Shown here piece by piece: positions 1-64,000 of a DNA stretch of 64,000 nt. The stretch comes from Streptomyces mirabilis (GTDB taxonomy: Bacteria > Actinomycetota > Actinomycetes > Streptomycetales > Streptomycetaceae), in contig NZ_JBCJKP010000001.1 of NCBI RefSeq assembly GCF_039503195.1, positions 4,960,001 to 5,024,000 of the forward strand, in the 5' to 3' direction. The notes beneath the pieces were generated by a model. The model searched no databases. It saw only the letters and a list, made by a program, of their open reading frames with translations, and was not told the origin of the DNA. The position numbers and the translations under genes are program-made. The number at the start of each line of letters is the position of its first letter. Positions within the stretch are counted from its first letter, which is position 1.

Positions 1-90
1 TCCACCCCCGACGAGACCTGACCGTTCCCGCTCCTCCCCACCCGTGCCCGGCCACCACCGAGCACGGGACCGATTGGCTAGCCTGCACCG

Positions 91-609
91 GTGATTCTCG
101 AAGCCCTCGTACCCGGCCACGACATCCCCGTCGCCGTCCTCACCGAACTCACCTCCCTCTACGCCTCCCAGCACGAGTTCTTCTCCCTCAGCGGGGACTT
201 CCCCGACGCCCACGACATCCGGCCGGAGCAGGTCGCGGCGGCGCTCACCGAGGAGTTGGCACATCCGGGGGCCGAGGTGCTGCTCGCGCGGAGTGCGGGG
301 CGAGTCGTCGGGGTCGCGATCACCCTCGCGCACCACCCCGACCCCACCGATCCGGATCCGTGGATCGGACTGCTGATCGTGGACGCGCGGGAGCGGCGCA
401 AGGGGTACGGGCGTGAACTCGCGGCACTCGTCGAGGAGAGGTTCCGCCGCACCGGCCGAGACGCCGCCCGCCTCGCCGTCCTCCACAACAACCCCCAGGG
501 CCTCGCCTTCTGGACCGCCCTCGGCTACGAGACCATCGGCCACCGCGAGGACCTCCAACGGGGCCGCCCCTGCGCGGTACTGCGCAAGGCGCTGCACGGG
601 AGGACCTGA
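91..609 (+). CDS. GNAT family N-acetyltransferase
   Basis: This 172-residue protein has the GNAT fold and should transfer an acetyl group from acetyl-CoA to an unknown amine. The acetyl-CoA binding loop is visible as RKGYGREL at residues 103-110 (the R/Q-x-x-G-x-G/A motif). The C-terminal motif NNPQGLAFWTALGYE, starting at residue 133, is typical of beta6-beta7 of the fold. The GTG at 91 is the first in-frame start after a short non-coding leader. It converges with the peptidase gene, leaving one base between the two stops. The substrate cannot be read from the sequence. Confidence 0.88.
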   Translation: MILEALVPGHDIPVAVLTELTSLYASQHEFFSLSGDFPDAHDIRPEQVAAALTEELAHPGAEVLLARSAGRVVGVAITLAHHPDPTDPDPWIGLLIVDARERRKGYGRELAALVEERFRRTGRDAARLAVLHNNPQGLAFWTALGYETIGHREDLQRGRPCAVLRKALHGRT

Positions 610-610
610 G

Positions 611-2041
611 TCACGCCCGGGGCGGCTTGCCCTCCCCGTACAGCCAGTCCTTCCAGATGCCGCTGAAGTCCTTGTCCGGGGCCTTCTTCTCGACGTAGGC
701 CGTGAAGTCCGCCGTGGACGCGTTGGCGTGGCGGTGGGTGGCGGCCCAGCCCTGGATGATGTCGTAGAACGTATCGTCGCCGACGGTCCGGCGGATCTTG
801 TGCAGGACCATCGCACCACGGTCGTAGACGGGCGGGTCGGAGATGTGGGCCGCGCTGGAGGGCTTGGCGGGCGGGAAGGCCCAGATCGCCTTGTTCTTCT
901 CGGGGGTGTCGTAGTAGTCGCCCCGGTAGAGGGAGTTGAAGATCTCGTCGGCGCTCTCGCCGTCGTGGTCCTCCTGGTACAGCCACTCCGCGTACGTGGC
1001 GAAGCCCTCGTTGAGCCACATGTCCTGCCAGGACTTGGGGGTGACGGAGTCGCCGTACCACTGGTGGGCCAGTTCGTGGACGAGGATGCCGATGTCCGGG
1101 GCGCCGGGGAAGACGGGGCGGGTCTGGGTCTCCAGGGCGTAGCCCACGTCACCGCCGCGGTCCACGATCGCGCCCGTCGAGGAGAAGGGGTACGGACCGA
1201 AGTTGTACGCCTCCCAGTCCATGATCTGGGGTATCTCGGACAGCACCTTCTTCGCGGCCGCGGTCTGCGTCGGGTCCACCGCCACGTACACGGGCAGGCC
1301 GTTCTTCGTCGTCGTGCGCGTGATGTCGTACCGGCCGATCGCGACCGTGGCGACATAGCTCGCCATCGGTTCGGCGGTGTGCCAGGTGAAGGTTCTGCGG
1401 CCGTCGGCCGCCGTCGTCTCGCTCGTCAACTCGCCGTTGGAGACAGCCTGCAGGTTCTTCGGGACGGTGACGGCGATGTCGTACGTCGCCTTGTCGCAGG
1501 GGTGGTGGTTGCCGGGGAACCAGGCCATCGAGCCGGTGGGTTCACCGAGGGCGAGTGCGCCGTCGGCCGTGGGCAGCCAGCCCTCCTGCGAGCCGTCCTG
1601 GTCGGTGAGCGTCTCGGGGGTGCCCGAGTAGCGGACCGTCGCGCGGAACGTCTCGCCCTTGTCGAGGTCGGTGTGCGGGCGCACGGTCAGCTCCTGGCCC
1701 GCCCTGTTCCAGCGGGCCTCCTTGCCCTCGACGGTGACGGAGGCGACGTCCAGGCCCTTCAGGTCCAGGTCGAAGGCACTGAGGTTCTGGGTGGCCCGGG
1801 CGGTGATCTCGGCGGTGCCGTCGAGATGGTGCGCCTTGGGGTCGTAGGAGAGGGTCAGGGCGTAGTGCGTGACGTCGTAGCCACCGTTGCCCATCTTCGG
1901 GAAGTACGGATCTCGGACCCCGGTGGCACCGGGCTTGCCGTGCACACCACCACCGCCGCCGCACGCGGTGAGGGTGAGCGCGAGGGCGAGGGCGAGGGCG
2001 AGGGCCGGGGCAAAGCGGACGGCGACGGAAGATCGGGGCAC
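611..2041 (-). CDS. M1 family zinc metallopeptidase, lipoprotein
   Basis: Secreted M1 aminopeptidase-like lipoprotein of 476 residues. The GTG at 2041 is chosen because the protein then opens with a lipoprotein signal: basic N-terminus, a hydrophobic Ala-Leu run, and lipobox LTAC with the lipidated Cys at residue 27. Upstream in-frame codons add only Arg/Pro-rich sequence. The zinc site is HELAHQWYGD (His322, Glu323, His326), and the third ligand is Glu345 in NEGFATYAEW, the usual HExxH-18x-E spacing. The protein lacks the long C-terminal domain of classical PepN, so it belongs to the short M1 group. It probably trims peptides at the cell surface. The hydrophobic signal core is encoded by a GCGAGG hexanucleotide run. 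Confidence 0.9.
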   Translation of the reverse strand: MPRSSVAVRFAPALALALALALTLTACGGGGGVHGKPGATGVRDPYFPKMGNGGYDVTHYALTLSYDPKAHHLDGTAEITARATQNLSAFDLDLKGLDVASVTVEGKEARWNRAGQELTVRPHTDLDKGETFRATVRYSGTPETLTDQDGSQEGWLPTADGALALGEPTGSMAWFPGNHHPCDKATYDIAVTVPKNLQAVSNGELTSETTAADGRRTFTWHTAEPMASYVATVAIGRYDITRTTTKNGLPVYVAVDPTQTAAAKKVLSEIPQIMDWEAYNFGPYPFSSTGAIVDRGGDVGYALETQTRPVFPGAPDIGILVHELAHQWYGDSVTPKSWQDMWLNEGFATYAEWLYQEDHDGESADEIFNSLYRGDYYDTPEKNKAIWAFPPAKPSSAAHISDPPVYDRGAMVLHKIRRTVGDDTFYDIIQGWAATHRHANASTADFTAYVEKKAPDKDFSGIWKDWLYGEGKPPRA

Positions 2042-2183
2042 ATCAGCGATCCTACGAGGCCCCGGCAACCCCACCCAGGCCCCGCACCCCGCCCGAGGGC
2101 CCGGCCGTCGGCCGGTGGGGACCGGTCGCGCCCGCGCGGCGGAGCCGTGTCCCCTCCCCCAGGCCCATGACACCATCACCTAC

Positions 2184-2684
2184 GTGCTCGACATCGGCTA
2201 CGCCCTCTCCAACCGCTTCCCCGACCCCCCGCAGACCGACTACCGCCGCGCGGACGTCCACGCGCTGCGGCACGACCTGTTCTGCGGTGACGTCTATCTC
2301 GCCGACACCAAGGCGGACCGGGAGCTGTCCACAGCCTGGGGATGGGTGCCGGTGCTCGACTTCGCGTGGGCCCTGTGCGACATCGTGGAGCAGCTCGACC
2401 GGGACCCGCGAGGCAGCCGGGCATCGCGCCCCCAGCACGCGGAGCTCGACTTCACCGAGTCGACGGACCGCATGCTCTTCGAGCGGCGCTTCGGCTGGGT
2501 GGACATCGAGGCCGACTGGATGCCGCGCGACGAGGAGCCGCTGACGTTCTCCCACTCCGCACTGCGCCGCGAGGCCCGCGACTTCCTGCACGACCTGATC
2601 GCCGACCTCACGGACCTGCACGACGACCTCGCCGAGAACCCGGCGATCTGGACCCTCCAGGCCCGCTTCCCCCGAGTGGGCTGA
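2184..2684 (+). CDS. hypothetical protein
   Basis: A 166-residue protein of no family I can name with certainty. The GTG at 2184 gives VLDIGYALSNRF as the N-terminus; the longer open frame upstream is antisense to the peptidase signal region and has no coding character. The protein is acidic, with many Asp and Glu residues, Trp-containing stretches and an amphipathic C-terminal helix (residues 130-150). It has no signal peptide or membrane segment, so it is probably cytoplasmic. It runs divergently from the peptidase and converges with the pentapeptide-repeat gene. Confidence 0.7.
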   Translation: MLDIGYALSNRFPDPPQTDYRRADVHALRHDLFCGDVYLADTKADRELSTAWGWVPVLDFAWALCDIVEQLDRDPRGSRASRPQHAELDFTESTDRMLFERRFGWVDIEADWMPRDEEPLTFSHSALRREARDFLHDLIADLTDLHDDLAENPAIWTLQARFPRVG

Positions 2685-2716
2685 GACCCCCGTACTCCCC
2701 ACTCGGCCCCGGCTCG

Positions 2717-3412
2717 TTACGCTCCCGGCCCCCCGTCCACCCGCACCCCCAGCGCCGCGGCGAACACGGGCGCCAGGTCGAGCAACTGGCTCGGACTGAT
2801 CACCGCCCCCGCCAGCCGGTCCACGCCCCGTGCGATGTCCAGCTCCGCCGCGTGGCGCAGGTCCACGTCCGTCAGGGTGGCCGCGGTGAGGTCCGCCCCC
2901 TTCAGGACGCAGTCCACGAACTCCACGCGCTCCAGCCGGGCGGCCCCGAAATCCGGCTCGACCAGCACGCATCCCTCGAAGACGACGTCCTTGAGCCGGG
3001 CCTTGCGCAGGTTCAGATAGTCGATCTTGCCGCCGCGGATCAGGACCCGCTCCAGCACCGCCCCGTGCAGCTGCACCCCGCCCAGGCGGGCGTCCACCAA
3101 CTCGACGTCGCGCCAGGTCGACTCGGCGAGATCGGTGCCCACGCCCCGCAGGCCCGTCAGGACCGAGTCCAGCAGTCGCGCGTGGTGCAGTCGCGTCTCG
3201 TCCAGCGCGCACCCCGTCAGGGCGCAGTCCATGAAGGTCGCTCCTCCGCCGTCCTGCCCGACGAAGTCCGCCTCCCGGAACTCCAGCCCGTCATAGTCCC
3301 CGTCCGGCTCCAGCTCGGAGCCGTCATGGGGTTCCAGCGACGGGAGCCGCACCTCCGGCCGCCGCGCCCCCTGGCCCCGCCCGCTCGCCCTGCCCGCCGC
3401 TTTTCGCACCAT
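2717..3412 (-). CDS. pentapeptide repeat-containing protein
   Basis: This 231-residue protein is built from degenerate pentapeptide repeats of the A(D/N)LXX type. Examples are FREADFVGQ, CALTGCALDETRLHHARLLDS, NLRKARLKDVVF and GADLTAATLTDVDLRHA. Such repeats fold as a right-handed quadrilateral beta-helix. Some family members mimic DNA and protect gyrase, but most have no known role and nothing here points to one. ATG 3412 is preferred over longer options because upstream codons are Arg/Gly-rich and lack repeats. The gene runs divergently from the SoxR-box oxidoreductase, and the box lies in the shared 161-bp intergenic space. Confidence 0.85.
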   Translation of the reverse strand: MVRKAAGRASGRGQGARRPEVRLPSLEPHDGSELEPDGDYDGLEFREADFVGQDGGGATFMDCALTGCALDETRLHHARLLDSVLTGLRGVGTDLAESTWRDVELVDARLGGVQLHGAVLERVLIRGGKIDYLNLRKARLKDVVFEGCVLVEPDFGAARLERVEFVDCVLKGADLTAATLTDVDLRHAAELDIARGVDRLAGAVISPSQLLDLAPVFAAALGVRVDGGPGA

Positions 3413-3483
3413 GCCCCCATCGTGCACTCCGCCACTGACAACGCCCCCGACCGGCGCCTTTGACCCCGCCCGGCACCCGCGCC

Positions 3484-3505
3484 TTGACCTCAAGCGCGCT
3501 TGAGG
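3484..3505 (+). promoter_or_regulatory. SoxR-type operator overlapping a -35 box
   Basis: The perfect 18-bp palindrome CCTCAAGCGCGCTTGAGG lies at 3488-3505, and a consensus-like -35 TTGACC (3484-3489) overlaps its left edge. SoxR boxes have the form CCTCAAGTTAACTTGAGG, and SoxR-controlled promoters place the box in an overlong spacer. Here a weak -10-like AACGCT at 3509 gives a 19-bp spacer. The site is 69 bp upstream of the oxidoreductase start. Confidence 0.8.
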
Positions 3506-3573
3506 CTGAACGCTGAGCCGCACCACCACCGAGCGATCAAGCACGCCTCCGGACGTCAGCGAGGGAGACCGTC

Positions 3574-4554
3574 ATGCACGCCGTCCGCCTGCACACCTTC
3601 GGCCCGGCCGAGAACCTCACCTACGAGAGGACCGAGGATCCCGAGCCGGGCCCGGGGCAGGTCCGTATCGCCGTGGCCGCGGCCGGTGTCCACCTCCTGG
3701 ACGCCGCCCTGCGCGCGGGTGCCCGGGGCCCGGGGCCCTCCCCCACCCCGCTGCCCACGATCCCCGGCCGTGAGGTCGCCGGCACCGTCGAGTCCCTCGG
3801 CGCGGGTGTCGAAGGCCACTGGCTCGGCAGGCGCGTCGTCGCCCACCTCGAGTTCGCCCCCGGGGGCTACGCCGAACTGGCCGTCACCGGCGCCGGCCGC
3901 CTGCACGAGATCCCGGAGAACCTGGACTTCGCCCAGGCCGTCGCCATGATCGGCACGGGCCGTACGACGATGGGGATCCTCCAGTTCGCCGAGCTGGGCC
4001 CCGGCTCCGTGGCCCTGATCCCCGCCGCCGCGGGCGGTATCGGCACGCTGCTCGTGCAGTACGCCCGGCACACGGGTGCCACCGTGATCGGTCTCGCGGG
4101 CGGCCCGGAGAAGGTGGCCCGCGTCCACGAGAACGGCGCCGACCTGGCCGTCGACTACAAGGACGGCGGCTGGCCGGACCGGGTCCGCGCCGAGCTGGAC
4201 GGGAAGCCGGTCACCGTCGTCTTCGACGGTGTCGGCGGCGACGTCGCCCGCGCCGCCGTCGGCCTCCTCGGCCCCGGCGGGAAACACCTCGTCTTCGGCT
4301 GGTCCGGCGAGGGCATCCAGAGCGGCGGGCCACTCCTCGTGGAGGGGGTGTCCGAGCAGGTCCTCGGCCCCGTGATGCTGCGCGCGGCGGGCGGTCCCGA
4401 CCCCGTCCGCACGTTGGAGCTGAGAGCTCTCGCCGAAGCCGCGGCGGGCCGCCTCACCCCGGCCGTGACCCGTTTCCCGCTGGCCGCAGCGGCCGGGGCC
4501 CACCGGGCCCTGGAGACCCGCGCCACCCTCGGAAAGGTGGTCCTGGAGCCGTGA
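3574..4554 (+). CDS. zinc-binding-type (MDR) quinone oxidoreductase
   Basis: A 326-residue medium-chain dehydrogenase/reductase of the quinone oxidoreductase group. It has an N-terminal GroES-like domain and a C-terminal Rossmann domain with AAAGGIGTLLVQYA (residues 150-163), which binds NADP(H). No structural zinc-cysteine cluster is visible, as expected for the QOR subgroup. It probably reduces quinones or redox-cycling compounds. ATG 3574 follows a GAGGGAGA ribosome site. The SoxR-type box upstream suggests induction by redox-active compounds. In S. coelicolor a SoxR target (SCO4266, from memory) is an oxidoreductase gene in the corresponding place. An MFS exporter follows 57 bp downstream. 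Confidence 0.88.
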   Translation: MHAVRLHTFGPAENLTYERTEDPEPGPGQVRIAVAAAGVHLLDAALRAGARGPGPSPTPLPTIPGREVAGTVESLGAGVEGHWLGRRVVAHLEFAPGGYAELAVTGAGRLHEIPENLDFAQAVAMIGTGRTTMGILQFAELGPGSVALIPAAAGGIGTLLVQYARHTGATVIGLAGGPEKVARVHENGADLAVDYKDGGWPDRVRAELDGKPVTVVFDGVGGDVARAAVGLLGPGGKHLVFGWSGEGIQSGGPLLVEGVSEQVLGPVMLRAAGGPDPVRTLELRALAEAAAGRLTPAVTRFPLAAAAGAHRALETRATLGKVVLEP

Positions 4555-4611
4555 TCAGGATCAACTGCCCGGTAAGATGCGATACATACCAATTCATGGT
4601 CTTCTGGGCAA

Positions 4612-6120
4612 GTGAGCGCCACCCGATCAGGTGAACGCGGCGCCCCTGGAACCTCCGAAGGCGCCGACTCCCGCCGCTGGTGGGGCCTGGTGATCATCGC
4701 CCTCGCGCAGCTGATGGTCGTCCTCGACGCGACCATAGTGAACATCGCGCTTCCCTCCGCACAGCGCGCCCTGGGCATGTCCGACGGCAACCGGCAGTGG
4801 GTCATCACCGCGTACACGCTGGCCTTCGGTGGTCTCCTGCTGCTCGGCGGCCGGATCGCGGACCTCGTCGGCCGCAGACGCACCTTCGTCTTCGGCCTCA
4901 TCGGCTTCGCGGCCGCCTCCGCGATCGGCGGCGCGGCGGGCAACTCCGCCATGCTCTACGGCGCCCGCGCTCTCCAAGGCGCCTTCGCCGCCGTCCTGGC
5001 CCCCTCCGCGCTCAGCCTGCTGACCACCACCTTCACCCAACCCAAGGAGCGCGGAAAGGCCTTCGGCGTCTACAGCGCCCTCGCGGGCAGCGGCTCGGCG
5101 ATCGGACTCATCATGGGCGGGCTGCTGACCGAGTACCTGAACTGGCGCTGGTGCCTCTACGTCAACATCCCCATAGCCGTCATCGGGGTCTTCGGCGCGT
5201 TCGCGCTGCTGCCCGACCCCCCGGGCAACGCCCGCGCCCGGCTCGACATCCCCGGTGTGGTGCTCGGCTGCGGCGGACTGGTCACGATCGTCTACGGAGT
5301 CAGCGAGGCGGAGGCCCGCGGCTGGACGGACCCGCTGGTGCTGGCCCTCCTCGCGGGCGGAATCGTGCTGCTGACCGCGTTCGTGTACTGGCAGACGAGG
5401 GCCCCGGGCCCGCTGCTCCCGCTCCACATCATCGAGGACCGCACGCGCGCGGGCTGCTTCCTGACGATGGCCCTCGCCGTCATCGGCATGTTCGGCATTT
5501 TCCTGTTCATGACCTACTACCTGCAGGTCGTCCTCGGATACTCGCCCGTGGGGGCGGGCCTGGCCTTCCTGCCCATGACGGCCGCGATCGTCATCTGTAC
5601 GACGCAGATCTCGGCGCGGCTGCTGCGCCGCGTGGCACCGCGCGTGCTGATGGTCCCCGGAGCGCTCCTCGCGGCGTCCGGGATGCTGTTCTTCACCCGC
5701 CTCACGGTCGACGCCGACTACGCGGGCCGGCTGCTGCCCGGTCTGATCCTGATGGGCCTCGGCATGGGCCTGATCTTCATGCCGGTCTTCGCCACCGCCA
5801 CCGCCGGGGTCGCCCCACAGGATTCCGGCGTGACCTCCGCGACCGTCAACACCTCACAGCAGGTGGGCGGTTCGATCGGTACGGCCCTGCTGAACACCAT
5901 CGCCACCACCAGCGGCGCGGCGTACATCGCCGCGCACCTCACCGACCCCGCCCGGAAAGCCCTGATCGTCCGCGAGGGCGTCGTGCACGGCTACACGGTC
6001 GCCATCTGGTGGGCCGCCGGAATCATGCTCCTGGCCGGTCTGGTCGCGGGCCTCATGGTCACCGCGAGGACCCCCAGACACGCGACCGCACCGGCCCCCG
6101 TGCCCGAGTCAGTCCCCTGA
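4612..6120 (+). CDS. MFS transporter, DHA2 (EmrB/QacA-like) drug exporter
   Basis: A 502-residue integral membrane protein with about 14 hydrophobic segments. It carries the family signature LDATIVNIALPSAQ near residues 39-52 and a motif-A loop GGRIADLVGRRRTF. The layout is that of 14-TM proton-coupled drug exporters. The GTG start at 4612 lies 57 bp after the oxidoreductase stop on the same strand, so the pair may be co-transcribed from the SoxR-type promoter. Reduction plus export of redox-active molecules would be a sensible pairing (inference). Its stop overlaps the convergent GNAT gene by 12 bp. Confidence 0.9.
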   Translation: MSATRSGERGAPGTSEGADSRRWWGLVIIALAQLMVVLDATIVNIALPSAQRALGMSDGNRQWVITAYTLAFGGLLLLGGRIADLVGRRRTFVFGLIGFAAASAIGGAAGNSAMLYGARALQGAFAAVLAPSALSLLTTTFTQPKERGKAFGVYSALAGSGSAIGLIMGGLLTEYLNWRWCLYVNIPIAVIGVFGAFALLPDPPGNARARLDIPGVVLGCGGLVTIVYGVSEAEARGWTDPLVLALLAGGIVLLTAFVYWQTRAPGPLLPLHIIEDRTRAGCFLTMALAVIGMFGIFLFMTYYLQVVLGYSPVGAGLAFLPMTAAIVICTTQISARLLRRVAPRVLMVPGALLAASGMLFFTRLTVDADYAGRLLPGLILMGLGMGLIFMPVFATATAGVAPQDSGVTSATVNTSQQVGGSIGTALLNTIATTSGAAYIAAHLTDPARKALIVREGVVHGYTVAIWWAAGIMLLAGLVAGLMVTARTPRHATAPAPVPESVP

Positions 6121-6591
6121 ACCCGGCTTCCCCAGCTCCCGCAGCGCGCCGTCCGTCAGCCGGTACACCGTCCACTCGTCCTGCGGACGCGCGCCCAACG
6201 CCTCGTAGAACTCGATGGAAGGCCGGTTCCAGTTCAGGACCGACCACTCCAGACGCTCGTACCCGCGCTCGACGCAGATCCGTGCCAGCTCGGTGAGCAG
6301 CGCCTTGCCGTGCCCGCCGCCGCGCGCCTCGGGCCGGACGTACAGGTCCTCCAGGTAGATCCCGTGCACCCCGCGCCAGGTCGAGAAGTTCAGGAACCAC
6401 AGCGCGAAGCCGACCGGTTCCCCCGCCGCCTCCGCGATGTGCGCGAACGCGGCCGGCCGCTCCCCGAACAGCGCCTCGTGCAGCTGCTCCCGGGAGGCCT
6501 TCGCCTCGTCCGGCGCCTTCTCGTACTCGGCGAGTTCACGGACCATCGCGTGGATGACGGGGATGTCGTCGGGGGTCGCGGTGCGAATCAT
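6109..6591 (-). CDS. GNAT family N-acetyltransferase
   Basis: A 160-residue GNAT of the diamine N-acetyltransferase (SSAT) type. IRTATPDDIPVIHAMVRELAEYEKAP opens the protein as in polyamine acetyltransferases, YLEDLYVRPEARGGGHGKALL forms the acetyl-CoA loop near residues 79-98, and the C-terminus has NWNRPSIEFYEALGA. ATG 6591 is selected because the N-terminus then matches the family; the longer frame adds Arg-rich noise. It lies 61 bp downstream of the FAD oxidoreductase gene on the same strand. That enzyme resembles gamma-glutamylputrescine oxidase, so the two may both act on polyamines (inference). Confidence 0.88.
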   Translation of the reverse strand: MIRTATPDDIPVIHAMVRELAEYEKAPDEAKASREQLHEALFGERPAAFAHIAEAAGEPVGFALWFLNFSTWRGVHGIYLEDLYVRPEARGGGHGKALLTELARICVERGYERLEWSVLNWNRPSIEFYEALGARPQDEWTVYRLTDGALRELGKPGSGD

Positions 6592-6652
6592 GGGCGCAGT
6601 TTCACACACACGTGAAAGACCCCTCGCAGAGGGACAGAGGTCCGCCCGGTGG

Positions 6653-8059
6653 TCAGTGCCGGCCCGCGACGCGGTCCGCCATCCGCGCGAGCCGCGACGA
6701 CTGCGCACTGTGTGTGGTCAGTTCGCGGCGGTCGGCCGTGCGGTAGGTGGCGTACATGCCCTGCACGCCCAGCCAGCGAAACGGCTCCGGCTCCCACTTG
6801 CGGACCTTGTGGTCGACCCATGGGAGGGCGGTCAGGTCGGTCGGGCCCGCCTGGCCCGAGTCCTGCTGGATCAGGTCCCGCAGGGTGCGCGCGGCGAGAT
6901 TCGTCGTCGCGACGCCGGATCCGACGTAGCCGCCCGCCCAGCCGAGGCCGGTGGAGCGGTCCAGGGTGACGGTGGCGCACCAGTCGCGGGGGACGCCGAG
7001 AACGCCCGACCAGGCGTGCGCCACCCGTACGCCGGCCAGGGAGGGGAAGAAGCGGACCAGGATCTCGTGGAGGGCGTCGATGGTCGCCTGCTGGGTGCGG
7101 CCGTCGTTGTCGGTGCGCGAGCCGAAGCGGTACGGGACGCCCCGGCCGCCGAGCGCGATGCGGTCGTCGGCGGTGCGCTGGGCGTACATGTAGGCGTGCG
7201 CCATGTCGCCGAGCGTCTCGCGGCCCTCCCAGCCGATCGTCGCCCACTGCTCGGGGGTCAGCCGCTCGGTCGCGATCATGGAGGAGTTCATGGGCAGCCA
7301 GGTGCGCTTCTGGCCCTTCAGGGAGGCCGTGAAGCCCTCCGTGCAGCGCAGGACGTAGGGGGCGCGCACAGTGCCGTACGGCGTGACCGCGTGCTTCGGG
7401 CGGATCTCCGTGACCGGCGTCTTCTCGTGGATCGTGACGCCGAGTGCCTCGGCCGCCGCCGCCAGCCCCTTGATGAGCTTCACCGGGTGCAGACGCGCCC
7501 CGTGCGGGGTCCAGGTCGAGCCGACCGCGTCCGCGACCCGGACGCGCTCGACGGTCTCCCGGGCGCCGTAGAGCTCGCGGTCCTTCTCGCCGTAGGAGAG
7601 CTCGTGCTCGTGGAAGGCCTTCAGGCGGGCCAGCTGGGCAGGCGTGTAGGCCACTTCGAGGACGCCGCCCTGGTGGACGTCCGCCTCGATGCCCTCCTCG
7701 GCGGCGACCCGGACGACCTCGTCGACCGTCTCGTTCATCGCCTTCTGGAGACGGACCGCCGCTTCGTGGCCGTGCAGCTTGGCGTACCGGTCGCGGCCCG
7801 CGATGCCGTTGTAGAGCCAGCCGCCGTTGCGCCCGGAGGCGCCGTAGCCGCAGAACTTCTGCTCCAGGACGGTGACGCGCAGGAAGGGGGCCGCCTTCTT
7901 GAGGTAGTACGCGGTCCACAGGCCCGTGTAGCCGCCGCCGACGATCACGACGTCGGCGGTCGCGTCGCCCCCCAGGGGCTCGCGGGGCTCGGGCAGACCG
8001 TCGTCCGCGTACCAGAAGGAGATGCCGCCGTTGACCGTGCCGCTTCCTGTGCTGCTCAT
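6653..8059 (-). CDS. FAD-dependent oxidoreductase (DAO family)
   Basis: A 468-residue D-amino-acid-oxidase-fold protein. The FAD-binding Rossmann motif is ADVVIVGGGYTGLWTAYYL (residues 36-54), followed by EQKFCGYGASGRNGGW, the region that contacts flavin in the PuuB / glycine-oxidase group. FSWYADDGLP-like sequence at the N-terminus and the C-terminal WSGVLGVPRDW are typical of gamma-glutamylputrescine oxidase-like enzymes in Streptomyces. It probably oxidises an amine with oxygen as acceptor; the substrate is uncertain. Ten bases separate its start from the membrane protein at 8070, so all three genes on this strand may form one unit. Confidence 0.88.
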   Translation of the reverse strand: MSSTGSGTVNGGISFWYADDGLPEPREPLGGDATADVVIVGGGYTGLWTAYYLKKAAPFLRVTVLEQKFCGYGASGRNGGWLYNGIAGRDRYAKLHGHEAAVRLQKAMNETVDEVVRVAAEEGIEADVHQGGVLEVAYTPAQLARLKAFHEHELSYGEKDRELYGARETVERVRVADAVGSTWTPHGARLHPVKLIKGLAAAAEALGVTIHEKTPVTEIRPKHAVTPYGTVRAPYVLRCTEGFTASLKGQKRTWLPMNSSMIATERLTPEQWATIGWEGRETLGDMAHAYMYAQRTADDRIALGGRGVPYRFGSRTDNDGRTQQATIDALHEILVRFFPSLAGVRVAHAWSGVLGVPRDWCATVTLDRSTGLGWAGGYVGSGVATTNLAARTLRDLIQQDSGQAGPTDLTALPWVDHKVRKWEPEPFRWLGVQGMYATYRTADRRELTTHSAQSSRLARMADRVAGRH

Positions 8060-8069
8060 GGGCGGGACG

Positions 8070-8723
8070 TTAACCCCTGAGGGTGGCCAGTGTCTCCTTC
8101 GGATTCCATGCTTTTCCGCGGCCTCTGACCAGTGGATAGCAGCAGAGACCTATCAGGATCGATATGAAATGCCCGAAATCGGTGAAGGTGCGGCCGGTGA
8201 GCAGCGGCAGGCCGTAGACCGCGAGGATCACCACCAGATAGAGGTACCGCCACGGCACCGCGACGCGGTATGTCAGGACCCCTACGACGCCCGCCAGCGC
8301 ATAGCTCACCCCGATGTCCAGGGTGTCGACCGCCGAGTGCGGCGCCGCCCCGCGCTTGATCGCGCCCAGCAGCGCTCCCTCACTGATCAGTGTCGCCAGG
8401 ACGTGCGCGGCCACCGCGACCGCCAGCCAGCGCAGGGTGCCCAGCCAGCGTTCCGCCTGGGCGTGGAAAGCGGTGAACAGGACGGCGTACGGCAGCCAGA
8501 GACCGCCGTCGATCCACATCGCACTGGTGATCAGCACCCGTACGGGGTTGTCCGACAGCTCGTGGATGTTCGTGGACCGCTGGCGCAGGAAGTCCTCTTC
8601 GAAATCCGGAGACATGTGGTGCAGAGCCACTGTGCTGACGAAGAGGACCGCCAGCCACACGTAGGTGCCGGGGGCACTGCGTAGGTAGCTCCCGGCGCGG
8701 TGCAGGGCCCCGTCAACGCGCAT
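8070..8723 (-). CDS. rhomboid-like integral membrane protein
   Basis: A 217-residue membrane protein with about five or six hydrophobic segments, including YVWLAVLFVSTVALHHM, GGLWLPYAVLFTAFH and YLYLVVILAVYGLPLL. It resembles the rhomboid-like proteins common in Streptomyces, but I do not see the classical GxSG serine motif, so protease activity should not be assumed. ATG 8723 shares its region with the divergent phosphotransferase gene, whose likely GTG start is 35 bp away, so promoters overlap coding or leader sequence. It is followed closely by the FAD oxidoreductase. Confidence 0.8.
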   Translation of the reverse strand: MRVDGALHRAGSYLRSAPGTYVWLAVLFVSTVALHHMSPDFEEDFLRQRSTNIHELSDNPVRVLITSAMWIDGGLWLPYAVLFTAFHAQAERWLGTLRWLAVAVAAHVLATLISEGALLGAIKRGAAPHSAVDTLDIGVSYALAGVVGVLTYRVAVPWRYLYLVVILAVYGLPLLTGRTFTDFGHFISILIGLCCYPLVRGRGKAWNPKETLATLRG

Positions 8724-8757
8724 GGGCCGCCTCACCGCCGCACGTAGGCTCGGCTCC

Positions 8758-9723
8758 GTGATCGACGTTCCGGTGGGTCTGGCCGCCTCGCAGGACAAGT
8801 ACAACGGAGCGGCGGGGCGCGCCTTCGTCGCCGGGCTGCCCGAGCGGGCCGCGCACTTCCTGGCGCGCTGGGAGCTGCGTCTCGACGGCCCCTCCATGCA
8901 CGGTGTCACGGCGCTGGTCCTGCCGGTGCTGCGGGCCGACGGCAGCCCGGCCGTGCTCAAGCTCCAGCTCCTGGACGAGGAGAGCGCGGGTGAGCCGACC
9001 GCCCTGCGTGTCTGGGACGGTGGCGCGGCCGTACGCCTCCTCGCCCATGACGAGGCCACCTGCACCCTGCTGCTCGAACGGCTCGACCACACCCGCATGT
9101 TGACGCACCTCCCCGACACACGCGAGGCCGCCCTGGTCGTCGCGCGGCTGCTGGCCCGGCTGACGGCCGTGCCGGCGCCGGAGGGGATGCGGCGGCTCGG
9201 TGACATCGCGGCGGCCATGCTGGAGCGGGTGCCGGGGGCCCTGAAACTGATCGCGGACCCGGCCGAGCGTCGTCTCGTCGAGGACTGCGCGGCGGCGGTG
9301 CGCGAGGTGGCGACCGAGCCGGGTGACCGTCTCCTCCACTGGGACCTCCATTACGACAACGTCCTCCGGGACCTCCAGGACCTCCAGGACCCCGACGGTC
9401 TCCAGGTCCCCGACCGCCTCCAGGACGGGGGCGCCCGCTCCGTCGGCCGCGGGTCCTGGGTCGCCATTGACCCCAAGCCGCTCGCGGGCGACCCCGGCTT
9501 CGACCTCTGCCCGGCGCTCGGCAACCGCTTCGAGCCCGCCGAGATCCGCTGGCGCTTCGACGCGATGACCGACGTCATGGGCCTGGATCGCGAGCGGGCC
9601 CGTGCCTGGACCCTCGGCCGTGTCCTACAGAACACTCTGTGGGAAATCGAGGACGGCCGCCCGCTGGAGGCGGTCCAGCTGGAGATCGCGCGTCGGCTGC
9701 GGGGCACCCCGCGCGAGGCCTGA
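8758..9723 (+). CDS. aminoglycoside/streptomycin 6-kinase-like phosphotransferase
   Basis: A 321-residue kinase-fold protein of the aminoglycoside/hydroxyurea phosphotransferase group. AVLKLQLLDEES holds the probable ATP-binding Lys (residue 68), HWDLHYDN (194-201) is the catalytic loop with its Asp, and AIDPKPLAGDPGFDL carries the metal-binding Asp. GTG 8758 is preferred because the protein then starts near IDVPVGLAASQ, the conserved family start; an ATG at 8722 is also possible. An odd insertion of LQD repeats separates the catalytic loop from the DPKP motif. The substrate is unknown and could be an antibiotic or a metabolite. Confidence 0.85.
   Translation: MIDVPVGLAASQDKYNGAAGRAFVAGLPERAAHFLARWELRLDGPSMHGVTALVLPVLRADGSPAVLKLQLLDEESAGEPTALRVWDGGAAVRLLAHDEATCTLLLERLDHTRMLTHLPDTREAALVVARLLARLTAVPAPEGMRRLGDIAAAMLERVPGALKLIADPAERRLVEDCAAAVREVATEPGDRLLHWDLHYDNVLRDLQDLQDPDGLQVPDRLQDGGARSVGRGSWVAIDPKPLAGDPGFDLCPALGNRFEPAEIRWRFDAMTDVMGLDRERARAWTLGRVLQNTLWEIEDGRPLEAVQLEIARRLRGTPREA
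9368..9426 (+). repeat. in-frame CTCCAGGAC-type repeats inside the kinase gene
   Basis: Short direct repeats of CCTCCAGGAC and the variant TCTCCAGGTC encode LRDLQDLQDPDGLQVPDRLQ, between the catalytic loop and the metal-binding motif. Repeat length keeps the frame, so copy number could vary without breaking the protein. Confidence 0.7.
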
Positions 9724-9762
9724 ACGGAGCCTGAGCGGGGCCTGAAGCGGCGCAAAAGCGAC

Positions 9763-11535
9763 CTAAAAGGGTCGCCCTTCGGCTCGGGCCCCGTTCGCGA
9801 GGGCGCGCCCCAGTGCCAGTGGATCGGCCTGTCCGTCCAGTTCGCCGTGCAGGGCCATCGCCAGTTCCGGGCGGGCCAGCAGACCGTCTCCCGCCGGGTC
9901 TCCGGCGGCCCGTGCCGCGAGGCCGAGCCCCACCCAGGTCTCGGGGTCGCCGTCGCCGCGGCCGATGCGCGCACGGAACGCGCCCAGGGCCTCGGCGGTG
10001 CGGCCTTCCACCAGCGCGATGTCCTCGAGGCGCGCTCCGGCGACCACCGCGCCGGGGTCCTCCCGCAGCGCCGCGAAGCCCGCGGGGTCCGCCAGCAGCC
10101 ATCGCAGCAGCACCGCCCGGGTGTCGATGCCCCGCGCCGGACTGCCCGGGACGGGCACGGCCTCGGGCTCGTCCGTCGTCCTGGGCAGCGGGTTTCCGGC
10201 GGCCCAGGCTGTCGCGTGGGCGCGGAGGATCCCCGGCTCGGGCCGCAGATGGCAGGCGCGCCAGGTGGCACGGTGGTCGGCGACCGCCAGGGCCGCCGCG
10301 GTCCGGACCCGGGCGTCGACCGGTTCGTCGAGCCAGGGTTCGAGGCGCCGCGTCAGCTCGGCCACCAGCCGCCGTCCCAGATCGTTGAGCCCGTCCGCCG
10401 ATCCGACGGCGCGCAGCGCGTACGCGGTCTGGCTGCGCCACAGCGCGAACTCGAACTGTCCGAGGGCGTGGCCGCGCCGCCGCCAGAACGCGGTGACGCC
10501 GAAGAAGGCGTACACGCCCTGGAGCAGCCCACCCAGGGGACGGGGGTCGTCGCGCCAGGGGGCGTAGTGGAGCCGGGTGCCCTGGTCTTCGTACAGGGTG
10601 AACAGGTGCATGAACGCGCTGAGCTTGTTGTGCTGGAACTCGTGCACCAGCGTCGAGGCGAACTGCTCGGCGTCGTCCGGGGCCGATGCCAGGGCGGTGC
10701 CGAAGGCGTCGCCCGAGGACGCGCTGTGCGGCCGGAACCTCTCGGCGCGCGGACGGGGCACCACCGACACCAGCCCGCCGGCCAGCGCCTCGGCCACCTC
10801 GGTGTCGGTGCGCCGCAGGATGTCCCAGGCGGGGCCGAACAGTTCCTGCCACTCGGCGGTGGAGTCGATCGGTTCCACCCCGGCCGGTCCGCGCAGGTCG
10901 CGGTAGGGGTCGGTGTCGTCCAGAAGCAGGGTGCAGCCGTCGGCGCGCAGCTCGGTCAGGGCATGCCAGTCCGGCCCCCCGAGTGGGCGCCCGGCGATCC
11001 GCACGGATCCCGCGAAGGCGCCGACCTCGGCCACGTCCCAGTCCGCCCGGCCGGGCACCCGCATCGCCCCGAGCGCGGGCAGGACCACCCAGCCGTGGCG
11101 GACCGGGACGTCGGTACGGAACTCCAGGCCGACGCGGACGGCCGCTGCGGCGGCGATCGCGTGGAGGTGCCCGGTGTCCGCCCAGAGGGGTGCGTCGTCC
11201 TGGGCGGTCCCGCGCAGCCGACGCAGCGTGTGCGCCGCCCACACGCCCACGGCCGGATACCCCAGCAGGTCTTCCGCCGCCTCCTTGGACACGGCCCAGG
11301 CACGCGACAGCAACTTCCAGCCGTCGGCCAAGGGGGGCAGGGGGCCTGCCGGTGCCGTCGCGGCCGAGTCCAGCAGGGCCCGGACGACGAGCAGCCGCCA
11401 GCTCCGCTCGCTCGCACGCAGGCGGTCCACCGTCGCGGGTCCGCCCCCACCGCACAGCAGTTCGTCGAACGACCGCGACGGCAGGGCGTGTGGCAGAACG
11501 TGGGGCAGGACGTGGGACCGGTCCGTCTGGTGCAC
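9763..11535 (-). CDS. HExxH-type peptide beta-hydroxylase-like protein (copy 1)
   Basis: A 590-residue protein of the mod_HExxH group that accompanies FxSxx-COOH peptide systems; databases now call members aKG-HExxH-type peptide beta-hydroxylases. The motif LVHEFQHNKLSAFMHL sits at about residues 296-311 (HEFQH 298-302), preceded by RFRPHSASSGDAFG and followed by YAPWRDDPRPLGGLLQGVYAF. Copy 2 at 13656 conserves all of these. GTG 11535 is chosen because it starts nine bases after the precursor stop and aligns with the N-terminus of copy 2; no clear Shine-Dalgarno is seen, so translation is probably coupled. It should modify the peptide encoded at 11547. The C-terminal third looks helical and TPR-like. 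Confidence 0.85.
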   Translation of the reverse strand: MHQTDRSHVLPHVLPHALPSRSFDELLCGGGGPATVDRLRASERSWRLLVVRALLDSAATAPAGPLPPLADGWKLLSRAWAVSKEAAEDLLGYPAVGVWAAHTLRRLRGTAQDDAPLWADTGHLHAIAAAAAVRVGLEFRTDVPVRHGWVVLPALGAMRVPGRADWDVAEVGAFAGSVRIAGRPLGGPDWHALTELRADGCTLLLDDTDPYRDLRGPAGVEPIDSTAEWQELFGPAWDILRRTDTEVAEALAGGLVSVVPRPRAERFRPHSASSGDAFGTALASAPDDAEQFASTLVHEFQHNKLSAFMHLFTLYEDQGTRLHYAPWRDDPRPLGGLLQGVYAFFGVTAFWRRRGHALGQFEFALWRSQTAYALRAVGSADGLNDLGRRLVAELTRRLEPWLDEPVDARVRTAAALAVADHRATWRACHLRPEPGILRAHATAWAAGNPLPRTTDEPEAVPVPGSPARGIDTRAVLLRWLLADPAGFAALREDPGAVVAGARLEDIALVEGRTAEALGAFRARIGRGDGDPETWVGLGLAARAAGDPAGDGLLARPELAMALHGELDGQADPLALGRALANGARAEGRPF

Positions 11536-11546
11536 CTCTCGCGCCG

Positions 11547-11717
11547 CTACGCGTCGCGCTGCGGGTTGTAGCCGCCGAGGCTGCTCGCGGGGTCGTCGAT
11601 ACGGCTGAGCAGCCGGCGCATGGAGCCCTGCGCGGACGGCAGGTCCAGCTGGGGCCACGCGTCCAGCGGAACGTCGCTGAGGTCGATCAGCTCGGACTCG
11701 ACTCCGGACTTCTCCAT
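11547..11717 (-). CDS. FxsA-like RiPP precursor peptide A
   Basis: A 56-residue peptide. ATG 11717 follows AGGGG with seven bases between; an in-frame start at 11768 adds 17 residues of poor quality. The leader-like part ELIDLSDVPLDAWPQLD resembles the 'LVDLAGVSLETLRSID' leader of peptide B and of FxSxx-COOH peptides generally. The C-terminal part is RIDDPASSLGGYNPQRDA. It is not a canonical FxSxx terminus but shares the (I)D-x-P and GG-containing layout of peptide B. It lies directly upstream of its own HExxH protein, so it is the probable substrate. Confidence 0.75.
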   Translation of the reverse strand: MEKSGVESELIDLSDVPLDAWPQLDLPSAQGSMRRLLSRIDDPASSLGGYNPQRDA

Positions 11718-11911
11718 GGCGGCGCCCCTGTGACAGTGAGGTGATGCGAACAATGCCTTAGATATCACTGAATATGGCGTTTCCAGGGATTTCAGGCTAC
11801 TTGGGTGACCCTATTGCATCAACGCCGTCACGCAGGGCCACAGCGCGGAATCGGCCCGGATCGGGTGACGGAGGGGCGGTGGGAGCACGCGCGGTGGGGT
11901 AGGGACCGGGT
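11718..11911. other. divergent promoter region, peptide A / trypco2
   Basis: This 194-bp AT-richer spacer separates the leftward peptide A operon from the rightward trypco2-trypsin operon. It contains an AT-rich stretch around 11757-11780 (TTAGATATCACTGAATATGG) suited to promoter -10 regions. I could not assign paired -35/-10 boxes with confidence. Confidence 0.4.
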
Positions 11912-12214
11912 GTGATTGAACTCGCTGAACTGATCGAGGAGTTGCGCAGGGAACTGACCGCGGCCCGGACGGCCGCGGAGGGGGAGGATCTGTACTTCGA
12001 GGTGGGTCCGGTGGAGCTGGAGGCGGCCGTGGTCGTGGAGCGGTCGGCGACGGCGGGCGGCAAGATCCGCTTCTGGGTGGTGGAGGCGGGGGCGGACGGA
12101 CGGGTGGCGGACAGCGTCACGCACCGGGTGAAGCTGACGCTCGACCCGCGCACCCATAGCGGCGGCGGACGGGCCCCGTGGGTGGGCGGGGCCGAGGCCG
12201 AACGAGAGCGCTGA
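11912..12214 (+). CDS. trypco2 family protein (trypsin-co-occurring domain)
   Basis: A 100-residue protein starting MIELAELIEELRRELTAA (GTG 11912). The pattern of an acidic helix, then YFEVGPVELEAAVVVER and KIRFWVVEAG, is the trypsin-co-occurring domain 2 known from actinobacterial conflict systems. Such domains accompany trypsin-like proteases and are thought to regulate or recruit them. The next gene starts three bases after its stop and encodes exactly such a protease, so the two are translationally coupled partners. Confidence 0.85.
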   Translation: MIELAELIEELRRELTAARTAAEGEDLYFEVGPVELEAAVVVERSATAGGKIRFWVVEAGADGRVADSVTHRVKLTLDPRTHSGGGRAPWVGGAEAERER

Positions 12215-12217
12215 GCC

Positions 12218-13332
12218 GTGGCGGCACAGGATCCGCGCCGCGGACTGGATCCGCTCCGGGTGGCGGAGGTGATGGTGCGACCGCTCGCGGGGCGGGGCCC
12301 CGGACGGCGCGGTTCCGGCTACCGGGTGGGTCCCTGGTGGGTGCTCACCGCCGCACACGTCGTCCGCGACGCGAGAACGGGAGCCACCGACGTACGGTTC
12401 GAGGCCGACCGCGCCGACGAGTGGACCGTGGCCGCCCGGGTGGTGCTGGCCTCGGAGCAGGCCGACGTGGCGCTCCTGGAGCTGGACGGATCCGCGCCGC
12501 ACGGCGTCCACGCGGCCGTGACCGAACCCCCCTCGTACGGGGCCGTGCCCGACGCGGACCTCGTCCTGCCGTGCAGCGCGATGGGCTTCCCCGGTTCAAG
12601 CTGCGCGAGGACCGGATGCGACGGCTCGACGACGGCTCGGCGTCCCAGTACCGCGACTCCTGCCACGCGACGGGCATGACCTCGGTGCTGTCCAACCGCC
12701 GCGAAGGCACGCTCGAACTCGCCGTCACCCCGCCCGAGTCGGACGCCGAGCCCGACCGGTCGCCCTGGGAGGGCATGTCGGGCGCGGCGGTCTGGCACGA
12801 CGACGCGATCGTCGGCCTGGTCAGCGCGCACCACCGCACGGACGGTCTCGGCCGCCTCGCCGCCGTCCGCGTGGACCGCTGGTACGAGCTGTTGACCAGG
12901 TCCGAACTGGCCCTGCTGCACGAGTGCGCCGGCCTGCCCGCGTCGGCGCCCGAGCTGCCCCGCATCCCGTCCGCGCCGACCGCCGCCGCGGGCCCGGTCA
13001 CCCTGGCCGACCTGCGCGACGACCTGCCGCTGCGCGAACTCGACGGCTTGGTGGGCGCGTTGACGGCACTGCCCACGGTGAGCGACCGCACCACCCTGGC
13101 CCTGGTCCTGGGCAGCATCAACCCGGCCGTCGCGGCCATGAGTCCGAGGACACCGGCACTGAGACCGGACGTGTTCGGAATCCTGCGGACCTGCCTGCGC
13201 TACCCGGGGACCTTGGACCAACTCCTCGAAGCGATACGGTTGATGGAGGGCGACTCCGCCGGGGTGGCCCGCATGGACGAAGAGGCGGTGGAGTTGTCCC
13301 GGCGCCACCGTCGAGCCGATGAGAGCCGCTGA
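12218..13332 (+). pseudogene. trypsin-like protease with C-terminal EAD2, split by a frameshift
   Basis: Serine protease whose frame changes at 12589-12592. Frame one (GTG 12218) carries VGPWWVLTAAHVVRD with catalytic His47 and QADVALLELD with Asp83. It then runs out of homology after AMGFP. The next frame continues FKLREDRMRRLDDGSA and carries GMSGAAVW with the catalytic Ser, ending at 13332. Adding one C to the run CCCC restores one frame of about 371 residues. The C-terminal part (about 13000-13290, PVTLADLRDDLP to LRTCLRYPGTLDQLLEAIRLMEGDS) matches effector-associated domain 2 and resembles the N-terminus of the VMAP protein at 19773. The catalytic triad is complete, so a consensus error is more likely than decay. 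Confidence 0.85.
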
Positions 13333-13452
13333 CCTGATATCGCGCCGCCCCGAGGGCGCGGGGTTTCATCCTCCGCGCAGCGGGCCATTATCAGGGGGAT
13401 GTGAGCAGCCCGCATCCACAAACGCAGCCGGGGGGGAAGGGGTTTGGCCGTC

Positions 13453-13638
13453 ATGGAGCCGTCTGTGGCCGCCGTCGAGTCCAGCCTGGTCGATCTCGCG
13501 GGGGTATCTCTTGAAACGCTGCGCTCCATTGACCGCCAGGTGCTCGCCGCGTCGCTGGAGGAACTGCAGCAGGGGATCGACCGACCGCTGGCCAGTGTCA
13601 GCACTTTCGAAGGCGGAAACGCGGAGCGGTTCGACTGA
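13453..13638 (+). CDS. FxsA-like RiPP precursor peptide B
   Basis: A 61-residue peptide. ATG 13453 lies about ten bases after a strong GGGGAAGGGG ribosome site; a TTG at 13444 is too close to that site. LVDLAGVSLETLRSIDRQVL is the leader-like segment conserved in FxSxx-COOH peptides. The C-terminus is IDRPLASVSTFEGGNAERFD, in which STFEGG resembles the FxSxx region but extends further. The HExxH copy 2 gene starts 17 bases downstream, so the pair is an operon. Shared layout with peptide A: leader, (I)D-x-P, Ser-rich spacer, GG-Asn-x(2-3)-Arg tail. Confidence 0.8.
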   Translation: MEPSVAAVESSLVDLAGVSLETLRSIDRQVLAASLEELQQGIDRPLASVSTFEGGNAERFD

Positions 13639-13655
13639 GGCCGCCGGGGCTGCCC

Positions 13656-15476
13656 ATGCGCGCTGAGCCAACGCTGCCGCATCATCGCCTGCCGCCCGAC
13701 AGTCTGACCGAACTGGCCGGTGGCGAGGGGGGCCCGGACACCCTCGGCCTCCTGCTCGGGGCCGAACACAGCCGCCGTCTGCTGCTGTTGCGGATCCTCG
13801 ACGACGCCACGGACCTCGGTCCCGCCTGGGACCTGCTCATCAAGGCGCAGCGCCGCGCCCCCCACGTCGTCGACGAGCTGCTCATGTATCCGCAGACGGG
13901 CATGTGGCTGGCCACCGCGCTGCGCAGGCTGCGCGGGACGTCACCGCAGGACGAGCCACCCCCGTGGGTGGTGCTCGGCCATGTCGCGGCACTCGCCGCC
14001 GCGGCAGCGCTACGCGCGGAGCTCGACTTCACCATCGAGGTGCCGGTGCGGCACGGCAGGGTGCCGTTGCCGACGCTCGGCTGTGCGGTACTGCCCGTGG
14101 CCGAGCCCTGGACAACGGCCACGGTACGGGCCGAGGCCGGACGCGCCGTGGTCGAAACGTCCGGAGCCACGGTCGTCGTACCGGTCCCTCCCCACTCGGC
14201 GGGACCTGGATGGCATCCGGTGCGCCGGCTCTCGGTCGGCCCGGACAAGCTGCAGCTGCAGGTGGCTCTGGACGACGTGGACCCGTACCGGACCTACCCG
14301 TGGCCGACCGAGCCGCGCCCGCTGTCCGAGGCGGCCGCGGCGCAGTGGCGGCACGTGCTGGAGCGGGCCTGGGAGGTGCTGCTGCGGGAGCAGCCCGGGA
14401 CGGCCGAGGCCATGCAACGGGGAGTTCTTTCCCTGAGCCCGACGCCGGCCAGGGAAAGGTTTCGGCCACGCAGCGTGACATCGGGGGACGCCTTCGGCGG
14501 CATCGAGGCCTCGGAGCCGGACGACGCCGTACAACTGGCCGTCACCCTCGTACACGAGTTCCAGCACACCAAACTGGGCGGCCTGTTGCATCTGACGCCG
14601 CTCCTGACCCACGACGCCGACGAAAGTACTGAGCTGTGGTACGCCCCCTGGCGGGACGATCCCCGGCCTCTCGAAGGGCTGCTCCAGGGCATCTACGCCT
14701 TCGCGGGGATCGCCGGCTTCTGGCACGCCCACCGGCGGGCCGCCGGGGCGCAGCAGGCCATGGCACACTTCGAGTTCGCGCTGTGGCGGACACATGTGGC
14801 AACGGCGATCGAGCAGATCCACCGCCATCCGCGCTTCACACCACTCGGCGGCGCCCTGCTGGACACCCTGCGCAACCGCTGCGCAGGGTGGCTGGAGGAA
14901 CCGGTGCCCGAGGAGCAACTGGCCCTGGCCCGCCTGTGCGCCGCCGACCATGTCGCCCGCTGGCGCACCCACCATCTGCGGCCCGCCGCAGCGGCGGTGG
15001 AGGAGACGGTACGCGCCTGGCTGGCCGAGGCGGACGGCCCGCCCGCCTCCTTGGCTGCTGAGCCCGAACTCGTCCCCGACCCGTCCGTCCGCTGGCTGGA
15101 CAGCCTGGCGATGCTCGTCCGCTACCACCTCAGCGGCACGGACGACGGCCGACCGTGGTCCGAAGCGCCCGAGAAGACCATGGCCAGAGTCACCGGAGCC
15201 CTCCCGGGCGACGCCCTGCTGGCGGCAGGCGACCCCACGGCAGCCCGGCACGCCTACGTGGCCCACTTGGCAGGGGAGCCCGGCCGGGCAGGAGCCTGGT
15301 CGGGCCTGGGCCACGCCCTCAAGGCAACGGCCGACGAACCGGCAGCGGCCCGCCTGCTGTGCCACTGGCCGGAACGGGCACGAGCGGTCCACGAGTCCCT
15401 GTTACGGTCAGCCGCCACCCCACCGAACCCCGTACGCCTGGCCACCTGGCTCGCGGTACCGATGGGCACCCGGTAA
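13656..15476 (+). CDS. HExxH-type peptide beta-hydroxylase-like protein (copy 2)
   Basis: A 606-residue paralogue of the copy at 9763. The key motif LVHEFQHTKLGGLLHL has HEFQH at 300-304. RFRPRSVTSGDAFGG precedes it and WYAPWRDDPRPLEGLLQGIYAF follows, as in copy 1. Family members are thought to be Fe(II)/2-oxoglutarate-dependent peptide side-chain hydroxylases, with the HExxH histidines as metal ligands (family knowledge, not shown here). The start ATG 13656 is 17 bases after peptide B. The stop lies inside a terminator-like hairpin shared with the convergent FxsT-like gene. No radical-SAM gene is present in the island. Confidence 0.87.
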   Translation: MRAEPTLPHHRLPPDSLTELAGGEGGPDTLGLLLGAEHSRRLLLLRILDDATDLGPAWDLLIKAQRRAPHVVDELLMYPQTGMWLATALRRLRGTSPQDEPPPWVVLGHVAALAAAAALRAELDFTIEVPVRHGRVPLPTLGCAVLPVAEPWTTATVRAEAGRAVVETSGATVVVPVPPHSAGPGWHPVRRLSVGPDKLQLQVALDDVDPYRTYPWPTEPRPLSEAAAAQWRHVLERAWEVLLREQPGTAEAMQRGVLSLSPTPARERFRPRSVTSGDAFGGIEASEPDDAVQLAVTLVHEFQHTKLGGLLHLTPLLTHDADESTELWYAPWRDDPRPLEGLLQGIYAFAGIAGFWHAHRRAAGAQQAMAHFEFALWRTHVATAIEQIHRHPRFTPLGGALLDTLRNRCAGWLEEPVPEEQLALARLCAADHVARWRTHHLRPAAAAVEETVRAWLAEADGPPASLAAEPELVPDPSVRWLDSLAMLVRYHLSGTDDGRPWSEAPEKTMARVTGALPGDALLAAGDPTAARHAYVAHLAGEPGRAGAWSGLGHALKATADEPAAARLLCHWPERARAVHESLLRSAATPPNPVRLATWLAVPMGTR

Positions 15477-15488
15477 CACCGGGTGCCC
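15464..15488. terminator. bidirectional terminator between HExxH copy 2 and FxsT-like gene
   Basis: Perfect inverted repeat GGGCACCCGGT / ACCGGGTGCCC (11-bp arms, 3-base loop) that overlaps the TAA stop of the HExxH gene. It sits between convergent genes and could terminate both; there is no U-tract. Confidence 0.6.
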
Positions 15489-15505
15489 CGCACGCCCCGC
15501 TCACC

Positions 15506-18500
15506 TCACAAGGGCATCGGATCGATGTCGCAGTTGGCCCGCTCCATCGCCCGAGTCTGCAACGTGGCCGGGTGAGGTGCAGGCTCGGCAGAGCGAAGCC
15601 GAGGTCCGTCCAGCACCCGCTCCATCCTCTCCAGGGTGGCCGCCCGCAGCGCCTCCCCGTCCGTCCTCTGGCCCACGGCGATACGGTCCAGCGAGAGGTT
15701 GGCCGCACACACCAGGGTCGTGGGGTGGTCCTCGCCCAGCTGGTCCTGGCACAGCTCCAGTGTCTTCTCACCCAGCTCGCGCGCCTTGTCCTCCAGCCCC
15801 AGCGCGCTCAGATCGCTCGCCAGATTGATCGCACAGGCCAGCGCGATCGGATGGCTCTCCCCGAGCCGCCCGGTCAGCGACTCCAGCGCCGTCTCGTCCA
15901 GCTGCCTCGCCTCCCGTACCCGTCCCAGCAGCCTCAGCGTCACCGCCAGGTCGATGTCGGCGGCCAGAGCGTGCGGGTGATCGGGCTGGAAAAGCTCACG
16001 GAACCGCCCGGACGCCTTCTCGCCCAGGTCACGAGCCCGCTCCAGCTCGCCGTTGTGCCGCAGCGCCACCGACAGGGTGAGGGAGGCCGTCAGGGACTCG
16101 GGGTGCGTGTCGCCGTACCGACGGGCGAACTGGTCGAACGCCTCGCGGGCCAGTTCCAGCGCGCCTTCGGGGTCGCCCTCCTTGCGGCATGCCTCACTGA
16201 GCTGCCGCACGGTCGCCAGGGTCGCGGGGTTGCCGGCCCCGAAGACCGTACGGAAACCGTCGACGACCGCCTGTTGCAGAGACCGCGCACCGACGTAGTC
16301 GCCGGTCTCACGCACGTCGACGGCGATGCTCGCCTCGGTGATCAGCGACTGCTGGTGGTCGCGGCCGAACAGCCGGGCCTTCAGGGCATGCGTGTGCTGG
16401 TCCAGTTCCAGCGCGCGCTGGAAATCACCGACCAGCCGCAGGCTCACCCCGAGGTTGTGGGCGGTGACCAGCGTGGTGGGATCGTCCTCGCCGAAGGCAC
16501 GGCGAGCCCGGTCGTAGGCCGCCTCGTCCAGCTCGGCCCCGGCGGCGAAGTCCCCCTGGACGCGTCGCACGGCGGCTTCCAGGTTCAGGGTCTCCAGCGC
16601 GTCCTCGCGGGTGTCCTCCCGGTCCGCGGGCGCGGTGCGGGAGTAGACGTCCTTGAGCTGGGCCACGAGCTGGGAGGCGTCGTCGTAACGGCCCACCTTC
16701 AGATAGACGAAACTCAGCCACCACGCCATCAGCCGCGTCTGCTGGTCCTCCTCGCCGAACAGCCGCTGCCAGGTCTGCCAGGCCTGCTCCATGAACTCGC
16801 GCGCGACCTTGTGATCCCCCCAGTACCACAGGTACTTGGCGACGTTCATCACAAGCTCGCGCACCCACGGCTGGTCGGACTCGACGGCGCGCGACGCGAT
16901 GACATGGCCGTACAACTCCGCGTAGCGCGGCCAGTTTGCCGACTGGTTGGGCCCCTTGGGGTCGGAGGCGGCCAGAAGGGTGTGGGCCCCATTGCGCATG
17001 CGGTTCTGTTCCTCGGGGGTCATGCGGTTGATCAGCACGGCCTGGACCAGGCGGTGCATCTCGATCGAGTTGGTGCGGTGGTCAATGCGGGCGAGGGAGT
17101 AGCGGTTGATCTCCCGTATGGCGCGGGCGAGCCGCATGGGGTCGTTGAGGGCACGATCGAGTTCGGAGTCGATTCTGCTGCCGCCGAGGCCGGAGAAGAT
17201 CGAACGGGAGATGGGGTCCGGCGCGAAGTAGGAGCAGAGCTGGAGCAGGCGCAGGGCGGCCACGCTGCGCGTCTGCAGGTGATCGAGGGAGACGTTCCAC
17301 GCGGCCGCGACCGGAAGCTGGTAGTCCGGGGGCGGGGAGACCTCGAGGAGTTCACTGCGCTTGTCCTCGAACAGGCGCAGGTACTCCGACACCGGCATCC
17401 CGGTCTCCGCGCGCCATGCGGCGGCCTGTTCCAGGGCGAGCGGGAGGTCACCGAGGGCCTCGGCGAGGCGGTCCGCCTCGGCGTCGTCGAGGTCCCCGGG
17501 GGACCCCGAGCGGCGCAGCAGCTCCTTGCTTTCCTCCCGGGTGAAGACGTCGACCTCCAGGGAGGGGCCGACGACGCTCCAGCGCCGGTTGCGCGAGGTG
17601 ACGAGGATGGTGCCGCTGCCACCGGTGGGGAAGTAGTCACGGACGCGCTCGGGGCTGTCGGCGTTGTCGAAGATCAGCAGCCAGCGGGAGTACGGCCGCC
17701 CCTCGCGCAGCGCCTCACGCACCGCGGGACCGGCGATGTTGGCCTCGGGGCTGGTGCCGAGGCCGAGCCGCTGGGCGAGTTCCACCAGGGACTGGCCGAT
17801 CTGGCCGGGGCGCTCGGCGGGGATCCACCAGACGACGTCGTACTCGGACTGATGCCGGTAGGCGTACTCGATCGCCATCTGGGTCTTGCCGACACCGCCC
17901 ATGCCATGGATGGCCTCGGGCAGCACGGTGGTCGTGCCTTCCTGAAGGCGCTCCCGCAGTCGTTCCAGAAGGTCCACGCGGCCGGTGAAGTTCGGATTGC
18001 GCGGGGGGATGTTCCCCCAGATGCGCGGCTGCGTCGAGCGCGCGCGCTCCACCGCGGGCTGCTGCGTGGTCGCCATGGTCGTGGCTCCTTCTGAAGTTGT
18101 CTCGGGCCCCCTCGGGGCGTGTGCGGCATCCCGGTGGACCCGGGTGGCGGGGTCCTGGTGCCGCGTGTGGGTACGTGTGTCCTTGCCCAGGTTGACCGTG
18201 TTCTGCCGGTCGTACGCGCGCAGCGCCCGCGCGAGACGCTCGGCCTGGGGCAGGAAGCGTCCGGACAGGGCGCGCAGCGCGGCCAGTTCGATGCGCAGGA
18301 ACGCCACGTTCCGGGGGGTCACGGGCGACAGGCCGGTCGTCTCGACAAGTTCGTCCGCGGCGGGCAGCAACGGTTCGGAGCCCTCCGGGACCGCCATCAG
18401 CACCCGTACGTCGTGCAGCACGCGGATGGTGTCCCGGCGGCGGGCCAGCGCCAGTAACTCCTGGCGGATGTTCGGGCCGAAGGTGAAGACCACGTCGGCC

Positions 18501-19459
18501 GCGCGCTCGGCGTCCGCACCCGCGGGCCGCACCAGACCGCTCATCAGCAGCTCGGTGAGGTGGGCGGGCCCGGCACCCGGCACCGAGGCCGTCAGGGCGC
18601 TCATGACGGGCAGCGTCAGAGGAGCCGCCGCGAGGCGGGTCGCGAGCGCGAACGCGGTGGGCGAGGCGGCGGCCCGGAACTCCGACACGCGCTCCCACGG
18701 GGGTACGGCGCTGGCGGGGTCGGGCACGTCGTCGACCCAGGGCACGGCACGCGCGGCGTCCGGCCGCCGCTTCCAGTCGCGGGCCCGCACGCCCGACATC
18801 TCCACGCCCTCGGAGGCCCGGCCCGTCACCAGGTCGACCCAGCCGGTGAGGGAGTGGCCGGTCTGCTCCAGGACCGGGACGGGCACCACGCCGGCCCGTG
18901 CCGCCGTGGTGTCGTCCACAGGTTCGAGGGGTGAGGTGCGCAGCTCCCAACCCAGAGAGTCGTTGGGCGCCCAGGGGCGCCCGGAGCTCAGGCGCATGCG
19001 GTAGACGTCCAGGCCGGTACGGAACCAGAGCCGTTGGGGCAGCAGATGCAGGACCGCGAGCGGCTCGGAGCGGCCCAGTTCGCGCAGCAGCGGCAGCACC
19101 GCGTCCGAACGCCAGCCCGCGGCCAGCCCGTCGGTCAGCACCAGCACCACCCGGTGTTCGCCCACGGGCGGGGGAAGGTGCTCCAGCCGGATCCGGCCCG
19201 GCTCGGTGTCGTCCGAACTCAGCAGCCGTAAGCGGGTGATCGGGCCCAGTGACTCCTGGCGGCCGAGTTCGTCGGCCAGTCGGGTGACCGTCTCGTCCCA
19301 GACCCGCATGGTCACGTAGTCGTCGACCACGAGCAGTACGTCCGGGCGATCCGCGGAAGAAGCCTGCCCGAGGCCACGCAGGGCGCGCGACAGCACACCG
19401 AGTGACGCATCGTCAGACGGTGATGCCGATGGTGGTCGTGGACCGTCGTCACACTGCAT
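15506..19459 (-). CDS. FxsT-like SAV_2336-N / NB-ARC / TPR protein
   Basis: A 1317-residue multidomain protein. Residues 1-430 resemble the SAV_2336 N-terminal domain (DVLLVVDDYVTMRVWDETV, VVLVLTDGLAAGWRSD, YRMRLSSGRPW). A disordered Thr/Arg-rich linker (430-470) follows. Then comes an NB-ARC-type STAND NTPase: P-loop GMGGVGKT at about 518-525, LLIFDNAD Walker B, GSGTILVTSRNR. The C-terminal half is tetratricopeptide repeats of the NPATLATVRQLSEACRKEGD type. This is the FxSxx-COOH-system TPR protein layout. It probably senses or scaffolds through the TPRs and switches by nucleotide state. A strong internal ribosome site before ATG 18076 may produce the NB-ARC-TPR half alone. Confidence 0.85.
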   Translation of the reverse strand: MQCDDGPRPPSASPSDDASLGVLSRALRGLGQASSADRPDVLLVVDDYVTMRVWDETVTRLADELGRQESLGPITRLRLLSSDDTEPGRIRLEHLPPPVGEHRVVLVLTDGLAAGWRSDAVLPLLRELGRSEPLAVLHLLPQRLWFRTGLDVYRMRLSSGRPWAPNDSLGWELRTSPLEPVDDTTAARAGVVPVPVLEQTGHSLTGWVDLVTGRASEGVEMSGVRARDWKRRPDAARAVPWVDDVPDPASAVPPWERVSEFRAAASPTAFALATRLAAAPLTLPVMSALTASVPGAGPAHLTELLMSGLVRPAGADAERAADVVFTFGPNIRQELLALARRRDTIRVLHDVRVLMAVPEGSEPLLPAADELVETTGLSPVTPRNVAFLRIELAALRALSGRFLPQAERLARALRAYDRQNTVNLGKDTRTHTRHQDPATRVHRDAAHAPRGPETTSEGATTMATTQQPAVERARSTQPRIWGNIPPRNPNFTGRVDLLERLRERLQEGTTTVLPEAIHGMGGVGKTQMAIEYAYRHQSEYDVVWWIPAERPGQIGQSLVELAQRLGLGTSPEANIAGPAVREALREGRPYSRWLLIFDNADSPERVRDYFPTGGSGTILVTSRNRRWSVVGPSLEVDVFTREESKELLRRSGSPGDLDDAEADRLAEALGDLPLALEQAAAWRAETGMPVSEYLRLFEDKRSELLEVSPPPDYQLPVAAAWNVSLDHLQTRSVAALRLLQLCSYFAPDPISRSIFSGLGGSRIDSELDRALNDPMRLARAIREINRYSLARIDHRTNSIEMHRLVQAVLINRMTPEEQNRMRNGAHTLLAASDPKGPNQSANWPRYAELYGHVIASRAVESDQPWVRELVMNVAKYLWYWGDHKVAREFMEQAWQTWQRLFGEEDQQTRLMAWWLSFVYLKVGRYDDASQLVAQLKDVYSRTAPADREDTREDALETLNLEAAVRRVQGDFAAGAELDEAAYDRARRAFGEDDPTTLVTAHNLGVSLRLVGDFQRALELDQHTHALKARLFGRDHQQSLITEASIAVDVRETGDYVGARSLQQAVVDGFRTVFGAGNPATLATVRQLSEACRKEGDPEGALELAREAFDQFARRYGDTHPESLTASLTLSVALRHNGELERARDLGEKASGRFRELFQPDHPHALAADIDLAVTLRLLGRVREARQLDETALESLTGRLGESHPIALACAINLASDLSALGLEDKARELGEKTLELCQDQLGEDHPTTLVCAANLSLDRIAVGQRTDGEALRAATLERMERVLDGPRLRSAEPAPHPATLQTRAMERANCDIDPMPL
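18076..18091 (-). promoter_or_regulatory. internal Shine-Dalgarno and ATG for the NB-ARC-TPR half
   Basis: On the minus strand GAAGGAG (18091-18085) precedes ATG 18076 with eight bases between, in frame with the large gene. The product MATTQQPAVERARSTQ... would be 856 residues and contain the NB-ARC and TPR domains only. The codons just before it encode the poorly conserved Thr/His/Arg-rich linker. Confidence 0.6.
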
Positions 19460-19772
19460 AAGCGCCCTCAGAACGTCCGGTCATGCCCGACGACGGAGGG
19501 AGCACCGAGGAGGAGTCCCGCAGTCTGCGGGCATGCGTGACATCCACGTGCCAAGCCTGGCAGTGGTCTGCTTGCGGTGCAACATGGCAGGCCACAGGAG
19601 ACGGCAGAAGGGTCCGAAAGTCAATCGCCGGATGGTACTTGCCCCCTGTGGACAGCCGGTGGCTCTGTCTCGTCAATAGCGTGACAGTCGGCGATGGCGT
19701 GTGCAAGACCATGGGGTATCCGCCTCCGCCCGCCGGTCGGAGGCCCGTCCCGGGCCGTCGGGGCATGACGGC
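19460..19772 (-). other. upstream region of the FxsT-like gene
   Basis: This 313-bp stretch lies between the VMAP gene stop and the FxsT-like start. It is less GC-rich than its surroundings and contains minus-strand TTGACG and TTGACT hexamers that could be -35 boxes. I see no convincing matching -10 and no repeat or ORF with coding character. Confidence 0.35.
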
Positions 19773-21245
19773 CTACACCGGTCCGGGCGGACTCGGCTTG
19801 CGCTCGGGGTCGTCGAGCAGAATGGCCAGATGGCGACCCACGTGCCCGTCCCAGGCACCGGGGCCGAGGGCCAGCGCGTCCTTGCGCCACTCCCCGACCC
19901 GTTCCGCCAGGCTGCCCAGCCCCCGGTCCTGCAGAATCTCGCCGATGGCGTCCTGGAACTTCGGGTCCGCGCAGTCGCTGCGGTGCCAGATCATCGCGGG
20001 CACCCCGGCCCGCAGGCCGGCGAGGATCTCGCGGCGGCCGGTGCCCGAGTCGTCACCGGGGGGCTGACTGAGCACCAGGCACACCGCGTGCCGGTCCTCC
20101 TTCAGCTCACGCTCCAGGTGGAAGAAGTACGCCTCGTCCTCCGCCGGGCTGCTCCAGTGCGAGTGACTGTCCGCCGGACGCTCCCGCAACTGCCGCCACT
20201 TGTGGTGCCAGGGCCGGTGCCAGGCGGCCCGCTGCAGGCGCTCGATGCTGCGCACGACCACCGGATAGTCCATGACCAGCGGGGTCGGGGCCTCGGAGCC
20301 GGACTCCTTCGACCACCACTCCACCGGCTCGTTGAGCAGTTCCCAGGGCAGGATGAACTCGAGGATCACCGGCTGCCGCAGGTCGGCCCACTTCTCCTCG
20401 GCCTCCTCGATCAGCCGCTCCACCGCGCCCGGGAGTTCCTCCCGGCCCAGGTGGACCGTCTCGCCGCGCACGGGGTGCCAGCCCTCGGAGTCGGACTGGC
20501 GCCAGTGCGAGAGGTGGTACCGGTCCGTCTCGATCCGGTCCGGCTCGAACTGGATCATCAGATACGCGGGGACGAGGGAGGGCGCGGGCTGTGGAAAGTC
20601 CGAGTGCTGCCAGTCCGAGAGCAGTCCCTCCATGCCCAGAGAGAGGGCCTGGGTGCGGTTGAAGCGGCGCAGCACCTCGGCGGCGTCCGCCTGGCCGTCC
20701 TCCATCAGCCGGTCGGCCGACAGCGCCAGGAAGGCCATGCTGGGCGGGAGTTCACCCGCCGGGGAGTTCTCGCCCGCCAGCCGCAGGAAGACCTGCCACC
20801 CCGTCTGGCACCACCCGGGCAGCTCCTGGACGCGGGACCGGCTCGCGCGGCGCGCCATGACGGCCAGGTCCGTGGAGCCCATCGCCAGCAGGACGGGCCG
20901 CAGGTGAGCGAGATCGGCGTTGTTGAAGAAGTCGACGGCCTCCCACTCGTCCACGAGCGGCCACAGCTCGGCGACCGTCGCCGACTGCTGTTCCACGTAC
21001 TCCAGCGACCGCACCAGGCAGGCCAGGCCGTCACCGACGGCCGTGCACTCCTTCACCACCTGTAACAGCCACGGCCGCAGCCGATCACCGCCGAAGGGTT
21101 CCACGGGCGTGGCCAGTTCACCGGCCAGCAGATCCCGCCAGACCTCGCGGCTGCTCCCCTGGCTCACCGTGGCCGACCCCTGCAACGCGTCCACGATGGA
21201 GACAATGAGCTCGTTGCGGACCCGATCCGGACTGCGCCCTCTCAC
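19773..21245 (-). CDS. vWA-MoxR associated conflict system protein (EAD2 + VMAP-C)
   Basis: A 490-residue protein. GTG 21245 is chosen because GGAGG lies seven bases upstream (GGAGGTAACGGGGTG). Residues 10-95 (LIVSIVDALQGSATVS through LLQVVKECTAVGDGLACLVRSLEYVEQQ) look like the same effector-associated domain found at the C-terminus of the trypsin gene at 12218. The C-terminal half has VMAP-C features: ILEFILPWELLNEPVEWW, YPVVVRSIERLQRA and AMIWHRSDC. VMAP proteins act with MoxR ATPases and vWA proteins in predicted NTP-dependent defence systems; neither partner gene lies in this window. It reads away from tRNA-Thr. Confidence 0.85.
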   Translation of the reverse strand: MRGRSPDRVRNELIVSIVDALQGSATVSQGSSREVWRDLLAGELATPVEPFGGDRLRPWLLQVVKECTAVGDGLACLVRSLEYVEQQSATVAELWPLVDEWEAVDFFNNADLAHLRPVLLAMGSTDLAVMARRASRSRVQELPGWCQTGWQVFLRLAGENSPAGELPPSMAFLALSADRLMEDGQADAAEVLRRFNRTQALSLGMEGLLSDWQHSDFPQPAPSLVPAYLMIQFEPDRIETDRYHLSHWRQSDSEGWHPVRGETVHLGREELPGAVERLIEEAEEKWADLRQPVILEFILPWELLNEPVEWWSKESGSEAPTPLVMDYPVVVRSIERLQRAAWHRPWHHKWRQLRERPADSHSHWSSPAEDEAYFFHLERELKEDRHAVCLVLSQPPGDDSGTGRREILAGLRAGVPAMIWHRSDCADPKFQDAIGEILQDRGLGSLAERVGEWRKDALALGPGAWDGHVGRHLAILLDDPERKPSPPGPV

Positions 21246-21371
21246 CCCGTTACCTCCACACAGCTGGCGCGGCACCCTGATGGTGCCCAACAGGGTAAGG
21301 CCGTAAAGCGGGGCATGGCACGGAAAACCACGGGCCTCATCGCGGGATGCCCGTGTTGTTTGCGCTGTTGG

Positions 21372-21445
21372 AGCCCCCTGTCGGATTCGAACCGACGACC
21401 TTCGCTTTACAAGAGCGGCGCTCTGACCAGCTGAGCTAAGGAGGC
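21372..21445 (-). tRNA. tRNA-Thr (anticodon TGT)
   Basis: Minus-strand cloverleaf. Acceptor GCCTCCT pairs with AGGGGGC, the D arm contains TAGCTCAGCTGGTCAGAGC, the anticodon loop is CTTGTAA (TGT), and the T arm contains GGTTCGAATCC. The 3' CCA appears to be encoded (21371-21369). It lies beside the conflict/RiPP island, and tRNA genes are common integration targets. Confidence 0.95.
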
Positions 21446-21577
21446 CTGCACGCGTGTGCCCGTGCAGTGTACCCAGGTCCCAGCCGGGCCCTCTCGAAAA
21501 TTTCCGCGAAGTTCACAGCCCCCTGGCTACTGACAGATCAGGTGAACGCCAGGTACCGTCCTGAGCCAGTTCACTCT

Positions 21578-21593
21578 CGTGGACTACACCACC
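21578..21593. promoter_or_regulatory. DasR-responsive element (dre)-like site upstream of msiK
   Basis: CGTGGACTACACCACC contains the full dre core TGGWCTASACCA (as TGGACTACACCA). The published dre pattern is roughly ASTGGWCTASACCAST, and only the outermost bases differ. It lies 78 bp upstream of the msiK start. DasR is the GntR regulator of N-acetylglucosamine and chitobiose use. Confidence 0.65.
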
Positions 21594-21611
21594 GCGAAGG
21601 CTTCGCGGTGG
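21589..21611. repeat. perfect inverted repeat upstream of msiK
   Basis: CCACCGCGAAG / CTTCGCGGTGG with a single central G, overlapping the right end of the dre-like site. It could be a second operator or a leader hairpin about 60 bases before the msiK start. Confidence 0.6.
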
Positions 21612-21670
21612 ACACCACCTTTACAACGGATCGTCCGGCACGTTCCTGCCGGTGAAGGGGGCCCCTCACC

Positions 21671-22807
<1,137 letters not shown>

Positions 22808-22890
22808 TCGCCCCGATCGCCCTGATCACCGCGAAAAGCAAGTCGGGGGACGGAAACCGCGCCGCGGTCGAATTCACCCAAGTTGACGAA

Positions 22891-22920
22891 GAGAGCCCCA
22901 CAGCAGGCTGTGGGGCTCTC
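22891..22920 (+). terminator. Rho-independent-type terminator of msiK
   Basis: GAGAGCCCCACAG / CTGTGGGGCTCTC, perfect 13-bp arms with a 4-base loop, then TTCGTTGT. It lies 84 bp after the msiK stop. Confidence 0.88.
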
Positions 22921-23061
22921 TTCGTTGTCGACAAATACCCCGGCAAGCCGGTCATTTCGATCCCTGTACGTCAACTCGCCACCCAGCGAAAGCCGGTCCC
23001 TTATCCCCCGAACTGATTACTAAATGTCGCCAAATCATCACCCCGCGCTACCCTCACTCGC

Positions 23062-23511
23062 GTGAAGCACTCCACCACTAACCAACGGACCCGGCGTGGC
23101 CGTGGCCCCGCGCGCCGGATCGGTCGCACCCTCGCCCTCGTTCTGCCTGTCGTCCTGGTGCTCTCCGGGACTCTGGCGGTCACCCGAGTCAACTGGTCGG
23201 GGAACTCCTCGGACTCGGTGCTCACCGCCTCCTCCTCGGACGTCTCCTCGCGTGCCGTCTCCCGTGCGCCGCAGGACGTGCTGCGCGACCGGCTCCTGCT
23301 GGAGCTCCAGGAGAAGAACCCGGGCGTCGCCCTCACCCACCTCCAGGAGGCCGTGAACGGCCGCCCGTCGCTCGCCAAGCACTGCGTCTCCATCGCCCGC
23401 GCCCTCGGCCGCGCCGCGGTCCGCGCGTACGGCCCGACGCGCGCCCAGGCGTTCGCGCGCCCGGTCTGCGACACGTCCTTCGCATCGGGGGTCGCGGCCA
23501 CGCATCTCTGA
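23062..23511 (+). CDS. hypothetical membrane-anchored or secreted protein
   Basis: A 149-residue protein with an Arg-rich N-terminus and one hydrophobic segment (TLALVLPVVLVLSGTLAV, about residues 23-40). It acts either as an uncleaved anchor or a signal peptide. The rest is a Ser-rich linker and a helical domain with two Cys residues (KHCVSIARAL, PVCDTSF) that could form a disulfide. GTG 23062 is the first start after the intergenic region. I do not recognise a function. It precedes the nucleotidyltransferase gene by 95 bp. Confidence 0.75.
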   Translation: MKHSTTNQRTRRGRGPARRIGRTLALVLPVVLVLSGTLAVTRVNWSGNSSDSVLTASSSDVSSRAVSRAPQDVLRDRLLLELQEKNPGVALTHLQEAVNGRPSLAKHCVSIARALGRAAVRAYGPTRAQAFARPVCDTSFASGVAATHL

Positions 23512-23606
23512 GCCACACCGGTCCCACCCGTTCTGTCAGGTAACAGCTGTTTAAGGGAACCGTTGCCGACAGAAGCCGTGAGCGGGGCGCCACGTACAGT
23601 TCGGGC

Positions 23607-24338
23607 ATGACCCATCCGAACGCCGCGTCACGCCCCGTTCAAGCCGTTGTCCTGGCCGGTGGTCAGGGCTCCCGACTGCGTCCCTACACCGACGACCGGC
23701 CCAAGCCGATGGTCGAGATCCCCGGCACCGGGACCCCGATCATCGGTCACCAGCTGACCTGGCTCGCCGAGGAGGGCGTCACCGACGTCGTCGTCTCCTG
23801 CGGCCACCTCGCCGAGGTCCTCCAGAAGTGGCTGGACTCGGCCGACCTCCCGGTCAACATCACGACGGTCGTCGAGACGGAACCGCTCGGCCGGGGCGGC
23901 GGCCTGAAGTACGCCGCCGCGCACCTCCCCCACCCTGACAAGCCCTGGTACGCGACGAACGGCGACATCTGGACCCGTTTCTCGCTGCGCGACATGGCGG
24001 ACTTCCACACCGAGCGCGACGCCGTCGCGACCCTCGCCCTCGCCCGCCCGCGCATCCCGTGGGGCGCCGTCAAGACCGACGGCTTCGGACGCGTCACGGA
24101 CTTCATCGAGTCCCCGCCGACCACGTACGAGATCAACGCGGGCGTCTACGTCTTCTCCGCCGAGTTCGCCGACCTGCTCCCCGAGCGCGGCGACCACGAG
24201 CGCACCACGTTCCCGCACCTGGCCCGCGAACGCCGCCTGGCCGGCTTCCCGCTCCCGCAGGGCGCCTACTGGCGCGCCATCGACACCGCGAAGGACCTCA
24301 CGGAGGCGGCGAAGGAACTCGCGGCCCTGGGACGCTGA
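23607..24338 (+). CDS. sugar-phosphate nucleotidyltransferase (NTP_transferase)
   Basis: A 243-residue nucleotidyltransferase. VVLAGGQGSRLRPYTDDRPKPMVEI (from residue 14) is the NTP-binding signature with the catalytic Arg and Lys. ATNGDIWTRF supplies the metal-binding Asp. It has the single-domain size of mannose-1-phosphate guanylyltransferase-like or RmlA-like enzymes without the C-terminal left-handed beta-helix. The sugar and nucleotide cannot be assigned. It probably makes an NDP-sugar for wall or glycan synthesis. The stop codon lies inside the first unit of a tandem repeat. Confidence 0.9.
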   Translation: MTHPNAASRPVQAVVLAGGQGSRLRPYTDDRPKPMVEIPGTGTPIIGHQLTWLAEEGVTDVVVSCGHLAEVLQKWLDSADLPVNITTVVETEPLGRGGGLKYAAAHLPHPDKPWYATNGDIWTRFSLRDMADFHTERDAVATLALARPRIPWGAVKTDGFGRVTDFIESPPTTYEINAGVYVFSAEFADLLPERGDHERTTFPHLARERRLAGFPLPQGAYWRAIDTAKDLTEAAKELAALGR

Positions 24339-24420
24339 GAGCCCCTTCCCGGAGGCACGAGGGGCTGAGAGCCCCTTCCCGGCAGCACGAGGGCTGAGAG
24401 CCCCTTCCGGCAGTACGAGG
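24335..24420 (+). repeat. three tandem copies of a 29-30 bp unit
   Basis: Units start at 24335, 24365 and 24394, each beginning CTGAGAGCCCCTTCC and ending GGCAGCACGAGG or a close variant. The first unit includes the TGA of the upstream gene. The array runs straight into the terminator. Confidence 0.9.
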
Positions 24421-24460
24421 ACGGGCCCCGCACATCTGATGTGCGGGGCCCGTCCTCGTA
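24414..24460. terminator. very long bidirectional terminator hairpin
   Basis: Perfect inverted repeat with 23-bp arms and a one-base centre, core ACGGGCCCCGCACATC / GATGTGCGGGGCCCGT. It lies between the convergent nucleotidyltransferase and DoxX genes. Confidence 0.88.
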
Positions 24461-24480
24461 TCGCCAGGGGGCGTTACGCG

Positions 24481-26169
24481 TTACCCGAGGAGACCGCCGA
24501 CCAGCTTGTCCGAGCCGCCGGAGGTGCCACCACCGCCACCACCGCCGCTCGAACCGCCGGAGGAGGTGCCGCCTCCCGAGCCGCTGCCACCGGTGCTGGA
24601 GCTGCCACCGCTGGACGTCGGGCCCGCGCTGGTGCTCGGGGCCTGGTGGACCGGCGAGGACCGCTGCGGCGGGGCCTGGCCGGTGCCCTGGGTCTGGCTG
24701 GGGCCGCTGGTGACCGTGCCACCCGTCTCACGGACCGCGGCGCTCGGCGTGGTGGCCGCGCCCGACGGCGAGGAGGAGCTGCCGTGGGTGGGCGCCTTGG
24801 CCGAGGCCGAGGGAGTGGTCGTCTTGTGCTGGGGCGTGCCGGGCTCCTCGGGAAGCGGGGAACCGGGCAGTTCGTTGCGCGGAGCCTCGCCCGGTCCCGG
24901 CACGACCACCCGGTCGGCGTCACGGACGGCGCCGCCGAGGAGCGAGCCGATGAGGAGCGTGAGGCCGACGACGATGGCCGAGACGAGCGCGCCGCGGCGC
25001 AGCACCCGGTACCGCAGGTCCCAGATGTCGGCGCGGGGCCCGAGCGTGCGCCAGGCCTCGCTCGCGAGGCGTCCGTCGACGGAGTAGACGGGCGCGCCCG
25101 CGATGATCAGCGGCGACCAGGCGGCGAGGTAGATGATGTCCGGCGCGTCGTACGCGGGGACCGTCTTCCAGCTGACGGTGACGATGAGCGCGGCCGACAG
25201 CATCGCGCCGACCACGGCGGCGACCCGCTGCCACAGCCCGAGCACCGTGAGGACGCCCACGATGACCTGGAGGAAGGCGATGACGAGTCCGGAGCCGACG
25301 GGGTGCTGGAGCGCGAACTGACGCAGCGGCTCGGCGACGTCCCAAGGGTGAAGCGTGTTCAGCCACTTGACCATGGAGCCGCGCTTGCCGCCGTCGAAGT
25401 AGACGGGGTCGCAGAGCTTGCCCATGCCGGCGTAGATGGAGATGAAGCCGAGGAAGACGCGGAGCGGGAGCAGCACCACGCCGAGGTTCATCCGGCGCCC
25501 GGGGTAGTAGGCGTGCCGGACCGGGTCCGAGCCGTGCCGCCTGGCCGGCGTGCCGCCGCCGTAGCCGCCGTCGGGGTCCTCCGCCGTGAACTGCCCGCCC
25601 GTGTAGCGCGGTTCGTCGTACGCGCTGTCCACGCTGCGCATGTTCGGCAGCAGCCGGGTCCCCGCGGAGTCGTGGTCGTGGCCGCGCTGGCTGCCGACGA
25701 GGGGCGTCTCGGCCGTGTGGACGGTCAAGTCGCCCGCGTAGCCCTGGTGTTCGTCGAGGCGGGGGATGACCTGGGTGGCGCCGGCGTCGCCCGTCGGGTC
25801 CGCGACGCCGTGGCGCACGCTGGTGCTGCGCACGGCCTGCAGGAGGCGGTGGGCGCCGGTGTCGTCGGGGTCGGACCGCCCGCTCCAGACGACGGGTGCG
25901 CGGCGGCGGGCCCCGGCTGCCGGGCCGCCCGCTCTGCCCGCCGTACCGACGACGGGGATCCGCGCGGCGTCGTCGGCGCTCAAGTGCCGTGCGACGCGCG
26001 AGGATGGGGTCCGCGTCGCGCCGCCTAGCTGCACGCGGAAGCTCGCATGATTGACGATGACCTGCGCCGGATCGCTCGGCACCTTCACCATGCTCAGCGC
26101 GGGAGCGTCGTCGAATCCCGACGAGCGGTCCCCCGTGGGTGTGCGGGGTGTTCTGGTGTCCACACTCAT
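24481..26169 (-). CDS. DoxX family membrane protein with Gly/Ser-rich tail
   Basis: A 562-residue protein. Residues 1-270 are a polar cytoplasmic region with Asp/Gly-rich stretches. Residues of about 280-430 hold a DoxX-type four-helix membrane domain (VVLLPLRVFLGFISIYAGMGKLCDP, VIAFLQVIVGVLTVLGLW). One more hydrophobic helix (VSAIVVGLTLLIGSLLGGA) comes before a Ser/Thr/Pro tail that ends in poly-Gly/Ser. The tail is low-complexity and probably disordered. DoxX proteins are linked to redox membrane functions, but this one's role is unknown. ATG 26169 opens with MSVDTRTPRTPTGD. Confidence 0.85.
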   Translation of the reverse strand: MSVDTRTPRTPTGDRSSGFDDAPALSMVKVPSDPAQVIVNHASFRVQLGGATRTPSSRVARHLSADDAARIPVVGTAGRAGGPAAGARRRAPVVWSGRSDPDDTGAHRLLQAVRSTSVRHGVADPTGDAGATQVIPRLDEHQGYAGDLTVHTAETPLVGSQRGHDHDSAGTRLLPNMRSVDSAYDEPRYTGGQFTAEDPDGGYGGGTPARRHGSDPVRHAYYPGRRMNLGVVLLPLRVFLGFISIYAGMGKLCDPVYFDGGKRGSMVKWLNTLHPWDVAEPLRQFALQHPVGSGLVIAFLQVIVGVLTVLGLWQRVAAVVGAMLSAALIVTVSWKTVPAYDAPDIIYLAAWSPLIIAGAPVYSVDGRLASEAWRTLGPRADIWDLRYRVLRRGALVSAIVVGLTLLIGSLLGGAVRDADRVVVPGPGEAPRNELPGSPLPEEPGTPQHKTTTPSASAKAPTHGSSSSPSGAATTPSAAVRETGGTVTSGPSQTQGTGQAPPQRSSPVHQAPSTSAGPTSSGGSSSTGGSGSGGGTSSGGSSGGGGGGGTSGGSDKLVGGLLG

Positions 26170-26323
26170 CTAACCGAGTGATGTGTGTTTAGGACACTGC
26201 TTTGACTGTGCCGATCTGTCCGGACCGCGTCAAGGTCATCCCGAACATTCCGATTGCCCCACGGGGGTGACTCACTCAGACGTCCACTCAAACGCCTGTT
26301 CAGATATCCGTTCGGACGTCTGT

Positions 26324-27268
26324 TCAGACGCGTCGGCGCGAGGCCTCGTACAGCACGACTCCCGCCGCGACACCGGCGTTCAGCGACTCGGTGCCGCCCG
26401 GCATCGGAATCCGCACCCGGAAGTCGCAGGTCTCGCCGACGAGTCGGGACAGTCCCTTGCCCTCGCTGCCGACGACGATGACGACGGGACCGCCGAGGGC
26501 CTCCAGATCACCGACCTCGACCTCGCCGTCCGCGGCGAGTCCGACCACGACGAGACCGGCCTTCTTGTACGACTCAAGGGCACGCGTCAGATTGGCGGCG
26601 CGGGCGACGGGCGTACGGGCGGCGGCACCGGCCGACGTCTTCCAGGCACCGGCGGTCATGCCGGCCGCGCGCCGCTCGGGCACGACGACGCCGTGGCCGC
26701 CGAAGGCCGAGACGGAACGGACGACGGCACCCAGGTTCCGGGGGTCGGTCACGCCGTCGAGGGCGACGATCAGCGGGTCCCGGCCCTCGTCGTACGCGGC
26801 GGCCGCGAGGTCCTCGGGGTGCGCGTACTCGTACGGGGGGACCTGGAGGACCAGACCCTGGTGGTTGAGCCCGTTGGTCATGCGGTCGAGCTCGGGGCGC
26901 GGGGCCTCCATGAGGTGGATGCCGCCGCGCTCACCGGCGAGCTGGAGCGCCTCGCGCACCCGCTCGTCGTTGTCGATGAACTGCTGCACGTACAGCATCG
27001 AGGCGGGCACGCCCTCGCGCAGCGCCTCCACGACCGAGTTGCGCCCGACGACCATCTCGGACGTGCCCTTGCCACCGCGCCCGCGCGGGGCGGCGGGACG
27101 GCGTGCGATCTGCTTCGCCTTGGCGCCCGCGATGCGGTTCTTCTTGTGCCCCTTGCGCATCTCGGCGGGCGGGGTGGGGCCCTTGCCTTCCAGGCCCCGG
27201 CGTCGCTGGCCGCCACTGCCGACCTGCGCGCCCTTCTTGCCGGACATGCGGCGGTTGTTAGCGGCCAT
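26324..27268 (-). CDS. rlmB: 23S rRNA (guanosine-2'-O)-methyltransferase RlmB/TrmH family
   Basis: A 314-residue SpoU-family methyltransferase. A basic N-terminal extension ([14 protein letters not shown]...) precedes the substrate-binding domain. The catalytic knot domain has [38 protein letters not shown] and [23 protein letters not shown], the three SpoU motifs that bind S-adenosylmethionine. It should methylate the ribose of a 23S rRNA guanosine. ATG 27268 has a GGTAGG ribosome site. It lies downstream of cysS on the same strand, a common Actinobacteria pairing, but a hairpin separates them. Confidence 0.92.
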
Positions 27269-27327
27269 GACCTACCTGTCTGTGTGAGGCGAGCGTGCGT
27301 ACGTTCTTGAAGTGTCGTATATGCAGT

Positions 27328-27353
27328 GTGCCGCCCGGAGGCCCGGGCGGCAC
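27328..27353 (-). terminator. hairpin between cysS and rlmB
   Basis: GTGCCGCCCGG / CCGGGCGGCAC, perfect 11-bp arms and a 4-base loop. It lies about 57 bp after the cysS stop on the minus strand and could terminate or attenuate transcription into rlmB. Confidence 0.7.
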
Positions 27354-27409
27354 AATCGATCAAGACCGAGAGGCCCCGAGAAGGTCCCGAGGGGGGCCCG
27401 AGGGGCCGC

Positions 27410-28810
<1,401 letters not shown>

Positions 28811-28938
28811 CACTCCAGGGTAGTGGGCCACGGGGAGTGCCCCGCGACCTTCCCTCGCAAGGAGGACTTATTCGTGACATCTGCGGGCGGCCATCGCCCT
28901 CTCGACACCATCGGCACCCGGGGCGGGGCCGGCGCGCG

Positions 28939-29448
28939 TCACGGCGTGCGGGCCACCAGGGCGGTGGCGATCGCCATCAGGCCCTCGTCGCGGCCCGGGA
29001 ATCCGAGGCCGTCCGTCGTGGCTCCGGAGACCGACACCGGTGCACCGACCGCCTCGGAGAGGATCTTCTGCGCCTCGTCCCGTCGCCTCCCGATCTTCGG
29101 GCGGGGCCCGACGACCTGGACGGCGACGTTGCCGATGGTGAAGCCCGCCGCGCGGACGATCCGCGCGGCCTCCGTCAGCAGCGTGACCCCGGACGCGCCG
29201 GACCACTCGGGCCGCCCGGTCCCGAAGTGGGCGCCGAGGTCACCGATCCCCGCCGCCGAGAACAGCGCGTTGCAGGCGGCGTGCGCGACGACGTCGGCGT
29301 CGGAGTGCCCCGCGAGCCCCGGCCCCTCGCCCTCCCAGAGCAGCCCGGCGCACCACAGCTCCCGCCCCTCTTCGAAGGCGTGGATGTCGGTACCGATGCC
29401 GACCTGCGGCAGCGCCACGGGCACCGGCGCGGGTGACTCAGAAGCCAT
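28939..29448 (-). CDS. ispF: 2-C-methyl-D-erythritol 2,4-cyclodiphosphate synthase
   Basis: A 169-residue MEP-pathway enzyme that cyclises CDP-methylerythritol 2-phosphate. [21 protein letters not shown] holds the DxH metal site, [28 protein letters not shown] carries the HSDAD motif, and the C-terminus has [22 protein letters not shown]. It overlaps ispD by 11 bp, so the two are translated together. Upstream it shares the ispD promoter. Confidence 0.96.
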
Positions 29449-30190
29449 CGTTGGCCCTCCTGCGCGCGAGGACCGCCTCCGCGAGGACGAGGTCCAGGGG
29501 ACGCGTCACCTTGAACGCCTCCTCGTGCCCCGGCACGACCACCACTCGCTCCCCGAGCTGCTCGACCATGCTCGCGTCGTCGGTCACGTTGTCGGTGACG
29601 GTCTCGTGGGCGCGGACGAGGGTGGCGCGGTCGAAACCCTGCGGCGTCTGCACGGCCCGCAGCCGCGCCCGCTCGGGCGTGGCGACGACGGGCTCCGGCA
29701 TCCCCGGCTCGCTCGCCGGCTCGACCTGCTTGACGGTGTCCGCGAGCGGCAGCGCGGGGACGACGGCGGGCGCGCCGTCGCGTACGGCCTCGATGACGGC
29801 GTCGACCGTGTCCACCGGCACGAGCGGGCGGGCCGCGTCGTGCACGAGGACGATGTCGATGCCGGGGGGCAGCGCGTCGAGCCCGTACTTCACGGACTCC
29901 TGACGGCTGTCGCCGCCGGGGACCACGAGGAAGTCGGTTCGCTCGGGCAGCGCGTGTGTGTCGAGCAGCGCCTTCACCTCGGCGGCACCGTCGGGCGGGG
30001 CCACGACGACGACCAGCGACACCGCGCGGGAGGCGGCCATGGCGAGCACCGCGTGGATGAGCATGGGGGTGCCGTTCAGCGTGCGAAGCGCCTTGGGGGC
30101 GCCCGGACCGAGGCGCACGCCCCGTCCGGCGGCCGGAATCACGGCCGCCGTGCGGCCTCCGGACAGCGAGGAGCGCGAATCGTCAGACAT
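29438..30190 (-). CDS. ispD: 2-C-methyl-D-erythritol 4-phosphate cytidylyltransferase
   Basis: A 250-residue enzyme that joins CTP to methylerythritol 4-phosphate. [23 protein letters not shown] is the nucleotide-binding loop, [12 protein letters not shown] the metal site, and [11 protein letters not shown] plus [14 protein letters not shown] the C-terminal motifs. ATG 30190 opens with [16 protein letters not shown], a short tail before the conserved core. The gene starts an ispD-ispF unit and lies 426 bp from carD on the same strand. Confidence 0.96.
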
Positions 30191-30616
30191 CGGTTCCTGT
30201 CAGGTTTGTGTACTCGGCGTGCTTGGGTATGGCCTGGGCGTGCCCCTTGCTCGAGCGAAGCCGAGAGCTCGGGGCAGTGCCGGGCGCGAGCCCTGACCGG
30301 ACCCTTCCGTGACATCCGGTCGAGCAAGCTGTCCGGGCCCGGCACGCCAAGTATCGGGGACGCGGGTATCGACGCGGCATCGGGGACGCAAGCGCATGGG
30401 ACACAGGTGTATTCCATGGGACGCAGGTGTATTCGGGGCCACGCGTTTCCGAAATCGCGCGGGTACGAACATGCCGCAGCGCCCGGCGACAGCCATCGTG
30501 TGGAGCGACAGCAATTACGTCATCGGGCACCGCGGCATTTCATTGCGCAGCTGTGCGGCCTTGTGTGGACGCCGGGACGACCGCCGGGTGAACGGCCACC
30601 GTCTCGACTGCCTGCG
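30191..30616 (-). other. intergenic region between carD and ispD
   Basis: A 426-bp region without a convincing gene. It contains a 20-bp tandem duplication (30395-30434), AT-richer sequence around 30420-30540, and space for the ispD promoter. No hairpin strong enough to call a carD terminator was seen. Confidence 0.5.
30395..30434. repeat. 20-bp tandem duplication
   Basis: CATGGGACACAGGTGTATTC (30395-30414) is followed directly by CATGGGACGCAGGTGTATTC (30415-30434), one mismatch. Confidence 0.92.
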
Positions 30617-31099
30617 TCAGGACGCGAGAACCTCGTCGAGCAGGGCCTCGGCCTTGTCCTCGTTCGTGTTCTCCGCGAGGGCGAGCTCACTCACCAGGAT
30701 CTGGCGGGCCTTGGCGAGCATGCGCTTCTCTCCGGCGGAGAGTCCGCGTTCGCGCTCACGACGCCACAGGTCACGCACGACTTCCGCGACCTTGATGACA
30801 TCGCCGGAGGCGAGCTTCTCCAGATTTGCCTTGTAACGACGAGACCAGTTCGTGGGCTCCTCGGCGTACGGCGCGCGCAGCACCTCGAAGACCCGGTCCA
30901 GCCCATCCTGACCGACCACATCACGCACGCCGACGAACTCCGCATTGTCCGCTGGCACACGCACCGTCAGGTCGCCCTGGGCGACCTTCAGCACCAAGTA
31001 GGTCTTGTCCACGCCTTTGATCTGGCGAGTTTCGATGGCCTCGATCAGCGCGGCCCCGTGATGGGGATAGACCACGGTGTCGCCAACCTTGAACGTCAT
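30617..31099 (-). CDS. carD: CarD family transcriptional regulator
   Basis: A 160-residue CarD protein that binds RNA polymerase beta and stabilises open promoter complexes, notably at rRNA promoters. The N-terminal RNAP-interaction domain starts [23 protein letters not shown]. The C-terminal helical DNA-binding domain has [32 protein letters not shown]. Length and order match mycobacterial and Streptomyces CarD. ATG 31099 follows AAGGGG about ten bases upstream. It diverges from the lipoprotein gene at 31746. Confidence 0.95.
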
Positions 31100-31745
31100 G
31101 TGACAGGTACCCCTTCCGTGGCTATCCAGGGTAACACGGAAACGGCGTCTTCTGAATGGCGTTTTCGCAGGTCAGGGCATATCTCGGGGCTTGACAACCG
31201 CGACAGGAACGTGCTGCGAAGGGGGAGCGGAAGAGGGTATTCGCAGGTGGGAGCGGCTGTCCAGGGCAAGAGAAACGCGTACGTTACACACACCGGACGT
31301 TCCTGACCAGGGTCTGAACATCCCGGTTTGTCCCGCTCCAGGAGCTCGACTTCCGCTACTCCGTTCGGTGAGCGGAGTCGGGTACGAGACGAATCCGGAA
31401 TTGATCACGGACCGCGCCGATCTACCGATGATCAATTTTCCGGACCGCCGCGGATTCCTTACCGGAAAACCCCAAGCGGATCTCGTCACTACTCTCGCGG
31501 CAACACGTACAGCCACTTATGTGAATGGCGGACGAACGGAAGCTCAAAGTAGCTGATGAGGCGGACCGGAACCACTCGAGGACCGGGGCGCACGGGCGGC
31601 GCAACGGGGCTCGCGGGCGTCAAGGGGCGGGTCGGGTGCGGCGGCGTCGGAACGGCTCGGTAACCTAAGGCCGCTGACAGACCCTTAGGGCGGCTTTACA
31701 CCGGAGCCGCTCTGCTTCGCCCACGTTCAAGGAGTTGCCGCCGCC
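31100..31745. other. long intergenic region, carD / lipoprotein
   Basis: A 646-bp region of lower GC than its flanks. It should contain the carD promoter and leader and the promoter of the rightward lipoprotein gene. Open frames across it have no codon bias or recognisable motifs. No repeat or tRNA is seen. Its length is unusual for this genome and could hold a small RNA, but nothing directly supports that. Confidence 0.45.
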
Positions 31746-32423
31746 GTGAGCAGCAGCCTTCGACGCGGCGCCCTCGCCGCCGCCGCCATTGCGTTCTCGA
31801 TCGCCTCGCTCGCCGCATGCGGCGCCGGCAACAACGCACAGACGCTGGAGGTCAAGCCGGACAACGCGGCGACCAGCGTCGGCGACATCAAGATCCAGAA
31901 CGCCCTCGTCATCACCCAGCCCGACACGACGTCCACGGGCCCGGCGGTGGTCTCCGCGACCGTCTTCAACAACGGCCGCACCCCGCAGACCCTCGACTCG
32001 GTCAAGATCGGCGGCGACGGCGTCGCCCAGATCACGCCCGCCAAGGGCGGCGGCAAGCTGATCATCCCCGCCGGCGGCCACGTCATCCTGGGCGGCGAGG
32101 GCAACGCCTCCGCGGCCCTGAGCAACCCCGGCGCGGCCGTCAAGGACGGCAACGCCCAGCCGATCACCTTCACCTTCAGCAAGACCGGTGACGTGAAGCT
32201 GCGCGCGTTCGTCGTCCCGGCCGAGAGCTACTTCACCAAGTGGGGACCGACCACCATCCCCGCGGCGCCCGGCCCGACGGCCACCGGCTCCGCGACCTCC
32301 TCGAAGTCGCCGAAGACTTCGAAGTCGCCGAAGACCTCGACCTCACCGTCCGGCTCCGTCTCGGGCACGCCCACCGACGCGGCCTCCGCGAGCGCGACGG
32401 CCTCCTCGTCGGCCGGCCACTGA
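31746..32423 (+). CDS. lipoprotein, DUF461/PCuAC-like
   Basis: A 225-residue lipoprotein. The signal is MSSSLRRGALAAAAIAFSIASLAAC with lipobox SLAAC (Cys25). The mature part is a beta-rich domain (VSATVFNNGRTPQTLDSVKIGGD, GGKLIIPAGGHVILGG) like periplasmic copper-chaperone-related DUF461 proteins; I do not see a clear H(M)x10MxxHxM copper site. The C-terminus is a Ser/Thr/Lys/Pro tail with repeated SKSPKTSKSPKTS encoded by 18-bp DNA repeats near 32298-32340. GTG 31746 is the start. It converges with phoP. Confidence 0.82.
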   Translation: MSSSLRRGALAAAAIAFSIASLAACGAGNNAQTLEVKPDNAATSVGDIKIQNALVITQPDTTSTGPAVVSATVFNNGRTPQTLDSVKIGGDGVAQITPAKGGGKLIIPAGGHVILGGEGNASAALSNPGAAVKDGNAQPITFTFSKTGDVKLRAFVVPAESYFTKWGPTTIPAAPGPTATGSATSSKSPKTSKSPKTSTSPSGSVSGTPTDAASASATASSSAGH

Positions 32424-32437
32424 TCCAGCACGCACGC

Positions 32438-32465
32438 AGGGCGGCACCCCGAAGGGTGCCGCCCT
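32438..32465. terminator. bidirectional terminator, lipoprotein / phoP
   Basis: AGGGCGGCACCC / GGGTGCCGCCCT, perfect 12-bp arms with a CGAA loop, between convergent genes. Confidence 0.82.
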
Positions 32466-32535
32466 GTGTCGTACGTGCCGGCCTGTGTCGTACGGGTGGG
32501 TCGCGTCGTACGTGCCGCCGTGAGACGGGTTCGGT

Positions 32536-33216
32536 TTACGGCTCGAACTTGTAGCCGAGGCCACGCACCGTGACCAGGTACCGCGGCGCGCCCGGGTCCG
32601 GCTCGATCTTGGCGCGCAGACGCTTCACGTGGACGTCCAGCGTCTTGGTGTCGCCCACGTAGTCGGCCCCCCACACCCGGTCGATGAGCTGCATACGGGT
32701 CAGCACGCGGCCCGCGTTCCTGAGCAGCATCTCCAGGAGGTCGAACTCCTTCAGGGGCAGGTCGACCTTGGAGCCGGAGACGGTCACCACGTGGCGGTCG
32801 ACGTCCATCCGGACGGGACCCGCCTCGAGAGCGGCCGGGGTGACCTCCTCCGGCTCCCCGCGACGACGCAGGACGGCCCGGATACGGGCGACCAGTTCGC
32901 GGGAGGAGAAGGGCTTGGTGACGTAGTCGTCGGCTCCTATTTCCAGCCCGACGACCTTGTCGATCTCGCTGTCCTTGGCGGTGACCATGATCACCGGGAC
33001 GTTGGAGCGGCCGCGCAGCTGGCGGCACACCTCCGTGCCGGGCAGGCCCGGAAGCATCAGGTCGAGGAGGACGAGGTCGGCGCCGTTGCGCTCGAACTCG
33101 TCGAGTCCGTCGGGCCCGGTGGTCGCGATGGCGACCTCGAAGCCCTCCTTGCGGAGCATGTACGACAGGGCGTCGGAGAAGGACTCCTCGTCCTCGACGA
33201 CGAGCACACGGGTCAC
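32536..33216 (-). CDS. phoP: response regulator PhoP (phosphate regulon)
   Basis: A 226-residue OmpR-type regulator. The receiver domain has acidic pair E8/D9, phosphoacceptor Asp52 in LVLLDLMLPG, and Lys in VTAKDSE. The winged-helix output domain ends in RYLVTVRGLGYKFEP, and the recognition helix region is GDTKTLDVHVKRLRAKIEPD. It binds PHO boxes and controls phosphate scavenging and antibiotic production in Streptomyces. Its start overlaps the phoR stop by four bases. PHO-box units lie upstream of phoR. Confidence 0.95.
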   Translation of the reverse strand: MTRVLVVEDEESFSDALSYMLRKEGFEVAIATTGPDGLDEFERNGADLVLLDLMLPGLPGTEVCRQLRGRSNVPVIMVTAKDSEIDKVVGLEIGADDYVTKPFSSRELVARIRAVLRRRGEPEEVTPAALEAGPVRMDVDRHVVTVSGSKVDLPLKEFDLLEMLLRNAGRVLTRMQLIDRVWGADYVGDTKTLDVHVKRLRAKIEPDPGAPRYLVTVRGLGYKFEP

Positions 33217-34490
33217 GGAAGGACCTCCGGAGCGGGAAGCGGTTCATACGGGGATGTGACGGTGGTCGTCCCGTCGGGCTGCCCGTTCTCGTCCTCATCG
33301 TCGAGTCCGGGCATGTCGTGGTCGATCCCGCGGTCGCGGGCCGCGGCCGCCTCAGGCAGCCGCAGGGTGAACGTGGAGCCCTGACCCTCGGAGCTCCACA
33401 CGGTGACCTCCCCGCCGTGCGAGGCGGCCACGTGCTTGACGATCGCGAGACCGAGACCCGTGCCGCCGGTCTGACGGGAACGGGCCGGGTCGACGCGGTA
33501 GAAGCGCTCGAAGACGCGCTCCCGGTCCTTCTCCGAGATGCCGATGCCCTGGTCGGTCACGGCGATCTCGATGAGGTCTCCGCCGGGCGCGGTCACCCGG
33601 CGCGCGGCTATGCCCACCCGGGTGCGGGCGGGCGAGTAGTTGACGGCGTTCTCGACGAGGTTGCCGAGGGCGGCGGCCAGCTGGCCCCGGTTCCCCCAGA
33701 TGCTCAGGTCGGCGGTGCCGCCGGCGGCCATGGTGATCTGCTTGGTGCCGGCCTGGTGGCGGCACCGGTCGATGGCCTCGGCGACCAGCTCGTCCACGCG
33801 GACCGGCTCGGCGTCCTCGAGGGGATCGTCGTTCTGCACCCTCGACAGGTCGATGAGCTCCTGGACGAGGTTGGTGAGCCGGGTGGCCTCTATCTGCATA
33901 CGTCCGGCGAAGCGCTCGACGGCCTCCGGATCGTCCGAGGCGTCCATGACGGCCTCGGACAGGAGGGAGAGCGCGCCGACGGGCGTCTTGAGCTCGTGGC
34001 TGACGTTCGCGACGAAGTCGCGCCGTACCGCTTCGATCCGCCGGGCCTCGGTGAGGTCCTCGACGAGGAGCAGCACGAGCCGGGAGCCCAGCGGGGCGAC
34101 TCTCGCGGAGACGGCCAGGGCCTCCCCCCGTCCGGTCCCCCGCCTCGGCAGATCCAGCTCGACCTGGCGTATTTCCCCGTCGCGACGGGTGTCGCGGGCC
34201 ATCTGCATCATCGGCTCGACGGCGAGCTTGCCGCCGCGCACCAGCCCGAGGGCGTACGCGGCCGAGCTGGCCTTGACCACGGCGTCGGCCTCGTCGAGGA
34301 CGACGGCCGAGGACCGGAGCACGGAGAGCACCGTGTCGACGCCCGGCGGAAGCACCGGGTCCGTGTGCAGGGATGTGCGGGTGGGGCGTTTCTGGTCGCG
34401 CTCGCTCCAGCGGAACGCCAGCATGGCGATGACACCGGTGAGCACTCCGGCGATCGCTGCCGCTGCGGCGACCGCCGCGTTCACGTCCAT
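33213..34490 (-). CDS. phoR: phosphate sensor histidine kinase PhoR
   Basis: A 425-residue sensor kinase. One N-terminal membrane segment (about residues 7-27) is followed by a PAS-like region (60-150). The H box is FVANVSHELKTPVGAL with His165, then N, G1 (DQGIGISEKD), F and G2 (GTGLGLAIVKH) boxes follow. It phosphorylates PhoP under phosphate starvation. ATG 34490 is supported by the membrane segment directly after it. It is the first gene of the phoRP operon and diverges from phoU across the PHO-box region. Confidence 0.95.
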   Translation of the reverse strand: MDVNAAVAAAAAIAGVLTGVIAMLAFRWSERDQKRPTRTSLHTDPVLPPGVDTVLSVLRSSAVVLDEADAVVKASSAAYALGLVRGGKLAVEPMMQMARDTRRDGEIRQVELDLPRRGTGRGEALAVSARVAPLGSRLVLLLVEDLTEARRIEAVRRDFVANVSHELKTPVGALSLLSEAVMDASDDPEAVERFAGRMQIEATRLTNLVQELIDLSRVQNDDPLEDAEPVRVDELVAEAIDRCRHQAGTKQITMAAGGTADLSIWGNRGQLAAALGNLVENAVNYSPARTRVGIAARRVTAPGGDLIEIAVTDQGIGISEKDRERVFERFYRVDPARSRQTGGTGLGLAIVKHVAASHGGEVTVWSSEGQGSTFTLRLPEAAAARDRGIDHDMPGLDDEDENGQPDGTTTVTSPYEPLPAPEVLP

Positions 34491-34563
34491 GCCCCCAGGT
34501 TAGGCATGTCGTCACGCCAGGCCACAGCCATCGGAGTGCGACCTCGAACACTCGTCGCCCAGA

Positions 34564-34596
34564 GTTCACCCAGGAGCCAGGGATGGTTCATTTGGG
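34564..34596. promoter_or_regulatory. PHO box: two consensus 11-bp units in phase
   Basis: GTTCACCCAGG (34564-34574) and GTTCATTTGGG (34586-34596) each fit the 11-bp direct-repeat unit pattern G(G/T)TCAYYYRSG. They are separated by one degenerate 11-bp unit (AGCCAGGGATG), so the phase is kept at 22 bp. The site sits between divergent phoR and phoU and could serve both promoters. Confidence 0.78.
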
Positions 34597-34727
34597 GTGA
34601 CGGAAACGGACGCGTACGGGCCGGAACGTGGGAGCGTGGGGTTCACGGGGCCCGTCCGGCGGTCCGTCCGGCGGTCAGGGCAGTCCGACCCCGGGCCCCA
34701 AGGTGACGTAAGAGAGGGACAAACCAA

Positions 34728-35417
34728 ATGCGTGACGCGTACCACGAGGAACTTGACTCGATCGGCGACGGCCTGGTCGACATGGCCCGGCTCGTCGGAT
34801 CGGCGATCGGACGCGCCACGACGGCCATCCTCGACGCCGATCTGAAGCTCGCCGAGAGCGTGATCGCGGCCGACCAGAAGGTCGACGATCTCCAGCACGA
34901 GCTCGAAGCCCGCGCGATAGCCCTGCTGGCCCGCCAGCAGCCGGTGGCGACGGACCTGCGTATCGTCGTCACCTCGCTCCGCATGTCCGCCGACCTGGAG
35001 CGCTCCGGCGACCTGGCCCAGCACGTGGCGAAGCTGGCCCGGCTGCGCTTCCCCGAGCGTGCGATCCCGCACGACCTGCACGCCACGATCCTGGAGATGG
35101 GCCAGCTCGCGCAGCGCCTGATGGCGAAGGCGGCCGAGGTGATCATCACGAAGGACGTCGACCTGGCGCTCCAGCTGGAGCAGGACGACGACGAGATGGA
35201 CCTGCTGCACCGCACGCTCTTCCAGCACCTGCTGGACGACCGCTGGAAGCACGGCATCGAGACCGCCGTCGACGTCACCCTGCTGGGCCGTTACTACGAG
35301 CGCTTCGCCGACCACGCGGTGTCGGTGGCCAAGCGCGTGGTGTACCTGGTGACGGGTGAGCACGCGGACGAGCTCCAGCCCGACATTCAGCCGGTCACGG
35401 GGGCCGAGGGCGTCTGA
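34728..35417 (+). CDS. phoU: phosphate regulon modulator PhoU
   Basis: A 229-residue all-helical protein of two related PhoU domains. MRDAYHEELDSIGDGLVDMARLVGSAI opens the first, and EXXXD-type metal-binding motifs are seen in ADLERSGDLAQHVAKLA and YYERFADHAVSVAKRVVYLVTGEH. It dampens PHO signalling in many bacteria and is PhoP-regulated in Streptomyces. ATG 34728 follows AAGAGAGGGA. The small Cys-rich gene lies 180 bp downstream on the same strand. Confidence 0.95.
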   Translation: MRDAYHEELDSIGDGLVDMARLVGSAIGRATTAILDADLKLAESVIAADQKVDDLQHELEARAIALLARQQPVATDLRIVVTSLRMSADLERSGDLAQHVAKLARLRFPERAIPHDLHATILEMGQLAQRLMAKAAEVIITKDVDLALQLEQDDDEMDLLHRTLFQHLLDDRWKHGIETAVDVTLLGRYYERFADHAVSVAKRVVYLVTGEHADELQPDIQPVTGAEGV

Positions 35418-35525
35418 GGTCCGGGAGCGCCCGGGGCTGCCGTCTCACTCCGGGGGCGCGGGCGAGCCTCAGTGCGCCGTTGATGCGCCCAGGGGAGCGG
35501 GCATGCAATGGGGGCAGGCACTCGC

Positions 35526-35588
35526 GCCTACGCCCAGGCGTTCAGGCGTAGGCACCCGGCCTCGATGCCTCATTGAGGCCTCATTGAG
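35526..35588 (+). promoter_or_regulatory. inverted repeat plus tandem 11-mers before the Cys-rich peptide
   Basis: GCCTACGCC (35526-35534) and GGCGTAGGC (35545-35553) form a 9-bp inverted repeat. GCCTCATTGAG is then repeated twice head-to-tail (35567-35577, 35578-35588), and the second copy merges into the GAGGAGG ribosome site of the next gene. The layout suggests control of transcription or translation initiation. Confidence 0.6.
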
Positions 35589-35597
35589 GAGGACACC

Positions 35598-35750
35598 ATG
35601 GCCGATTCTCCCGCCACGCCCGACCCGACCCTGGACCGCGACACCGACCAGCCCGCCGACATCAAAAGTCTCCCCCTGTTCGGCGCCTGCGGCTGCGGCT
35701 CCGGCTGCGGGTGCGGCTGCCAGTCGGGCAACCCGTGCCAGTGCGGCTGA
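35598..35750 (+). CDS. mtpA: small Cys-rich metallothionein-like peptide
   Basis: A 50-residue protein too short for common gene-length cut-offs. ATG 35598 follows a strong GAGGAGG. The N-terminal half is acidic (MADSPATPDPTLDRDTDQPA). The C-terminal part, ACGCGSGCGCGCQSGNPCQCG (residues 30-50), has seven Cys in CxC spacing, as in metal-thiolate peptides. From memory S. coelicolor has a metallothionein gene (mtpA, SCO4227) directly next to phoU; position and composition agree. It should bind Cu, Zn or a similar ion. A terminator hairpin follows. Confidence 0.82.
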   Translation: MADSPATPDPTLDRDTDQPADIKSLPLFGACGCGSGCGCGCQSGNPCQCG

Positions 35751-35768
35751 TCACGTAGCCCCATCCAG

Positions 35769-35797
35769 AGGGGCCCCGTCACCACGACGGGGCCCCT
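35769..35797 (+). terminator. terminator after the Cys-rich gene
   Basis: AGGGGCCCCGTC / GACGGGGCCCCT, perfect 12-bp arms with a 5-base loop, followed by TCT. Confidence 0.85.
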
Positions 35798-35940
35798 TCT
35801 GCATGCGGTCACCGGACCGGAGGCCCCGCCAGGACCCATGGCACCGGGTCGCAAGGGATCACGGCACGACGTACCGGGGCGGCTTCGCCGACGGCCGACC
35901 TGTTTCCCGGCCCTGCCCTGGACGCCCGGCATGTTCGCCG

Positions 35941-36222
35941 TCACGGGGGGTTGGCCGCCATACGGCAGGCACCGGTCGCGGCGCCGCCCGGCGTGCCGGC
36001 CTGGGTCAGGGCGCTCACACAACCCCGCAGGTCGCCGTGCACACCTTGGGTGCACGCCGATGTGACGGCGTCCGAGACTTCGACGCCCGTTTGACGGACC
36101 ATGTTCGTGCAGGCCGGGATGTCCGCGTGGGCGGCGGGGGCGGCGAAGACCGCGCCGCCGAGTGTGAGGGTCAGACCGGTGAGGACACCGGCGATACGGG
36201 CCGCCGTGTGCATGGGAGGCAC
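35941..36222 (-). CDS. small secreted protein of unknown function
   Basis: A 93-residue protein with a clear signal peptide (ARIAGVLTGLTLTLGGAVFAAPAAHA, cleavage after AHA). The mature part of about 60 residues is Ala/Gly/Thr-rich with four Cys (ACTNMV, SACTQG, GCVSAL, ACRMAA), probably two disulfides. GTG 36222 follows GGAGAGCAG; ATG 36213 is an alternative three codons inside. I do not recognise the family. Confidence 0.75.
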   Translation of the reverse strand: MPPMHTAARIAGVLTGLTLTLGGAVFAAPAAHADIPACTNMVRQTGVEVSDAVTSACTQGVHGDLRGCVSALTQAGTPGGAATGACRMAANPP

Positions 36223-36419
36223 CTGCTCTCCGGGGTTGGTCGGGGATTCGCGGATTCAAGGCGCCGGGCAGCGGAGGCGCCCGGTGTACGGCTGTGACCT
36301 CGGGCCCCGCACCCGGCGGCTCGACAGGATTGCCCCTCCTCTGTTCGACGCTAGAACAACCCCCCGCCGCGCGCACTGCGGCCCGACGGCGGGACCCTCC
36401 TGACCGGCGCATTCCGCTC

Positions 36420-36560
36420 ACGGTGGTCGCCTGCCTTGCCCTCGCGGGTCTGGCCCTGGCATTCGTCCGGGGATGGGAGAGCAGCCCGCTCATCACCGGG
36501 GGCGCAGGTGGCGCCTTGCTGGTCTTCCTCGGCCATGGCGGCTGGGAACCGATCCGTCCC
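36420..36560 (+). pseudogene. remnant of a small membrane protein (copy 1)
   Basis: One frame reads IPLTVVACLALAGLALAF then GWESSPLITGGAGGALLVFLGHGGWEP, which looks like a short single- or two-helix membrane protein. There is no good start codon or ribosome site, and the sequence after GGWEP loses character. A related, frameshifted stretch lies at 38801-38892. The rest of the interval 36223-36823 shows no gene. Confidence 0.5.
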
Positions 36561-36823
36561 GCCAGGCCAGGGAGGCGCGGGAGTGATGGTCCGCACTCGT
36601 ACGTGGTTGTCCGCTACGTGTGGGCGTTGTCACGCAGTCGGACACTCACGCCTCAAACAGGGGTACGGGGGCACCCTTCGCGGCACCTCCGGCAATGCCG
36701 TGATGGCGACGAGGGTTGCGGTCGCGGTGCCGAAGGATTGCGGTGATGCTGTCAGGGGGAGCGTGGCCGGCCTCGCACGGGCAGTGTGCGTCGGTGACCG
36801 CGCTGTACAGGAAGGGTGCTGCC

Positions 36824-37255
36824 ATGACAGCGGTGCCGGACAGAACACGGAGAGGCCCCGGAAAGCCCGGCGGCGGCGAAACGATCAATGACGCCTCCTC
36901 GTTCGCCGGGATCATGATGCTGCTCAGCGGGCCCCTCAGCATTCTCATGGGCGCGTCCGGCATCGCACAGGACACCCTGTTCTCCGCGTCCCGGTACGCC
37001 TACCGGTTCGACCTGACCGCTTGGGGCTGGATCCACCTCGTGATCGGAGTGGCACTGGTCATCACGGGCCTGGGAGTCCTGACAGACAAGAGCTGGGGGC
37101 GCGGGGCCGGTGTAGTGGTGGCAGGGATCAGCCTGATCACCCAGTTCATGTTCGTTCCGTACTACCCGTTGTGGGCCATCCCTGCGATGACACTCGACCT
37201 CCTGATCCTGTTTGCGCTGACGAGGGTCCATATCGAGACCAGGGGCGGCCGGTGA
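36824..37255 (+). CDS. DUF7144-type four-helix membrane protein
   Basis: A 143-residue membrane protein with about four helices: SSFAGIMMLLSGPLSILMGASGI, WGWIHLVIGVALVITGLGVL, GAGVVVAGISLITQFMFV and YPLWAIPAMTLDLLILFAL. The pattern fits the DUF7144 family common in Streptomyces; no function is known. ATG 36824 follows GGAAGGGTG, better than longer upstream options. The following 300 bp contains only GC-rich low-complexity sequence up to the first att-like core. Confidence 0.82.
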   Translation: MTAVPDRTRRGPGKPGGGETINDASSFAGIMMLLSGPLSILMGASGIAQDTLFSASRYAYRFDLTAWGWIHLVIGVALVITGLGVLTDKSWGRGAGVVVAGISLITQFMFVPYYPLWAIPAMTLDLLILFALTRVHIETRGGR

Positions 37256-37511
37256 ATCCGGTACTTCATCCTCCGCCGCAGCACAGCAGCCCACAGCAAC
37301 CCACCACTCTCCCCAGCTCCCATCCTCGACTCATGGCCTGCGGCTCTGTCCACGCGTGGGCGTGCATCGGCGCAGCGCGGGCGGAGCGGGCCGGAGCCGG
37401 GAGCGCGCCCGGCGGAGCGGAGCGCAGCCGGGGCGTGAGGGCACGGCCGGAGCCGGAATTCCTCAAGGCCTGACGGCCCGGTCAAGCAGCAGACGGCCCA
37501 AGGCCACCGAA
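37256..37511. other. low-complexity chromosomal edge of island 2
   Basis: No gene is seen. A GC-rich stretch (about 37370-37460) is made of GGAGCGGxGC-like imperfect repeats. It ends at the terminator-plus-att block that marks the left limit of the integrated DNA. Confidence 0.5.
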
Positions 37512-37546
37512 AAGCCCCCAACGGAGAATCCGCAGGTAGGGGGCTT
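37512..37546. terminator. hairpin beside the first att-like core
   Basis: AAGCCCCC (37512-37519) and GGGGGCTT (37539-37546). The same hairpin type stands just before the other two att cores. Confidence 0.65.
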
Positions 37547-37561
37547 GATCAAGTCAGGTTG

Positions 37562-37577
37562 CTTCTTCTTGCCCTGG
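37562..37577. other. att-like core, copy A (left end of decayed element)
   Basis: CTTCTTCTTGCCCTGG matches the last 16 bases of the core at the gpm 3' end (55651-55668). It is followed by GTCTTGTC... and, further on, by CGCTGGTCAG and GGCCCAGGGACGGCCCAG, sequences also found right of copy B. This marks an older integration event. Confidence 0.78.
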
Positions 37578-37747
37578 GTCTTGTCGGGGATCTTGGTGAG
37601 CTGGGGCTTCGCTGGTCAGGGCCCTAGTCTGCCCCTTCACAGAGGTCGTCATTGGTCGTCGTTGGCCGCCGCCGATCGGCCTCGGACGGCCCAGGGACGG
37701 CCCAGCCGTGGCCCACCTGAATGGCGTCAGCCGGCGGAAGCGGCCGG

Positions 37748-38150
37748 TCAATGCGCGGTGCACCCCTCTTCCATGTCCCACCACTCCTCGGATACACCGT
37801 GGTTGAGCAGCCTTTGCACCTTGGCGACATCAGCGGCGGGCGGAACGTCCAGGGCGACCATGCCGAACCGTTCTATGCCCTCGGCCCTCGCCGTCGACTC
37901 CGAGTTCCTGAAACGCATTGATCACGCTCTGCCGTGCAGCTCCAGGGAGGAAGAAGTGCTCGTCCCCGCAGTCGTAGCCCCAGGAGATGAGACCGCCGGG
38001 CTGAGAGTGGAATAGGTATGGGAAGCCATCCGGACGACCGGGGCGAGTCACGTCGAAGGTCTCTTGGCTCCGCTGCATGCGCTTCAGGAGCGGGGTGTGC
38101 CCTTGTGGGTGGAAGACAACGAGCTCATCGGTGATGACCCCGGTCCATAG
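37748..38150 (-). pseudogene. SUKH-like and DUF4265-like gene fragments
   Basis: On the minus strand, one frame reads ITDELVVFHPQGHTPLLKRM... and GGLISWGYDCGDEHFFLPG, resembling the end of a SMI1/KNR4 (SUKH) immunity protein without its N-terminal half. After about 37918 another frame reads GIERFGMVALDVPPAADVAKVQ and EEWWDMEEGCTAH up to the stop at 37748, resembling the C-terminus of DUF4265 proteins. The two pieces are out of frame and neither is complete. An independent 56-residue ORF from ATG 37918 is possible. Confidence 0.55.
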
Positions 38151-38294
38151 GGGGCCAGGAAGGGTCCTCGTTCCCCTGGTTCTCGGTCTCGGTCGCAGGT
38201 CGGAGCTGGACGGGACCGGAGACGGATGGCGCCGGCCCGGGCGGTTGCTAGCGTGGAAAGTGGTTCTGGCACCCAGGGGGGAGGAGGCCGACCG

Positions 38295-38681
38295 ATGGCA
38301 GTCGAACTCAACCACACGATCGTCGCCGCGCACGACAAGATGGCGTCCGCACGGTTCCTCGCGGATCTGCTGGGTTTGGAGGTGGCACCGGAGTACGGTC
38401 CGTTCGTCCCGGTGCAGATACCGAACGGCGTGACGCTGGACTACATGGACACGGCCGAGTCGATCAGCCCACAGCACTATGCGTTCCTCGTCTCCGAGGA
38501 CGACTTCGACGCGATCTTCGCCCGTATCCGCGAGGCGGGCCTGACCTACTGGGCAGACCCGCATCACCACCACCCCGGCGAGATCAACCACAACGATGGC
38601 GGCCGCGGGGCGTACTTCGACGACCCCAACGGACACAACCTCGAGATTCTGACCAGGCCGTACGGCAGCGGCGAGGACTGA
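38295..38681 (+). CDS. VOC family (glyoxalase/bleomycin-resistance fold) protein
   Basis: A 128-residue VOC protein. It opens MAVELNHTIVAAHDKMASARFLADLLGLEVAPEYGPFVPVQIPNG, with His at residue 7 as a typical metal ligand. HYAFLVSEDDFDAIFARIREAGLTYWADP follows, then GGRGAYFDDPNGHNLEILTRPYG with the C-terminal Glu ligand. It could be a metal-dependent lyase, dioxygenase or binding protein; the substrate is unknown. ATG 38295 follows GGGGAGGAGG. It is one of the few intact genes in the decayed element. Confidence 0.88.
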   Translation: MAVELNHTIVAAHDKMASARFLADLLGLEVAPEYGPFVPVQIPNGVTLDYMDTAESISPQHYAFLVSEDDFDAIFARIREAGLTYWADPHHHHPGEINHNDGGRGAYFDDPNGHNLEILTRPYGSGED

Positions 38682-38800
38682 TACCCCGGAGCGGTGCCGG
38701 GAGCAGGAGGCCCCTCGGCGACCGTGTGCCCAGGGCACCGTTCGGACCACGACTCCACTAACACAGAACCGAGTTCCCGTCCCCGGTGCGCGGTGATCTC

Positions 38801-38892
38801 GCCTGGCGTTTGTCTGGGGATGGGGCGCGGCCCGCTCGTCACCGGGGGTGTAGGCGGTGCCGTGCTGGCCTCCTTCGGCTATGGCGGCTCTG
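38801..38892 (+). pseudogene. remnant of a small membrane protein (copy 2)
   Basis: DNA here is clearly similar to 36455-36546: both contain GGATGGG, CCCGCTC(A/G)TCACCGGGGG and GGCGGCT. Translation gives LAFVWGWG in one frame and GPLVTGGVGGAVLASFGYGGS in another, so this copy is frameshifted. Confidence 0.5.
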
Positions 38893-39057
38893 GGAGCTGC
38901 TTCTCCCGCCAGGCGAGGGCGGCGTTGCCGGTTGGCTGGTGGAGCGGGAGCACGTTTGCCGTGGCAGCTGTATTCGTCGCCTACGCCTTGTCCTGCGGCT
39001 GCTCCTGAGCAATCAGGCTGGCCACAAGCTTGAAGGCCGCCGTGGCAGCGATGTCAC

Positions 39058-39077
39058 CGTGGGTTCAAATCCCAAAC
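39058..39077 (+). other. tRNA 3'-end-like remnant
   Basis: GTGGGTTCAAATCCCAAAC has the T-loop GTTCAAATC and a nearly paired stem, then ACCAACCGCA. No D arm or anticodon arm precedes it. It may be a leftover attachment site from an element that targeted a tRNA gene. Confidence 0.35.
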
Positions 39078-39094
39078 CAACCGCAGGTGAACGG

Positions 39095-39121
39095 CCCCTG
39101 ACCAGTTGAATCGGTCGGGGG
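39095..39121. terminator. terminator-like hairpin
   Basis: CCCCTGACC and GGTCGGGGG pair with one T-G wobble across a 9-base loop, just downstream of the tRNA-like remnant. Confidence 0.5.
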
Positions 39122-39401
39122 TCGTTCTCGTGCGCGCTGTCCATCAAGCACCGTGGTTCCCCGTCAGTTACCGTTCGATCGGGCACGACAGGGGCACGAG
39201 TACCTTCTGATCCGTAGGATCGGGCAGCTTGTTGGGAGGGTGGTCACCCCTCCCCTGGATTGACTGCCAACCGTGGTGATCACCGGCCTCTGTGTGCCGT
39301 CGTTGCCGTCAGGGTTGCCGTCACTCACGGATCACCGATGGCTGTGCCGCCGGGCAAGCGGAAGGGCCCACAGCACCTTTGGCCGTGGATATTCTCTGGC
39401 G

Positions 39402-39665
39402 ATGTCGAACCAGTCAGTGGCAGCGGGAGTCGGTCTCGCTCGTGTGATGGCGCACTGCGGCGGAAGCCCGGTCAGCGCCGTGGAGTTTCTAGTGGGGGCG
39501 ATAGCCTCAGCACCGGCGGACCCGGAGCCCTATACGGCCCTCGCCGAGCTGTGGCGAGACCGGCGCGCGGAACTGGAGGAGGGCCTCGAAGGGGACGGCG
39601 ATTTGACGCGTGACGGGGACGCTGGTGGCAGTTCGAATCAACCACTCGTTTTCACGATCCACTAG
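39402..39665 (+). pseudogene. N-terminal fragment of a TPR-type protein
   Basis: ATG 39402 gives MSNQSVAAGVGLARVM followed by SAVEFLVGAIASAPADPEPYTALAELWRDRRAEL, a helical TPR-like start. Family character stops at about 39600, and the remaining codons are antisense to the Imm35 fragment. I interpret it as a gene that lost its 3' part at a junction near 39600. Confidence 0.5.
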
Positions 39666-39851
39666 GAAGGGACCGTTGCCTCCCAACCGAGGCCGCGGTC
39701 CGTTCGGACCATCCCAGACTGCCCCCCAGTAGAAGATCCACCCGACCGGCAAGGCCTCCACACGCAGGAACTGAAGGTCGTACTCGACGCAGCCCTGTGC
39801 GGCGTCGATTTCCGCAAGCACCAGTCGGCGCGCGTCCTCCTCAGTCAGCAT
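39507..39851 (-). pseudogene. Imm35 (YrhB-like) immunity protein, 3' end replaced
   Basis: ATG 39851 opens MLTEEDARRLVLAEIDAA. GWIFYWGAVWDGPNGPRPRLGGNGPFLVDRENEWLIRTATSVPV then matches the Imm35/YrhB pattern (GW.F.W...., GNGP..VDR). Normal members end soon after with a short helix. Here the frame runs on through about 30 residues antisense to the TPR fragment. Such immunity proteins protect against polymorphic toxins; no toxin gene is nearby. It may still be expressed as a chimera. Confidence 0.6.
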
Positions 39852-40146
39852 CCCCCGATGATGACACGGCGCCTTCACACGCCTGGGCGTATGACGCCTG
39901 GCGTACACCCGCTTTAGGAGCGAGGTGAGGTGGTCACAAGCCTGACCTGCGGATTCCGTACTTGGGCAGAGTCCGGCCGACTCACCTCTGGAGACCCCGG
40001 TTCCCCGTGAGTCCCCGTCCGTTATGGCACGGGAGTGGCACGGCCACGGGACCGTGCCACGGTCGGAGCGCACGTGGCCCGGCGTCCTGGGCAGAGGCGG
40101 TTGGAGGTCGAGGCCGGCCCGATTGGCAGCCCGAGGCGTGCCGACC

Positions 40147-41067
40147 CTAGAACGGCGGCCCGAAAGAGGTGGCGGGGAGATCCGAAGTCAGCCGCAGAGC
40201 CTTCCGTACGTCTCGCTGGTACTTGTATGAAGGTTGGTTCCAGGCGTTGTCAGAACGGGCCCAGTAACTGTTGTCCGAATGTGCCGCCACGGCCTTGCGC
40301 CACAGCTCGGCGCTCTTTCGAAGTTCCCCGACGTAGGCGGTGACCTTGGGCCTGGCGCCTGCAGACCAGGTGGCAGCTTTGAGGCCGTCTGCCTCATGGT
40401 CCAGCGTGGCCGCCATCTTCGCAGACCAGGCACGATCGGCGGCCACGCTGCCCCGGTGCGGATAGGTCTTGAAGACGCGCGCGGAGGCCAGCTCCAGTCT
40501 GAGGAAGGCAAGCTGGTCTGTTGTCAAGCTGGCCTCCTGGACTCGTACGCTGCCTGTGGTCTGACCGTCCGTGTCGGCCGTAAAGCAGGTGGCCGTCCTG
40601 TTACCCGACTGCTGGATCTCACGGGTCGGGTAGTAGTAGTTGACGCCCGTCGTGTGGGGCAAGGACCAGTCGTCCATGACGTAGTCGGTCAGCCGATCCC
40701 TGCACTGGTGGTATGACTGTTTCGCGAGGACGTCGTCGGCGCCGGTGGACCCGGTGAGTGCGAGCGTGGCGAACACTTCGCCGTCGTGTGGCTGGGAGCA
40801 CGGCACAGGTGCCGCGGTGTAGACCTCTCCGTGCTGTGAGCTATTGAAGCAGTCGCCCACCGCGAGACTCATGGCCAACCGGTCGCCTGCGCCGGACATT
40901 CGCTTGTCCGGATTTCCGTCGGCGTTACTGGAGATTCTTCCGATGATCAGGCCCATCGCCAGCGCGGCCCCACCGAGCACTAGCACACCCGAGATCGCCA
41001 GGCGGCGACCCTTTTGGTTGCGCTTGGAGCCGGGCTCAGACGGCTTGGGCAGCGATATGGCGGACAT
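40147..41067 (-). CDS. membrane-anchored septum-formation-like protein
   Basis: A 306-residue protein with a cytoplasmic Pro/Ser/Lys N-terminus, one transmembrane segment (LAISGVLVLGGAALAMGLIIG, about residues 27-47) and an extracellular domain. LAVGDCFNSSQHGEVYTAAPVPCSQPHDGEVFATLAL is the typical 'septum formation' repeat, with its Cys pair and PH(D/N)GEVF motif; a second half has GNRTATCFTADTDG. ATG 41067 follows GGAG. The role is unknown. It is intact within an otherwise decayed element. Confidence 0.82.
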   Translation of the reverse strand: MSAISLPKPSEPGSKRNQKGRRLAISGVLVLGGAALAMGLIIGRISSNADGNPDKRMSGAGDRLAMSLAVGDCFNSSQHGEVYTAAPVPCSQPHDGEVFATLALTGSTGADDVLAKQSYHQCRDRLTDYVMDDWSLPHTTGVNYYYPTREIQQSGNRTATCFTADTDGQTTGSVRVQEASLTTDQLAFLRLELASARVFKTYPHRGSVAADRAWSAKMAATLDHEADGLKAATWSAGARPKVTAYVGELRKSAELWRKAVAAHSDNSYWARSDNAWNQPSYKYQRDVRKALRLTSDLPATSFGPPF

Positions 41068-41376
41068 GGATCTCCGGTCGACCTTGGCAGACACGTGTGC
41101 GGAGCCGGATCTTCGCACACGACCAGTTTTCCGTCACCCCCGTGCAGGCGTGGTTCATGGCGTCCAGGTGGAGCGCGCCACTGTACGAACGACCTGGACG
41201 CCATGGGCCGCGTCTGCACGGCTCTGCCTGGGTCGATGGTGTGCGGGATGGGAGCCCGCAGCATCCGCCACGATGGACCCGCGGTCGGCGATGGCGCCCC
41301 CTCCATCCCGGTGCCGGCCGATCCCCCGCCGGAGGCATTGTCTTGACCGTGGGCCGCTCTATGCGGTGATCGACAG

Positions 41377-41592
41377 AGATACCGGGCTGTGCTGGCGGGT
41401 GCGACGGTGACGGAGGTCGCTGCGTCGCTTGGTGTGTCGCGGCAGACGGTCAGCGGGTGGAAGTCCCGGTATGGCCACTCGGACCCAGGACTGACGCTCC
41501 GCGTGTACGCGCACCTCATGCCGTCCAGCCAGGAGCGTACGCGGAAAGCAATTGCGAGCACCTACGAGAAGAGCAATGCGCTCGCAGACTAG
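41377..41592 (+). pseudogene. IS481 helix-turn-helix fused to integrase C-terminus
   Basis: The frame reads QRYRAVLAGATVTEVAASLGVSRQTVSGWKSRY, the N-terminal helix-turn-helix of an IS481-type transposase. It then switches at about 41468 to GHSDPGLTLRVYAHLMPSSQERTRKAI, the last part of a phage-type tyrosine integrase including the catalytic His and Tyr. The integrase at 54333 ends with nearly the same sequence. Neither parent is complete, so this is a deletion junction, not a working gene, although GTG 41389 would give a 67-residue product. Confidence 0.78.
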
Positions 41593-41593
41593 A

Positions 41594-41662
41594 AACCCGT
41601 AAAGCCTAATCCGTAAAGCCGAAACGGTAATGCCTAACCGATAAAGACAAACCGGTGAAGCC
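41594..41662 (+). repeat. five degenerate 14-bp direct repeats
   Basis: Units begin at 41594, 41608, 41622, 41636 and 41650, exactly 14 bp apart, consensus AAYCSGTAAAGCC plus one base. They are much AT-richer than the surroundings and start just after the integrase fragment stop. Confidence 0.82.
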
Positions 41663-41891
41663 GCTAAGCCGAACCGACCGACCAGCATGGCTTAGCGACT
41701 ACTCGAATCCCCGCCCCTCGCCAGGAGCGGGGATCCCTAGCTAGAGCGCAAACGTCAGCGACGACCTGGAGGACTCAAGGCGGCGCCAGGCCGCACAGGA
41801 CGGCAGGGGGCCACGCGGGGCGGCACGACGCGACTTCTGGAAAAATTGGAAAGTTCTGGAAAGTTTCCAAGAAATATCGGGGCGCTCCGAC

Positions 41892-41909
41892 TGTCCACGA
41901 TCGTGGACA
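41892..41909. promoter_or_regulatory. perfect 18-bp palindrome, probable operator
   Basis: TGTCCACGATCGTGGACA is fully self-complementary. It is followed by GTCTC GCCAAA GAGAC (41914-41929). It lies 170 bp upstream of the small gene at 42080; the binding protein is unknown. Confidence 0.6.
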
Positions 41910-41992
41910 ATCCGTCTCGCCAAAGAGACAAGGCGGCGCCTAGCTGTACGTTTGGTTCACGCGTGACGACTATGGGAAAGTTTCCGCAGCAT

Positions 41993-42024
41993 GCGAATGC
42001 CGCCCGGGCTGGGGCGGCATTCGC
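41993..42024. terminator. terminator-like hairpin
   Basis: GCGAATGCCGCC / GGCGGCATTCGC, perfect 12-bp arms with an 8-base loop, followed by TTCCATTTCT. The remaining interval 41663-42079 has no gene. Confidence 0.75.
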
Positions 42025-42079
42025 TTCCATTTCTGCGCTCGGAAACCCTAGCCAGGAACCGATCACACATGGAGGACCC

Positions 42080-42259
42080 ATGGTCGCACGCACCGGCTTC
42101 ACCGTCGACATCCATCCTCGCGACCTGCCCATGACGCTCATCGGCACGGCTGGCGGCACCCTCGCCCTCTGGGCGAACGCCCCCGCCGGGGTCGCCATCC
42201 CCACGGCCCTGCTGATCGTCCTCGACATCCGCATCCGCCGCTTGCGTCGACACACCTGA
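42080..42259 (+). CDS. small membrane protein
   Basis: A 59-residue protein. ATG 42080 follows GGAGGA. MVARTGFTVDIHPRDLPMTLIGTAGG leads into one hydrophobic segment (GGTLALWANAPAGVAIPTALLIVL), and the end is basic (DIRIRRLRRHT). Short proteins of this kind recur in Streptomyces integrative elements; the function is unknown. It sits at the right end of the decayed element, 100 bp before att core B. Confidence 0.72.
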   Translation: MVARTGFTVDIHPRDLPMTLIGTAGGTLALWANAPAGVAIPTALLIVLDIRIRRLRRHT

Positions 42260-42308
42260 CGGCCCGGCCAAGCGCCCGACGGCCCAGAGACGGCCCAGCA
42301 CCACCAAA

Positions 42309-42347
42309 AAGCCCCCGCCCTGCCAAGAAACAGCAGGTCGGGGGCTT
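42309..42347. terminator. hairpin beside att core B
   Basis: AAGCCCCCG (42309-42317) and CGGGGGCTT (42339-42347), preceded by a run of A and followed by GTAGGT. It is homologous to the hairpins beside cores A and C. Confidence 0.8.
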
Positions 42348-42360
42348 GTAGGTATCGCGT

Positions 42361-42378
42361 TACTTCTTCTTGCCCTGG
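42361..42378. other. att core B (left end of the intact AICE)
   Basis: TACTTCTTCTTGCCCTGG, identical over 18 bp to the gpm 3' end at 55651-55668. The copy at 42361 is read on the minus strand as ...QGKKK stop, mimicking the gpm C-terminus, as expected when integration restores the target gene. Confidence 0.88.
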
Positions 42379-42696
42379 GTCTGGCGGGCCCGTATTTCGC
42401 CGCTGGTCAGAGAGGTGCACACCCCAACTGACCTGCGTTCGGGCCGTCGTTGATGGCCGTTGCCTGTCGTCGTTGGTCCTCCTCGGAGGGCCCAGAGAGG
42501 GCCCGGCGGTGTCGCCCCGGATCCCCACTCACGAAGAGGAGCAGCCTCCCACCGGGCTAGCGAGCACGGCCAGTGACCCCCGATCCGGTGGCGGTTCGGA
42601 CGCTGACTCGACCGCTGGCGCTCGTCAACGTCCGTCGGTGTTGATGTCAGCTCGGCGACACCAGGCTCCGTCTCACTCCGACAATCGCAGAGAAAG
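42379..42696. other. left end of the AICE, non-coding
   Basis: This 318-bp stretch has no gene. It shares CGCTGGTCAG and GGCCCAGAGAGGGCCC-like sequence with the region right of att core A, so it is the conserved left end of this element family, possibly with integrase arm sites. Confidence 0.5.
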
Positions 42697-43557
42697 ATGA
42701 GTTGGGTAGACGTCCAGTCAAACCGCCGTACTGGCTGGTTCACTGGTGTGATGTCTCCCAAGCGCCCGCGCTCACATCTGAACGCCGACTTGTCGGTCAC
42801 GAAAATTCAAGAGGCTTTCCTTTCTATGGGATGGAACGTAGAAATCTTGAACCAGGACTACGGCGAGGATCTCTTGGTCAGGATCTTCGAGGGAGAGGCA
42901 GCAACTCCCTACACCTTTTACGTCCAAGCCAAGTCCACAGACCGTATCCGAAAGCAGGGTGGTGGGCCCGTCAGATACCCCATCACTTTCGACCACCTAC
43001 AACATTGGCAAGAATTCTGGGACCCGGTGTTCCTTATGCTGTGGGAGCGGGAGAGCGGAGAAATAATCTGGGAAATGATCCAACAACCAGCTCTCCCCAT
43101 CGACACTTCCGGAAAGAAGGCCAAGGTATTAATCCCTCGAAGCAATAGAGTCGACCCGCAGGGGCTGGAGAAGATCCAGGCAAAAACTATTGCCCGGCAT
43201 CAGCGCCTGAAGCGGGAGCAGTCGGGAACCGAAGCTCTAATAGAAACCCTTGCCAACTACACCGGAGCGAAAATCGATTACCGCTCAGGGTCAGGAATCT
43301 TCACCATCACAGAGGAGGACGGCAAAATTGCGTTCGTCCTCTTCGGTCCACTTGGGAAACTCGCCACCGCCATGAGCGAGAGTCGCGGGATCAGCCTTGA
43401 GGAGCTGGTCGAGATTGCGCTTGTGGAACACGCGGAGGCGACGGAGACGCTCAGGTCAGGCAAGACGTACACGATGCATTGCAAAGATGGGAGTACTTTG
43501 GAGTTCTCCTCCGAAGAGGAATTCGATGCATTCTTCGAGAGAGATATATATGAATGA
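42697..43557 (+). CDS. DUF4365 domain-containing protein (AICE cargo)
   Basis: A 286-residue protein. From residue 19 MSPKRPRSHLNADLSVTKIQEAFLSMGWNVEILNQDYGEDLLVRIFEGE, with YTFYVQAKSTD, is the DUF4365 N-terminal pattern. That domain has a nuclease-like alpha/beta core with D/E-x(n)-QxK residues (GEDLLV...VQAKST). The C-terminal 100 residues are acidic. Codon use is strikingly different: many A/T third positions, far below the GC of its neighbours. ATG 42697 is used; ATG 42751 fits the domain equally well. DUF4365 is often found with defence genes, but the function here is unproven. Confidence 0.82.
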   Translation: MSWVDVQSNRRTGWFTGVMSPKRPRSHLNADLSVTKIQEAFLSMGWNVEILNQDYGEDLLVRIFEGEAATPYTFYVQAKSTDRIRKQGGGPVRYPITFDHLQHWQEFWDPVFLMLWERESGEIIWEMIQQPALPIDTSGKKAKVLIPRSNRVDPQGLEKIQAKTIARHQRLKREQSGTEALIETLANYTGAKIDYRSGSGIFTITEEDGKIAFVLFGPLGKLATAMSESRGISLEELVEIALVEHAEATETLRSGKTYTMHCKDGSTLEFSSEEEFDAFFERDIYE

Positions 43558-43692
43558 TTTCAGTGCGGCCTAGGAAATCACCGCACATCCCCTGCCTACG
43601 TGTGCCGCCTACCAGCCATTCCGAAACCGTCTTACGACGTTGTGCGGGAACGGTAGTCCGAGCTTGCGCGCTGGTGTACGAGGTCGTTGATA

Positions 43693-44247
43693 TCAGCGGA
43701 TAATGACAGGGGTGGAATCATCAAAGCCGTGGTCAGCGACGGCAGTTCGGCGCTGCGCCAGCCAACCGGAGACGCGGGGCCCCCCGTTCACCGCCCCCCC
43801 TTCGCGGACTGTGCGCACATACTCGAATCCCTGCTGGAGGTAGTACCGCTGGAGGGCCTCGTTCGTGGTCCACGCATCGAGCCGCAGCCATTTGGATCCT
43901 TCGCGGTACGCGCGATCCCCCGCCCAGTCGAGCAGCCGACCGCCAATGTTCTGGCCGGCACGGGTGCGGGCTACCGTCAGCTTGTTGATGAACCGGGACG
44001 GCTCATCCAACTCTGCCTCCGTCCATAGCCCTTCCTCAGCTTCCGACGTGAGCGTGATGGTGGCCACGGTCTCGTCACCGTCCATAACCATGAAGACAGT
44101 GTCTGCCTTGATGGTGGCGAGCAGTCGATCAGCCGGATACGGACGCTGCCACTGGTCGATGCCAAGACGGGTGAGCCAAGCCGCCGCCTCCTCTCGGAAG
44201 GCAAGCAGCTTGGCCACATCGTCCGGTTGAGCGGGGATGATTCTCAC
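43693..44247 (-). CDS. GNAT family N-acetyltransferase (AICE cargo)
   Basis: A 184-residue GNAT. NKLTVARTRAGQNIGGRLLDWAGDRAYREG (about 89-118) is the acetyl-CoA loop, and AWTTNEALQRYYLQQGFEYVRTV is the C-terminal motif. The N-terminus MRIIPAQPDDVAKLLAFREEAAAWL is typical. Its start overlaps the GntR regulator stop by four bases, so the two form one leftward operon under the same operators. The substrate is unknown; it could be an antibiotic or a protein. Confidence 0.88.
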   Translation of the reverse strand: MRIIPAQPDDVAKLLAFREEAAAWLTRLGIDQWQRPYPADRLLATIKADTVFMVMDGDETVATITLTSEAEEGLWTEAELDEPSRFINKLTVARTRAGQNIGGRLLDWAGDRAYREGSKWLRLDAWTTNEALQRYYLQQGFEYVRTVREGGAVNGGPRVSGWLAQRRTAVADHGFDDSTPVIIR

Positions 44248-45017
44248 TGAGGCTCGTTCTCACTCCGGGCGGACAGGTCGCCGATCTCGTAGTTCATCTG
44301 GTTCAAGTCGCCCCGGAACGTCGTGATGGTGCACCGGATGGGCCGATCTGTTGAGAAGCCCGTACGCGTCCAGAGCAGCACCGGCACCCCCGCTCCCATC
44401 TCCAGTAGGCGCGCTTCCTCCGGCGTCGGCATCCGCGCCGCGATCTCGTCGAAGTACCCCACCTGCTCGATACCTCGTTCAGCCAGGTACCGCGTGGTGC
44501 CCTCTTCGATGTCTCCTGGTTCAGCCAGTCGCGGCGACTCGTCGGCTAGCCACGCTGGATAGTAGGTCGCCTGAGTCGACCAAGGAACGTCGTCCACATA
44601 GCGATGACAGAACCGCAATACGGCCTTCGTACCTGCCGCGATCCTCAGGCGATCGGCGATCTCCTCCGACGCCGGCAGCATCTCGACGCGGAACGTCTGG
44701 TGCGGCCGTCGCCCTGCGTTGGTCACGTCGGTGTTGTACGCGTCGCCGTTCTGCGGGAAGTCCAAGTTCTCAAACTTAGACGCGTTCAGCTTGAACACCT
44801 CGTGTGACCGGACCTCATAGCCCAGCCCCTGGCTGGACGAGATCAAGCCCTCGCTGACCAGCAGGCTCAACCCATTCCGAACGGTGTTCCGGGAAGCGTC
44901 GAAGCGCTGCTGCAAGTCGCTCTCGGAAGGCAGCCGCGCCCCCGGCGCAAAGGTGCCGTTGGCGATCTCGCGGCGCAGGGCGTCGGCGACTTGCCGGTAC
45001 TTCGGCTGCTTGTTCAT
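44244..45017 (-). CDS. GntR family regulator (KorSA-like, UTRA domain)
   Basis: A 257-residue regulator. The N-terminal winged helix is KYRQVADALRREIANGTFAPGARLPSESDLQQRFDASRNTVRNGLSLLVSEGLI. The C-terminal UTRA domain contains RVEMLPASEEIADRL, RFCHRYVDDVPWSTQATYYPAWLA and LLWTRTGFSTDRPIRCTITTFRGD. In pSAM2-type elements KorSA of this family represses transfer and replication. ATG 45017 has GAGGG close upstream. Two copies of TGTACCAACAAG upstream are the likely operators. It diverges from the element's transfer operon. Confidence 0.9.
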   Translation of the reverse strand: MNKQPKYRQVADALRREIANGTFAPGARLPSESDLQQRFDASRNTVRNGLSLLVSEGLISSSQGLGYEVRSHEVFKLNASKFENLDFPQNGDAYNTDVTNAGRRPHQTFRVEMLPASEEIADRLRIAAGTKAVLRFCHRYVDDVPWSTQATYYPAWLADESPRLAEPGDIEEGTTRYLAERGIEQVGYFDEIAARMPTPEEARLLEMGAGVPVLLWTRTGFSTDRPIRCTITTFRGDLNQMNYEIGDLSARSENEPQ

Positions 45018-45043
45018 GCCCTCATCATGACGCACTCGCGCAA

Positions 45044-45055
45044 CTTGTTGGTACA
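45044..45055 (-). promoter_or_regulatory. GntR operator, copy 1
   Basis: CTTGTTGGTACA is the reverse complement of TGTACCAACAAG in copy 2. It is 26 bp upstream of the GntR start, where a repressor would block its own promoter. Confidence 0.65.
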
Positions 45056-45110
45056 TGCGGTCTCCAAACGCTTGACGACTCACCGTCCGTGGGTGCAGCA
45101 TCACTGCATC

Positions 45111-45128
45111 AGCTTGTACCAACAAGCT
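45111..45128. promoter_or_regulatory. GntR operator, copy 2
   Basis: AGCTTGTACCAACAAGCT: 7-bp inverted arms AGCTTGT / ACAAGCT around ACCA. It contains the 12-mer shared in inverse orientation with copy 1, placed 71 bp away centre to centre. Confidence 0.65.
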
Positions 45129-45623
45129 GAGCAGGTGGTGCAACACCATTGAGTGTGCCTGCCCTGCACTGACAGCGCCCGGCGGGTCCCGTGAAGACGG
45201 GAACCTCTTTTTGACCTGGGGTTACCGCGCTCGTCGGGGAGTGACTGCGCCTTGAGAACTGAACAGCGTGCTTGGACCGACGGGGTGAGATTCCCCGTCC
45301 CCGTGGCGACCCGGGTCAAGGTCGCCGGCGGCCACTTCCCCGCGCACCGGCTCTGGATAAATCCCTCGGGATCATCCCTCCATTCCTGGAGGTCAGCCCT
45401 TGGTGATGCCACCTGGTGCGCGCCGCCCTGCTGGCGTCAGAGCAGTGACGATGACGCGCCCGATTCACCGGCTCGGGACCGGTCCGCCGCAGCAACGGCG
45501 GACCGGTGAAGCCGATCCCTTCCGCCCCGGCATCCCGCCGCGAGGGCGCCGGATCGAATCCGGCCCGGGGTACTGCGGCCGTCCGGCCGCTGGCAAGTCC
45601 CGTAGCACGCAGAGGAGATGCAC
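45129..45623 (+). promoter_or_regulatory. structured leader of the AICE operon
   Basis: This nearly 500-bp stretch has no gene with coding character. At 45252-45271 it contains TTGAGAACTGAACAGCGTGC, which closely resembles the boxA-containing rRNA leader of Streptomyces. A strong hairpin ACCGGTCCGCCG / CGGCGGACCGGT lies at 45478-45507, and GCCGGATCGAATCCGGC at about 45550. It probably is a transcribed leader with regulatory structure. Confidence 0.55.
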
Positions 45624-45788
45624 ATGGGCGACAACAAGAGCGCTGCTGTCTTCAACTTCGGCGAGGGCGACATCACGTTCGGCGGGTCCGTGGTGATGGG
45701 CGACCAGGTCGGAGTGTCCGGCGGCGTCGTCTACGGCGACGTGGTCATGGGCTCCGCTGCCAAGTCCGAGGACACCGACGGCGAGTAA
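45624..45788 (+). CDS. small Gly/Val-rich repeat protein
   Basis: A 54-residue protein too short for many gene callers. ATG 45624 follows AGAGGAGA. The core alternates Gly-x-Val with FNFGEGDITFGGSVVMGDQV and GVSGGVVYGDVVMGS, a periodicity that suggests one or two turns of a beta-solenoid or an assembling beta-sheet. The C-terminus is acidic (KSEDTDGE). A terminator follows. It is the first gene after the long leader and could be highly expressed. I do not know its function. Confidence 0.75.
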   Translation: MGDNKSAAVFNFGEGDITFGGSVVMGDQVGVSGGVVYGDVVMGSAAKSEDTDGE

Positions 45789-45847
45789 CAGGCCTTCCCC
45801 GCCTCAACGCCGCGCGCATTGCACGCGGCATTTCACCAATCAACGGC

Positions 45848-45879
45848 GCACCCCCCGGAGCGGCTACTCCGGGGGGTGC
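45848..45879 (+). terminator. terminator after the small repeat protein
   Basis: GCACCCCCCGGAG / CTCCGGGGGGTGC, perfect 13-bp arms with a 6-base loop, followed by TGTC. It separates the small gene from the transfer operon, perhaps partially. Confidence 0.82.
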
Positions 45880-45915
45880 TGTCGGGCCGTACGACCTGTG
45901 AGAGGAACACGACCC

Positions 45916-46182
45916 ATGCAGGACATCGTCACTGTTCAGGAAGCCGTTACCGCGTTCGCCGAGTGGCGGGAGCCCACGGACGCCGAGCTGGACGCTATCG
46001 ATCGTGAGATGCCCGTCATCGAGGCGGAGATCGACCTGTTGGACGCGCAGATCATCGCCCTGGACCGCACCCCCAACGAGCTGGACACCCGCCGTATCCG
46101 CCGGGCCCGCAGCGTGGCGCTGGCCCTGCGGCTGGTGCTCGCGAACCGGGTCTCGCCGCTGGTTCCGGGGGTGGGCGCGTGA
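45916..46182 (+). CDS. DUF6284 family protein
   Basis: An 88-residue protein, MQDIVTVQEAVTAFAEWREPTDAELDAIDREMPVIEAEIDLLDAQI, then a basic helix DTRRIRRARSVALALRLVLANR. The acidic helix followed by a basic helix is the DUF6284 pattern seen in Streptomyces integrative elements. ATG 45916 follows GAGAGGAA. The following gene begins with a GTGA overlap on its stop. Role unknown. Confidence 0.82.
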   Translation: MQDIVTVQEAVTAFAEWREPTDAELDAIDREMPVIEAEIDLLDAQIIALDRTPNELDTRRIRRARSVALALRLVLANRVSPLVPGVGA

Positions 46183-46621
46183 GCACCCCCAGACGCTCGC
46201 CGCCGCGCACGCCGAGGTGAAGGCGGAGATCGCCCGCACCGACACCAAGACAGGCCTGCTGCTGGCGTTCGTCGGCGCCGTCCTCGCCGGCGCATGGACG
46301 GTCGGGCACGACCTGCCCCTGACCCGCCCCGCCCTCGCGGCCGGCATCGCGGGTATGGGACTGCTGGTCGCGGCGGCCGGTCTGCTGCTGCGGTCCGTCC
46401 GCCCGAACCTGCACGGCCGACACGGCTTCCCGCTGTGGGCGACGCTCACGGTCGAGGAGATCCGCACCACCCTCGCCGACGACCAGGCGGCGGACATCGC
46501 GGGACTGTCCCGGATCGCCGTCGCCAAGTTCACCGGTCTGCGCCGCGCGGTCGACCTGACCTGTGCGGGCGGCGCGCTGCTCATCCTCGCGGCCCTGCTC
46601 ACCCTTGGGGGTGCGGCATGA
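46179..46621 (+). CDS. PycTM-type (Pycsar effector family) membrane protein, 5' frameshift
   Basis: A membrane protein with AAAHAEVKAEIARTDTKTGLLLAFVGAVLAGAWTV, a second helix ALAAGIAGMGLLVAAAGLLL, and a last helix VDLTCAGGALLILAALLTLGGA. This is the layout of the Pycsar effector (PycTM) family common in AICEs. GTG 46179 overlaps the upstream TGA, as elsewhere in the operon, but its frame breaks at the run CCCCC (46186-46190). One more C gives MSTPQTLAAAHAEVK in frame. Without it the first usable start is GTG 46217 (134 residues). No cyclase gene is present. Confidence 0.8.
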
Positions 46622-47511
46622 ACCGCACGGGAAGGGTCCTGCTCGTGGCCGCGCTGGTCGCGGTCGTCGCGATGGCGTTCCGCGTCTCGTGGAACGCGTT
46701 GCGAGACATCGCCAACGCCATCGGCGCAGACCACACAGCCGCGACGCTCTACCCGTTCGTGGTCGACGGCCTGATGGCCCTCGCGCTGGTCGCGACCCTG
46801 GTTCTGGTCGGTCGGGACCGGACGTTCGCGCTGCGGGTGCTGGGCACCTACACGCTCGCCTCGCTGGTCCTCAACTACGTCCACGGGCTCGTGCCGAAAC
46901 TGCACGGCGCCACGGTCGACTGGGGACGGCTGGCCGACTGGGACCCCGCCAACTGGGCTCTCGTGCTGCTGGCCACCTCGCTTCCGGTCGGGTCGATCTA
47001 CTTCGGCTCCGATCTCGTCGCGAAGGTGCTGCACCACCGCCCCGCCCCGATTCCGACCCCGGACGCGAATGCGGAGGAATCCACCGAGACCGTGAGCAAT
47101 CGGTCTACGGCTGACCTCACGGAATCGACCCCGCAGCCCGTTCCCGCGGCTCCGGTGCGGATACCCGATCCGGTGGCCGTGGACTTCCTGAAGTCGGCTC
47201 TCCCCCTCAAGCCCGTACCGACCGCCCTCGCCCCGACTCCCGCCCCGGCGATCGAGCGGCGCGCGGTGGCCGCGGCCGAGTCGCCCCGCCCGCGCCGGGC
47301 AACCGGTCGGGTTCCGCAGGTCGCCCGATCGAGCCGGCCGAAGCGCACGCCGGATCAACTGCTCGCCGAGGCCCGCACAGTGACGGCTGATTGGCCGGAC
47401 GCGAAGCTCACGGCCGAGGGGATCCGCCTCGCGGTCCACACCTCCCCGGCGAACGCCCGGACGCTGCGCGAGACCCTGCGCTCTGAGCGGACCGGCAAGG
47501 CGGTCGCCTGA
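46618..47511 (+). CDS. DUF2637 (Spd-like) membrane protein
   Basis: A 297-residue protein. Four transmembrane segments lie in residues 1-140: RVLLVAALVAVVAMAFRVSW, PFVVDGLMALALVATLVLVG, LRVLGTYTLASLVLNYV and WALVLLATSLPVGSIYFG. A Pro-rich linker and a C-terminal helical domain (TPDQLLAEARTVTADWPDAKLTAEGIRLAVHTS) resembling a winged helix follow. This is the DUF2637 layout of plasmid-spread proteins of Streptomyces. ATG 46618 overlaps the previous stop (ATGA). It probably assists intramycelial spread of the element. Confidence 0.88.
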   Translation: MNRTGRVLLVAALVAVVAMAFRVSWNALRDIANAIGADHTAATLYPFVVDGLMALALVATLVLVGRDRTFALRVLGTYTLASLVLNYVHGLVPKLHGATVDWGRLADWDPANWALVLLATSLPVGSIYFGSDLVAKVLHHRPAPIPTPDANAEESTETVSNRSTADLTESTPQPVPAAPVRIPDPVAVDFLKSALPLKPVPTALAPTPAPAIERRAVAAAESPRPRRATGRVPQVARSSRPKRTPDQLLAEARTVTADWPDAKLTAEGIRLAVHTSPANARTLRETLRSERTGKAVA

Positions 47512-47927
47512 TGTCGGCCGCGTGGGGCAAGTGCTTCGACCCGACCGGCGCCCGCTACGGGGTGCCCACCTACCCGTGGCGCCTGGCCCCGGACGGACTG
47601 GCCACGCGCCGACAGTTACGGGCGCAGGGCCTGCGCCCCGGGGGCCAGCCGATCGCGGCGCAGACCATGCGGGTCAACCGGCGCGCGGGCGGGGTGCGGG
47701 TCGCCTACCTCTACCGCCTCGACCTCGCCAAGCCCGTCCGGCCCATGACGTCGCGGAAGTGGGGCGCGCTCGCGCTGGCGATGCTCGCCCGCCGCACCTG
47801 CCCCGAGTGCCACCTCACCTACAGCTACTGCATGCCGCGCTCCCTCGGCATGTGCGTGCTGTGCGCCTACCCCGACAACGCCCCGGAGGGTGCGTCATGG
47901 AACAGCTCCCCGCACACCGCCCGTTGA
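47511..47927 (+). CDS. RRQRL-motif zinc-binding protein
   Basis: A 138-residue protein. LATRRQLRAQGLRPGGQPIAAQ holds the RRQ(R/L)L-type motif, and RRTCPECHLTYSYCMPRSLGMCVLCAY provides two CxxC-like pairs for a zinc ribbon. This combination recurs in Streptomyces element operons. It may bind DNA or RNA; function unknown. ATG 47511 shares a base with the previous stop (TGATG), and the next gene begins inside it. Confidence 0.86.
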   Translation: MSAAWGKCFDPTGARYGVPTYPWRLAPDGLATRRQLRAQGLRPGGQPIAAQTMRVNRRAGGVRVAYLYRLDLAKPVRPMTSRKWGALALAMLARRTCPECHLTYSYCMPRSLGMCVLCAYPDNAPEGASWNSSPHTAR

Positions 47928-48268
47928 CGGTCGTCCAGCTCCCTGACGGCCAGCACGTCTACGCCGACCCCGCCGCGCTGCCCGTCCAGCAGATGGCCGG
48001 CCCGCAGGTCGTCCACATCCACCAGGCGCCCCCGGACCGCACCGTGCAGCGCGTGGCGCTCGGCTCCGGGGTCGGTGCCGGGGCGGTCGCGGCCGGCGTC
48101 TACTTCGGCCCGCTGCTCGTCGGCGTCCTGACCGCCATCGCCGCGAACCTCGCGATGCTCGCCTTCCTCGCGGCCGTCCTGGTCTGGGGTGTGGTCACCG
48201 TCGTCCGCTCGGTGGGCGGAAGCGACGGCAAGGCCGCCGCCAAGCGGCTCGGCCGCAAGGGCCGTTGA
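47897..48268 (+). CDS. DUF6251 / SpdD-like membrane protein
   Basis: A 123-residue protein. A polar N-terminus MEQLPAHRPLTVVQLPDGQHVYADP and a His-rich segment (PQVVHIHQAPPDR) precede two hydrophobic segments (VGAGAVAAGVYFGPLLVGVLTAIAA and LAMLAFLAAVLVWGVVTVV) and a basic end (AAAKRLGRKGR). ATG 47897 overlaps the zinc-binding gene by 31 bp. It resembles spread proteins of pSAM2-like elements. Confidence 0.82.
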   Translation: MEQLPAHRPLTVVQLPDGQHVYADPAALPVQQMAGPQVVHIHQAPPDRTVQRVALGSGVGAGAVAAGVYFGPLLVGVLTAIAANLAMLAFLAAVLVWGVVTVVRSVGGSDGKAAAKRLGRKGR

Positions 48269-48462
48269 TCCGAAACCCGTAGACGGCCCGCAGGGCTTCC
48301 GACCCCCCTCACGGGTGGGTCCAGACCCCCGGGCCGTGAACGGCCCTTCAGGGCCCCGCGAGGGGGTTGCACGGCCGGTTTTTCCGCCCCTCTACGCGCG
48401 CGTGCGCGTAGGGCCCCCACCCCTCCCCACCGCTCAACTCTGCAACATCGCAGGTCAGATGC

Positions 48463-48520
48463 GGTTGCAGGGGTTCAACCGGTGCTGTCGACGCAACCGA
48501 CAGCACCGCCCCCTGCAACC
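48463..48520 (+). promoter_or_regulatory. two-part hairpin upstream of tra
   Basis: Outer arms GGTTGCAGGGG (48463-48473) and CCCCTGCAACC (48510-48520) enclose inner arms GGTGCTGTCG (48481-48490) and CGACAGCACC (48498-48507). All are perfect. It ends 66 bp before the tra start. It could be a terminator, a tra leader or part of the cis transfer locus. The remaining 318-bp gap (48269-48586) has no gene. Confidence 0.65.
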
Positions 48521-48586
48521 CGAGCGGGCCGGTGCCGCCACGCAACGGCGCACCGGCCCTCATCCACGGTCTTGGAGGACCCTTTC

Positions 48587-50428
48587 GTGGACTGGAAGCA
48601 AGCATGGTCGAACACCACCAACACCACCAACGCGGCACTGGACTCGCTCGCCCCGGTGTGCGTTCCGTTCGCGGCCCGCTGGGACCTCGAGGCGGACCGG
48701 CGGGACAAGCTGCGCACCCCGGAACACCTCAAGGCGCTCATGGCCGCGCAGAAGGAGCACAACGCCGCGCGCTCCACGCACGCCACCGCCAAGTCGCAGC
48801 AACTCAGCGCGCGCGCCGCGTCGAACAATCCGTTCGCGGCCGGCCGCCGCGCCGCCCGGGTGGCGAGCAAGGCAGCCGCGCGGCACGAGCGTGACACCCG
48901 CGCCAAGCTCAAGGCCGCGCGGGTGAACTACCCAAACACCCTCAAGGCCCGCGCGATCCAGGCGCACTCGCTGCACACGGTGCCCAGCGTCGTCACGTCC
49001 GCGCTCATGTCCACCTCGCACCTGACGCTGTGGCCGGCCGCCACGTCCGCCGTGCTGATCGGCGCGAATGTGGCCGGTCTCGCGCTCGGCCGGCGCAAGC
49101 TGCGGGTGCCGGTGGATGAGTCGGTGTCGCTGGAAGAGCGTCAGCTCATGGAGCGTCTCGACCCGTCGTACTGGGTGGAGCACGCCCCCGACCGTGGTCT
49201 GTCGGGCACGGTCACCACGCCCCCGTCCATCGAGCCGGGCGGCATCCGCTGTGAGATCCGCCTCGACGGGACGTGGACGGTCAAGACGCTCACCGACAAG
49301 GCCGACTCCATCCGTGCACTGCTCGGTGTCCGCACCGCGCTGCGCATACGGATCACGTCCGCCTCGCGCGGCGGCTGGGCTGTCCTCACGTTGGCCACCC
49401 GGTCGGCAGCCGCGGGCGTCTCCTCGCTGTGGACCCCGGACCGCATCCCGACCGACCCGCTGGCGATGAGCCTCGGTCTGGACACCGAGACCGGGGATGA
49501 GGTCCTGATCCCGTTCGACGAGCGGCTGCTGGTGTCCGGCGCGTCCGGCACCGGCAAGTCCTGGTCGTTCCGCCCGCTCATGGCGACCGCCCACCTGCGC
49601 GGCGACCTGCTCCTCATCGACGGCAAGGGCGAAGAGGCCAACATCTGGGAGCACTCGTGCCGCGTCGCCGTGGAACGCGAGGAAATCACGGACGCCGTGG
49701 ATGACGCACACGCGGAGATGACCCGCCGCAAGGTCGACATGAAGCAGCGCGGCATCTCGGTCTGGGACGGCCGTCAGCTCACCGTGGTCGTGGACGAGGG
49801 ACAGGTGATCCTTGCCCTGATCAGCAAGGACAAGGACCGGCTGCAACGCCTGATCGAGCTGTCCTCGCTCGGTCGCTCGCGCGGTGTCGTCCTGTGGTGG
49901 GCGACGCAGTACCCGCTCACCGATGGCGGGGCGCCGGGCGTGCACAAGCTGATCGCGCCGAACCTGCTCACGCGGTTCTCGCTGCGGGTGGCCGGCACGA
50001 CACAGGCGCAGGTCGCGCTGGACGACTGCGCGCACTACGCCCCGCACCAGATCCCCGAGGGCCGCGAGTACCGAGGGCACGGCTACCTCAAGGGCTACGG
50101 CCCGCGCATGCTGCGCACCTGGACCCTGGACGACGCGGGCGTGCGCGCTCTGCCCAAGTCGATCTGGACCCCCGGCCAGACAACCGGCGGACAGTCCCCG
50201 CGACCGCTGCACCTGGTCAAGGAGTCCGCCGGGCAGCCGGCGCCCGGAAGCAATCGGGACAAGGTGCTGGCCGCCGTCCGGGCCGGCGCCCGTACCGCCA
50301 GCGACGTGGCCGACGCGACCGGTCTTAACAAGGGCACCGTCTCCCGCGAGATCAGGGCCCTGACCGCCGACGGAGCCGTGCACAGGACCGCCGACGGCCG
50401 GCTCCTGCCCGGCCAGCAAGCGGCCTGA
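48587..50428 (+). CDS. FtsK/SpoIIIE-type DNA transfer protein (TraSA-like)
   Basis: A 613-residue DNA translocase that would move double-stranded DNA between hyphae. The N-terminal 180 residues are helical, with a hydrophobic stretch (LTLWPAATSAVLIGANVAGLALG) near residue 150-170. The FtsK motor has Walker A GASGTGKS at about 318-325 and DLLLIDGKGEE, with TVVVDEGQVILAL as Walker B. The C-terminus is a winged helix (RDKVLAAVRAGARTASDVADATGLNKGTVSREIRAL), probably reading a clt sequence. GTG 48587 follows GGAGGA with seven bases between. Confidence 0.92.
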   Translation: MDWKQAWSNTTNTTNAALDSLAPVCVPFAARWDLEADRRDKLRTPEHLKALMAAQKEHNAARSTHATAKSQQLSARAASNNPFAAGRRAARVASKAAARHERDTRAKLKAARVNYPNTLKARAIQAHSLHTVPSVVTSALMSTSHLTLWPAATSAVLIGANVAGLALGRRKLRVPVDESVSLEERQLMERLDPSYWVEHAPDRGLSGTVTTPPSIEPGGIRCEIRLDGTWTVKTLTDKADSIRALLGVRTALRIRITSASRGGWAVLTLATRSAAAGVSSLWTPDRIPTDPLAMSLGLDTETGDEVLIPFDERLLVSGASGTGKSWSFRPLMATAHLRGDLLLIDGKGEEANIWEHSCRVAVEREEITDAVDDAHAEMTRRKVDMKQRGISVWDGRQLTVVVDEGQVILALISKDKDRLQRLIELSSLGRSRGVVLWWATQYPLTDGGAPGVHKLIAPNLLTRFSLRVAGTTQAQVALDDCAHYAPHQIPEGREYRGHGYLKGYGPRMLRTWTLDDAGVRALPKSIWTPGQTTGGQSPRPLHLVKESAGQPAPGSNRDKVLAAVRAGARTASDVADATGLNKGTVSREIRALTADGAVHRTADGRLLPGQQAA

Positions 50429-50447
50429 CCACCCCCGCGTACGAAAA

Positions 50448-50483
50448 CGGCGGCCCCAATCCGACCAAGAGCCGGGGCCGCCG
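50448..50483 (+). terminator. terminator after tra
   Basis: CGGCGGCCCC (50448-50457) and GGGGCCGCCG (50474-50483), perfect 10-bp arms with a 16-base loop, 20 bp after the tra stop and before the methyltransferase ribosome site. Confidence 0.75.
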
Positions 50484-50522
50484 CCAATCCAGCACGTCCA
50501 TAGCGAACTGGAGACCTCCAGC

Positions 50523-51263
50523 ATGACCCAACCGACCGACATCCGGCGAGCCCTCTCCGGGCTCGAACCCTTCCGCGTGCTCGATGCGTTCTCGTGCATC
50601 GGCGGCGCCACCAACGGCTACCGGCGCGCGTTCGGGCCGAACTGCCACATCACCGGCGTCGACATTCAGGCGCAGCCGGACTACTGCGGTGACGCCTTCC
50701 ACCAGGGCGACGCGATCGAGTACATCCGCGCCCACGGCCACGAATTCGACTTCATCCACGCCTCGCCCCCGTGCCAGGGAGAGGGAGCCCCGACCAAGGG
50801 CACCAACAAGGCGCGCAACGCGGCCATCGGCCGGACGTATCCCCGGCTCATCGCGCCGACCCGCGCCGCCCTGGAAGCGACGGGCCGGCCGTACGTGATC
50901 GAGAACGTGGCCGGCTCCGCCGTCCGCAAGGACATCCGCCTCTGCGGGGAACAGTTCGGCCTCGCGGTGCTCATGCACCGCTACTTCGAACTCGGAGGCT
51001 GGACGTTCCCGCAGCCCATCCACCCTCGTCATCGCGGCTACGTCCGGGGCTACCGCCACGGCGTGTGGCGTGACGGGCCGTACGTCGCCGCGTACGGCAA
51101 GGGCGGGGGCAAGGCCACCGTGGAGGAGATCCGCGAAGCAAAGCGCATCGACTGGTCCACCCACCACCTGCGCCTGCGGGAAGCCCTCCCGCCCGCCTAC
51201 ACGGAGTGGATCGGGGCCGCCTACCTCACCACGGTCGCCCCTCACCTCGAGGTGGCGGCGTGA
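50523..51263 (+). CDS. DNA C5-cytosine methyltransferase
   Basis: A 246-residue DNA methyltransferase. VLDAFSCIGGATNGYRRAF (motif I variant, residues 19-37) binds AdoMet. FDFIHASPPCQGEG holds the catalytic Cys84 in SPPC, and PYVIENVAGS is the ENV motif. It is shorter than typical m5C enzymes and lacks an obvious large target-recognition domain. No restriction gene is adjacent, so it is probably a solitary protector or regulator of the element. ATG 50523 follows GGAGACC. Its stop overlaps the prim-pol GTG. Confidence 0.88.
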   Translation: MTQPTDIRRALSGLEPFRVLDAFSCIGGATNGYRRAFGPNCHITGVDIQAQPDYCGDAFHQGDAIEYIRAHGHEFDFIHASPPCQGEGAPTKGTNKARNAAIGRTYPRLIAPTRAALEATGRPYVIENVAGSAVRKDIRLCGEQFGLAVLMHRYFELGGWTFPQPIHPRHRGYVRGYRHGVWRDGPYVAAYGKGGGKATVEEIREAKRIDWSTHHLRLREALPPAYTEWIGAAYLTTVAPHLEVAA

Positions 51264-52102
51264 GCGAGCACCTGCGCACCGCGCTCAGCCTCGCGGCCCA
51301 CGGCGTGCCCCCGTTGCCGTTACGGGCGGGGAAGGTGCCGTTCGGGAACTGCCCGGCCTGCGCCAAGAACGCCTGTGGGGGCCGGCCGAACATGAAGACC
51401 CCCGGCCCCTGCACCTGCCCTGCGCCGTGCCACGGCTGGGCCGCCGCGACCATCGACCCGAACGTCATCAACTCGCCCACATGGCGGCGGGCGTGGAGGG
51501 AAGCGGCGGGCGTGGCTTACCACCCCGGCGGCGCCGGCCTCACGGTCGTGGACCTCGACAACGCAGAGGCCATCGCGTGGGCCCGTGCGAGCCTGCCCGC
51601 CACACGGTCCGTGCCGACGACGCGGGGTGAGCACTGGCTCTACCGGGGCGCGATGCAGTCGGCCAACGCCGTACGGCCCGGCGTGGACGTCAAGTCGTCC
51701 ATGCAGTACGCGCGGTGGCTCGGGCCCGGTACCGGCACCATGACGGCCCTGCCGGACGTCGTGCGCGACTTGACCGTGAAGGAGCCGGCCACGGTCCGAC
51801 CGGTGGCCGTCATGGTGCCCGCGCCGGTCGGTGGCGGGGAGTGCCCGCACCGCACGCCTACCTACCTCGATCGCGGCATCGCCATGGCGGAGCAGCGCAT
51901 CACCGAGGCCCGTGAGGCGGTGCACGCAACCGTCTACCGGACGTTCCTCGCGGTGCTGTCCACGCACGGTCGGTGCGGCTGCCTCACCGAGGCGCACACG
52001 GCGCGGCTGTTCACGGCTGCGCAGGCCAAGGGGGAGTCGCCCCGGCACTGCACCGACGCGTGGACCAACGCCCTGACCACGTTGGGACTGAGCCATGTCT
52101 GA
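51260..52102 (+). CDS. bifunctional DNA primase/polymerase (prim-pol)
   Basis: A 280-residue protein with an N-terminal prim-pol fold. EHLRTALSLAAHGVPPLPLRAGKVPFGNCPACAKN, GVAYHPGGAGLTVVDLDNAEAIAW (catalytic acidic pair in VDLD), and PTTRGEHWLYRG follow in the usual order. A Cys-rich patch (CPACAKNACGG, CTCPAPCHGW) may bind zinc. It should start or extend DNA during replication of the excised element. GTG 51260 shares bases with the previous stop (GTGA). The helicase gene begins before its own stop. Confidence 0.88.
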   Translation: MSEHLRTALSLAAHGVPPLPLRAGKVPFGNCPACAKNACGGRPNMKTPGPCTCPAPCHGWAAATIDPNVINSPTWRRAWREAAGVAYHPGGAGLTVVDLDNAEAIAWARASLPATRSVPTTRGEHWLYRGAMQSANAVRPGVDVKSSMQYARWLGPGTGTMTALPDVVRDLTVKEPATVRPVAVMVPAPVGGGECPHRTPTYLDRGIAMAEQRITEAREAVHATVYRTFLAVLSTHGRCGCLTEAHTARLFTAAQAKGESPRHCTDAWTNALTTLGLSHV

Positions 52103-53570
52103 GGACGAGAAGAACCCCGCCCGCGAAGTCATCGCGGACTACGCACAGTCCCACTTCCGGTACTTCCGCACTGCCGACGGGACCGTGTACGCGCAGAAGA
52201 ACGGCCACCCCGTGGCCCGCCCGATGCGCTCCCAGGGCACCACCGGCAGCCATCGCCAAGAACTCATCGTCGGCATGTACAGGGACGGGGTCGGCGTGTT
52301 CAACGGGACCGCGCTCAAGGAGGCACTGGACTTGATCGAAGCGCTCGCGCTGTACGAGGACACGCACGCCGTGAACATCCGCGTGGCCCCCGGGTTCGAC
52401 GGGGCGACGTGGCTGGACCTGGGCCGCGACGACGGGCAGTCCGTCCGCATCCATCCTTCGGGCTGGGAGATCCTCACCCCTGACCCGCGTGAGGTGTGCT
52501 GGCGGCGGACCCAGCTCACCGGGGAACTGCCCCTGCCGGCCAAGAACACCGACGGCAAGGGCATCGACCTGCTGATGCGGCTGTGCAACTTCGCCAACGC
52601 CGAAACCGAATGCCTGGCCATCGCCTGGCTCATCGGCTGCCTCGGGCCGTCCGTTCCCGTCCCCGCCCCGTTCCTCACCGGCCCACAGGGCGCGGGCAAG
52701 TCCACCGGGGGCCGGATGCTCACCCGGATCATCGAAGGGATGAGCGGTGACCTGCGGCGAGCGCCGAAAGACGAGGAAAGCCTGATCGCCGCGGTGGCGG
52801 CGGGATGGATCACCGCGCTGGACAACCTCTCCCACGTGACGCCGGACCTGTCGGACGCGATGTGCTGCATCGTGACCGGAGCCGAGAGCGTCAAGCGGGC
52901 CCTGTTCACCGACGGGGACGTGTTCCGCGTCGGCTACCGCCGCCCCCTGCTCCTGACCGGTATCGACGTCGGTGTCATCCGGCCCGACCTCGCAGACCGG
53001 CTCCTACCGCTGCGCTTGGAGCGGCCCAGCGTCCGCCGCACCGAGGCGGAACTGTGGGCGGAGTACGCGGAAGTCCTGCCCGTCGTCCTCGGCTCGCTCC
53101 TGGACCTCACGGTCAAAGTCCGGGCCATGAAGGCGGAGACCCCCACGGACCTGCGGATGGCGGACTTCGCGCACCTGTGCGCCCAGTTCGACGCGGCAAC
53201 CGGCCTCGGGGCGCTCACCGCCTACCGGGCGAGTCTGGACGACCTGAACGACGACGTGATCGAGGGTGACCTCCTCGCGCAGACCGTCCTCAGGCACGCC
53301 GAGACCATCGAGCCGGGCGGCGCGCAGCGGATGACGTCCACGGAGTGGCTGTCCTGCCTCAGCAGCCTCTACAGCGGCGAGGACAGCCGCCCCCTGCCCA
53401 AGGGGTGGCCCACCACCGGCAAAGTCCTCTCCGACCGGCTCAAGCGTCTCCAACCGACGCTGGCCGCCCGGCGCGTGCTTGTCGACTCGGGCCGCACCAG
53501 CGCGGGCCGCTACCTCGAAATGACCCGCACGCTCCCCCCGGCCCCGCACGAGCAGCAGCGGGCGTTCTGA
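52095..53570 (+). CDS. replication helicase / plasmid-type ATPase
   Basis: A 491-residue ATPase. Walker A GPQGAGKST sits at 196-204, WITALDNLSHVTPDLSDAMCCIVTG carries the Walker B-like region, and RPLLLTGIDVGVIRPDLADRLLPLRLER resembles sensor elements of superfamily 3 / AAA+ replicative helicases. The first 150 residues form a separate domain. With the prim-pol encoded just upstream (8-bp overlap) it makes the element's replication pair, next to an iteron array. ATG 52095 is used. Confidence 0.88.
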   Translation: MSEDEKNPAREVIADYAQSHFRYFRTADGTVYAQKNGHPVARPMRSQGTTGSHRQELIVGMYRDGVGVFNGTALKEALDLIEALALYEDTHAVNIRVAPGFDGATWLDLGRDDGQSVRIHPSGWEILTPDPREVCWRRTQLTGELPLPAKNTDGKGIDLLMRLCNFANAETECLAIAWLIGCLGPSVPVPAPFLTGPQGAGKSTGGRMLTRIIEGMSGDLRRAPKDEESLIAAVAAGWITALDNLSHVTPDLSDAMCCIVTGAESVKRALFTDGDVFRVGYRRPLLLTGIDVGVIRPDLADRLLPLRLERPSVRRTEAELWAEYAEVLPVVLGSLLDLTVKVRAMKAETPTDLRMADFAHLCAQFDAATGLGALTAYRASLDDLNDDVIEGDLLAQTVLRHAETIEPGGAQRMTSTEWLSCLSSLYSGEDSRPLPKGWPTTGKVLSDRLKRLQPTLAARRVLVDSGRTSAGRYLEMTRTLPPAPHEQQRAF

Positions 53571-53591
53571 CCCGCGATCCGCACGCACAAG

Positions 53592-53629
53592 CGAACAGCA
53601 AGAAGAGCACGTGCTCCTCTTGCTGTTCG
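53592..53629. repeat. 38-bp inverted repeat after the helicase gene
   Basis: Arms 53592-53610 and 53611-53629 are complementary with one mismatch (core AACAGCAAGAAGAGCAC / GTGCTCCTCTTGCTGTT). It may be a terminator or an origin hairpin; it starts 21 bp after the helicase stop. Confidence 0.75.
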
Positions 53630-53735
53630 GCGGAACGCCGCCTCAAGGTCGCGCCGCGCAGCGGCCCCTTCTTCGCTCTGTGAGGGGCACCGAACTACAA
53701 CAGCAGGCCCTTCTTTGTCCTAAGAAGGAAGACGC

Positions 53736-53941
53736 TGCGTCATGTGCGTCATGCGGGCCGGAAAACGGCACCTGACCTGCGCCGACAGGCATGACGCAGA
53801 CGGCTTGCTCTGCGTCATCGTGCGTCATCTGCGTCATCCGATGACGCACGCCGTGACGCGGCGATGACGCACGCCCTAACTGCTGCGTCAAGCAAAACCG
53901 CAGGTCAGAGCCCCGAATGACGCTACCGACGCAATGACGCA
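53736..53941. other. iteron array, probable AICE replication origin
   Basis: Ten exact copies of TGACGCA in either orientation (six as TGCGTCA, four as TGACGCA) plus two TGACGC near-copies lie in about 200 bp between the helicase and xis genes. They are clustered and partly phased at about 10-12 bp, as in iteron-controlled origins. The last copy overlaps the upstream end of the longest xis frame. Confidence 0.8.
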
Positions 53942-54014
53942 GAAATCCGCACCTCGGACACACGCACACCGCGAGAAGCCCCCGAACGCAACACGACTCG
54001 ACGCCGAGGCCTCT

Positions 54015-54260
54015 ATGAGCCGACCCCGTTCCGCTCAACCCGACGCTCGCGCTGCCCTCCGCAGTGGCCTGCCCGACCGATACCTCACCCCCGACGACAT
54101 CGCCGAGATCTTCGGCGTCCCCCGCGAAACCGTCTACCAGTGGCGCAGGAAGCGAACCGGCCCACCCGGCTTCCGCATCGGCAAACACGTCCGTTACGAC
54201 CCGGGCGAAGTAGGTGCCTACGTCGCACAGCTCAAGAACGCCGACCGCGTGGCGGTCTGA
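54015..54260 (+). CDS. xis: excisionase-type helix-turn-helix protein (Xis)
   Basis: An 81-residue MerR/excisionase-fold protein. RYLTPDDIAEIFGVPRETVYQWRRKRTGPPGFRIGKHVRYDPGEVGAYVAQL is the classical 'helix-turn-helix domain, excisionase family' pattern. ATG 54015 follows GAGG; the frame could also start at 53934 within the last iteron. It lies between origin and integrase, as in pSAM2-like elements, and should direct the integrase towards excision. Confidence 0.9.
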   Translation: MSRPRSAQPDARAALRSGLPDRYLTPDDIAEIFGVPRETVYQWRRKRTGPPGFRIGKHVRYDPGEVGAYVAQLKNADRVAV

Positions 54261-54332
54261 CACACCTCACACACAAGCAGGGCCGGCCACGCGGCCGGCC
54301 CTGCTCCATGCCGAGAGAGGGCTCCGCCGAAT

Positions 54333-55571
54333 ATGGCAGGCAGCATCCAAGACCGCTGGTTCAAGTCCGAGACCAACGCCGACGGCAAGACCATCCGCGT
54401 CAAGACCGAGCGCTATGGGACCGGCATGCGCTACCGGGCCCGCTACTTCGCGCCCGACGGAAAGCGCAAGGGCAAGTCCTTCCCCGACGGACAGAAGCGG
54501 CTCGCTGAGCAGTGGCTGAGCAAGGTCACGGCAGACGTGGCCCGTGGCGACTACATCGACCCGAACGCGTCCCGGACGTCGTTTCAGGAGTTCGCGGAAG
54601 GTTGGCTCGCGAGCCAGAGCGGGGACCCGAACACCCGCGCGTCGATGCAGTCTCAGCTCAGGTTGCACGCCTTCCCGCGGATCGGGTCGCGGCCCCTGGG
54701 CTCGTTCCAGCCCAGCCATATCCGCGAGTTCGTGACGCAGCTCGAAGCATCCGGCATGTCCGGCGCGTACGCCCGCGTGATCTTCTCCAACGTCCGGGCC
54801 GTGCTCTCTGCGGCTGTCGAGGACGGCTACCTTCGCCGGAACCCATGCAACTCACGCACGGTGACGCTCCCCGAGATGGGCATGCGCCGTGTCGTTCCCT
54901 GGCAGCCAGACCGCGTCTTCTCCATGCGAGCCGCTATGGTCGAACGCTTCCGGCCCATGGTGGACATGGGCGCCGGCTGCGGCCTACGGCAAGGCGAGAT
55001 CCTCGGACTCTCCGTGGATGAGCTGGACTTCGACAGCGGCACCCTGCACGTGGTGCAACAGCTCAAGCTCAGCCTGAGCAAGGCTGTGTTCGCACCCCCG
55101 AAGGGCGGCAAGCTCCGTGACGTTCCTCTGCCCGATCCCGTGGCGGAAGCGCTCAAGGAGCACATCAAGCACTTCCCGCCCGTTGAGATCACGCTGCCGT
55201 GGATGCGAGCGAACGGCCAGCCCGTGACCAAGCGTCTGATCTTCAGCGGGCCCAACGGTGGCCACGTCTGGCGTACGTCGCTGAATGAGGACCACTGGAA
55301 GCCTGCCCTTGCGTCCGTCGGCGTCATCCCGAAGGCCAAGAGCCGAGAGCACTCCGCCGCTCGGGAGCATGGCATGCACGCGCTGAGGCACTTCTACGCG
55401 TCCGTTCTGTTGGACGCGGGAGAGAGCATCAAGGCCGTGAGCGAGTACCTGGGGCACTCCGACCCGGGGCTCACGCTGAAGGTGTACGCGCACCTCATGC
55501 CGAGTAGCCGGGACCGTGCCCGGAAGGCTCTCGGTCAGGCACTCCGACCGCCGCAAGAGCCGCCGCGCTGA
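54333..55571 (+). CDS. int: site-specific tyrosine integrase
   Basis: A 412-residue tyrosine recombinase. An N-terminal AP2-like arm-binding domain is followed by a core-binding SAM-like domain (TSFQEFAEGWLASQ). The catalytic domain has Arg219 (CGLRQGE), His349-x-x-Arg352 (HALRHFY), His375 (GHSDPG) and nucleophile Tyr385 (VYAHLMP). ATG 54333 opens MAGSIQDRWFKSET. The gene ends 80 bp before att core C in the gpm 3' end, the normal position for this family. A fragment of a closely related integrase lies at 41468-41592. Confidence 0.95.
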   Translation: MAGSIQDRWFKSETNADGKTIRVKTERYGTGMRYRARYFAPDGKRKGKSFPDGQKRLAEQWLSKVTADVARGDYIDPNASRTSFQEFAEGWLASQSGDPNTRASMQSQLRLHAFPRIGSRPLGSFQPSHIREFVTQLEASGMSGAYARVIFSNVRAVLSAAVEDGYLRRNPCNSRTVTLPEMGMRRVVPWQPDRVFSMRAAMVERFRPMVDMGAGCGLRQGEILGLSVDELDFDSGTLHVVQQLKLSLSKAVFAPPKGGKLRDVPLPDPVAEALKEHIKHFPPVEITLPWMRANGQPVTKRLIFSGPNGGHVWRTSLNEDHWKPALASVGVIPKAKSREHSAAREHGMHALRHFYASVLLDAGESIKAVSEYLGHSDPGLTLKVYAHLMPSSRDRARKALGQALRPPQEPPR

Positions 55572-55597
55572 GGTCCCACAGAGGGCCCAGGCCGTGA

Positions 55598-55638
55598 AAA
55601 CGCCCCCGACCCGCGCCGTATGCGCAGGTCGGGGGCGT
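55598..55638. terminator. terminator between int and gpm
   Basis: ACGCCCCCGACC (55598-55609) and GGTCGGGGGCGT (55627-55638), perfect 12-bp arms, between the convergent int and gpm genes. It is homologous to the hairpins beside att cores A and B. Confidence 0.85.
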
Positions 55639-55649
55639 GATCACGGAAC

Positions 55650-56410
55650 CTACTTCTTCTTGCCCTGGTTCTTGACCGCCTCGATCGCGGCCGCGGCCGC
55701 CTCCGGGTCGAGGTACGTGCCGCCGGGGTTGAGCGGCTTGAAGTCGGCGTCGAGCTCGTAGGCGAGCGGGATGCCGGTCGGGATGTTCAGGCCCGCGATG
55801 TCGGCGTCGGAGATGCCGTCGAGGTGCTTGACGAGGGCGCGCAGGGAGTTGCCGTGGGCGGCGACCAGGACCGTGCGGCCGGTGAGGAGGTCGGGAACGA
55901 TGCCGTCGTACCAGTACGGCAGCATGCGGAAGACGACGTCCTTCAGGCACTCCGTGCGGGGCGCAGCTCCGGCGGGATCGACGCGTAGCGCGGGTCGTTC
56001 GCCTGCGAGAACTCGCTGTCGTCGGAGAGGGGCGGCGGCGGGGTGTCGTACGAGCGGCGCCACAGCATGAACTGCTCCTCGCCGAACTCGGCGAGGGTCT
56101 GGGCCTTGTCCTTGCCCTGGAGGGCGCCGTAGTGCCGCTCGTTCAGACGCCAGGAGCGGTGAACGGGGATCCAGTGGCGGTCGGCGGCCTCCAGCGCGAG
56201 CTGGGCGGTGCGGATCGCGCGCTTCTGGAGCGAGGTGTGCACGACGTCGGGCAGCAGGCCGGCGTCCTTCAGCAGCTCACCGCCGCGGACTGCCTCCTTC
56301 TCGCCCTTCTCGTTGAGATTGACGTCCACCCATCCGGTGAACAGGTTCTTCGCGTTCCATTCGCTCTCGCCGTGGCGGAGGAGGATCAGCTTGTACGGTG
56401 CGTCGGCCAT
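55650..56410 (-). pseudogene. gpmA: 2,3-bisphosphoglycerate-dependent phosphoglycerate mutase, apparent frameshift
   Basis: Glycolytic mutase of about 253 residues if repaired. The first frame (ATG 56410) has [25 protein letters not shown] with the phosphohistidine, and [15 protein letters not shown]. It ends in [10 protein letters not shown] at a premature stop. The other frame resumes [25 protein letters not shown], carries [17 protein letters not shown] and ends NQGKKK. Adding one G to the plus-strand run GGGG (55958-55961) restores the reading. A true knockout of this enzyme is unlikely to be tolerated, so a consensus error is the better explanation. Its 3' end is the AICE attachment site. 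Confidence 0.9.
55651..55668. other. att core C within the gpm 3' end
   Basis: TACTTCTTCTTGCCCTGG covers the last codons of gpm (QGKKK stop on the minus strand). It is identical to core B. Insertion at a gene's 3' end with restoration of the reading frame is typical of tyrosine-integrase elements. Confidence 0.9.
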
Positions 56411-56562
56411 GCGTCCGAGCGTAATGGAAGCCTTCGTCCCCTCGCGCCCCTGCCCGGAAGGCGGACAGTTGACGGCATCTGTTAATTGAGTGGCCCCCGG
56501 AGACCTCCCGCTCGTAAGTTGCCATCAGTACATGAGCCGCTTACATCCGTGGGGGACGACCG

Positions 56563-57816
56563 ATGCCACTCGCCGTCATGCGACGCGCCGCCCGAGAGAC
56601 CGTCTCGGGGCTCCCCCGCGAGTTCTGGTGGCTGTGGACCAGCACCCTGGTCAACCGACTCGGTGCTTTTGTCGCCACTTTCATGGCTCTGTACCTCACG
56701 CTCGACCGCGGCTACTCCGCTTCGTACGCGGGTCTCGTGGCGTCTCTGCACGGCCTCGGCGGTGTCGTCTCCTCGCTCGGCGCGGGCGTGATGACCGACC
56801 GGCTCGGGCGCCGGCCCACGCTCCTCGTCGCACAGACCTCCACGGCCGCCTCCGTCGCGCTGCTCGGCTTCATGCACGACCCGGTGAGCATCGCCGCGGT
56901 CGCCTTCCTGGTCGGAATGGCCAGCAACGCCTCCCGGCCCGCCGTCCAGGCGATGATGGCCGACATCGTGCGGCCCGAGGACCGCGTCCGGGCGTTCTCC
57001 CTCAACTACTGGGCGATCAACCTCGGCTTCGCCGTCTCCTCCATGGCCGCCGGTTTCATCGCCGAGTTCAGTTACCTCGCCGGCTTCCTCATCGAGGCCG
57101 GCATGACCCTGGCCTGCGCGCTCCTCGTCTTCGCGAAGCTGCCGGAGTCCCGGCCGGTGCAGAACGCCAAGGAGGCGAAGGACGACGTCGGCCTCGGGAC
57201 CGTGCTGCGCGACCGGCGCTTCATGAGCGTCGTCGGCCTGTCCTTCCTCGTCGCCCTGGTCTTCCAGCAGGGCTCCGTGGGACTCCCCGTCGCCATGGGC
57301 AGAGCGGGCTTCACACCCGCCGACTACGGCATGGCGATCGCCGTCAACGGCGTCCTCATCGTCGCGCTGCAGATCCCGGTCACCCGTTTCATCCAGCACC
57401 GGGATCCGCGCCGACTGCTCGTGATCTCCTCGGTCCTCGCCGGGTACGGCTTCGGGCTCACCGCCTTCGCCGGGTCGGTGGGCGTCTTCGCGCTCACCGT
57501 GTGCGTGTGGACCCTGGCCGAGATCGTCAACGCGCCCACCCAGACGGGCCTGGTCGTCCAGCTTTCCCCGACCCACGGCCGGGGCCGCTACCAGGGCATG
57601 TACACCCTCTCCTGGTCACTCGCCGCGCTGATCGCTCCCCTGATGTCCGGGGTGGTCATCGACCGGTTCGGAGCCGAGTGGCTGTGGGGGCTGTGCGCAC
57701 TGGTGGGCACGGTGGCCGGGCTCGGGTACGGCCTGCTGATGCGGCGGCTGCCCACGGAGGAACCGGCGGTGGAGGCCGGCCCTGCGGTGGCGAAGCCCGA
57801 GGTCAGCGCGGCCTGA
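56563..57816 (+). CDS. MFS transporter (DHA1-type)
   Basis: A 417-residue membrane protein with about 12 helices. FWWLWTSTLVNRLGAFVATFMALYLTLDRGYS opens it. GVMTDRLGRRPTLLVAQ is motif A, and a central loop (KLPESRPVQNAKEAKDD) splits two six-helix halves. It resembles multidrug and small-molecule exporters of Actinobacteria. ATG 56563 is the first start after the gpm divergent spacer. The substrate is not predictable. Confidence 0.9.
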   Translation: MPLAVMRRAARETVSGLPREFWWLWTSTLVNRLGAFVATFMALYLTLDRGYSASYAGLVASLHGLGGVVSSLGAGVMTDRLGRRPTLLVAQTSTAASVALLGFMHDPVSIAAVAFLVGMASNASRPAVQAMMADIVRPEDRVRAFSLNYWAINLGFAVSSMAAGFIAEFSYLAGFLIEAGMTLACALLVFAKLPESRPVQNAKEAKDDVGLGTVLRDRRFMSVVGLSFLVALVFQQGSVGLPVAMGRAGFTPADYGMAIAVNGVLIVALQIPVTRFIQHRDPRRLLVISSVLAGYGFGLTAFAGSVGVFALTVCVWTLAEIVNAPTQTGLVVQLSPTHGRGRYQGMYTLSWSLAALIAPLMSGVVIDRFGAEWLWGLCALVGTVAGLGYGLLMRRLPTEEPAVEAGPAVAKPEVSAA

Positions 57817-57912
57817 CGCCGACTCGCCGCTCCACCCGCACCGCACGCGGTCCCGGCGGCTGCGAGCCTCCCTCAACCGCAGGAGCTCCCCGAAAAAACG
57901 CCCCCGCCGGCC

Positions 57913-58338
57913 TCACGGATGCATCCGCGCCCCCTTGACCACCTTGTCCACCGCGTTCCGAGGCCCGTACACGGCCAGCCCCACCACATCCAGTCCAGCC
58001 GTCGCGACAGCCCGCACCGCCGCCCGGTTGTCCCGGTCGTTGCCGGTGCCGAAGAGATCCGACGTGAAGACGGCCCGGGGCAGCGCGCGGCTGAGCGCCC
58101 TGCCGTGTGCCGCCACAAGGACCTCCTTCGTCCCCTCGAAAACCAGCACAGGCTGCCGGAACATCGGCAGATACGCCACCCCGTCCGCGTCCTCGTACGG
58201 CTCTCCGATCACCTCGGGAACCTGTGTGCCCAGGCCGCTGACCAGGAAGGACGTGACATTCAGGCGTTGCCAGGGCTCAAGGTCGTCCCGCAGCAGGACG
58301 ACGATCTTCGTATCGAAGCGGATCGGTTCGCTGTTCAT
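57913..58338 (-). CDS. DUF2000 family protein
   Basis: A 141-residue protein. IRFDTKIVVLLRDDLEPWQRLNVTSFLVSGLGTQVPEVIGEPYEDADG is the DUF2000 opening, and VLVAAHGRALSRALPRAVFTSDLFGTGNDRDNRAAV the conserved middle. Structures of the family resemble peptidyl-tRNA hydrolase-like folds, but no activity is established. ATG 58338 begins the conserved domain. It diverges from the AraC regulator by 49 bp, a pairing that recurs in bacteria and suggests the regulator controls it. Confidence 0.88.
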   Translation of the reverse strand: MNSEPIRFDTKIVVLLRDDLEPWQRLNVTSFLVSGLGTQVPEVIGEPYEDADGVAYLPMFRQPVLVFEGTKEVLVAAHGRALSRALPRAVFTSDLFGTGNDRDNRAAVRAVATAGLDVVGLAVYGPRNAVDKVVKGARMHP

Positions 58339-58387
58339 GGATCGAGACTGCCGACCGCGGTACGACGCCGTCTTGTACGTTCTTTGC

Positions 58388-59188
58388 ATGGTCGCTCAGC
58401 CGGAGGTCTCCGCCTGGCGCTCGCGCGTTCCGGGTGTCGTGGAGGTCTTCCACGCCCACTTCACCGAGTACGCCTATCCGATGCACGTGCACGACGCCTG
58501 GACGCTGCTCATCGTCGACGACGGGGCCGTACGGTACGACCTGGACCGGCACGAGCACGGCACCCCGCACGACACGGTGTCCCTGCTGCCGCCGCACGTC
58601 CCGCACAACGGCTCCCCGGCCACCGCGCACGGTTTCCGCAAGCGCGTCGTCTATCTCGACGGCACGCATCTGGGCGAGGACCTCATCGGGTCCGCGGTGG
58701 ACGGGCCCGACCTGCGTGACCCCGTGCTGCGACGGCGCGTCGGCCAGTTGCACACCGCGCTCGGTCACCCCGGTGACGAACTGGAGGCCGAGAGCAGACT
58801 GACGCTCATCGCCGAGCGGCTGCGCACGCATCTGCGGCCCAGCACTCCCGCCGCCACCCCGCGCGACTCCCCCAGCCTCGCCCGCACGCTGCGCGAACTC
58901 CTCGACGGACACCTCACCCAGGGCATCGGCCTCGACGAGGCCGCGCGGCTCGTGCACGCCCATCCCGCCCATCTGGTAAGGGCGTTCAGCGGCGCCTACG
59001 GCATCGCACCCCACCAGTACCTGATGTCCCGCCGTGTCGACCGGGCCCGCCGTCTCCTCCTCGAGGGCCGGCCGCCGGGCGAGGTGGCGTCGGCGACCGG
59101 CTTCTACGACCAGTCCCATCTCACCCGGCACTTCAAGAAGTTGGTCGGGGTGACTCCGGGGCGCTACGCGCGCTCCAGGCCGGCGTGA
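58388..59188 (+). CDS. AraC family transcriptional regulator
   Basis: A 266-residue regulator. The N-terminal cupin ligand domain has VFHAHFTEYAYPMHVHDAWTLLIVDDGAV (metal- or ligand-binding His residues). The C-terminal double helix-turn-helix has IGLDEAARLVHAHPAHLVRAFSGAYGIAPHQYLMSRRVDRARRLL and GEVASATGFYDQSHLTRHFKKLVGVTPGRYARS. ATG 58388 opens MVAQPEVSAWRSRVPGVVE. It probably responds to a small molecule and acts on the adjacent DUF2000 gene. Confidence 0.93.
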   Translation: MVAQPEVSAWRSRVPGVVEVFHAHFTEYAYPMHVHDAWTLLIVDDGAVRYDLDRHEHGTPHDTVSLLPPHVPHNGSPATAHGFRKRVVYLDGTHLGEDLIGSAVDGPDLRDPVLRRRVGQLHTALGHPGDELEAESRLTLIAERLRTHLRPSTPAATPRDSPSLARTLRELLDGHLTQGIGLDEAARLVHAHPAHLVRAFSGAYGIAPHQYLMSRRVDRARRLLLEGRPPGEVASATGFYDQSHLTRHFKKLVGVTPGRYARSRPA

Positions 59189-59252
59189 CCCCCGTGGGTA
59201 CGCCCCGCACCCCTCACGGTCGCCTTCGTCGGGCACGACACGCTCGGCCGAG

Positions 59253-60935
59253 TCAGAGGTCCCGCTGGGCCTCGTACAGATTGCGCGGACGTACGACGTC
59301 CGTGGTCCCGTACAGCTCCAGGCGGGAGTGCAGGTCGCCGGTGAAGTCGGGGACGTCGATCTGGTCGAACTCGGTCACCTCGTTGAGGCCGACGGTGGCG
59401 GAGTAGGGCGCCAGACCGTCGATCTTCATCAACCCCGCGCGTCCGTTCGTGACACGTATGTTCCAGTGGGTGAAGCGTGCGCCGAAGAGCGGACCGGCGC
59501 TCGCGTCGCCGCCGTGCCGGCCGTTGTTGTCGACGGTGATGTCGGTGCGGACGTTGGCGAAGGGCAGGCCCCGGTGGGAATCGAAGGTGCCCATCCGGAG
59601 GTCGCCGCGCGACCAGACGTTGCAGGAGGAGAGGCCTTCCACGTTGATGCCGTGGAGCTGGGTGTTCGGCGGGGCCGGCACCGTGCGCTGTTCGATGGTG
59701 AAGTCCTCGACGAGGTTGTCGTGCGAGCCCTCGCGACAGAAGTACGGGTGGTGCGAGCCGCGTCCGGCCACACGGGTGCGGCGCAGAGTGCAGGCGGAGG
59801 CGGCGACGAATCCGAAGCCGTTGTCGACGTGGCGGACCGTCACGTCGTCGACCCAGCAGTCGTACGCGCACTGGAGGACGACCCCGTTGTAGCCCTTGTC
59901 GAGGAGGTGCGGGGACTGGGGCGTCTCGACGGCCTCCAGGGTGAGGCCTTCGACACCGGAGCCGGTCAGCGGCTCGACATGGGTGGTCAGACGCGGGTCC
60001 CACTCGGGGCGTACGTCGAGAGGCAGCGGCCGCTCCAGGGTGACCTTTCTGCCCCGCACACGCGCGATGCGTACGGGCCACTCGTAGGGGACGTAACTCG
60101 TGAGCTTGGTCTTGTCGTCCCAGTAGTACGCCTCGGGCCCCGGACCGCCGCCCGACATGTGCTCCAGGAGGGTGTGGTCGGCGTCGTCGGCGAGCCGCAG
60201 GAGGACGAGCCGGCCCGGCTTCAGCGGGCGGGGGTCGGCGACCGTCACCGACCACGAGCCGCGGGTGGCGGGGGCCACGGTCGTCAGGGTCTCCCACTCG
60301 TCGCGCTTGTTGCCGGTCCAGCCCTCGAAGGGCCAGGCCTTGTCCTTGATGGCGGCGACGAGGGAGTCCCAACGGGCCGTGGGCGCGAGCCAGATGAGGC
60401 CGCCCGCCCAGGACCAGGACGACTTGTCGCCGCCGTAGCGGGAGCCGTAGACGCCGATCAGCTCGGTGAGGTTCCTGGTCGCGTACAGCTTCGTACGGTC
60501 GCTGCCGGCGCCGCGCAACACGACGTTCGAGTGGCCGATGCGGATCAGGCCGTCGATGCGGAAGGTGCCGGGCGGGATGAGCACCGTGCCACCGCCGGCC
60601 CTCCCGGCAGCGGCGATGGCACGGTTGATCGCGGGCGCACAGTCCGTGGTGCCGTCCGCGACGGCGCCGTAGGCGCGGACGTCGGCCACGACGGGGCGGC
60701 GGGGGAAGCGCGCCGACCCGCCCCGGTGGCCGGCCCTGCCGACGTACGGGATCTGCGGGTGGGTGAAGGGGGCGCGGGTGAACTCCCGCCAGATGGTGGG
60801 GACTTGACCTGGGTCATGGGGGCGTGCGGCAGCGGTCGCGGCCGTCGCCGGTCCGCCGGTCACCATGGCGGCCGCCACGGCCACGGCACTGCCGAGCAGG
60901 CCCCGTCTGGTGATGCTCACGTAGTCCTCGCTCAT
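59253..60935 (-). CDS. Tat-exported right-handed beta-helix protein
   Basis: A 560-residue secreted protein. The twin-arginine signal is SITRRGLLGSAVAVAAAMVTGG (RR near residue 10), with likely cleavage around ATA-ATAAA. VVADVRAYGAVADGTTDCAPAINRAIAAAGRAGGGTVLIPPGTFRI is the Pectate_lyase_3 / GH55-type opening. Beta-helix repeats follow (GVEGLTLEAVET, VDDVTVRHVDNGFGFVAA, NLVEDFTIEQR). It is probably a polysaccharide lyase or hydrolase; catalytic residues cannot be assigned. ATG 60935 follows GGCGGG, and the RR motif fixes the start. Confidence 0.88.
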   Translation of the reverse strand: MSEDYVSITRRGLLGSAVAVAAAMVTGGPATAATAAARPHDPGQVPTIWREFTRAPFTHPQIPYVGRAGHRGGSARFPRRPVVADVRAYGAVADGTTDCAPAINRAIAAAGRAGGGTVLIPPGTFRIDGLIRIGHSNVVLRGAGSDRTKLYATRNLTELIGVYGSRYGGDKSSWSWAGGLIWLAPTARWDSLVAAIKDKAWPFEGWTGNKRDEWETLTTVAPATRGSWSVTVADPRPLKPGRLVLLRLADDADHTLLEHMSGGGPGPEAYYWDDKTKLTSYVPYEWPVRIARVRGRKVTLERPLPLDVRPEWDPRLTTHVEPLTGSGVEGLTLEAVETPQSPHLLDKGYNGVVLQCAYDCWVDDVTVRHVDNGFGFVAASACTLRRTRVAGRGSHHPYFCREGSHDNLVEDFTIEQRTVPAPPNTQLHGINVEGLSSCNVWSRGDLRMGTFDSHRGLPFANVRTDITVDNNGRHGGDASAGPLFGARFTHWNIRVTNGRAGLMKIDGLAPYSATVGLNEVTEFDQIDVPDFTGDLHSRLELYGTTDVVRPRNLYEAQRDL

Positions 60936-61073
60936 ACCCGCCCGCCTTCCGTCGCATTCCATCGGCATCCATGGATGTGAATGACGTTCAGATCCGCGTC
61001 GGCGGTGAGCATGCCACTGAGACCCCTGGCCCGGAAGGGGTCGCGCACTACTTAGTTGGACTGGACCTGGAAT

Positions 61074-61565
61074 TCAGCCAGCGGGACGCTGGGTCAGGTG
61101 GGTGAACGCATCCAGATTGCGGGTCGATTCGCCGCGGGACACCCGCCAGGCGTACTCCTTGCGGATCGCGGAGGCGAAACCGAGCTCAAGGAGAGTGTTG
61201 AAAGCGCCGTCGGCGGCCTCCAGGACCGAGCCGAGCAGCCGGTCGACCTCGTCCGGCGTGACCGCGCCGAGCGGCAGTTTGCCGACCAGATACACGTCCC
61301 CCAGGGGGTCGACCGCGTAACTCACGCCATAGAGCTTGAGATTGCGTTCCAGGAGCCAGCGGTGGACGCCTTCGTGGTTCTCGTCGGGGTGGCGGATCAC
61401 GAAGGCATTCAGCGACAGGGAGTGCTTGCCGACGATCAGCGAGACGGTCGTCGAGAGCTTGCGGGTGCCGGGCAGTTTCACGACGTACGAGCCCGCCTTG
61501 GGGCTCTCCCACTCCAGCTCGGCCTCGGTGAGGACCTGCTCGATGATCGACGCTGCGTCAGCCAT
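61074..61565 (-). CDS. YbjN domain-containing protein
   Basis: A 163-residue YbjN-family protein. MADAASIIEQVLTEAELEWESPKAGSYVVKLPGTRKLSTTVSLIVG starts the domain, and HRWLLERNLKLYGVSYAVDPLGDVYLVGKLPLGAVTPDEVDRLLGSVL is the core. The fold resembles type III secretion chaperones. In Actinobacteria it is widely conserved next to mshA, as here (53 bp downstream, same strand). Function is unknown; a link to mycothiol or stress is only inferred from position. Confidence 0.9.
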   Translation of the reverse strand: MADAASIIEQVLTEAELEWESPKAGSYVVKLPGTRKLSTTVSLIVGKHSLSLNAFVIRHPDENHEGVHRWLLERNLKLYGVSYAVDPLGDVYLVGKLPLGAVTPDEVDRLLGSVLEAADGAFNTLLELGFASAIRKEYAWRVSRGESTRNLDAFTHLTQRPAG

Positions 61566-61618
61566 GGAGGGAGCGTACGTCAGGCGTCCGGCGGACCGAC
61601 CCTCGGGCGGTGCGTGCG

Positions 61619-62956
61619 TCAGCCCTGGTGGGCGCGCACCTTGCGGCGGTGGTCCTGTACGGCGGCCGTGTACACGTCCGCCGTGGCGGCGGCCGCGGTG
61701 TCCCAGCCGAAGCGCTGCGCGTGCCGGGCTGCGGCCTCGCCCATGCGCGCCGACAGCGCCTGGTCGTCGGCGAAATCGCGCAGTACGCGCGCGTAGGCGA
61801 CGGGATCGTGCCCCGGGATCAGGAATCCGGTCTCCTGGTGGCACACGGCGACGGGCAGCCCGCCGACCTCGGCCGCCAGGACCGGCGTGCCGGCCGCCTG
61901 CGCCTCGATGGCGACCAGCCCGAAGGACTCGCTGTAGGAGGGCATGACCAGCACCGACGCGGCCCGGAACCAGTCCGCGAGCTGCTCCTGGTCGACGGGC
62001 GGCCTGAACAGCACGACATCGGCGATCCCCAGCCGGGCGGCGAGCTTCTGCAGCCCCTCGGGCTTGGCGAGACCGGTACCGCTGGGGCCGCCCACCACGG
62101 GGACGACGATGTTGCCGCGCAGCTCGGGGCGCTCGTCCAGGAGGACGGCGACCGCGCGCAGCAGCACGTCGGGGGCCTTCAGGGGCTGTATGCGGCCCGC
62201 GAAGAGCGGGATCAGCGCGTCCTGCGGGAGCCCGAGGCGGGCGCGGGCGGCGGCGCGGCCGTCGGCCGGGCGGAAGCGGTCGAGGTTGACGCCCGGGTGG
62301 ACGACGGCCACCTTGCCGGGCTCGGCCTCGTAGTGGCGGGCGAGTTCGTCGGCCTCTTCGGAGGTGTTGGCGATGAGACGGTCGGCGGCGCGCACGATCT
62401 GGGTCTCGCCGATGACACGGGCGGCGGGCTCGGGGGTGTCGCCCTCGGCGAGCGCGGCGTTCTTGACCTTGGCCATGGTGTGCATCGCGTGCACCAGGGG
62501 CGCGCCCCAGCGCTCGGCGGCGAGCCAGCCGACGTGGCCGGAGAGCCAGTAGTGCGAGTGCACGAGGTCGTAGTAACCGGGTCGGTGCCCGGCCCAGGCC
62601 TGCATGACGCCGTGCGTGAAGGCACACAGCTGGGCGGGGAGGTCCTCCTTGGCGAGGCCCTCGTACGGACCCGCGTCGACGTGCCGGACGAGGACGCCGG
62701 GAGCCAGTTCGACGGTCGGCGGGAGGGCGGCCGTGGTGGCCCGGGTGAAGATCTCGACCTCGATGTTGATCGCGGCGAGGCGCTGGGCGAGTTCCACGAT
62801 GTAGACGTTCATGCCGCCGGCGTCGCCGGTGCCGGGCTGGTGCAGCGGCGAGGTGTGGACGGAGAGCATCGCCACGCGACGGGGCCTGCGGTGCAGCCTG
62901 AGCCGTGAGGGCGTCGCCGGGGAGCGTCGCCCGAGCCTGCTGACGTACTGGCTCAC
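61619..62956 (-). CDS. mshA: D-inositol-3-phosphate glycosyltransferase MshA
   Basis: A 445-residue GT4 glycosyltransferase that starts mycothiol synthesis by joining N-acetylglucosamine to inositol 3-phosphate. VAMLSVHTSPLHQPGTGDAGGMNVYIVELAQRL is the donor/acceptor N-terminal motif. FAGRIQPLKAPDVLLRAV, VVGGPSGTG and PSYSESFGLVAIEAQAAGTPVLAAEVGGLPVAV (E-x7-E) form the UDP-sugar site. GTG 62956 follows AGGAGG with eight bases between. The product matters for redox balance in Actinobacteria, which lack glutathione. Confidence 0.96.
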   Translation of the reverse strand: MSQYVSRLGRRSPATPSRLRLHRRPRRVAMLSVHTSPLHQPGTGDAGGMNVYIVELAQRLAAINIEVEIFTRATTAALPPTVELAPGVLVRHVDAGPYEGLAKEDLPAQLCAFTHGVMQAWAGHRPGYYDLVHSHYWLSGHVGWLAAERWGAPLVHAMHTMAKVKNAALAEGDTPEPAARVIGETQIVRAADRLIANTSEEADELARHYEAEPGKVAVVHPGVNLDRFRPADGRAAARARLGLPQDALIPLFAGRIQPLKAPDVLLRAVAVLLDERPELRGNIVVPVVGGPSGTGLAKPEGLQKLAARLGIADVVLFRPPVDQEQLADWFRAASVLVMPSYSESFGLVAIEAQAAGTPVLAAEVGGLPVAVCHQETGFLIPGHDPVAYARVLRDFADDQALSARMGEAAARHAQRFGWDTAAAATADVYTAAVQDHRRKVRAHQG

Positions 62957-63233
62957 GTGGCGTTCCTCCTTGCTGCGGGCATGCCGGTCGGAGGACGCAC
63001 CGCACCCTCCAGAGAGCGCCAACGCCGGAGCGGTCCGCTCCATTTCCCTTCCGCGCCCCCTCCCGCGCCCCTTTGCCGAATCATTACCGAGAGTCGCTCA
63101 ACCGTTCGATGGCGAGTTGCGTACGCGGCTCCTCTCCCTCCTTCTCCAGTCTTTTCCACAGGCTGACGGCGGGCTGCCGGAGGTTATCCACAGGCCCGCA
63201 CGGGCTTCCCGTCGGCCGCCTACTCTCGTACGC

Positions 63234-64000
63234 ATGACAACCCGCGCCGCGTCCCGCCCCGTGGGTACGGTGACGCGCGGGACCACCAACCCCAACCGAC
63301 TGCGCCGCATGGACCGCTGGATCGCGGCCACCCACGGCGCCGAGCTGCGCAGAAGCACCGATCCGGTGGCGGTCGACCTCGGATACGGGGCGGCTCCCTG
63401 GACCGCGGTCGAGCTGCTGACCCGCCTGCGCACGGCCGCCCCCCGCGCCCGCGTGGTGGGCGTGGAGATCGAGCCCGCGAGGGTCGCGGCGGCCCGGCCG
63501 TACGAGCGCGAGGGACTCGTCTTCCGGCACGGCGGCTTCGAGGTCCCGGTGCAGGGCAGCCCCTCGCTCATCCGCGCGGCGAACGTGCTGCGCCAGTACG
63601 ACGAGGAGCGGGTCGCCGAGGTCTGGCAGCGTCTGTGCGCACGCCTCGCACCGGCGGGCCCCAGTTCCCGGGGCGGGCTGCTCGTCGAGGGCACCTGCGA
63701 CGAGATCGGCCGCCGGCACGTCTGGGTCGCCCTGGGCCCCGAGGGCCCGCGCACGGTCACCTTCGCCACCCGCCTGGGCTCGCTGGACCGCCCGTCCGAC
63801 CTCGCCGAGCGCCTGCCCAAGGCACTGATCCACCGCAACATCCCGGGCGAGCCCGTGCACGCGTTCCTCCGCGACTTCGACCGAGCCTGGGCCGCAGCCG
63901 CGCCGTACGCCTCGTACGGCGCGCGGCAGCGCTGGATACGCACGGCCGGCGACCTGACGGCGGACTGGCCGGTGACGGACGGAATATCCCGCTGGCGCCA
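63234..64000 (+). CDS. class I SAM-dependent methyltransferase-like protein (partial at window edge)
   Basis: An open frame of more than 255 codons from ATG 63234 to the window end without a stop. MTTRAASRPVGTVTRGTTNPNRLRRMDRWIA opens it. DPVAVDLGYGAAPWTAVELLTRLR matches motif I of class I methyltransferases (DLG.G), RVVGVEIEPARVAAA supplies the acidic motif II residue, and RAANVLRQYDEERVAEVWQRLCARLAPAG a later motif. It diverges from mshA. The substrate is unknown. The C-terminus lies outside the window. Confidence 0.85.
   Translation, partial: MTTRAASRPVGTVTRGTTNPNRLRRMDRWIAATHGAELRRSTDPVAVDLGYGAAPWTAVELLTRLRTAAPRARVVGVEIEPARVAAARPYEREGLVFRHGGFEVPVQGSPSLIRAANVLRQYDEERVAEVWQRLCARLAPAGPSSRGGLLVEGTCDEIGRRHVWVALGPEGPRTVTFATRLGSLDRPSDLAERLPKALIHRNIPGEPVHAFLRDFDRAWAAAAPYASYGARQRWIRTAGDLTADWPVTDGISRWR

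Follow-up and report, generated by a model that had tools for sequence, protein, structure and literature searches.

Two pairs of HExxH hydroxylase-family enzymes and precursor-like peptides in a VMAP/NB-ARC locus of Streptomyces mirabilis

RxD-type peptide modules in VMAP loci were described by Kaur et al. in 2020, who read the enzyme as a peptidase (PMC7159879). Proteolysis was assumed for these modules at that time, characterized members of the HExxH family are oxygenases according to papers from 2025 and 2026, and the locus analyzed here joins both. Among the stand-alone relatives reported as oxygenases, PflC/PosC and PesO, PesO is described as hydroxylating the Pro directly before R-x-D-N and PflC as acting at a C-terminal ARMD. 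PflC is also reported to hydrolyze a substrate lacking the leader. Besides PMC7159879, our comparisons draw on parts of PMC12636437, PMC13060819, PMC12257519, PMC12707348, and PMC8195603.

An earlier note on the window (the whole 64,000-nucleotide stretch of S. mirabilis DNA that was analyzed) had picked out two HEFQH proteins with shared motifs, each encoded directly downstream of a gene for a 56- to 61-residue peptide, and both observations held (Table 1). The proteins, E1 and E2, score 160 and 167 bits, respectively, with TIGR04267 (cutoff, 40 bits), are 41% identical over 591 aligned positions, and have the HExxHxK and APWRxDxRP motifs in common. HExxH is intact (HEFQH) in both, and residues H, E, H, and K of HExxHxK are invariant across 30 homologs; with the model for an “inactivated” form, NF040587, E1 and E2 reach only 85 and 121 bits, below the cutoff of 225. 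The predicted structure of E2 has the same fold as SjiH and ChlH, both of which its sequence also matches. E1 and E2 are members of the aKG-HExxH peptide hydroxylase family. The two pairs are divergently oriented, with A1-E1 on the minus strand and A2-E2 on the plus strand, and 11 bases separate the end of A1 from the GTG of E1, compared with 17 bases from the end of A2 to E2. E1-like proteins (E ≤ 1e-120) were found in 6 of 295 genus genomes, its own included, at 69 to 76% identity to E1 in three genomes and 56 to 57% in two.

Table 1. Features of the locus, in window positions
Feature	Position	Strand	Remarks
APH(6)-like small-molecule kinase	8722..9723	plus	PF04655, 106 bits; convergent with E1
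E1, pair-1 aKG-HExxH-type protein	9763..11535	minus	HEFQHNK; GTG start, longer starts possible up to 11658
A1, precursor-like peptide, 56 aa	11547..11717	minus	tail ...SSLGGYNPQRDA
Trypco2, trypsin-co-occurring domain 2	11912..12214	plus	PF19631, 104 bits (cutoff, 24.2)
Trypsin-like protease with C-terminal EAD2	12218..13332	plus	PF13365, 37.8 bits; PF19956, 66.4 bits in other frame
Divergent tract: A2, E2, FxsT 3' TPR	13400..16100		window versus L136/L147/L149
A2, precursor-like peptide, 61 aa	13453..13638	plus	tail ...GGNAERFD, RxD type
E2, pair-2 aKG-HExxH-type protein	13656..15476	plus	HEFQHTK; TPR-like C-terminal region
FxsT: SAV_2336 N-terminal domain, NB-ARC, TPR repeats	15506..19459	minus	NF040586, 872.6 bits (cutoff, 300)
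VMAP: EAD2, VMAP-M0, VMAP-C	19773..21290	minus	PF19956, 61.5 bits; PF19916, 99.9 bits; PF20028, 185.1 bits; all over cutoff

These genes had been interpreted as a hydroxylase-only RiPP cassette. The hydroxylase-family enzymes and the absence of radical SAM stand, but a free-standing cassette does not: FxsT, VMAP, and trypsin-EAD2 lie in the same island, and the pairs are therefore a module of a conflict-type locus. All three components, together with Trypco2, had been missed in the earlier reading. FxsT also scores 216.9 bits with NF041121 (cutoff, 200) and exceeds the cutoffs of PF00931 and PF13424; a fold search with a predicted model (pLDDT 70) gave no significant match that would make its N terminus a vWA domain. 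Only two FxsT genes in the genome exceed the cutoff, one here and one at locus L050, so both pairs share one FxsT. Among 60 loci chosen from the matches listed by full-length alignment, with radical-SAM-fused and shorter matches excluded, 58 contain an FxsT-type NB-ARC protein and 51 contain VMAP. The gap between VMAP and FxsT is 317 bp here, 213 to 555 bp in 13 related loci, and at least 1,031 bp in 38 others; the three wider gaps tested by Pfam all gave AAA-type matches, one of them over the cutoff. Judged from gap sizes and Pfam, no MoxR gene lies between VMAP and FxsT at our locus. PADLOC returned no match for six proteins of the locus. The reading frame of trypsin-EAD2 is broken near 12600 (1,115 bases versus 1,116 in aligned relatives). 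We dropped the idea that this protease cuts at the conserved Arg: by eye, the position six residues ahead of the presumed catalytic Ser holds Ser and not Asp. The APH(6)-like gene, possibly an associated effector, neighbors E1 in 8 of the 14 two-pair loci and also at L151, which together with L149 makes up one split locus. Among the ORFs scanned, the transporter-like ones lie outside the island and encode an MFS protein (4612-6120) and a MalK-type ATPase (21671-22807).

FxsB and FxsC had been reported absent, with a radical-SAM FxsB gene in the same operon named as what would speak against the proposal. Our searches agreed with that absence. Nothing in the operon or the genome exceeded the cutoff for FxsB (TIGR04269), one weak match lying far away (27.6 bits versus 370), and the genome yielded no FxsC (TIGR04276), while these models match 182 of 295 (FxsB, E ≤ 1e-60) and 25 of 61 (FxsC) genus genomes. 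The model for FxSxx-type FxsA (TIGR04268), with matches in 27 of 61 genus genomes, found neither A1 nor A2 nor any of the short genome candidates scored (150 of 786; 96 of 491). The analysis did not support the suggestion that modules with this type of enzyme rarely lack radical SAM. FxsB occurs in the fetched stretch at 1 of the 60 chosen stand-alone loci (L089, with an FxsA-type ORF adjoining), which is not a family-wide rate because radical-SAM-fused and shorter matches were excluded, and radical SAM goes unmentioned in the passages of Kaur et al. on RxD modules (PMC7159879). Among shorter or more distant relatives, HExxH and FxsB do occur as separate, directly adjoining genes; coordinates show this arrangement in at least G094, G161, G180, G222, G223, and G229, and it is seen again at L155, L156, L158, and L159.

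The peptides were examined at 65 chosen E genes, from the window and the 60 loci with full-length, non-radical-SAM-fused matches. In 64 of the 65, E has a peptide with the shared leader directly ahead of it; the instance at L104 looks spurious and L106 has no peptide, and both are left out of the 63-row counts below. A profile built from 20 E1/E2-clade peptides, tried on 45 others kept out of its training, recovered 38 of them (E < 0.01) and matched none of the other ORFs of 30 to 250 aa (n = 7,505). The small ORFs, whose lack of conservation would have told against the earlier note, are thus conserved. Point estimates of pN/pS, taken without a significance test, are below 1 in A1 and A2 (0.32 to 0.79), and the A1 tail is kept with few changes across an alignment of 14 sequences.

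The label “FxsA-like” fits these peptides at the leader and fails at the tail, which has no FxSxx C terminus. We fetched 20 FxsA loci, from which 12 peptides, 6 per subtype, were read automatically. Of the two subtypes, the one carrying LPDLSGLDLAALR matches the A leader (hhalign, E = 4e-8; hmmsearch, E = 3.5e-9 to 4e-4); the second (6 peptides) gave no match. A1 ends in NPQRDA, several relatives in QRDE, and A2 in ERFD; because of its QRDA end, A1 fits the RxD-tail type less exactly. R-x-[DE]-COOH is found in 25 of 63 peptides versus 30 of 7,442 other ORFs, and a Pro no more than 5 residues before the Arg of the terminal motif in 22 of these 25 versus 11 of those 30, comparisons whose significance is overstated by the relatedness of the rows. 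Tail class tracks enzyme clade, including at L053 and L054, where pair 1 is unlinked, in a locus of its own that also encodes an FxsT and a VMAP. This agreement is also expected from plain co-inheritance.

Consistent with the claim of two parallel enzyme-peptide pairs, these are kept together in relatives: 14 of 24 related loci examined (L136 to L159, out of 39 found) have the two-pair arrangement on one FxsT/VMAP. The locus sets overlap, L140 being the same sequence region as L036 (Streptomyces sp. F001). Since E1 and E2 fall into separate, well-supported clades, a recent tandem duplication is rejected; the two pairs are ancient. Compared with L136, L147, and L149, the window is 92% identical in the A2 region, 82 to 83% in E2, 83% in the 3' TPR region, and mostly 92 to 98% in the flanks, a pattern suggesting that the divergent tract was probably exchanged by recombination. 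No two-pair locus is named in the titles and abstract openings listed by the literature searches, which did not reach the source data behind the 2020 paper (PMC7159879). New here are the layout of two pairs on one FxsT/VMAP, the lack of an intervening MoxR, the tail-clade agreement, the leader match to an FxSxx subtype, and the divergent tract.

With moderate confidence, we propose that the two pairs form a radical-SAM-free peptide-oxidizing module whose product acts inside one VMAP/NB-ARC conflict-type locus. We infer this role in conflict, whereas the domains, pairing, conservation, absence of FxsB/FxsC over the cutoff, and context were computed. Each E protein, presumably an Fe(II)/alpha-ketoglutarate HExxH oxygenase, would bind its own A peptide through the conserved leader (VES-x-LVDLSGVSL..LR..) and oxidize a residue near the C-terminal Arg-x-Asp-like tail, often [P]-R-x-D. 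As the site, we guess first the Pro or Asn just before this tail and, failing that, the Asp. FxsT, as an NB-ARC/TPR protein, may then sense the tail within the cell, whether modified or not, with trypsin-EAD2 and VMAP-EAD2 as putative protease and adaptor arm. Several observations count against this proposal: terminal R-x-[DE] is absent from 38 of 63 peptides, A2 of the window strain lacks a Pro before the Arg, tails in the A2 group deviate (GVEAFD, NPSYDD, HTGLGN, TPERT, and GRLR), and in the ARMD of PflC, residues other than Ala are reportedly not critical individually. The lack of a PADLOC match and the broken trypsin frame weigh in the same direction.

E1 and E2 could instead be metallopeptidases of the zincin type, cleaving the A peptides to free a toxin or signal peptide from their C terminus, which is how Kaur et al. 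read this type of module (PMC7159879). HExxH is zincin-like, and because PflC reportedly cleaves a leaderless substrate hydrolytically, E1 and E2 may have peptidase activity. We nevertheless judge this account unlikely, as E2 matches ChlH and SjiH in predicted fold and sequence, a PDB title names the ChlH domain an alpha-ketoglutarate-dependent oxygenase, and ChlH, PflC, PosC, and PesO are all reported oxygenases. It is similarly improbable that the A peptides are conventional secreted RiPPs, hydroxylated, freed of their leader by the trypsin-like protease, and exported: the ORFs scanned (part of all ORFs) include no exporter in the island, the protease carries EAD2 as VMAP does, and NB-ARC/TPR proteins accompany 58 of 60 loci, even though the leader/core layout and a protease within the island suit such a product. 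That E1 and E2 are redundant, each acting on both peptides without pairing specificity, would agree with their common domain and similar leaders. Such redundancy is very doubtful given that E1 and E2 belong to distinct, well-supported clades that differ in tail class even where unlinked, and that reportedly neither PosA nor PflA serves well as a substrate for the enzyme of the other.

If oxygenases act on the A peptides as we propose, hydroxylation might be a licensing mark for oxygen, iron, and alpha-ketoglutarate status. FxsT would then read from the tail, hydroxylated or bare, whether to fire, with a constrained A1 and a fast-changing A2 feeding one receptor. We offer this as speculation and think it quite unlikely; were it true, it would be a bacterial counterpart, in logic, to oxygen-dependent HIF hydroxylation. 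Should FxsT read the mark, peptide hydroxylation would be a signal within a bacterial immune-type system, and the locus makes hydroxylation as an internal defense signal testable. It is a compact test bed that combines a single receptor-like protein with two enzyme-peptide pairs and allelic variants, all occurring in nature. The small precursors can be aligned and their tails track enzyme clade, which helps in locating the modification site.

Of the described systems, the VMAP-ternary RxD type (PMC7159879) shares with this locus VMAP, an AP-ATPase/TPR protein, trypsin with Trypco, an HExxH protein, and a small RxD-tailed peptide; radical SAM is not mentioned in its description there, and no FxsB exceeds the cutoff here. 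It differs in that our locus has two pairs per FxsT/VMAP and no MoxR between VMAP and FxsT, and in that we read the enzyme as an oxygenase instead of a peptidase. With the FxSxx-COOH systems (FxsA/FxsB/FxsC/FxsT), the locus has in common an FxsT-type protein and a leader homologous to one FxsA subtype, but it lacks the FxSxx C terminus, and its genome lacks FxsB and FxsC over the cutoff. The aKG-HExxH domains of the radical-SAM proteins ChlH (8s5f) and SjiH (22ob/22nu) have the same domain, HExxH, and fold, whereas here a stand-alone gene with a C-terminal TPR-like region has no radical-SAM partner. PflC/PosC, PesO, and BpmH/BipH are likewise stand-alone aKG-HExxH enzymes with their own precursors, and the substrates of PflC and PesO, like the RxD-tailed A peptides, carry R-x-D at or near the end; those enzymes belong to biosynthetic clusters with MNIO enzymes, whereas E1 and E2 belong to a conflict-type locus.

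The HEFQH proteins E1 and E2 are 41% identical, and each is encoded directly downstream of a small peptide gene, A1 or A2, in an 11.1-Mb genome, of which the window covers bases 4960001-5024000. The nearest named relatives of E1 come from Streptomyces diastatochromogenes (96-97%) and S. olivochromogenes (94%), and the nearest E2 (98% identity) is a record filed under S. mirabilis.

Features of the two enzyme-peptide pairs and their surroundings
Feature	Position	Strand	Description
A1	directly 5' of E1		56 aa; tail ...SSLGGYNPQRDA
E1	9763-11535	minus	TIGR04267, described as aKG-HExxH-type peptide beta-hydroxylase
Trypco2	between pairs 1 and 2		
Trypsin-like protease + EAD2	between pairs 1 and 2		reading frame broken in window sequence
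A2	directly 5' of E2		61 aa; tail ...GGNAERFD
E2	13656-15476	plus	TIGR04267, described as aKG-HExxH-type peptide beta-hydroxylase
FxsT	downstream of E2	convergent with E2	SAV_2336 N-terminal domain, NB-ARC, TPRs
VMAP	next after FxsT		EAD2, VMAP-M0, VMAP-C
Divergent tract	13400-16100		A2, E2, FxsT 3' TPR; between highly similar flanks

The earlier note had reported no radical-SAM gene with these pairs, and this held across the genome: no FxsB match exceeded the cut-off, the best scoring 27.6 of 370 bits far from the locus, while the model matched in 182/295 genus genomes, with 179 of these above the cut-off. FxsC was likewise absent from the genome (the same model matches in 25/61 genus genomes), and no FxsA turned up among the short candidates that were scored (150/786 and 96/491; 27/61 genus genomes match). 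A search for similar loci, which the note had suggested, found FxsB within the fetched stretch at one (L089) of 60 loci picked for full-length stand-alone HExxH matches. Absence of a radical SAM is therefore the rule for this subgroup but not for the whole family, because the selection omitted radical-SAM fusions and shorter matches and because at least six genus genomes (judged by coordinates) and loci L155, L156, L158, and L159 have a separate HExxH gene directly adjoining FxsB.

The small ORFs proved to be conserved in relatives. In the chosen set of 65 E genes, 64 are preceded by a leader-like peptide (of these, the one at L104 seems spurious), and L106 lacks one. A profile trained on 20 peptides from the E1 and E2 clades recovered the peptide of 38/45 held-out E genes (E<0.01) and matched zero others among 7505 ORFs in 1.18 Mb. 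Genes of the A1/A2 type are thus real. In two-pair loci, pN/pS was 0.34 (leader) and 0.32 (core) for A1 (14 sequences) and 0.41 and 0.79 for A2 (15 sequences), each without a significance test, suggesting that the A1 tail is constrained and that the A2 tail changes faster.

The proposal of two parallel enzyme-peptide pairs agrees with the gene order and with a tree built by FastTree from 65 E proteins, in which tail classes follow the enzyme clades: E1 goes with GGYNPQRD, E2 mostly with R-x-D (except at L036, L039, L047, and L048), and the clade of a third paralogue in this genome with STIAGSDGS-like tails. Co-inheritance of neighbors alone could suffice to produce this match. Recent duplication of one pair was rejected, since E1 and E2 sit in clearly distinct clades. 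Pair 1 occupies a locus of its own, with its own FxsT and VMAP and the same tail, in two other genomes (L053 and L054). The genome containing the window has two FxsT genes over the cut-off, one here and one at the third HExxH-peptide pair (L050, C1:4661000-4680000; own FxsT and VMAP; tail RPLSTIAGSDGS); pairs 1 and 2 therefore have one FxsT between them. Loci with both pairs make up 14/24 of those analyzed from named records (L136-L149, every one from Streptomyces), and the two-pair arrangement occurs in 4/295 genus genomes, this one included; the two counts overlap at L140 and L036. Streptomyces sp. F001 (L153) has a second, fragmentary copy whose A1 and A2 are identical to those of the main copy, which may be an assembly effect. 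Cys-containing tails (CVS, GSC, NC) occur with their own enzyme clades in L109-L112, L094, L096-L098, and L120. A fourth, distant HExxH protein in the genome (L005, C1:10664743-10668141; HEGAHLK, 57 bits) follows a small ORF containing an acidic stretch.

Between the window and L136, L147, and L149, identity is mostly 92-98% in E1, the trypsin gene, the FxsT 5' part, and VMAP, versus 82-83% in E2, 83% in the FxsT 3' TPR part, and 92% in the A2 region; among themselves, these three loci are 94-98% identical in E2 and the TPR part and 99% in the A2 region. Two E2 alleles are recorded under S. mirabilis: P0005 is 98.2% identical to the window E2, and P0006 is 79.5% identical to it and 99.3% to that of S. 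diastatochromogenes. A2, E2, and the TPR part may form a single specificity unit that is exchanged as a whole; plain linkage of the three likewise accounts for the divergent tract.

R-x-[DE] forms the extreme C terminus of 25/63 peptides versus 30/7442 other ORFs, with Pro at most five residues before the motif Arg in 22/25 versus 11/30, although the rows are related to one another and the p-values are thus too small. Window A2 lacks this Pro; three close relatives carry NPAERFD. By analogy, these tails and the substrates of the oxygenases PesO and PflC appear to share a "modified residue + R-x-D" layout; in the PflC ARMD motif, Ala is described as the sole individually critical residue. Most likely, each E would use the leader of its own A peptide and oxidize its tail, and the product would act intracellularly with FxsT and VMAP. 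Enzyme family and pairing are well supported and the predicted oxidation chemistry is likely; we infer the oxidation site and signal role.

Of the radical-SAM-free RiPP cassette that the earlier note proposed, the two pairs and the lack of FxsB stand, but the surroundings (Trypco2, trypsin-EAD2, FxsT, VMAP) make the island a VMAP-type conflict locus. The trypsin-EAD2 frame breaks at ~12600, and the gene has 1 nt less than its counterparts in three relatives; a sequencing error is possible. An APH(6)-like kinase gene (8722-9723), convergent with E1, adjoins E1 in 8/14 two-pair loci; aminoglycoside-kinase-like effectors are described among those of related ternary systems (PMC8195603). VMAP and FxsT lie 317 bp apart (19459-19773), and 213-555 bp apart in 13 related E2-clade loci, too short for a MoxR gene, versus at least 1031 bp in 38 other loci with both genes; AAA-type matches fell inside the wider gap in 3/3 loci tested, one over the cut-off. 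The E2 group thus lacks MoxR at that position.

As described by Kaur et al. 2020 (PMC7159879), peptide modules of VMAP loci comprise a HExxH protein, read there as a peptidase, and a small peptide, either FxSxx with a radical SAM or RxD or acidic with no radical SAM mentioned. The window likewise holds a HExxH protein and a small peptide inside a VMAP-type locus. True FxSxx peptides fall into two subtypes, and the A leader shows homology to the leader of just one of them (6 + 6 peptides read from 20 loci); leader and tail thus behave as modules.
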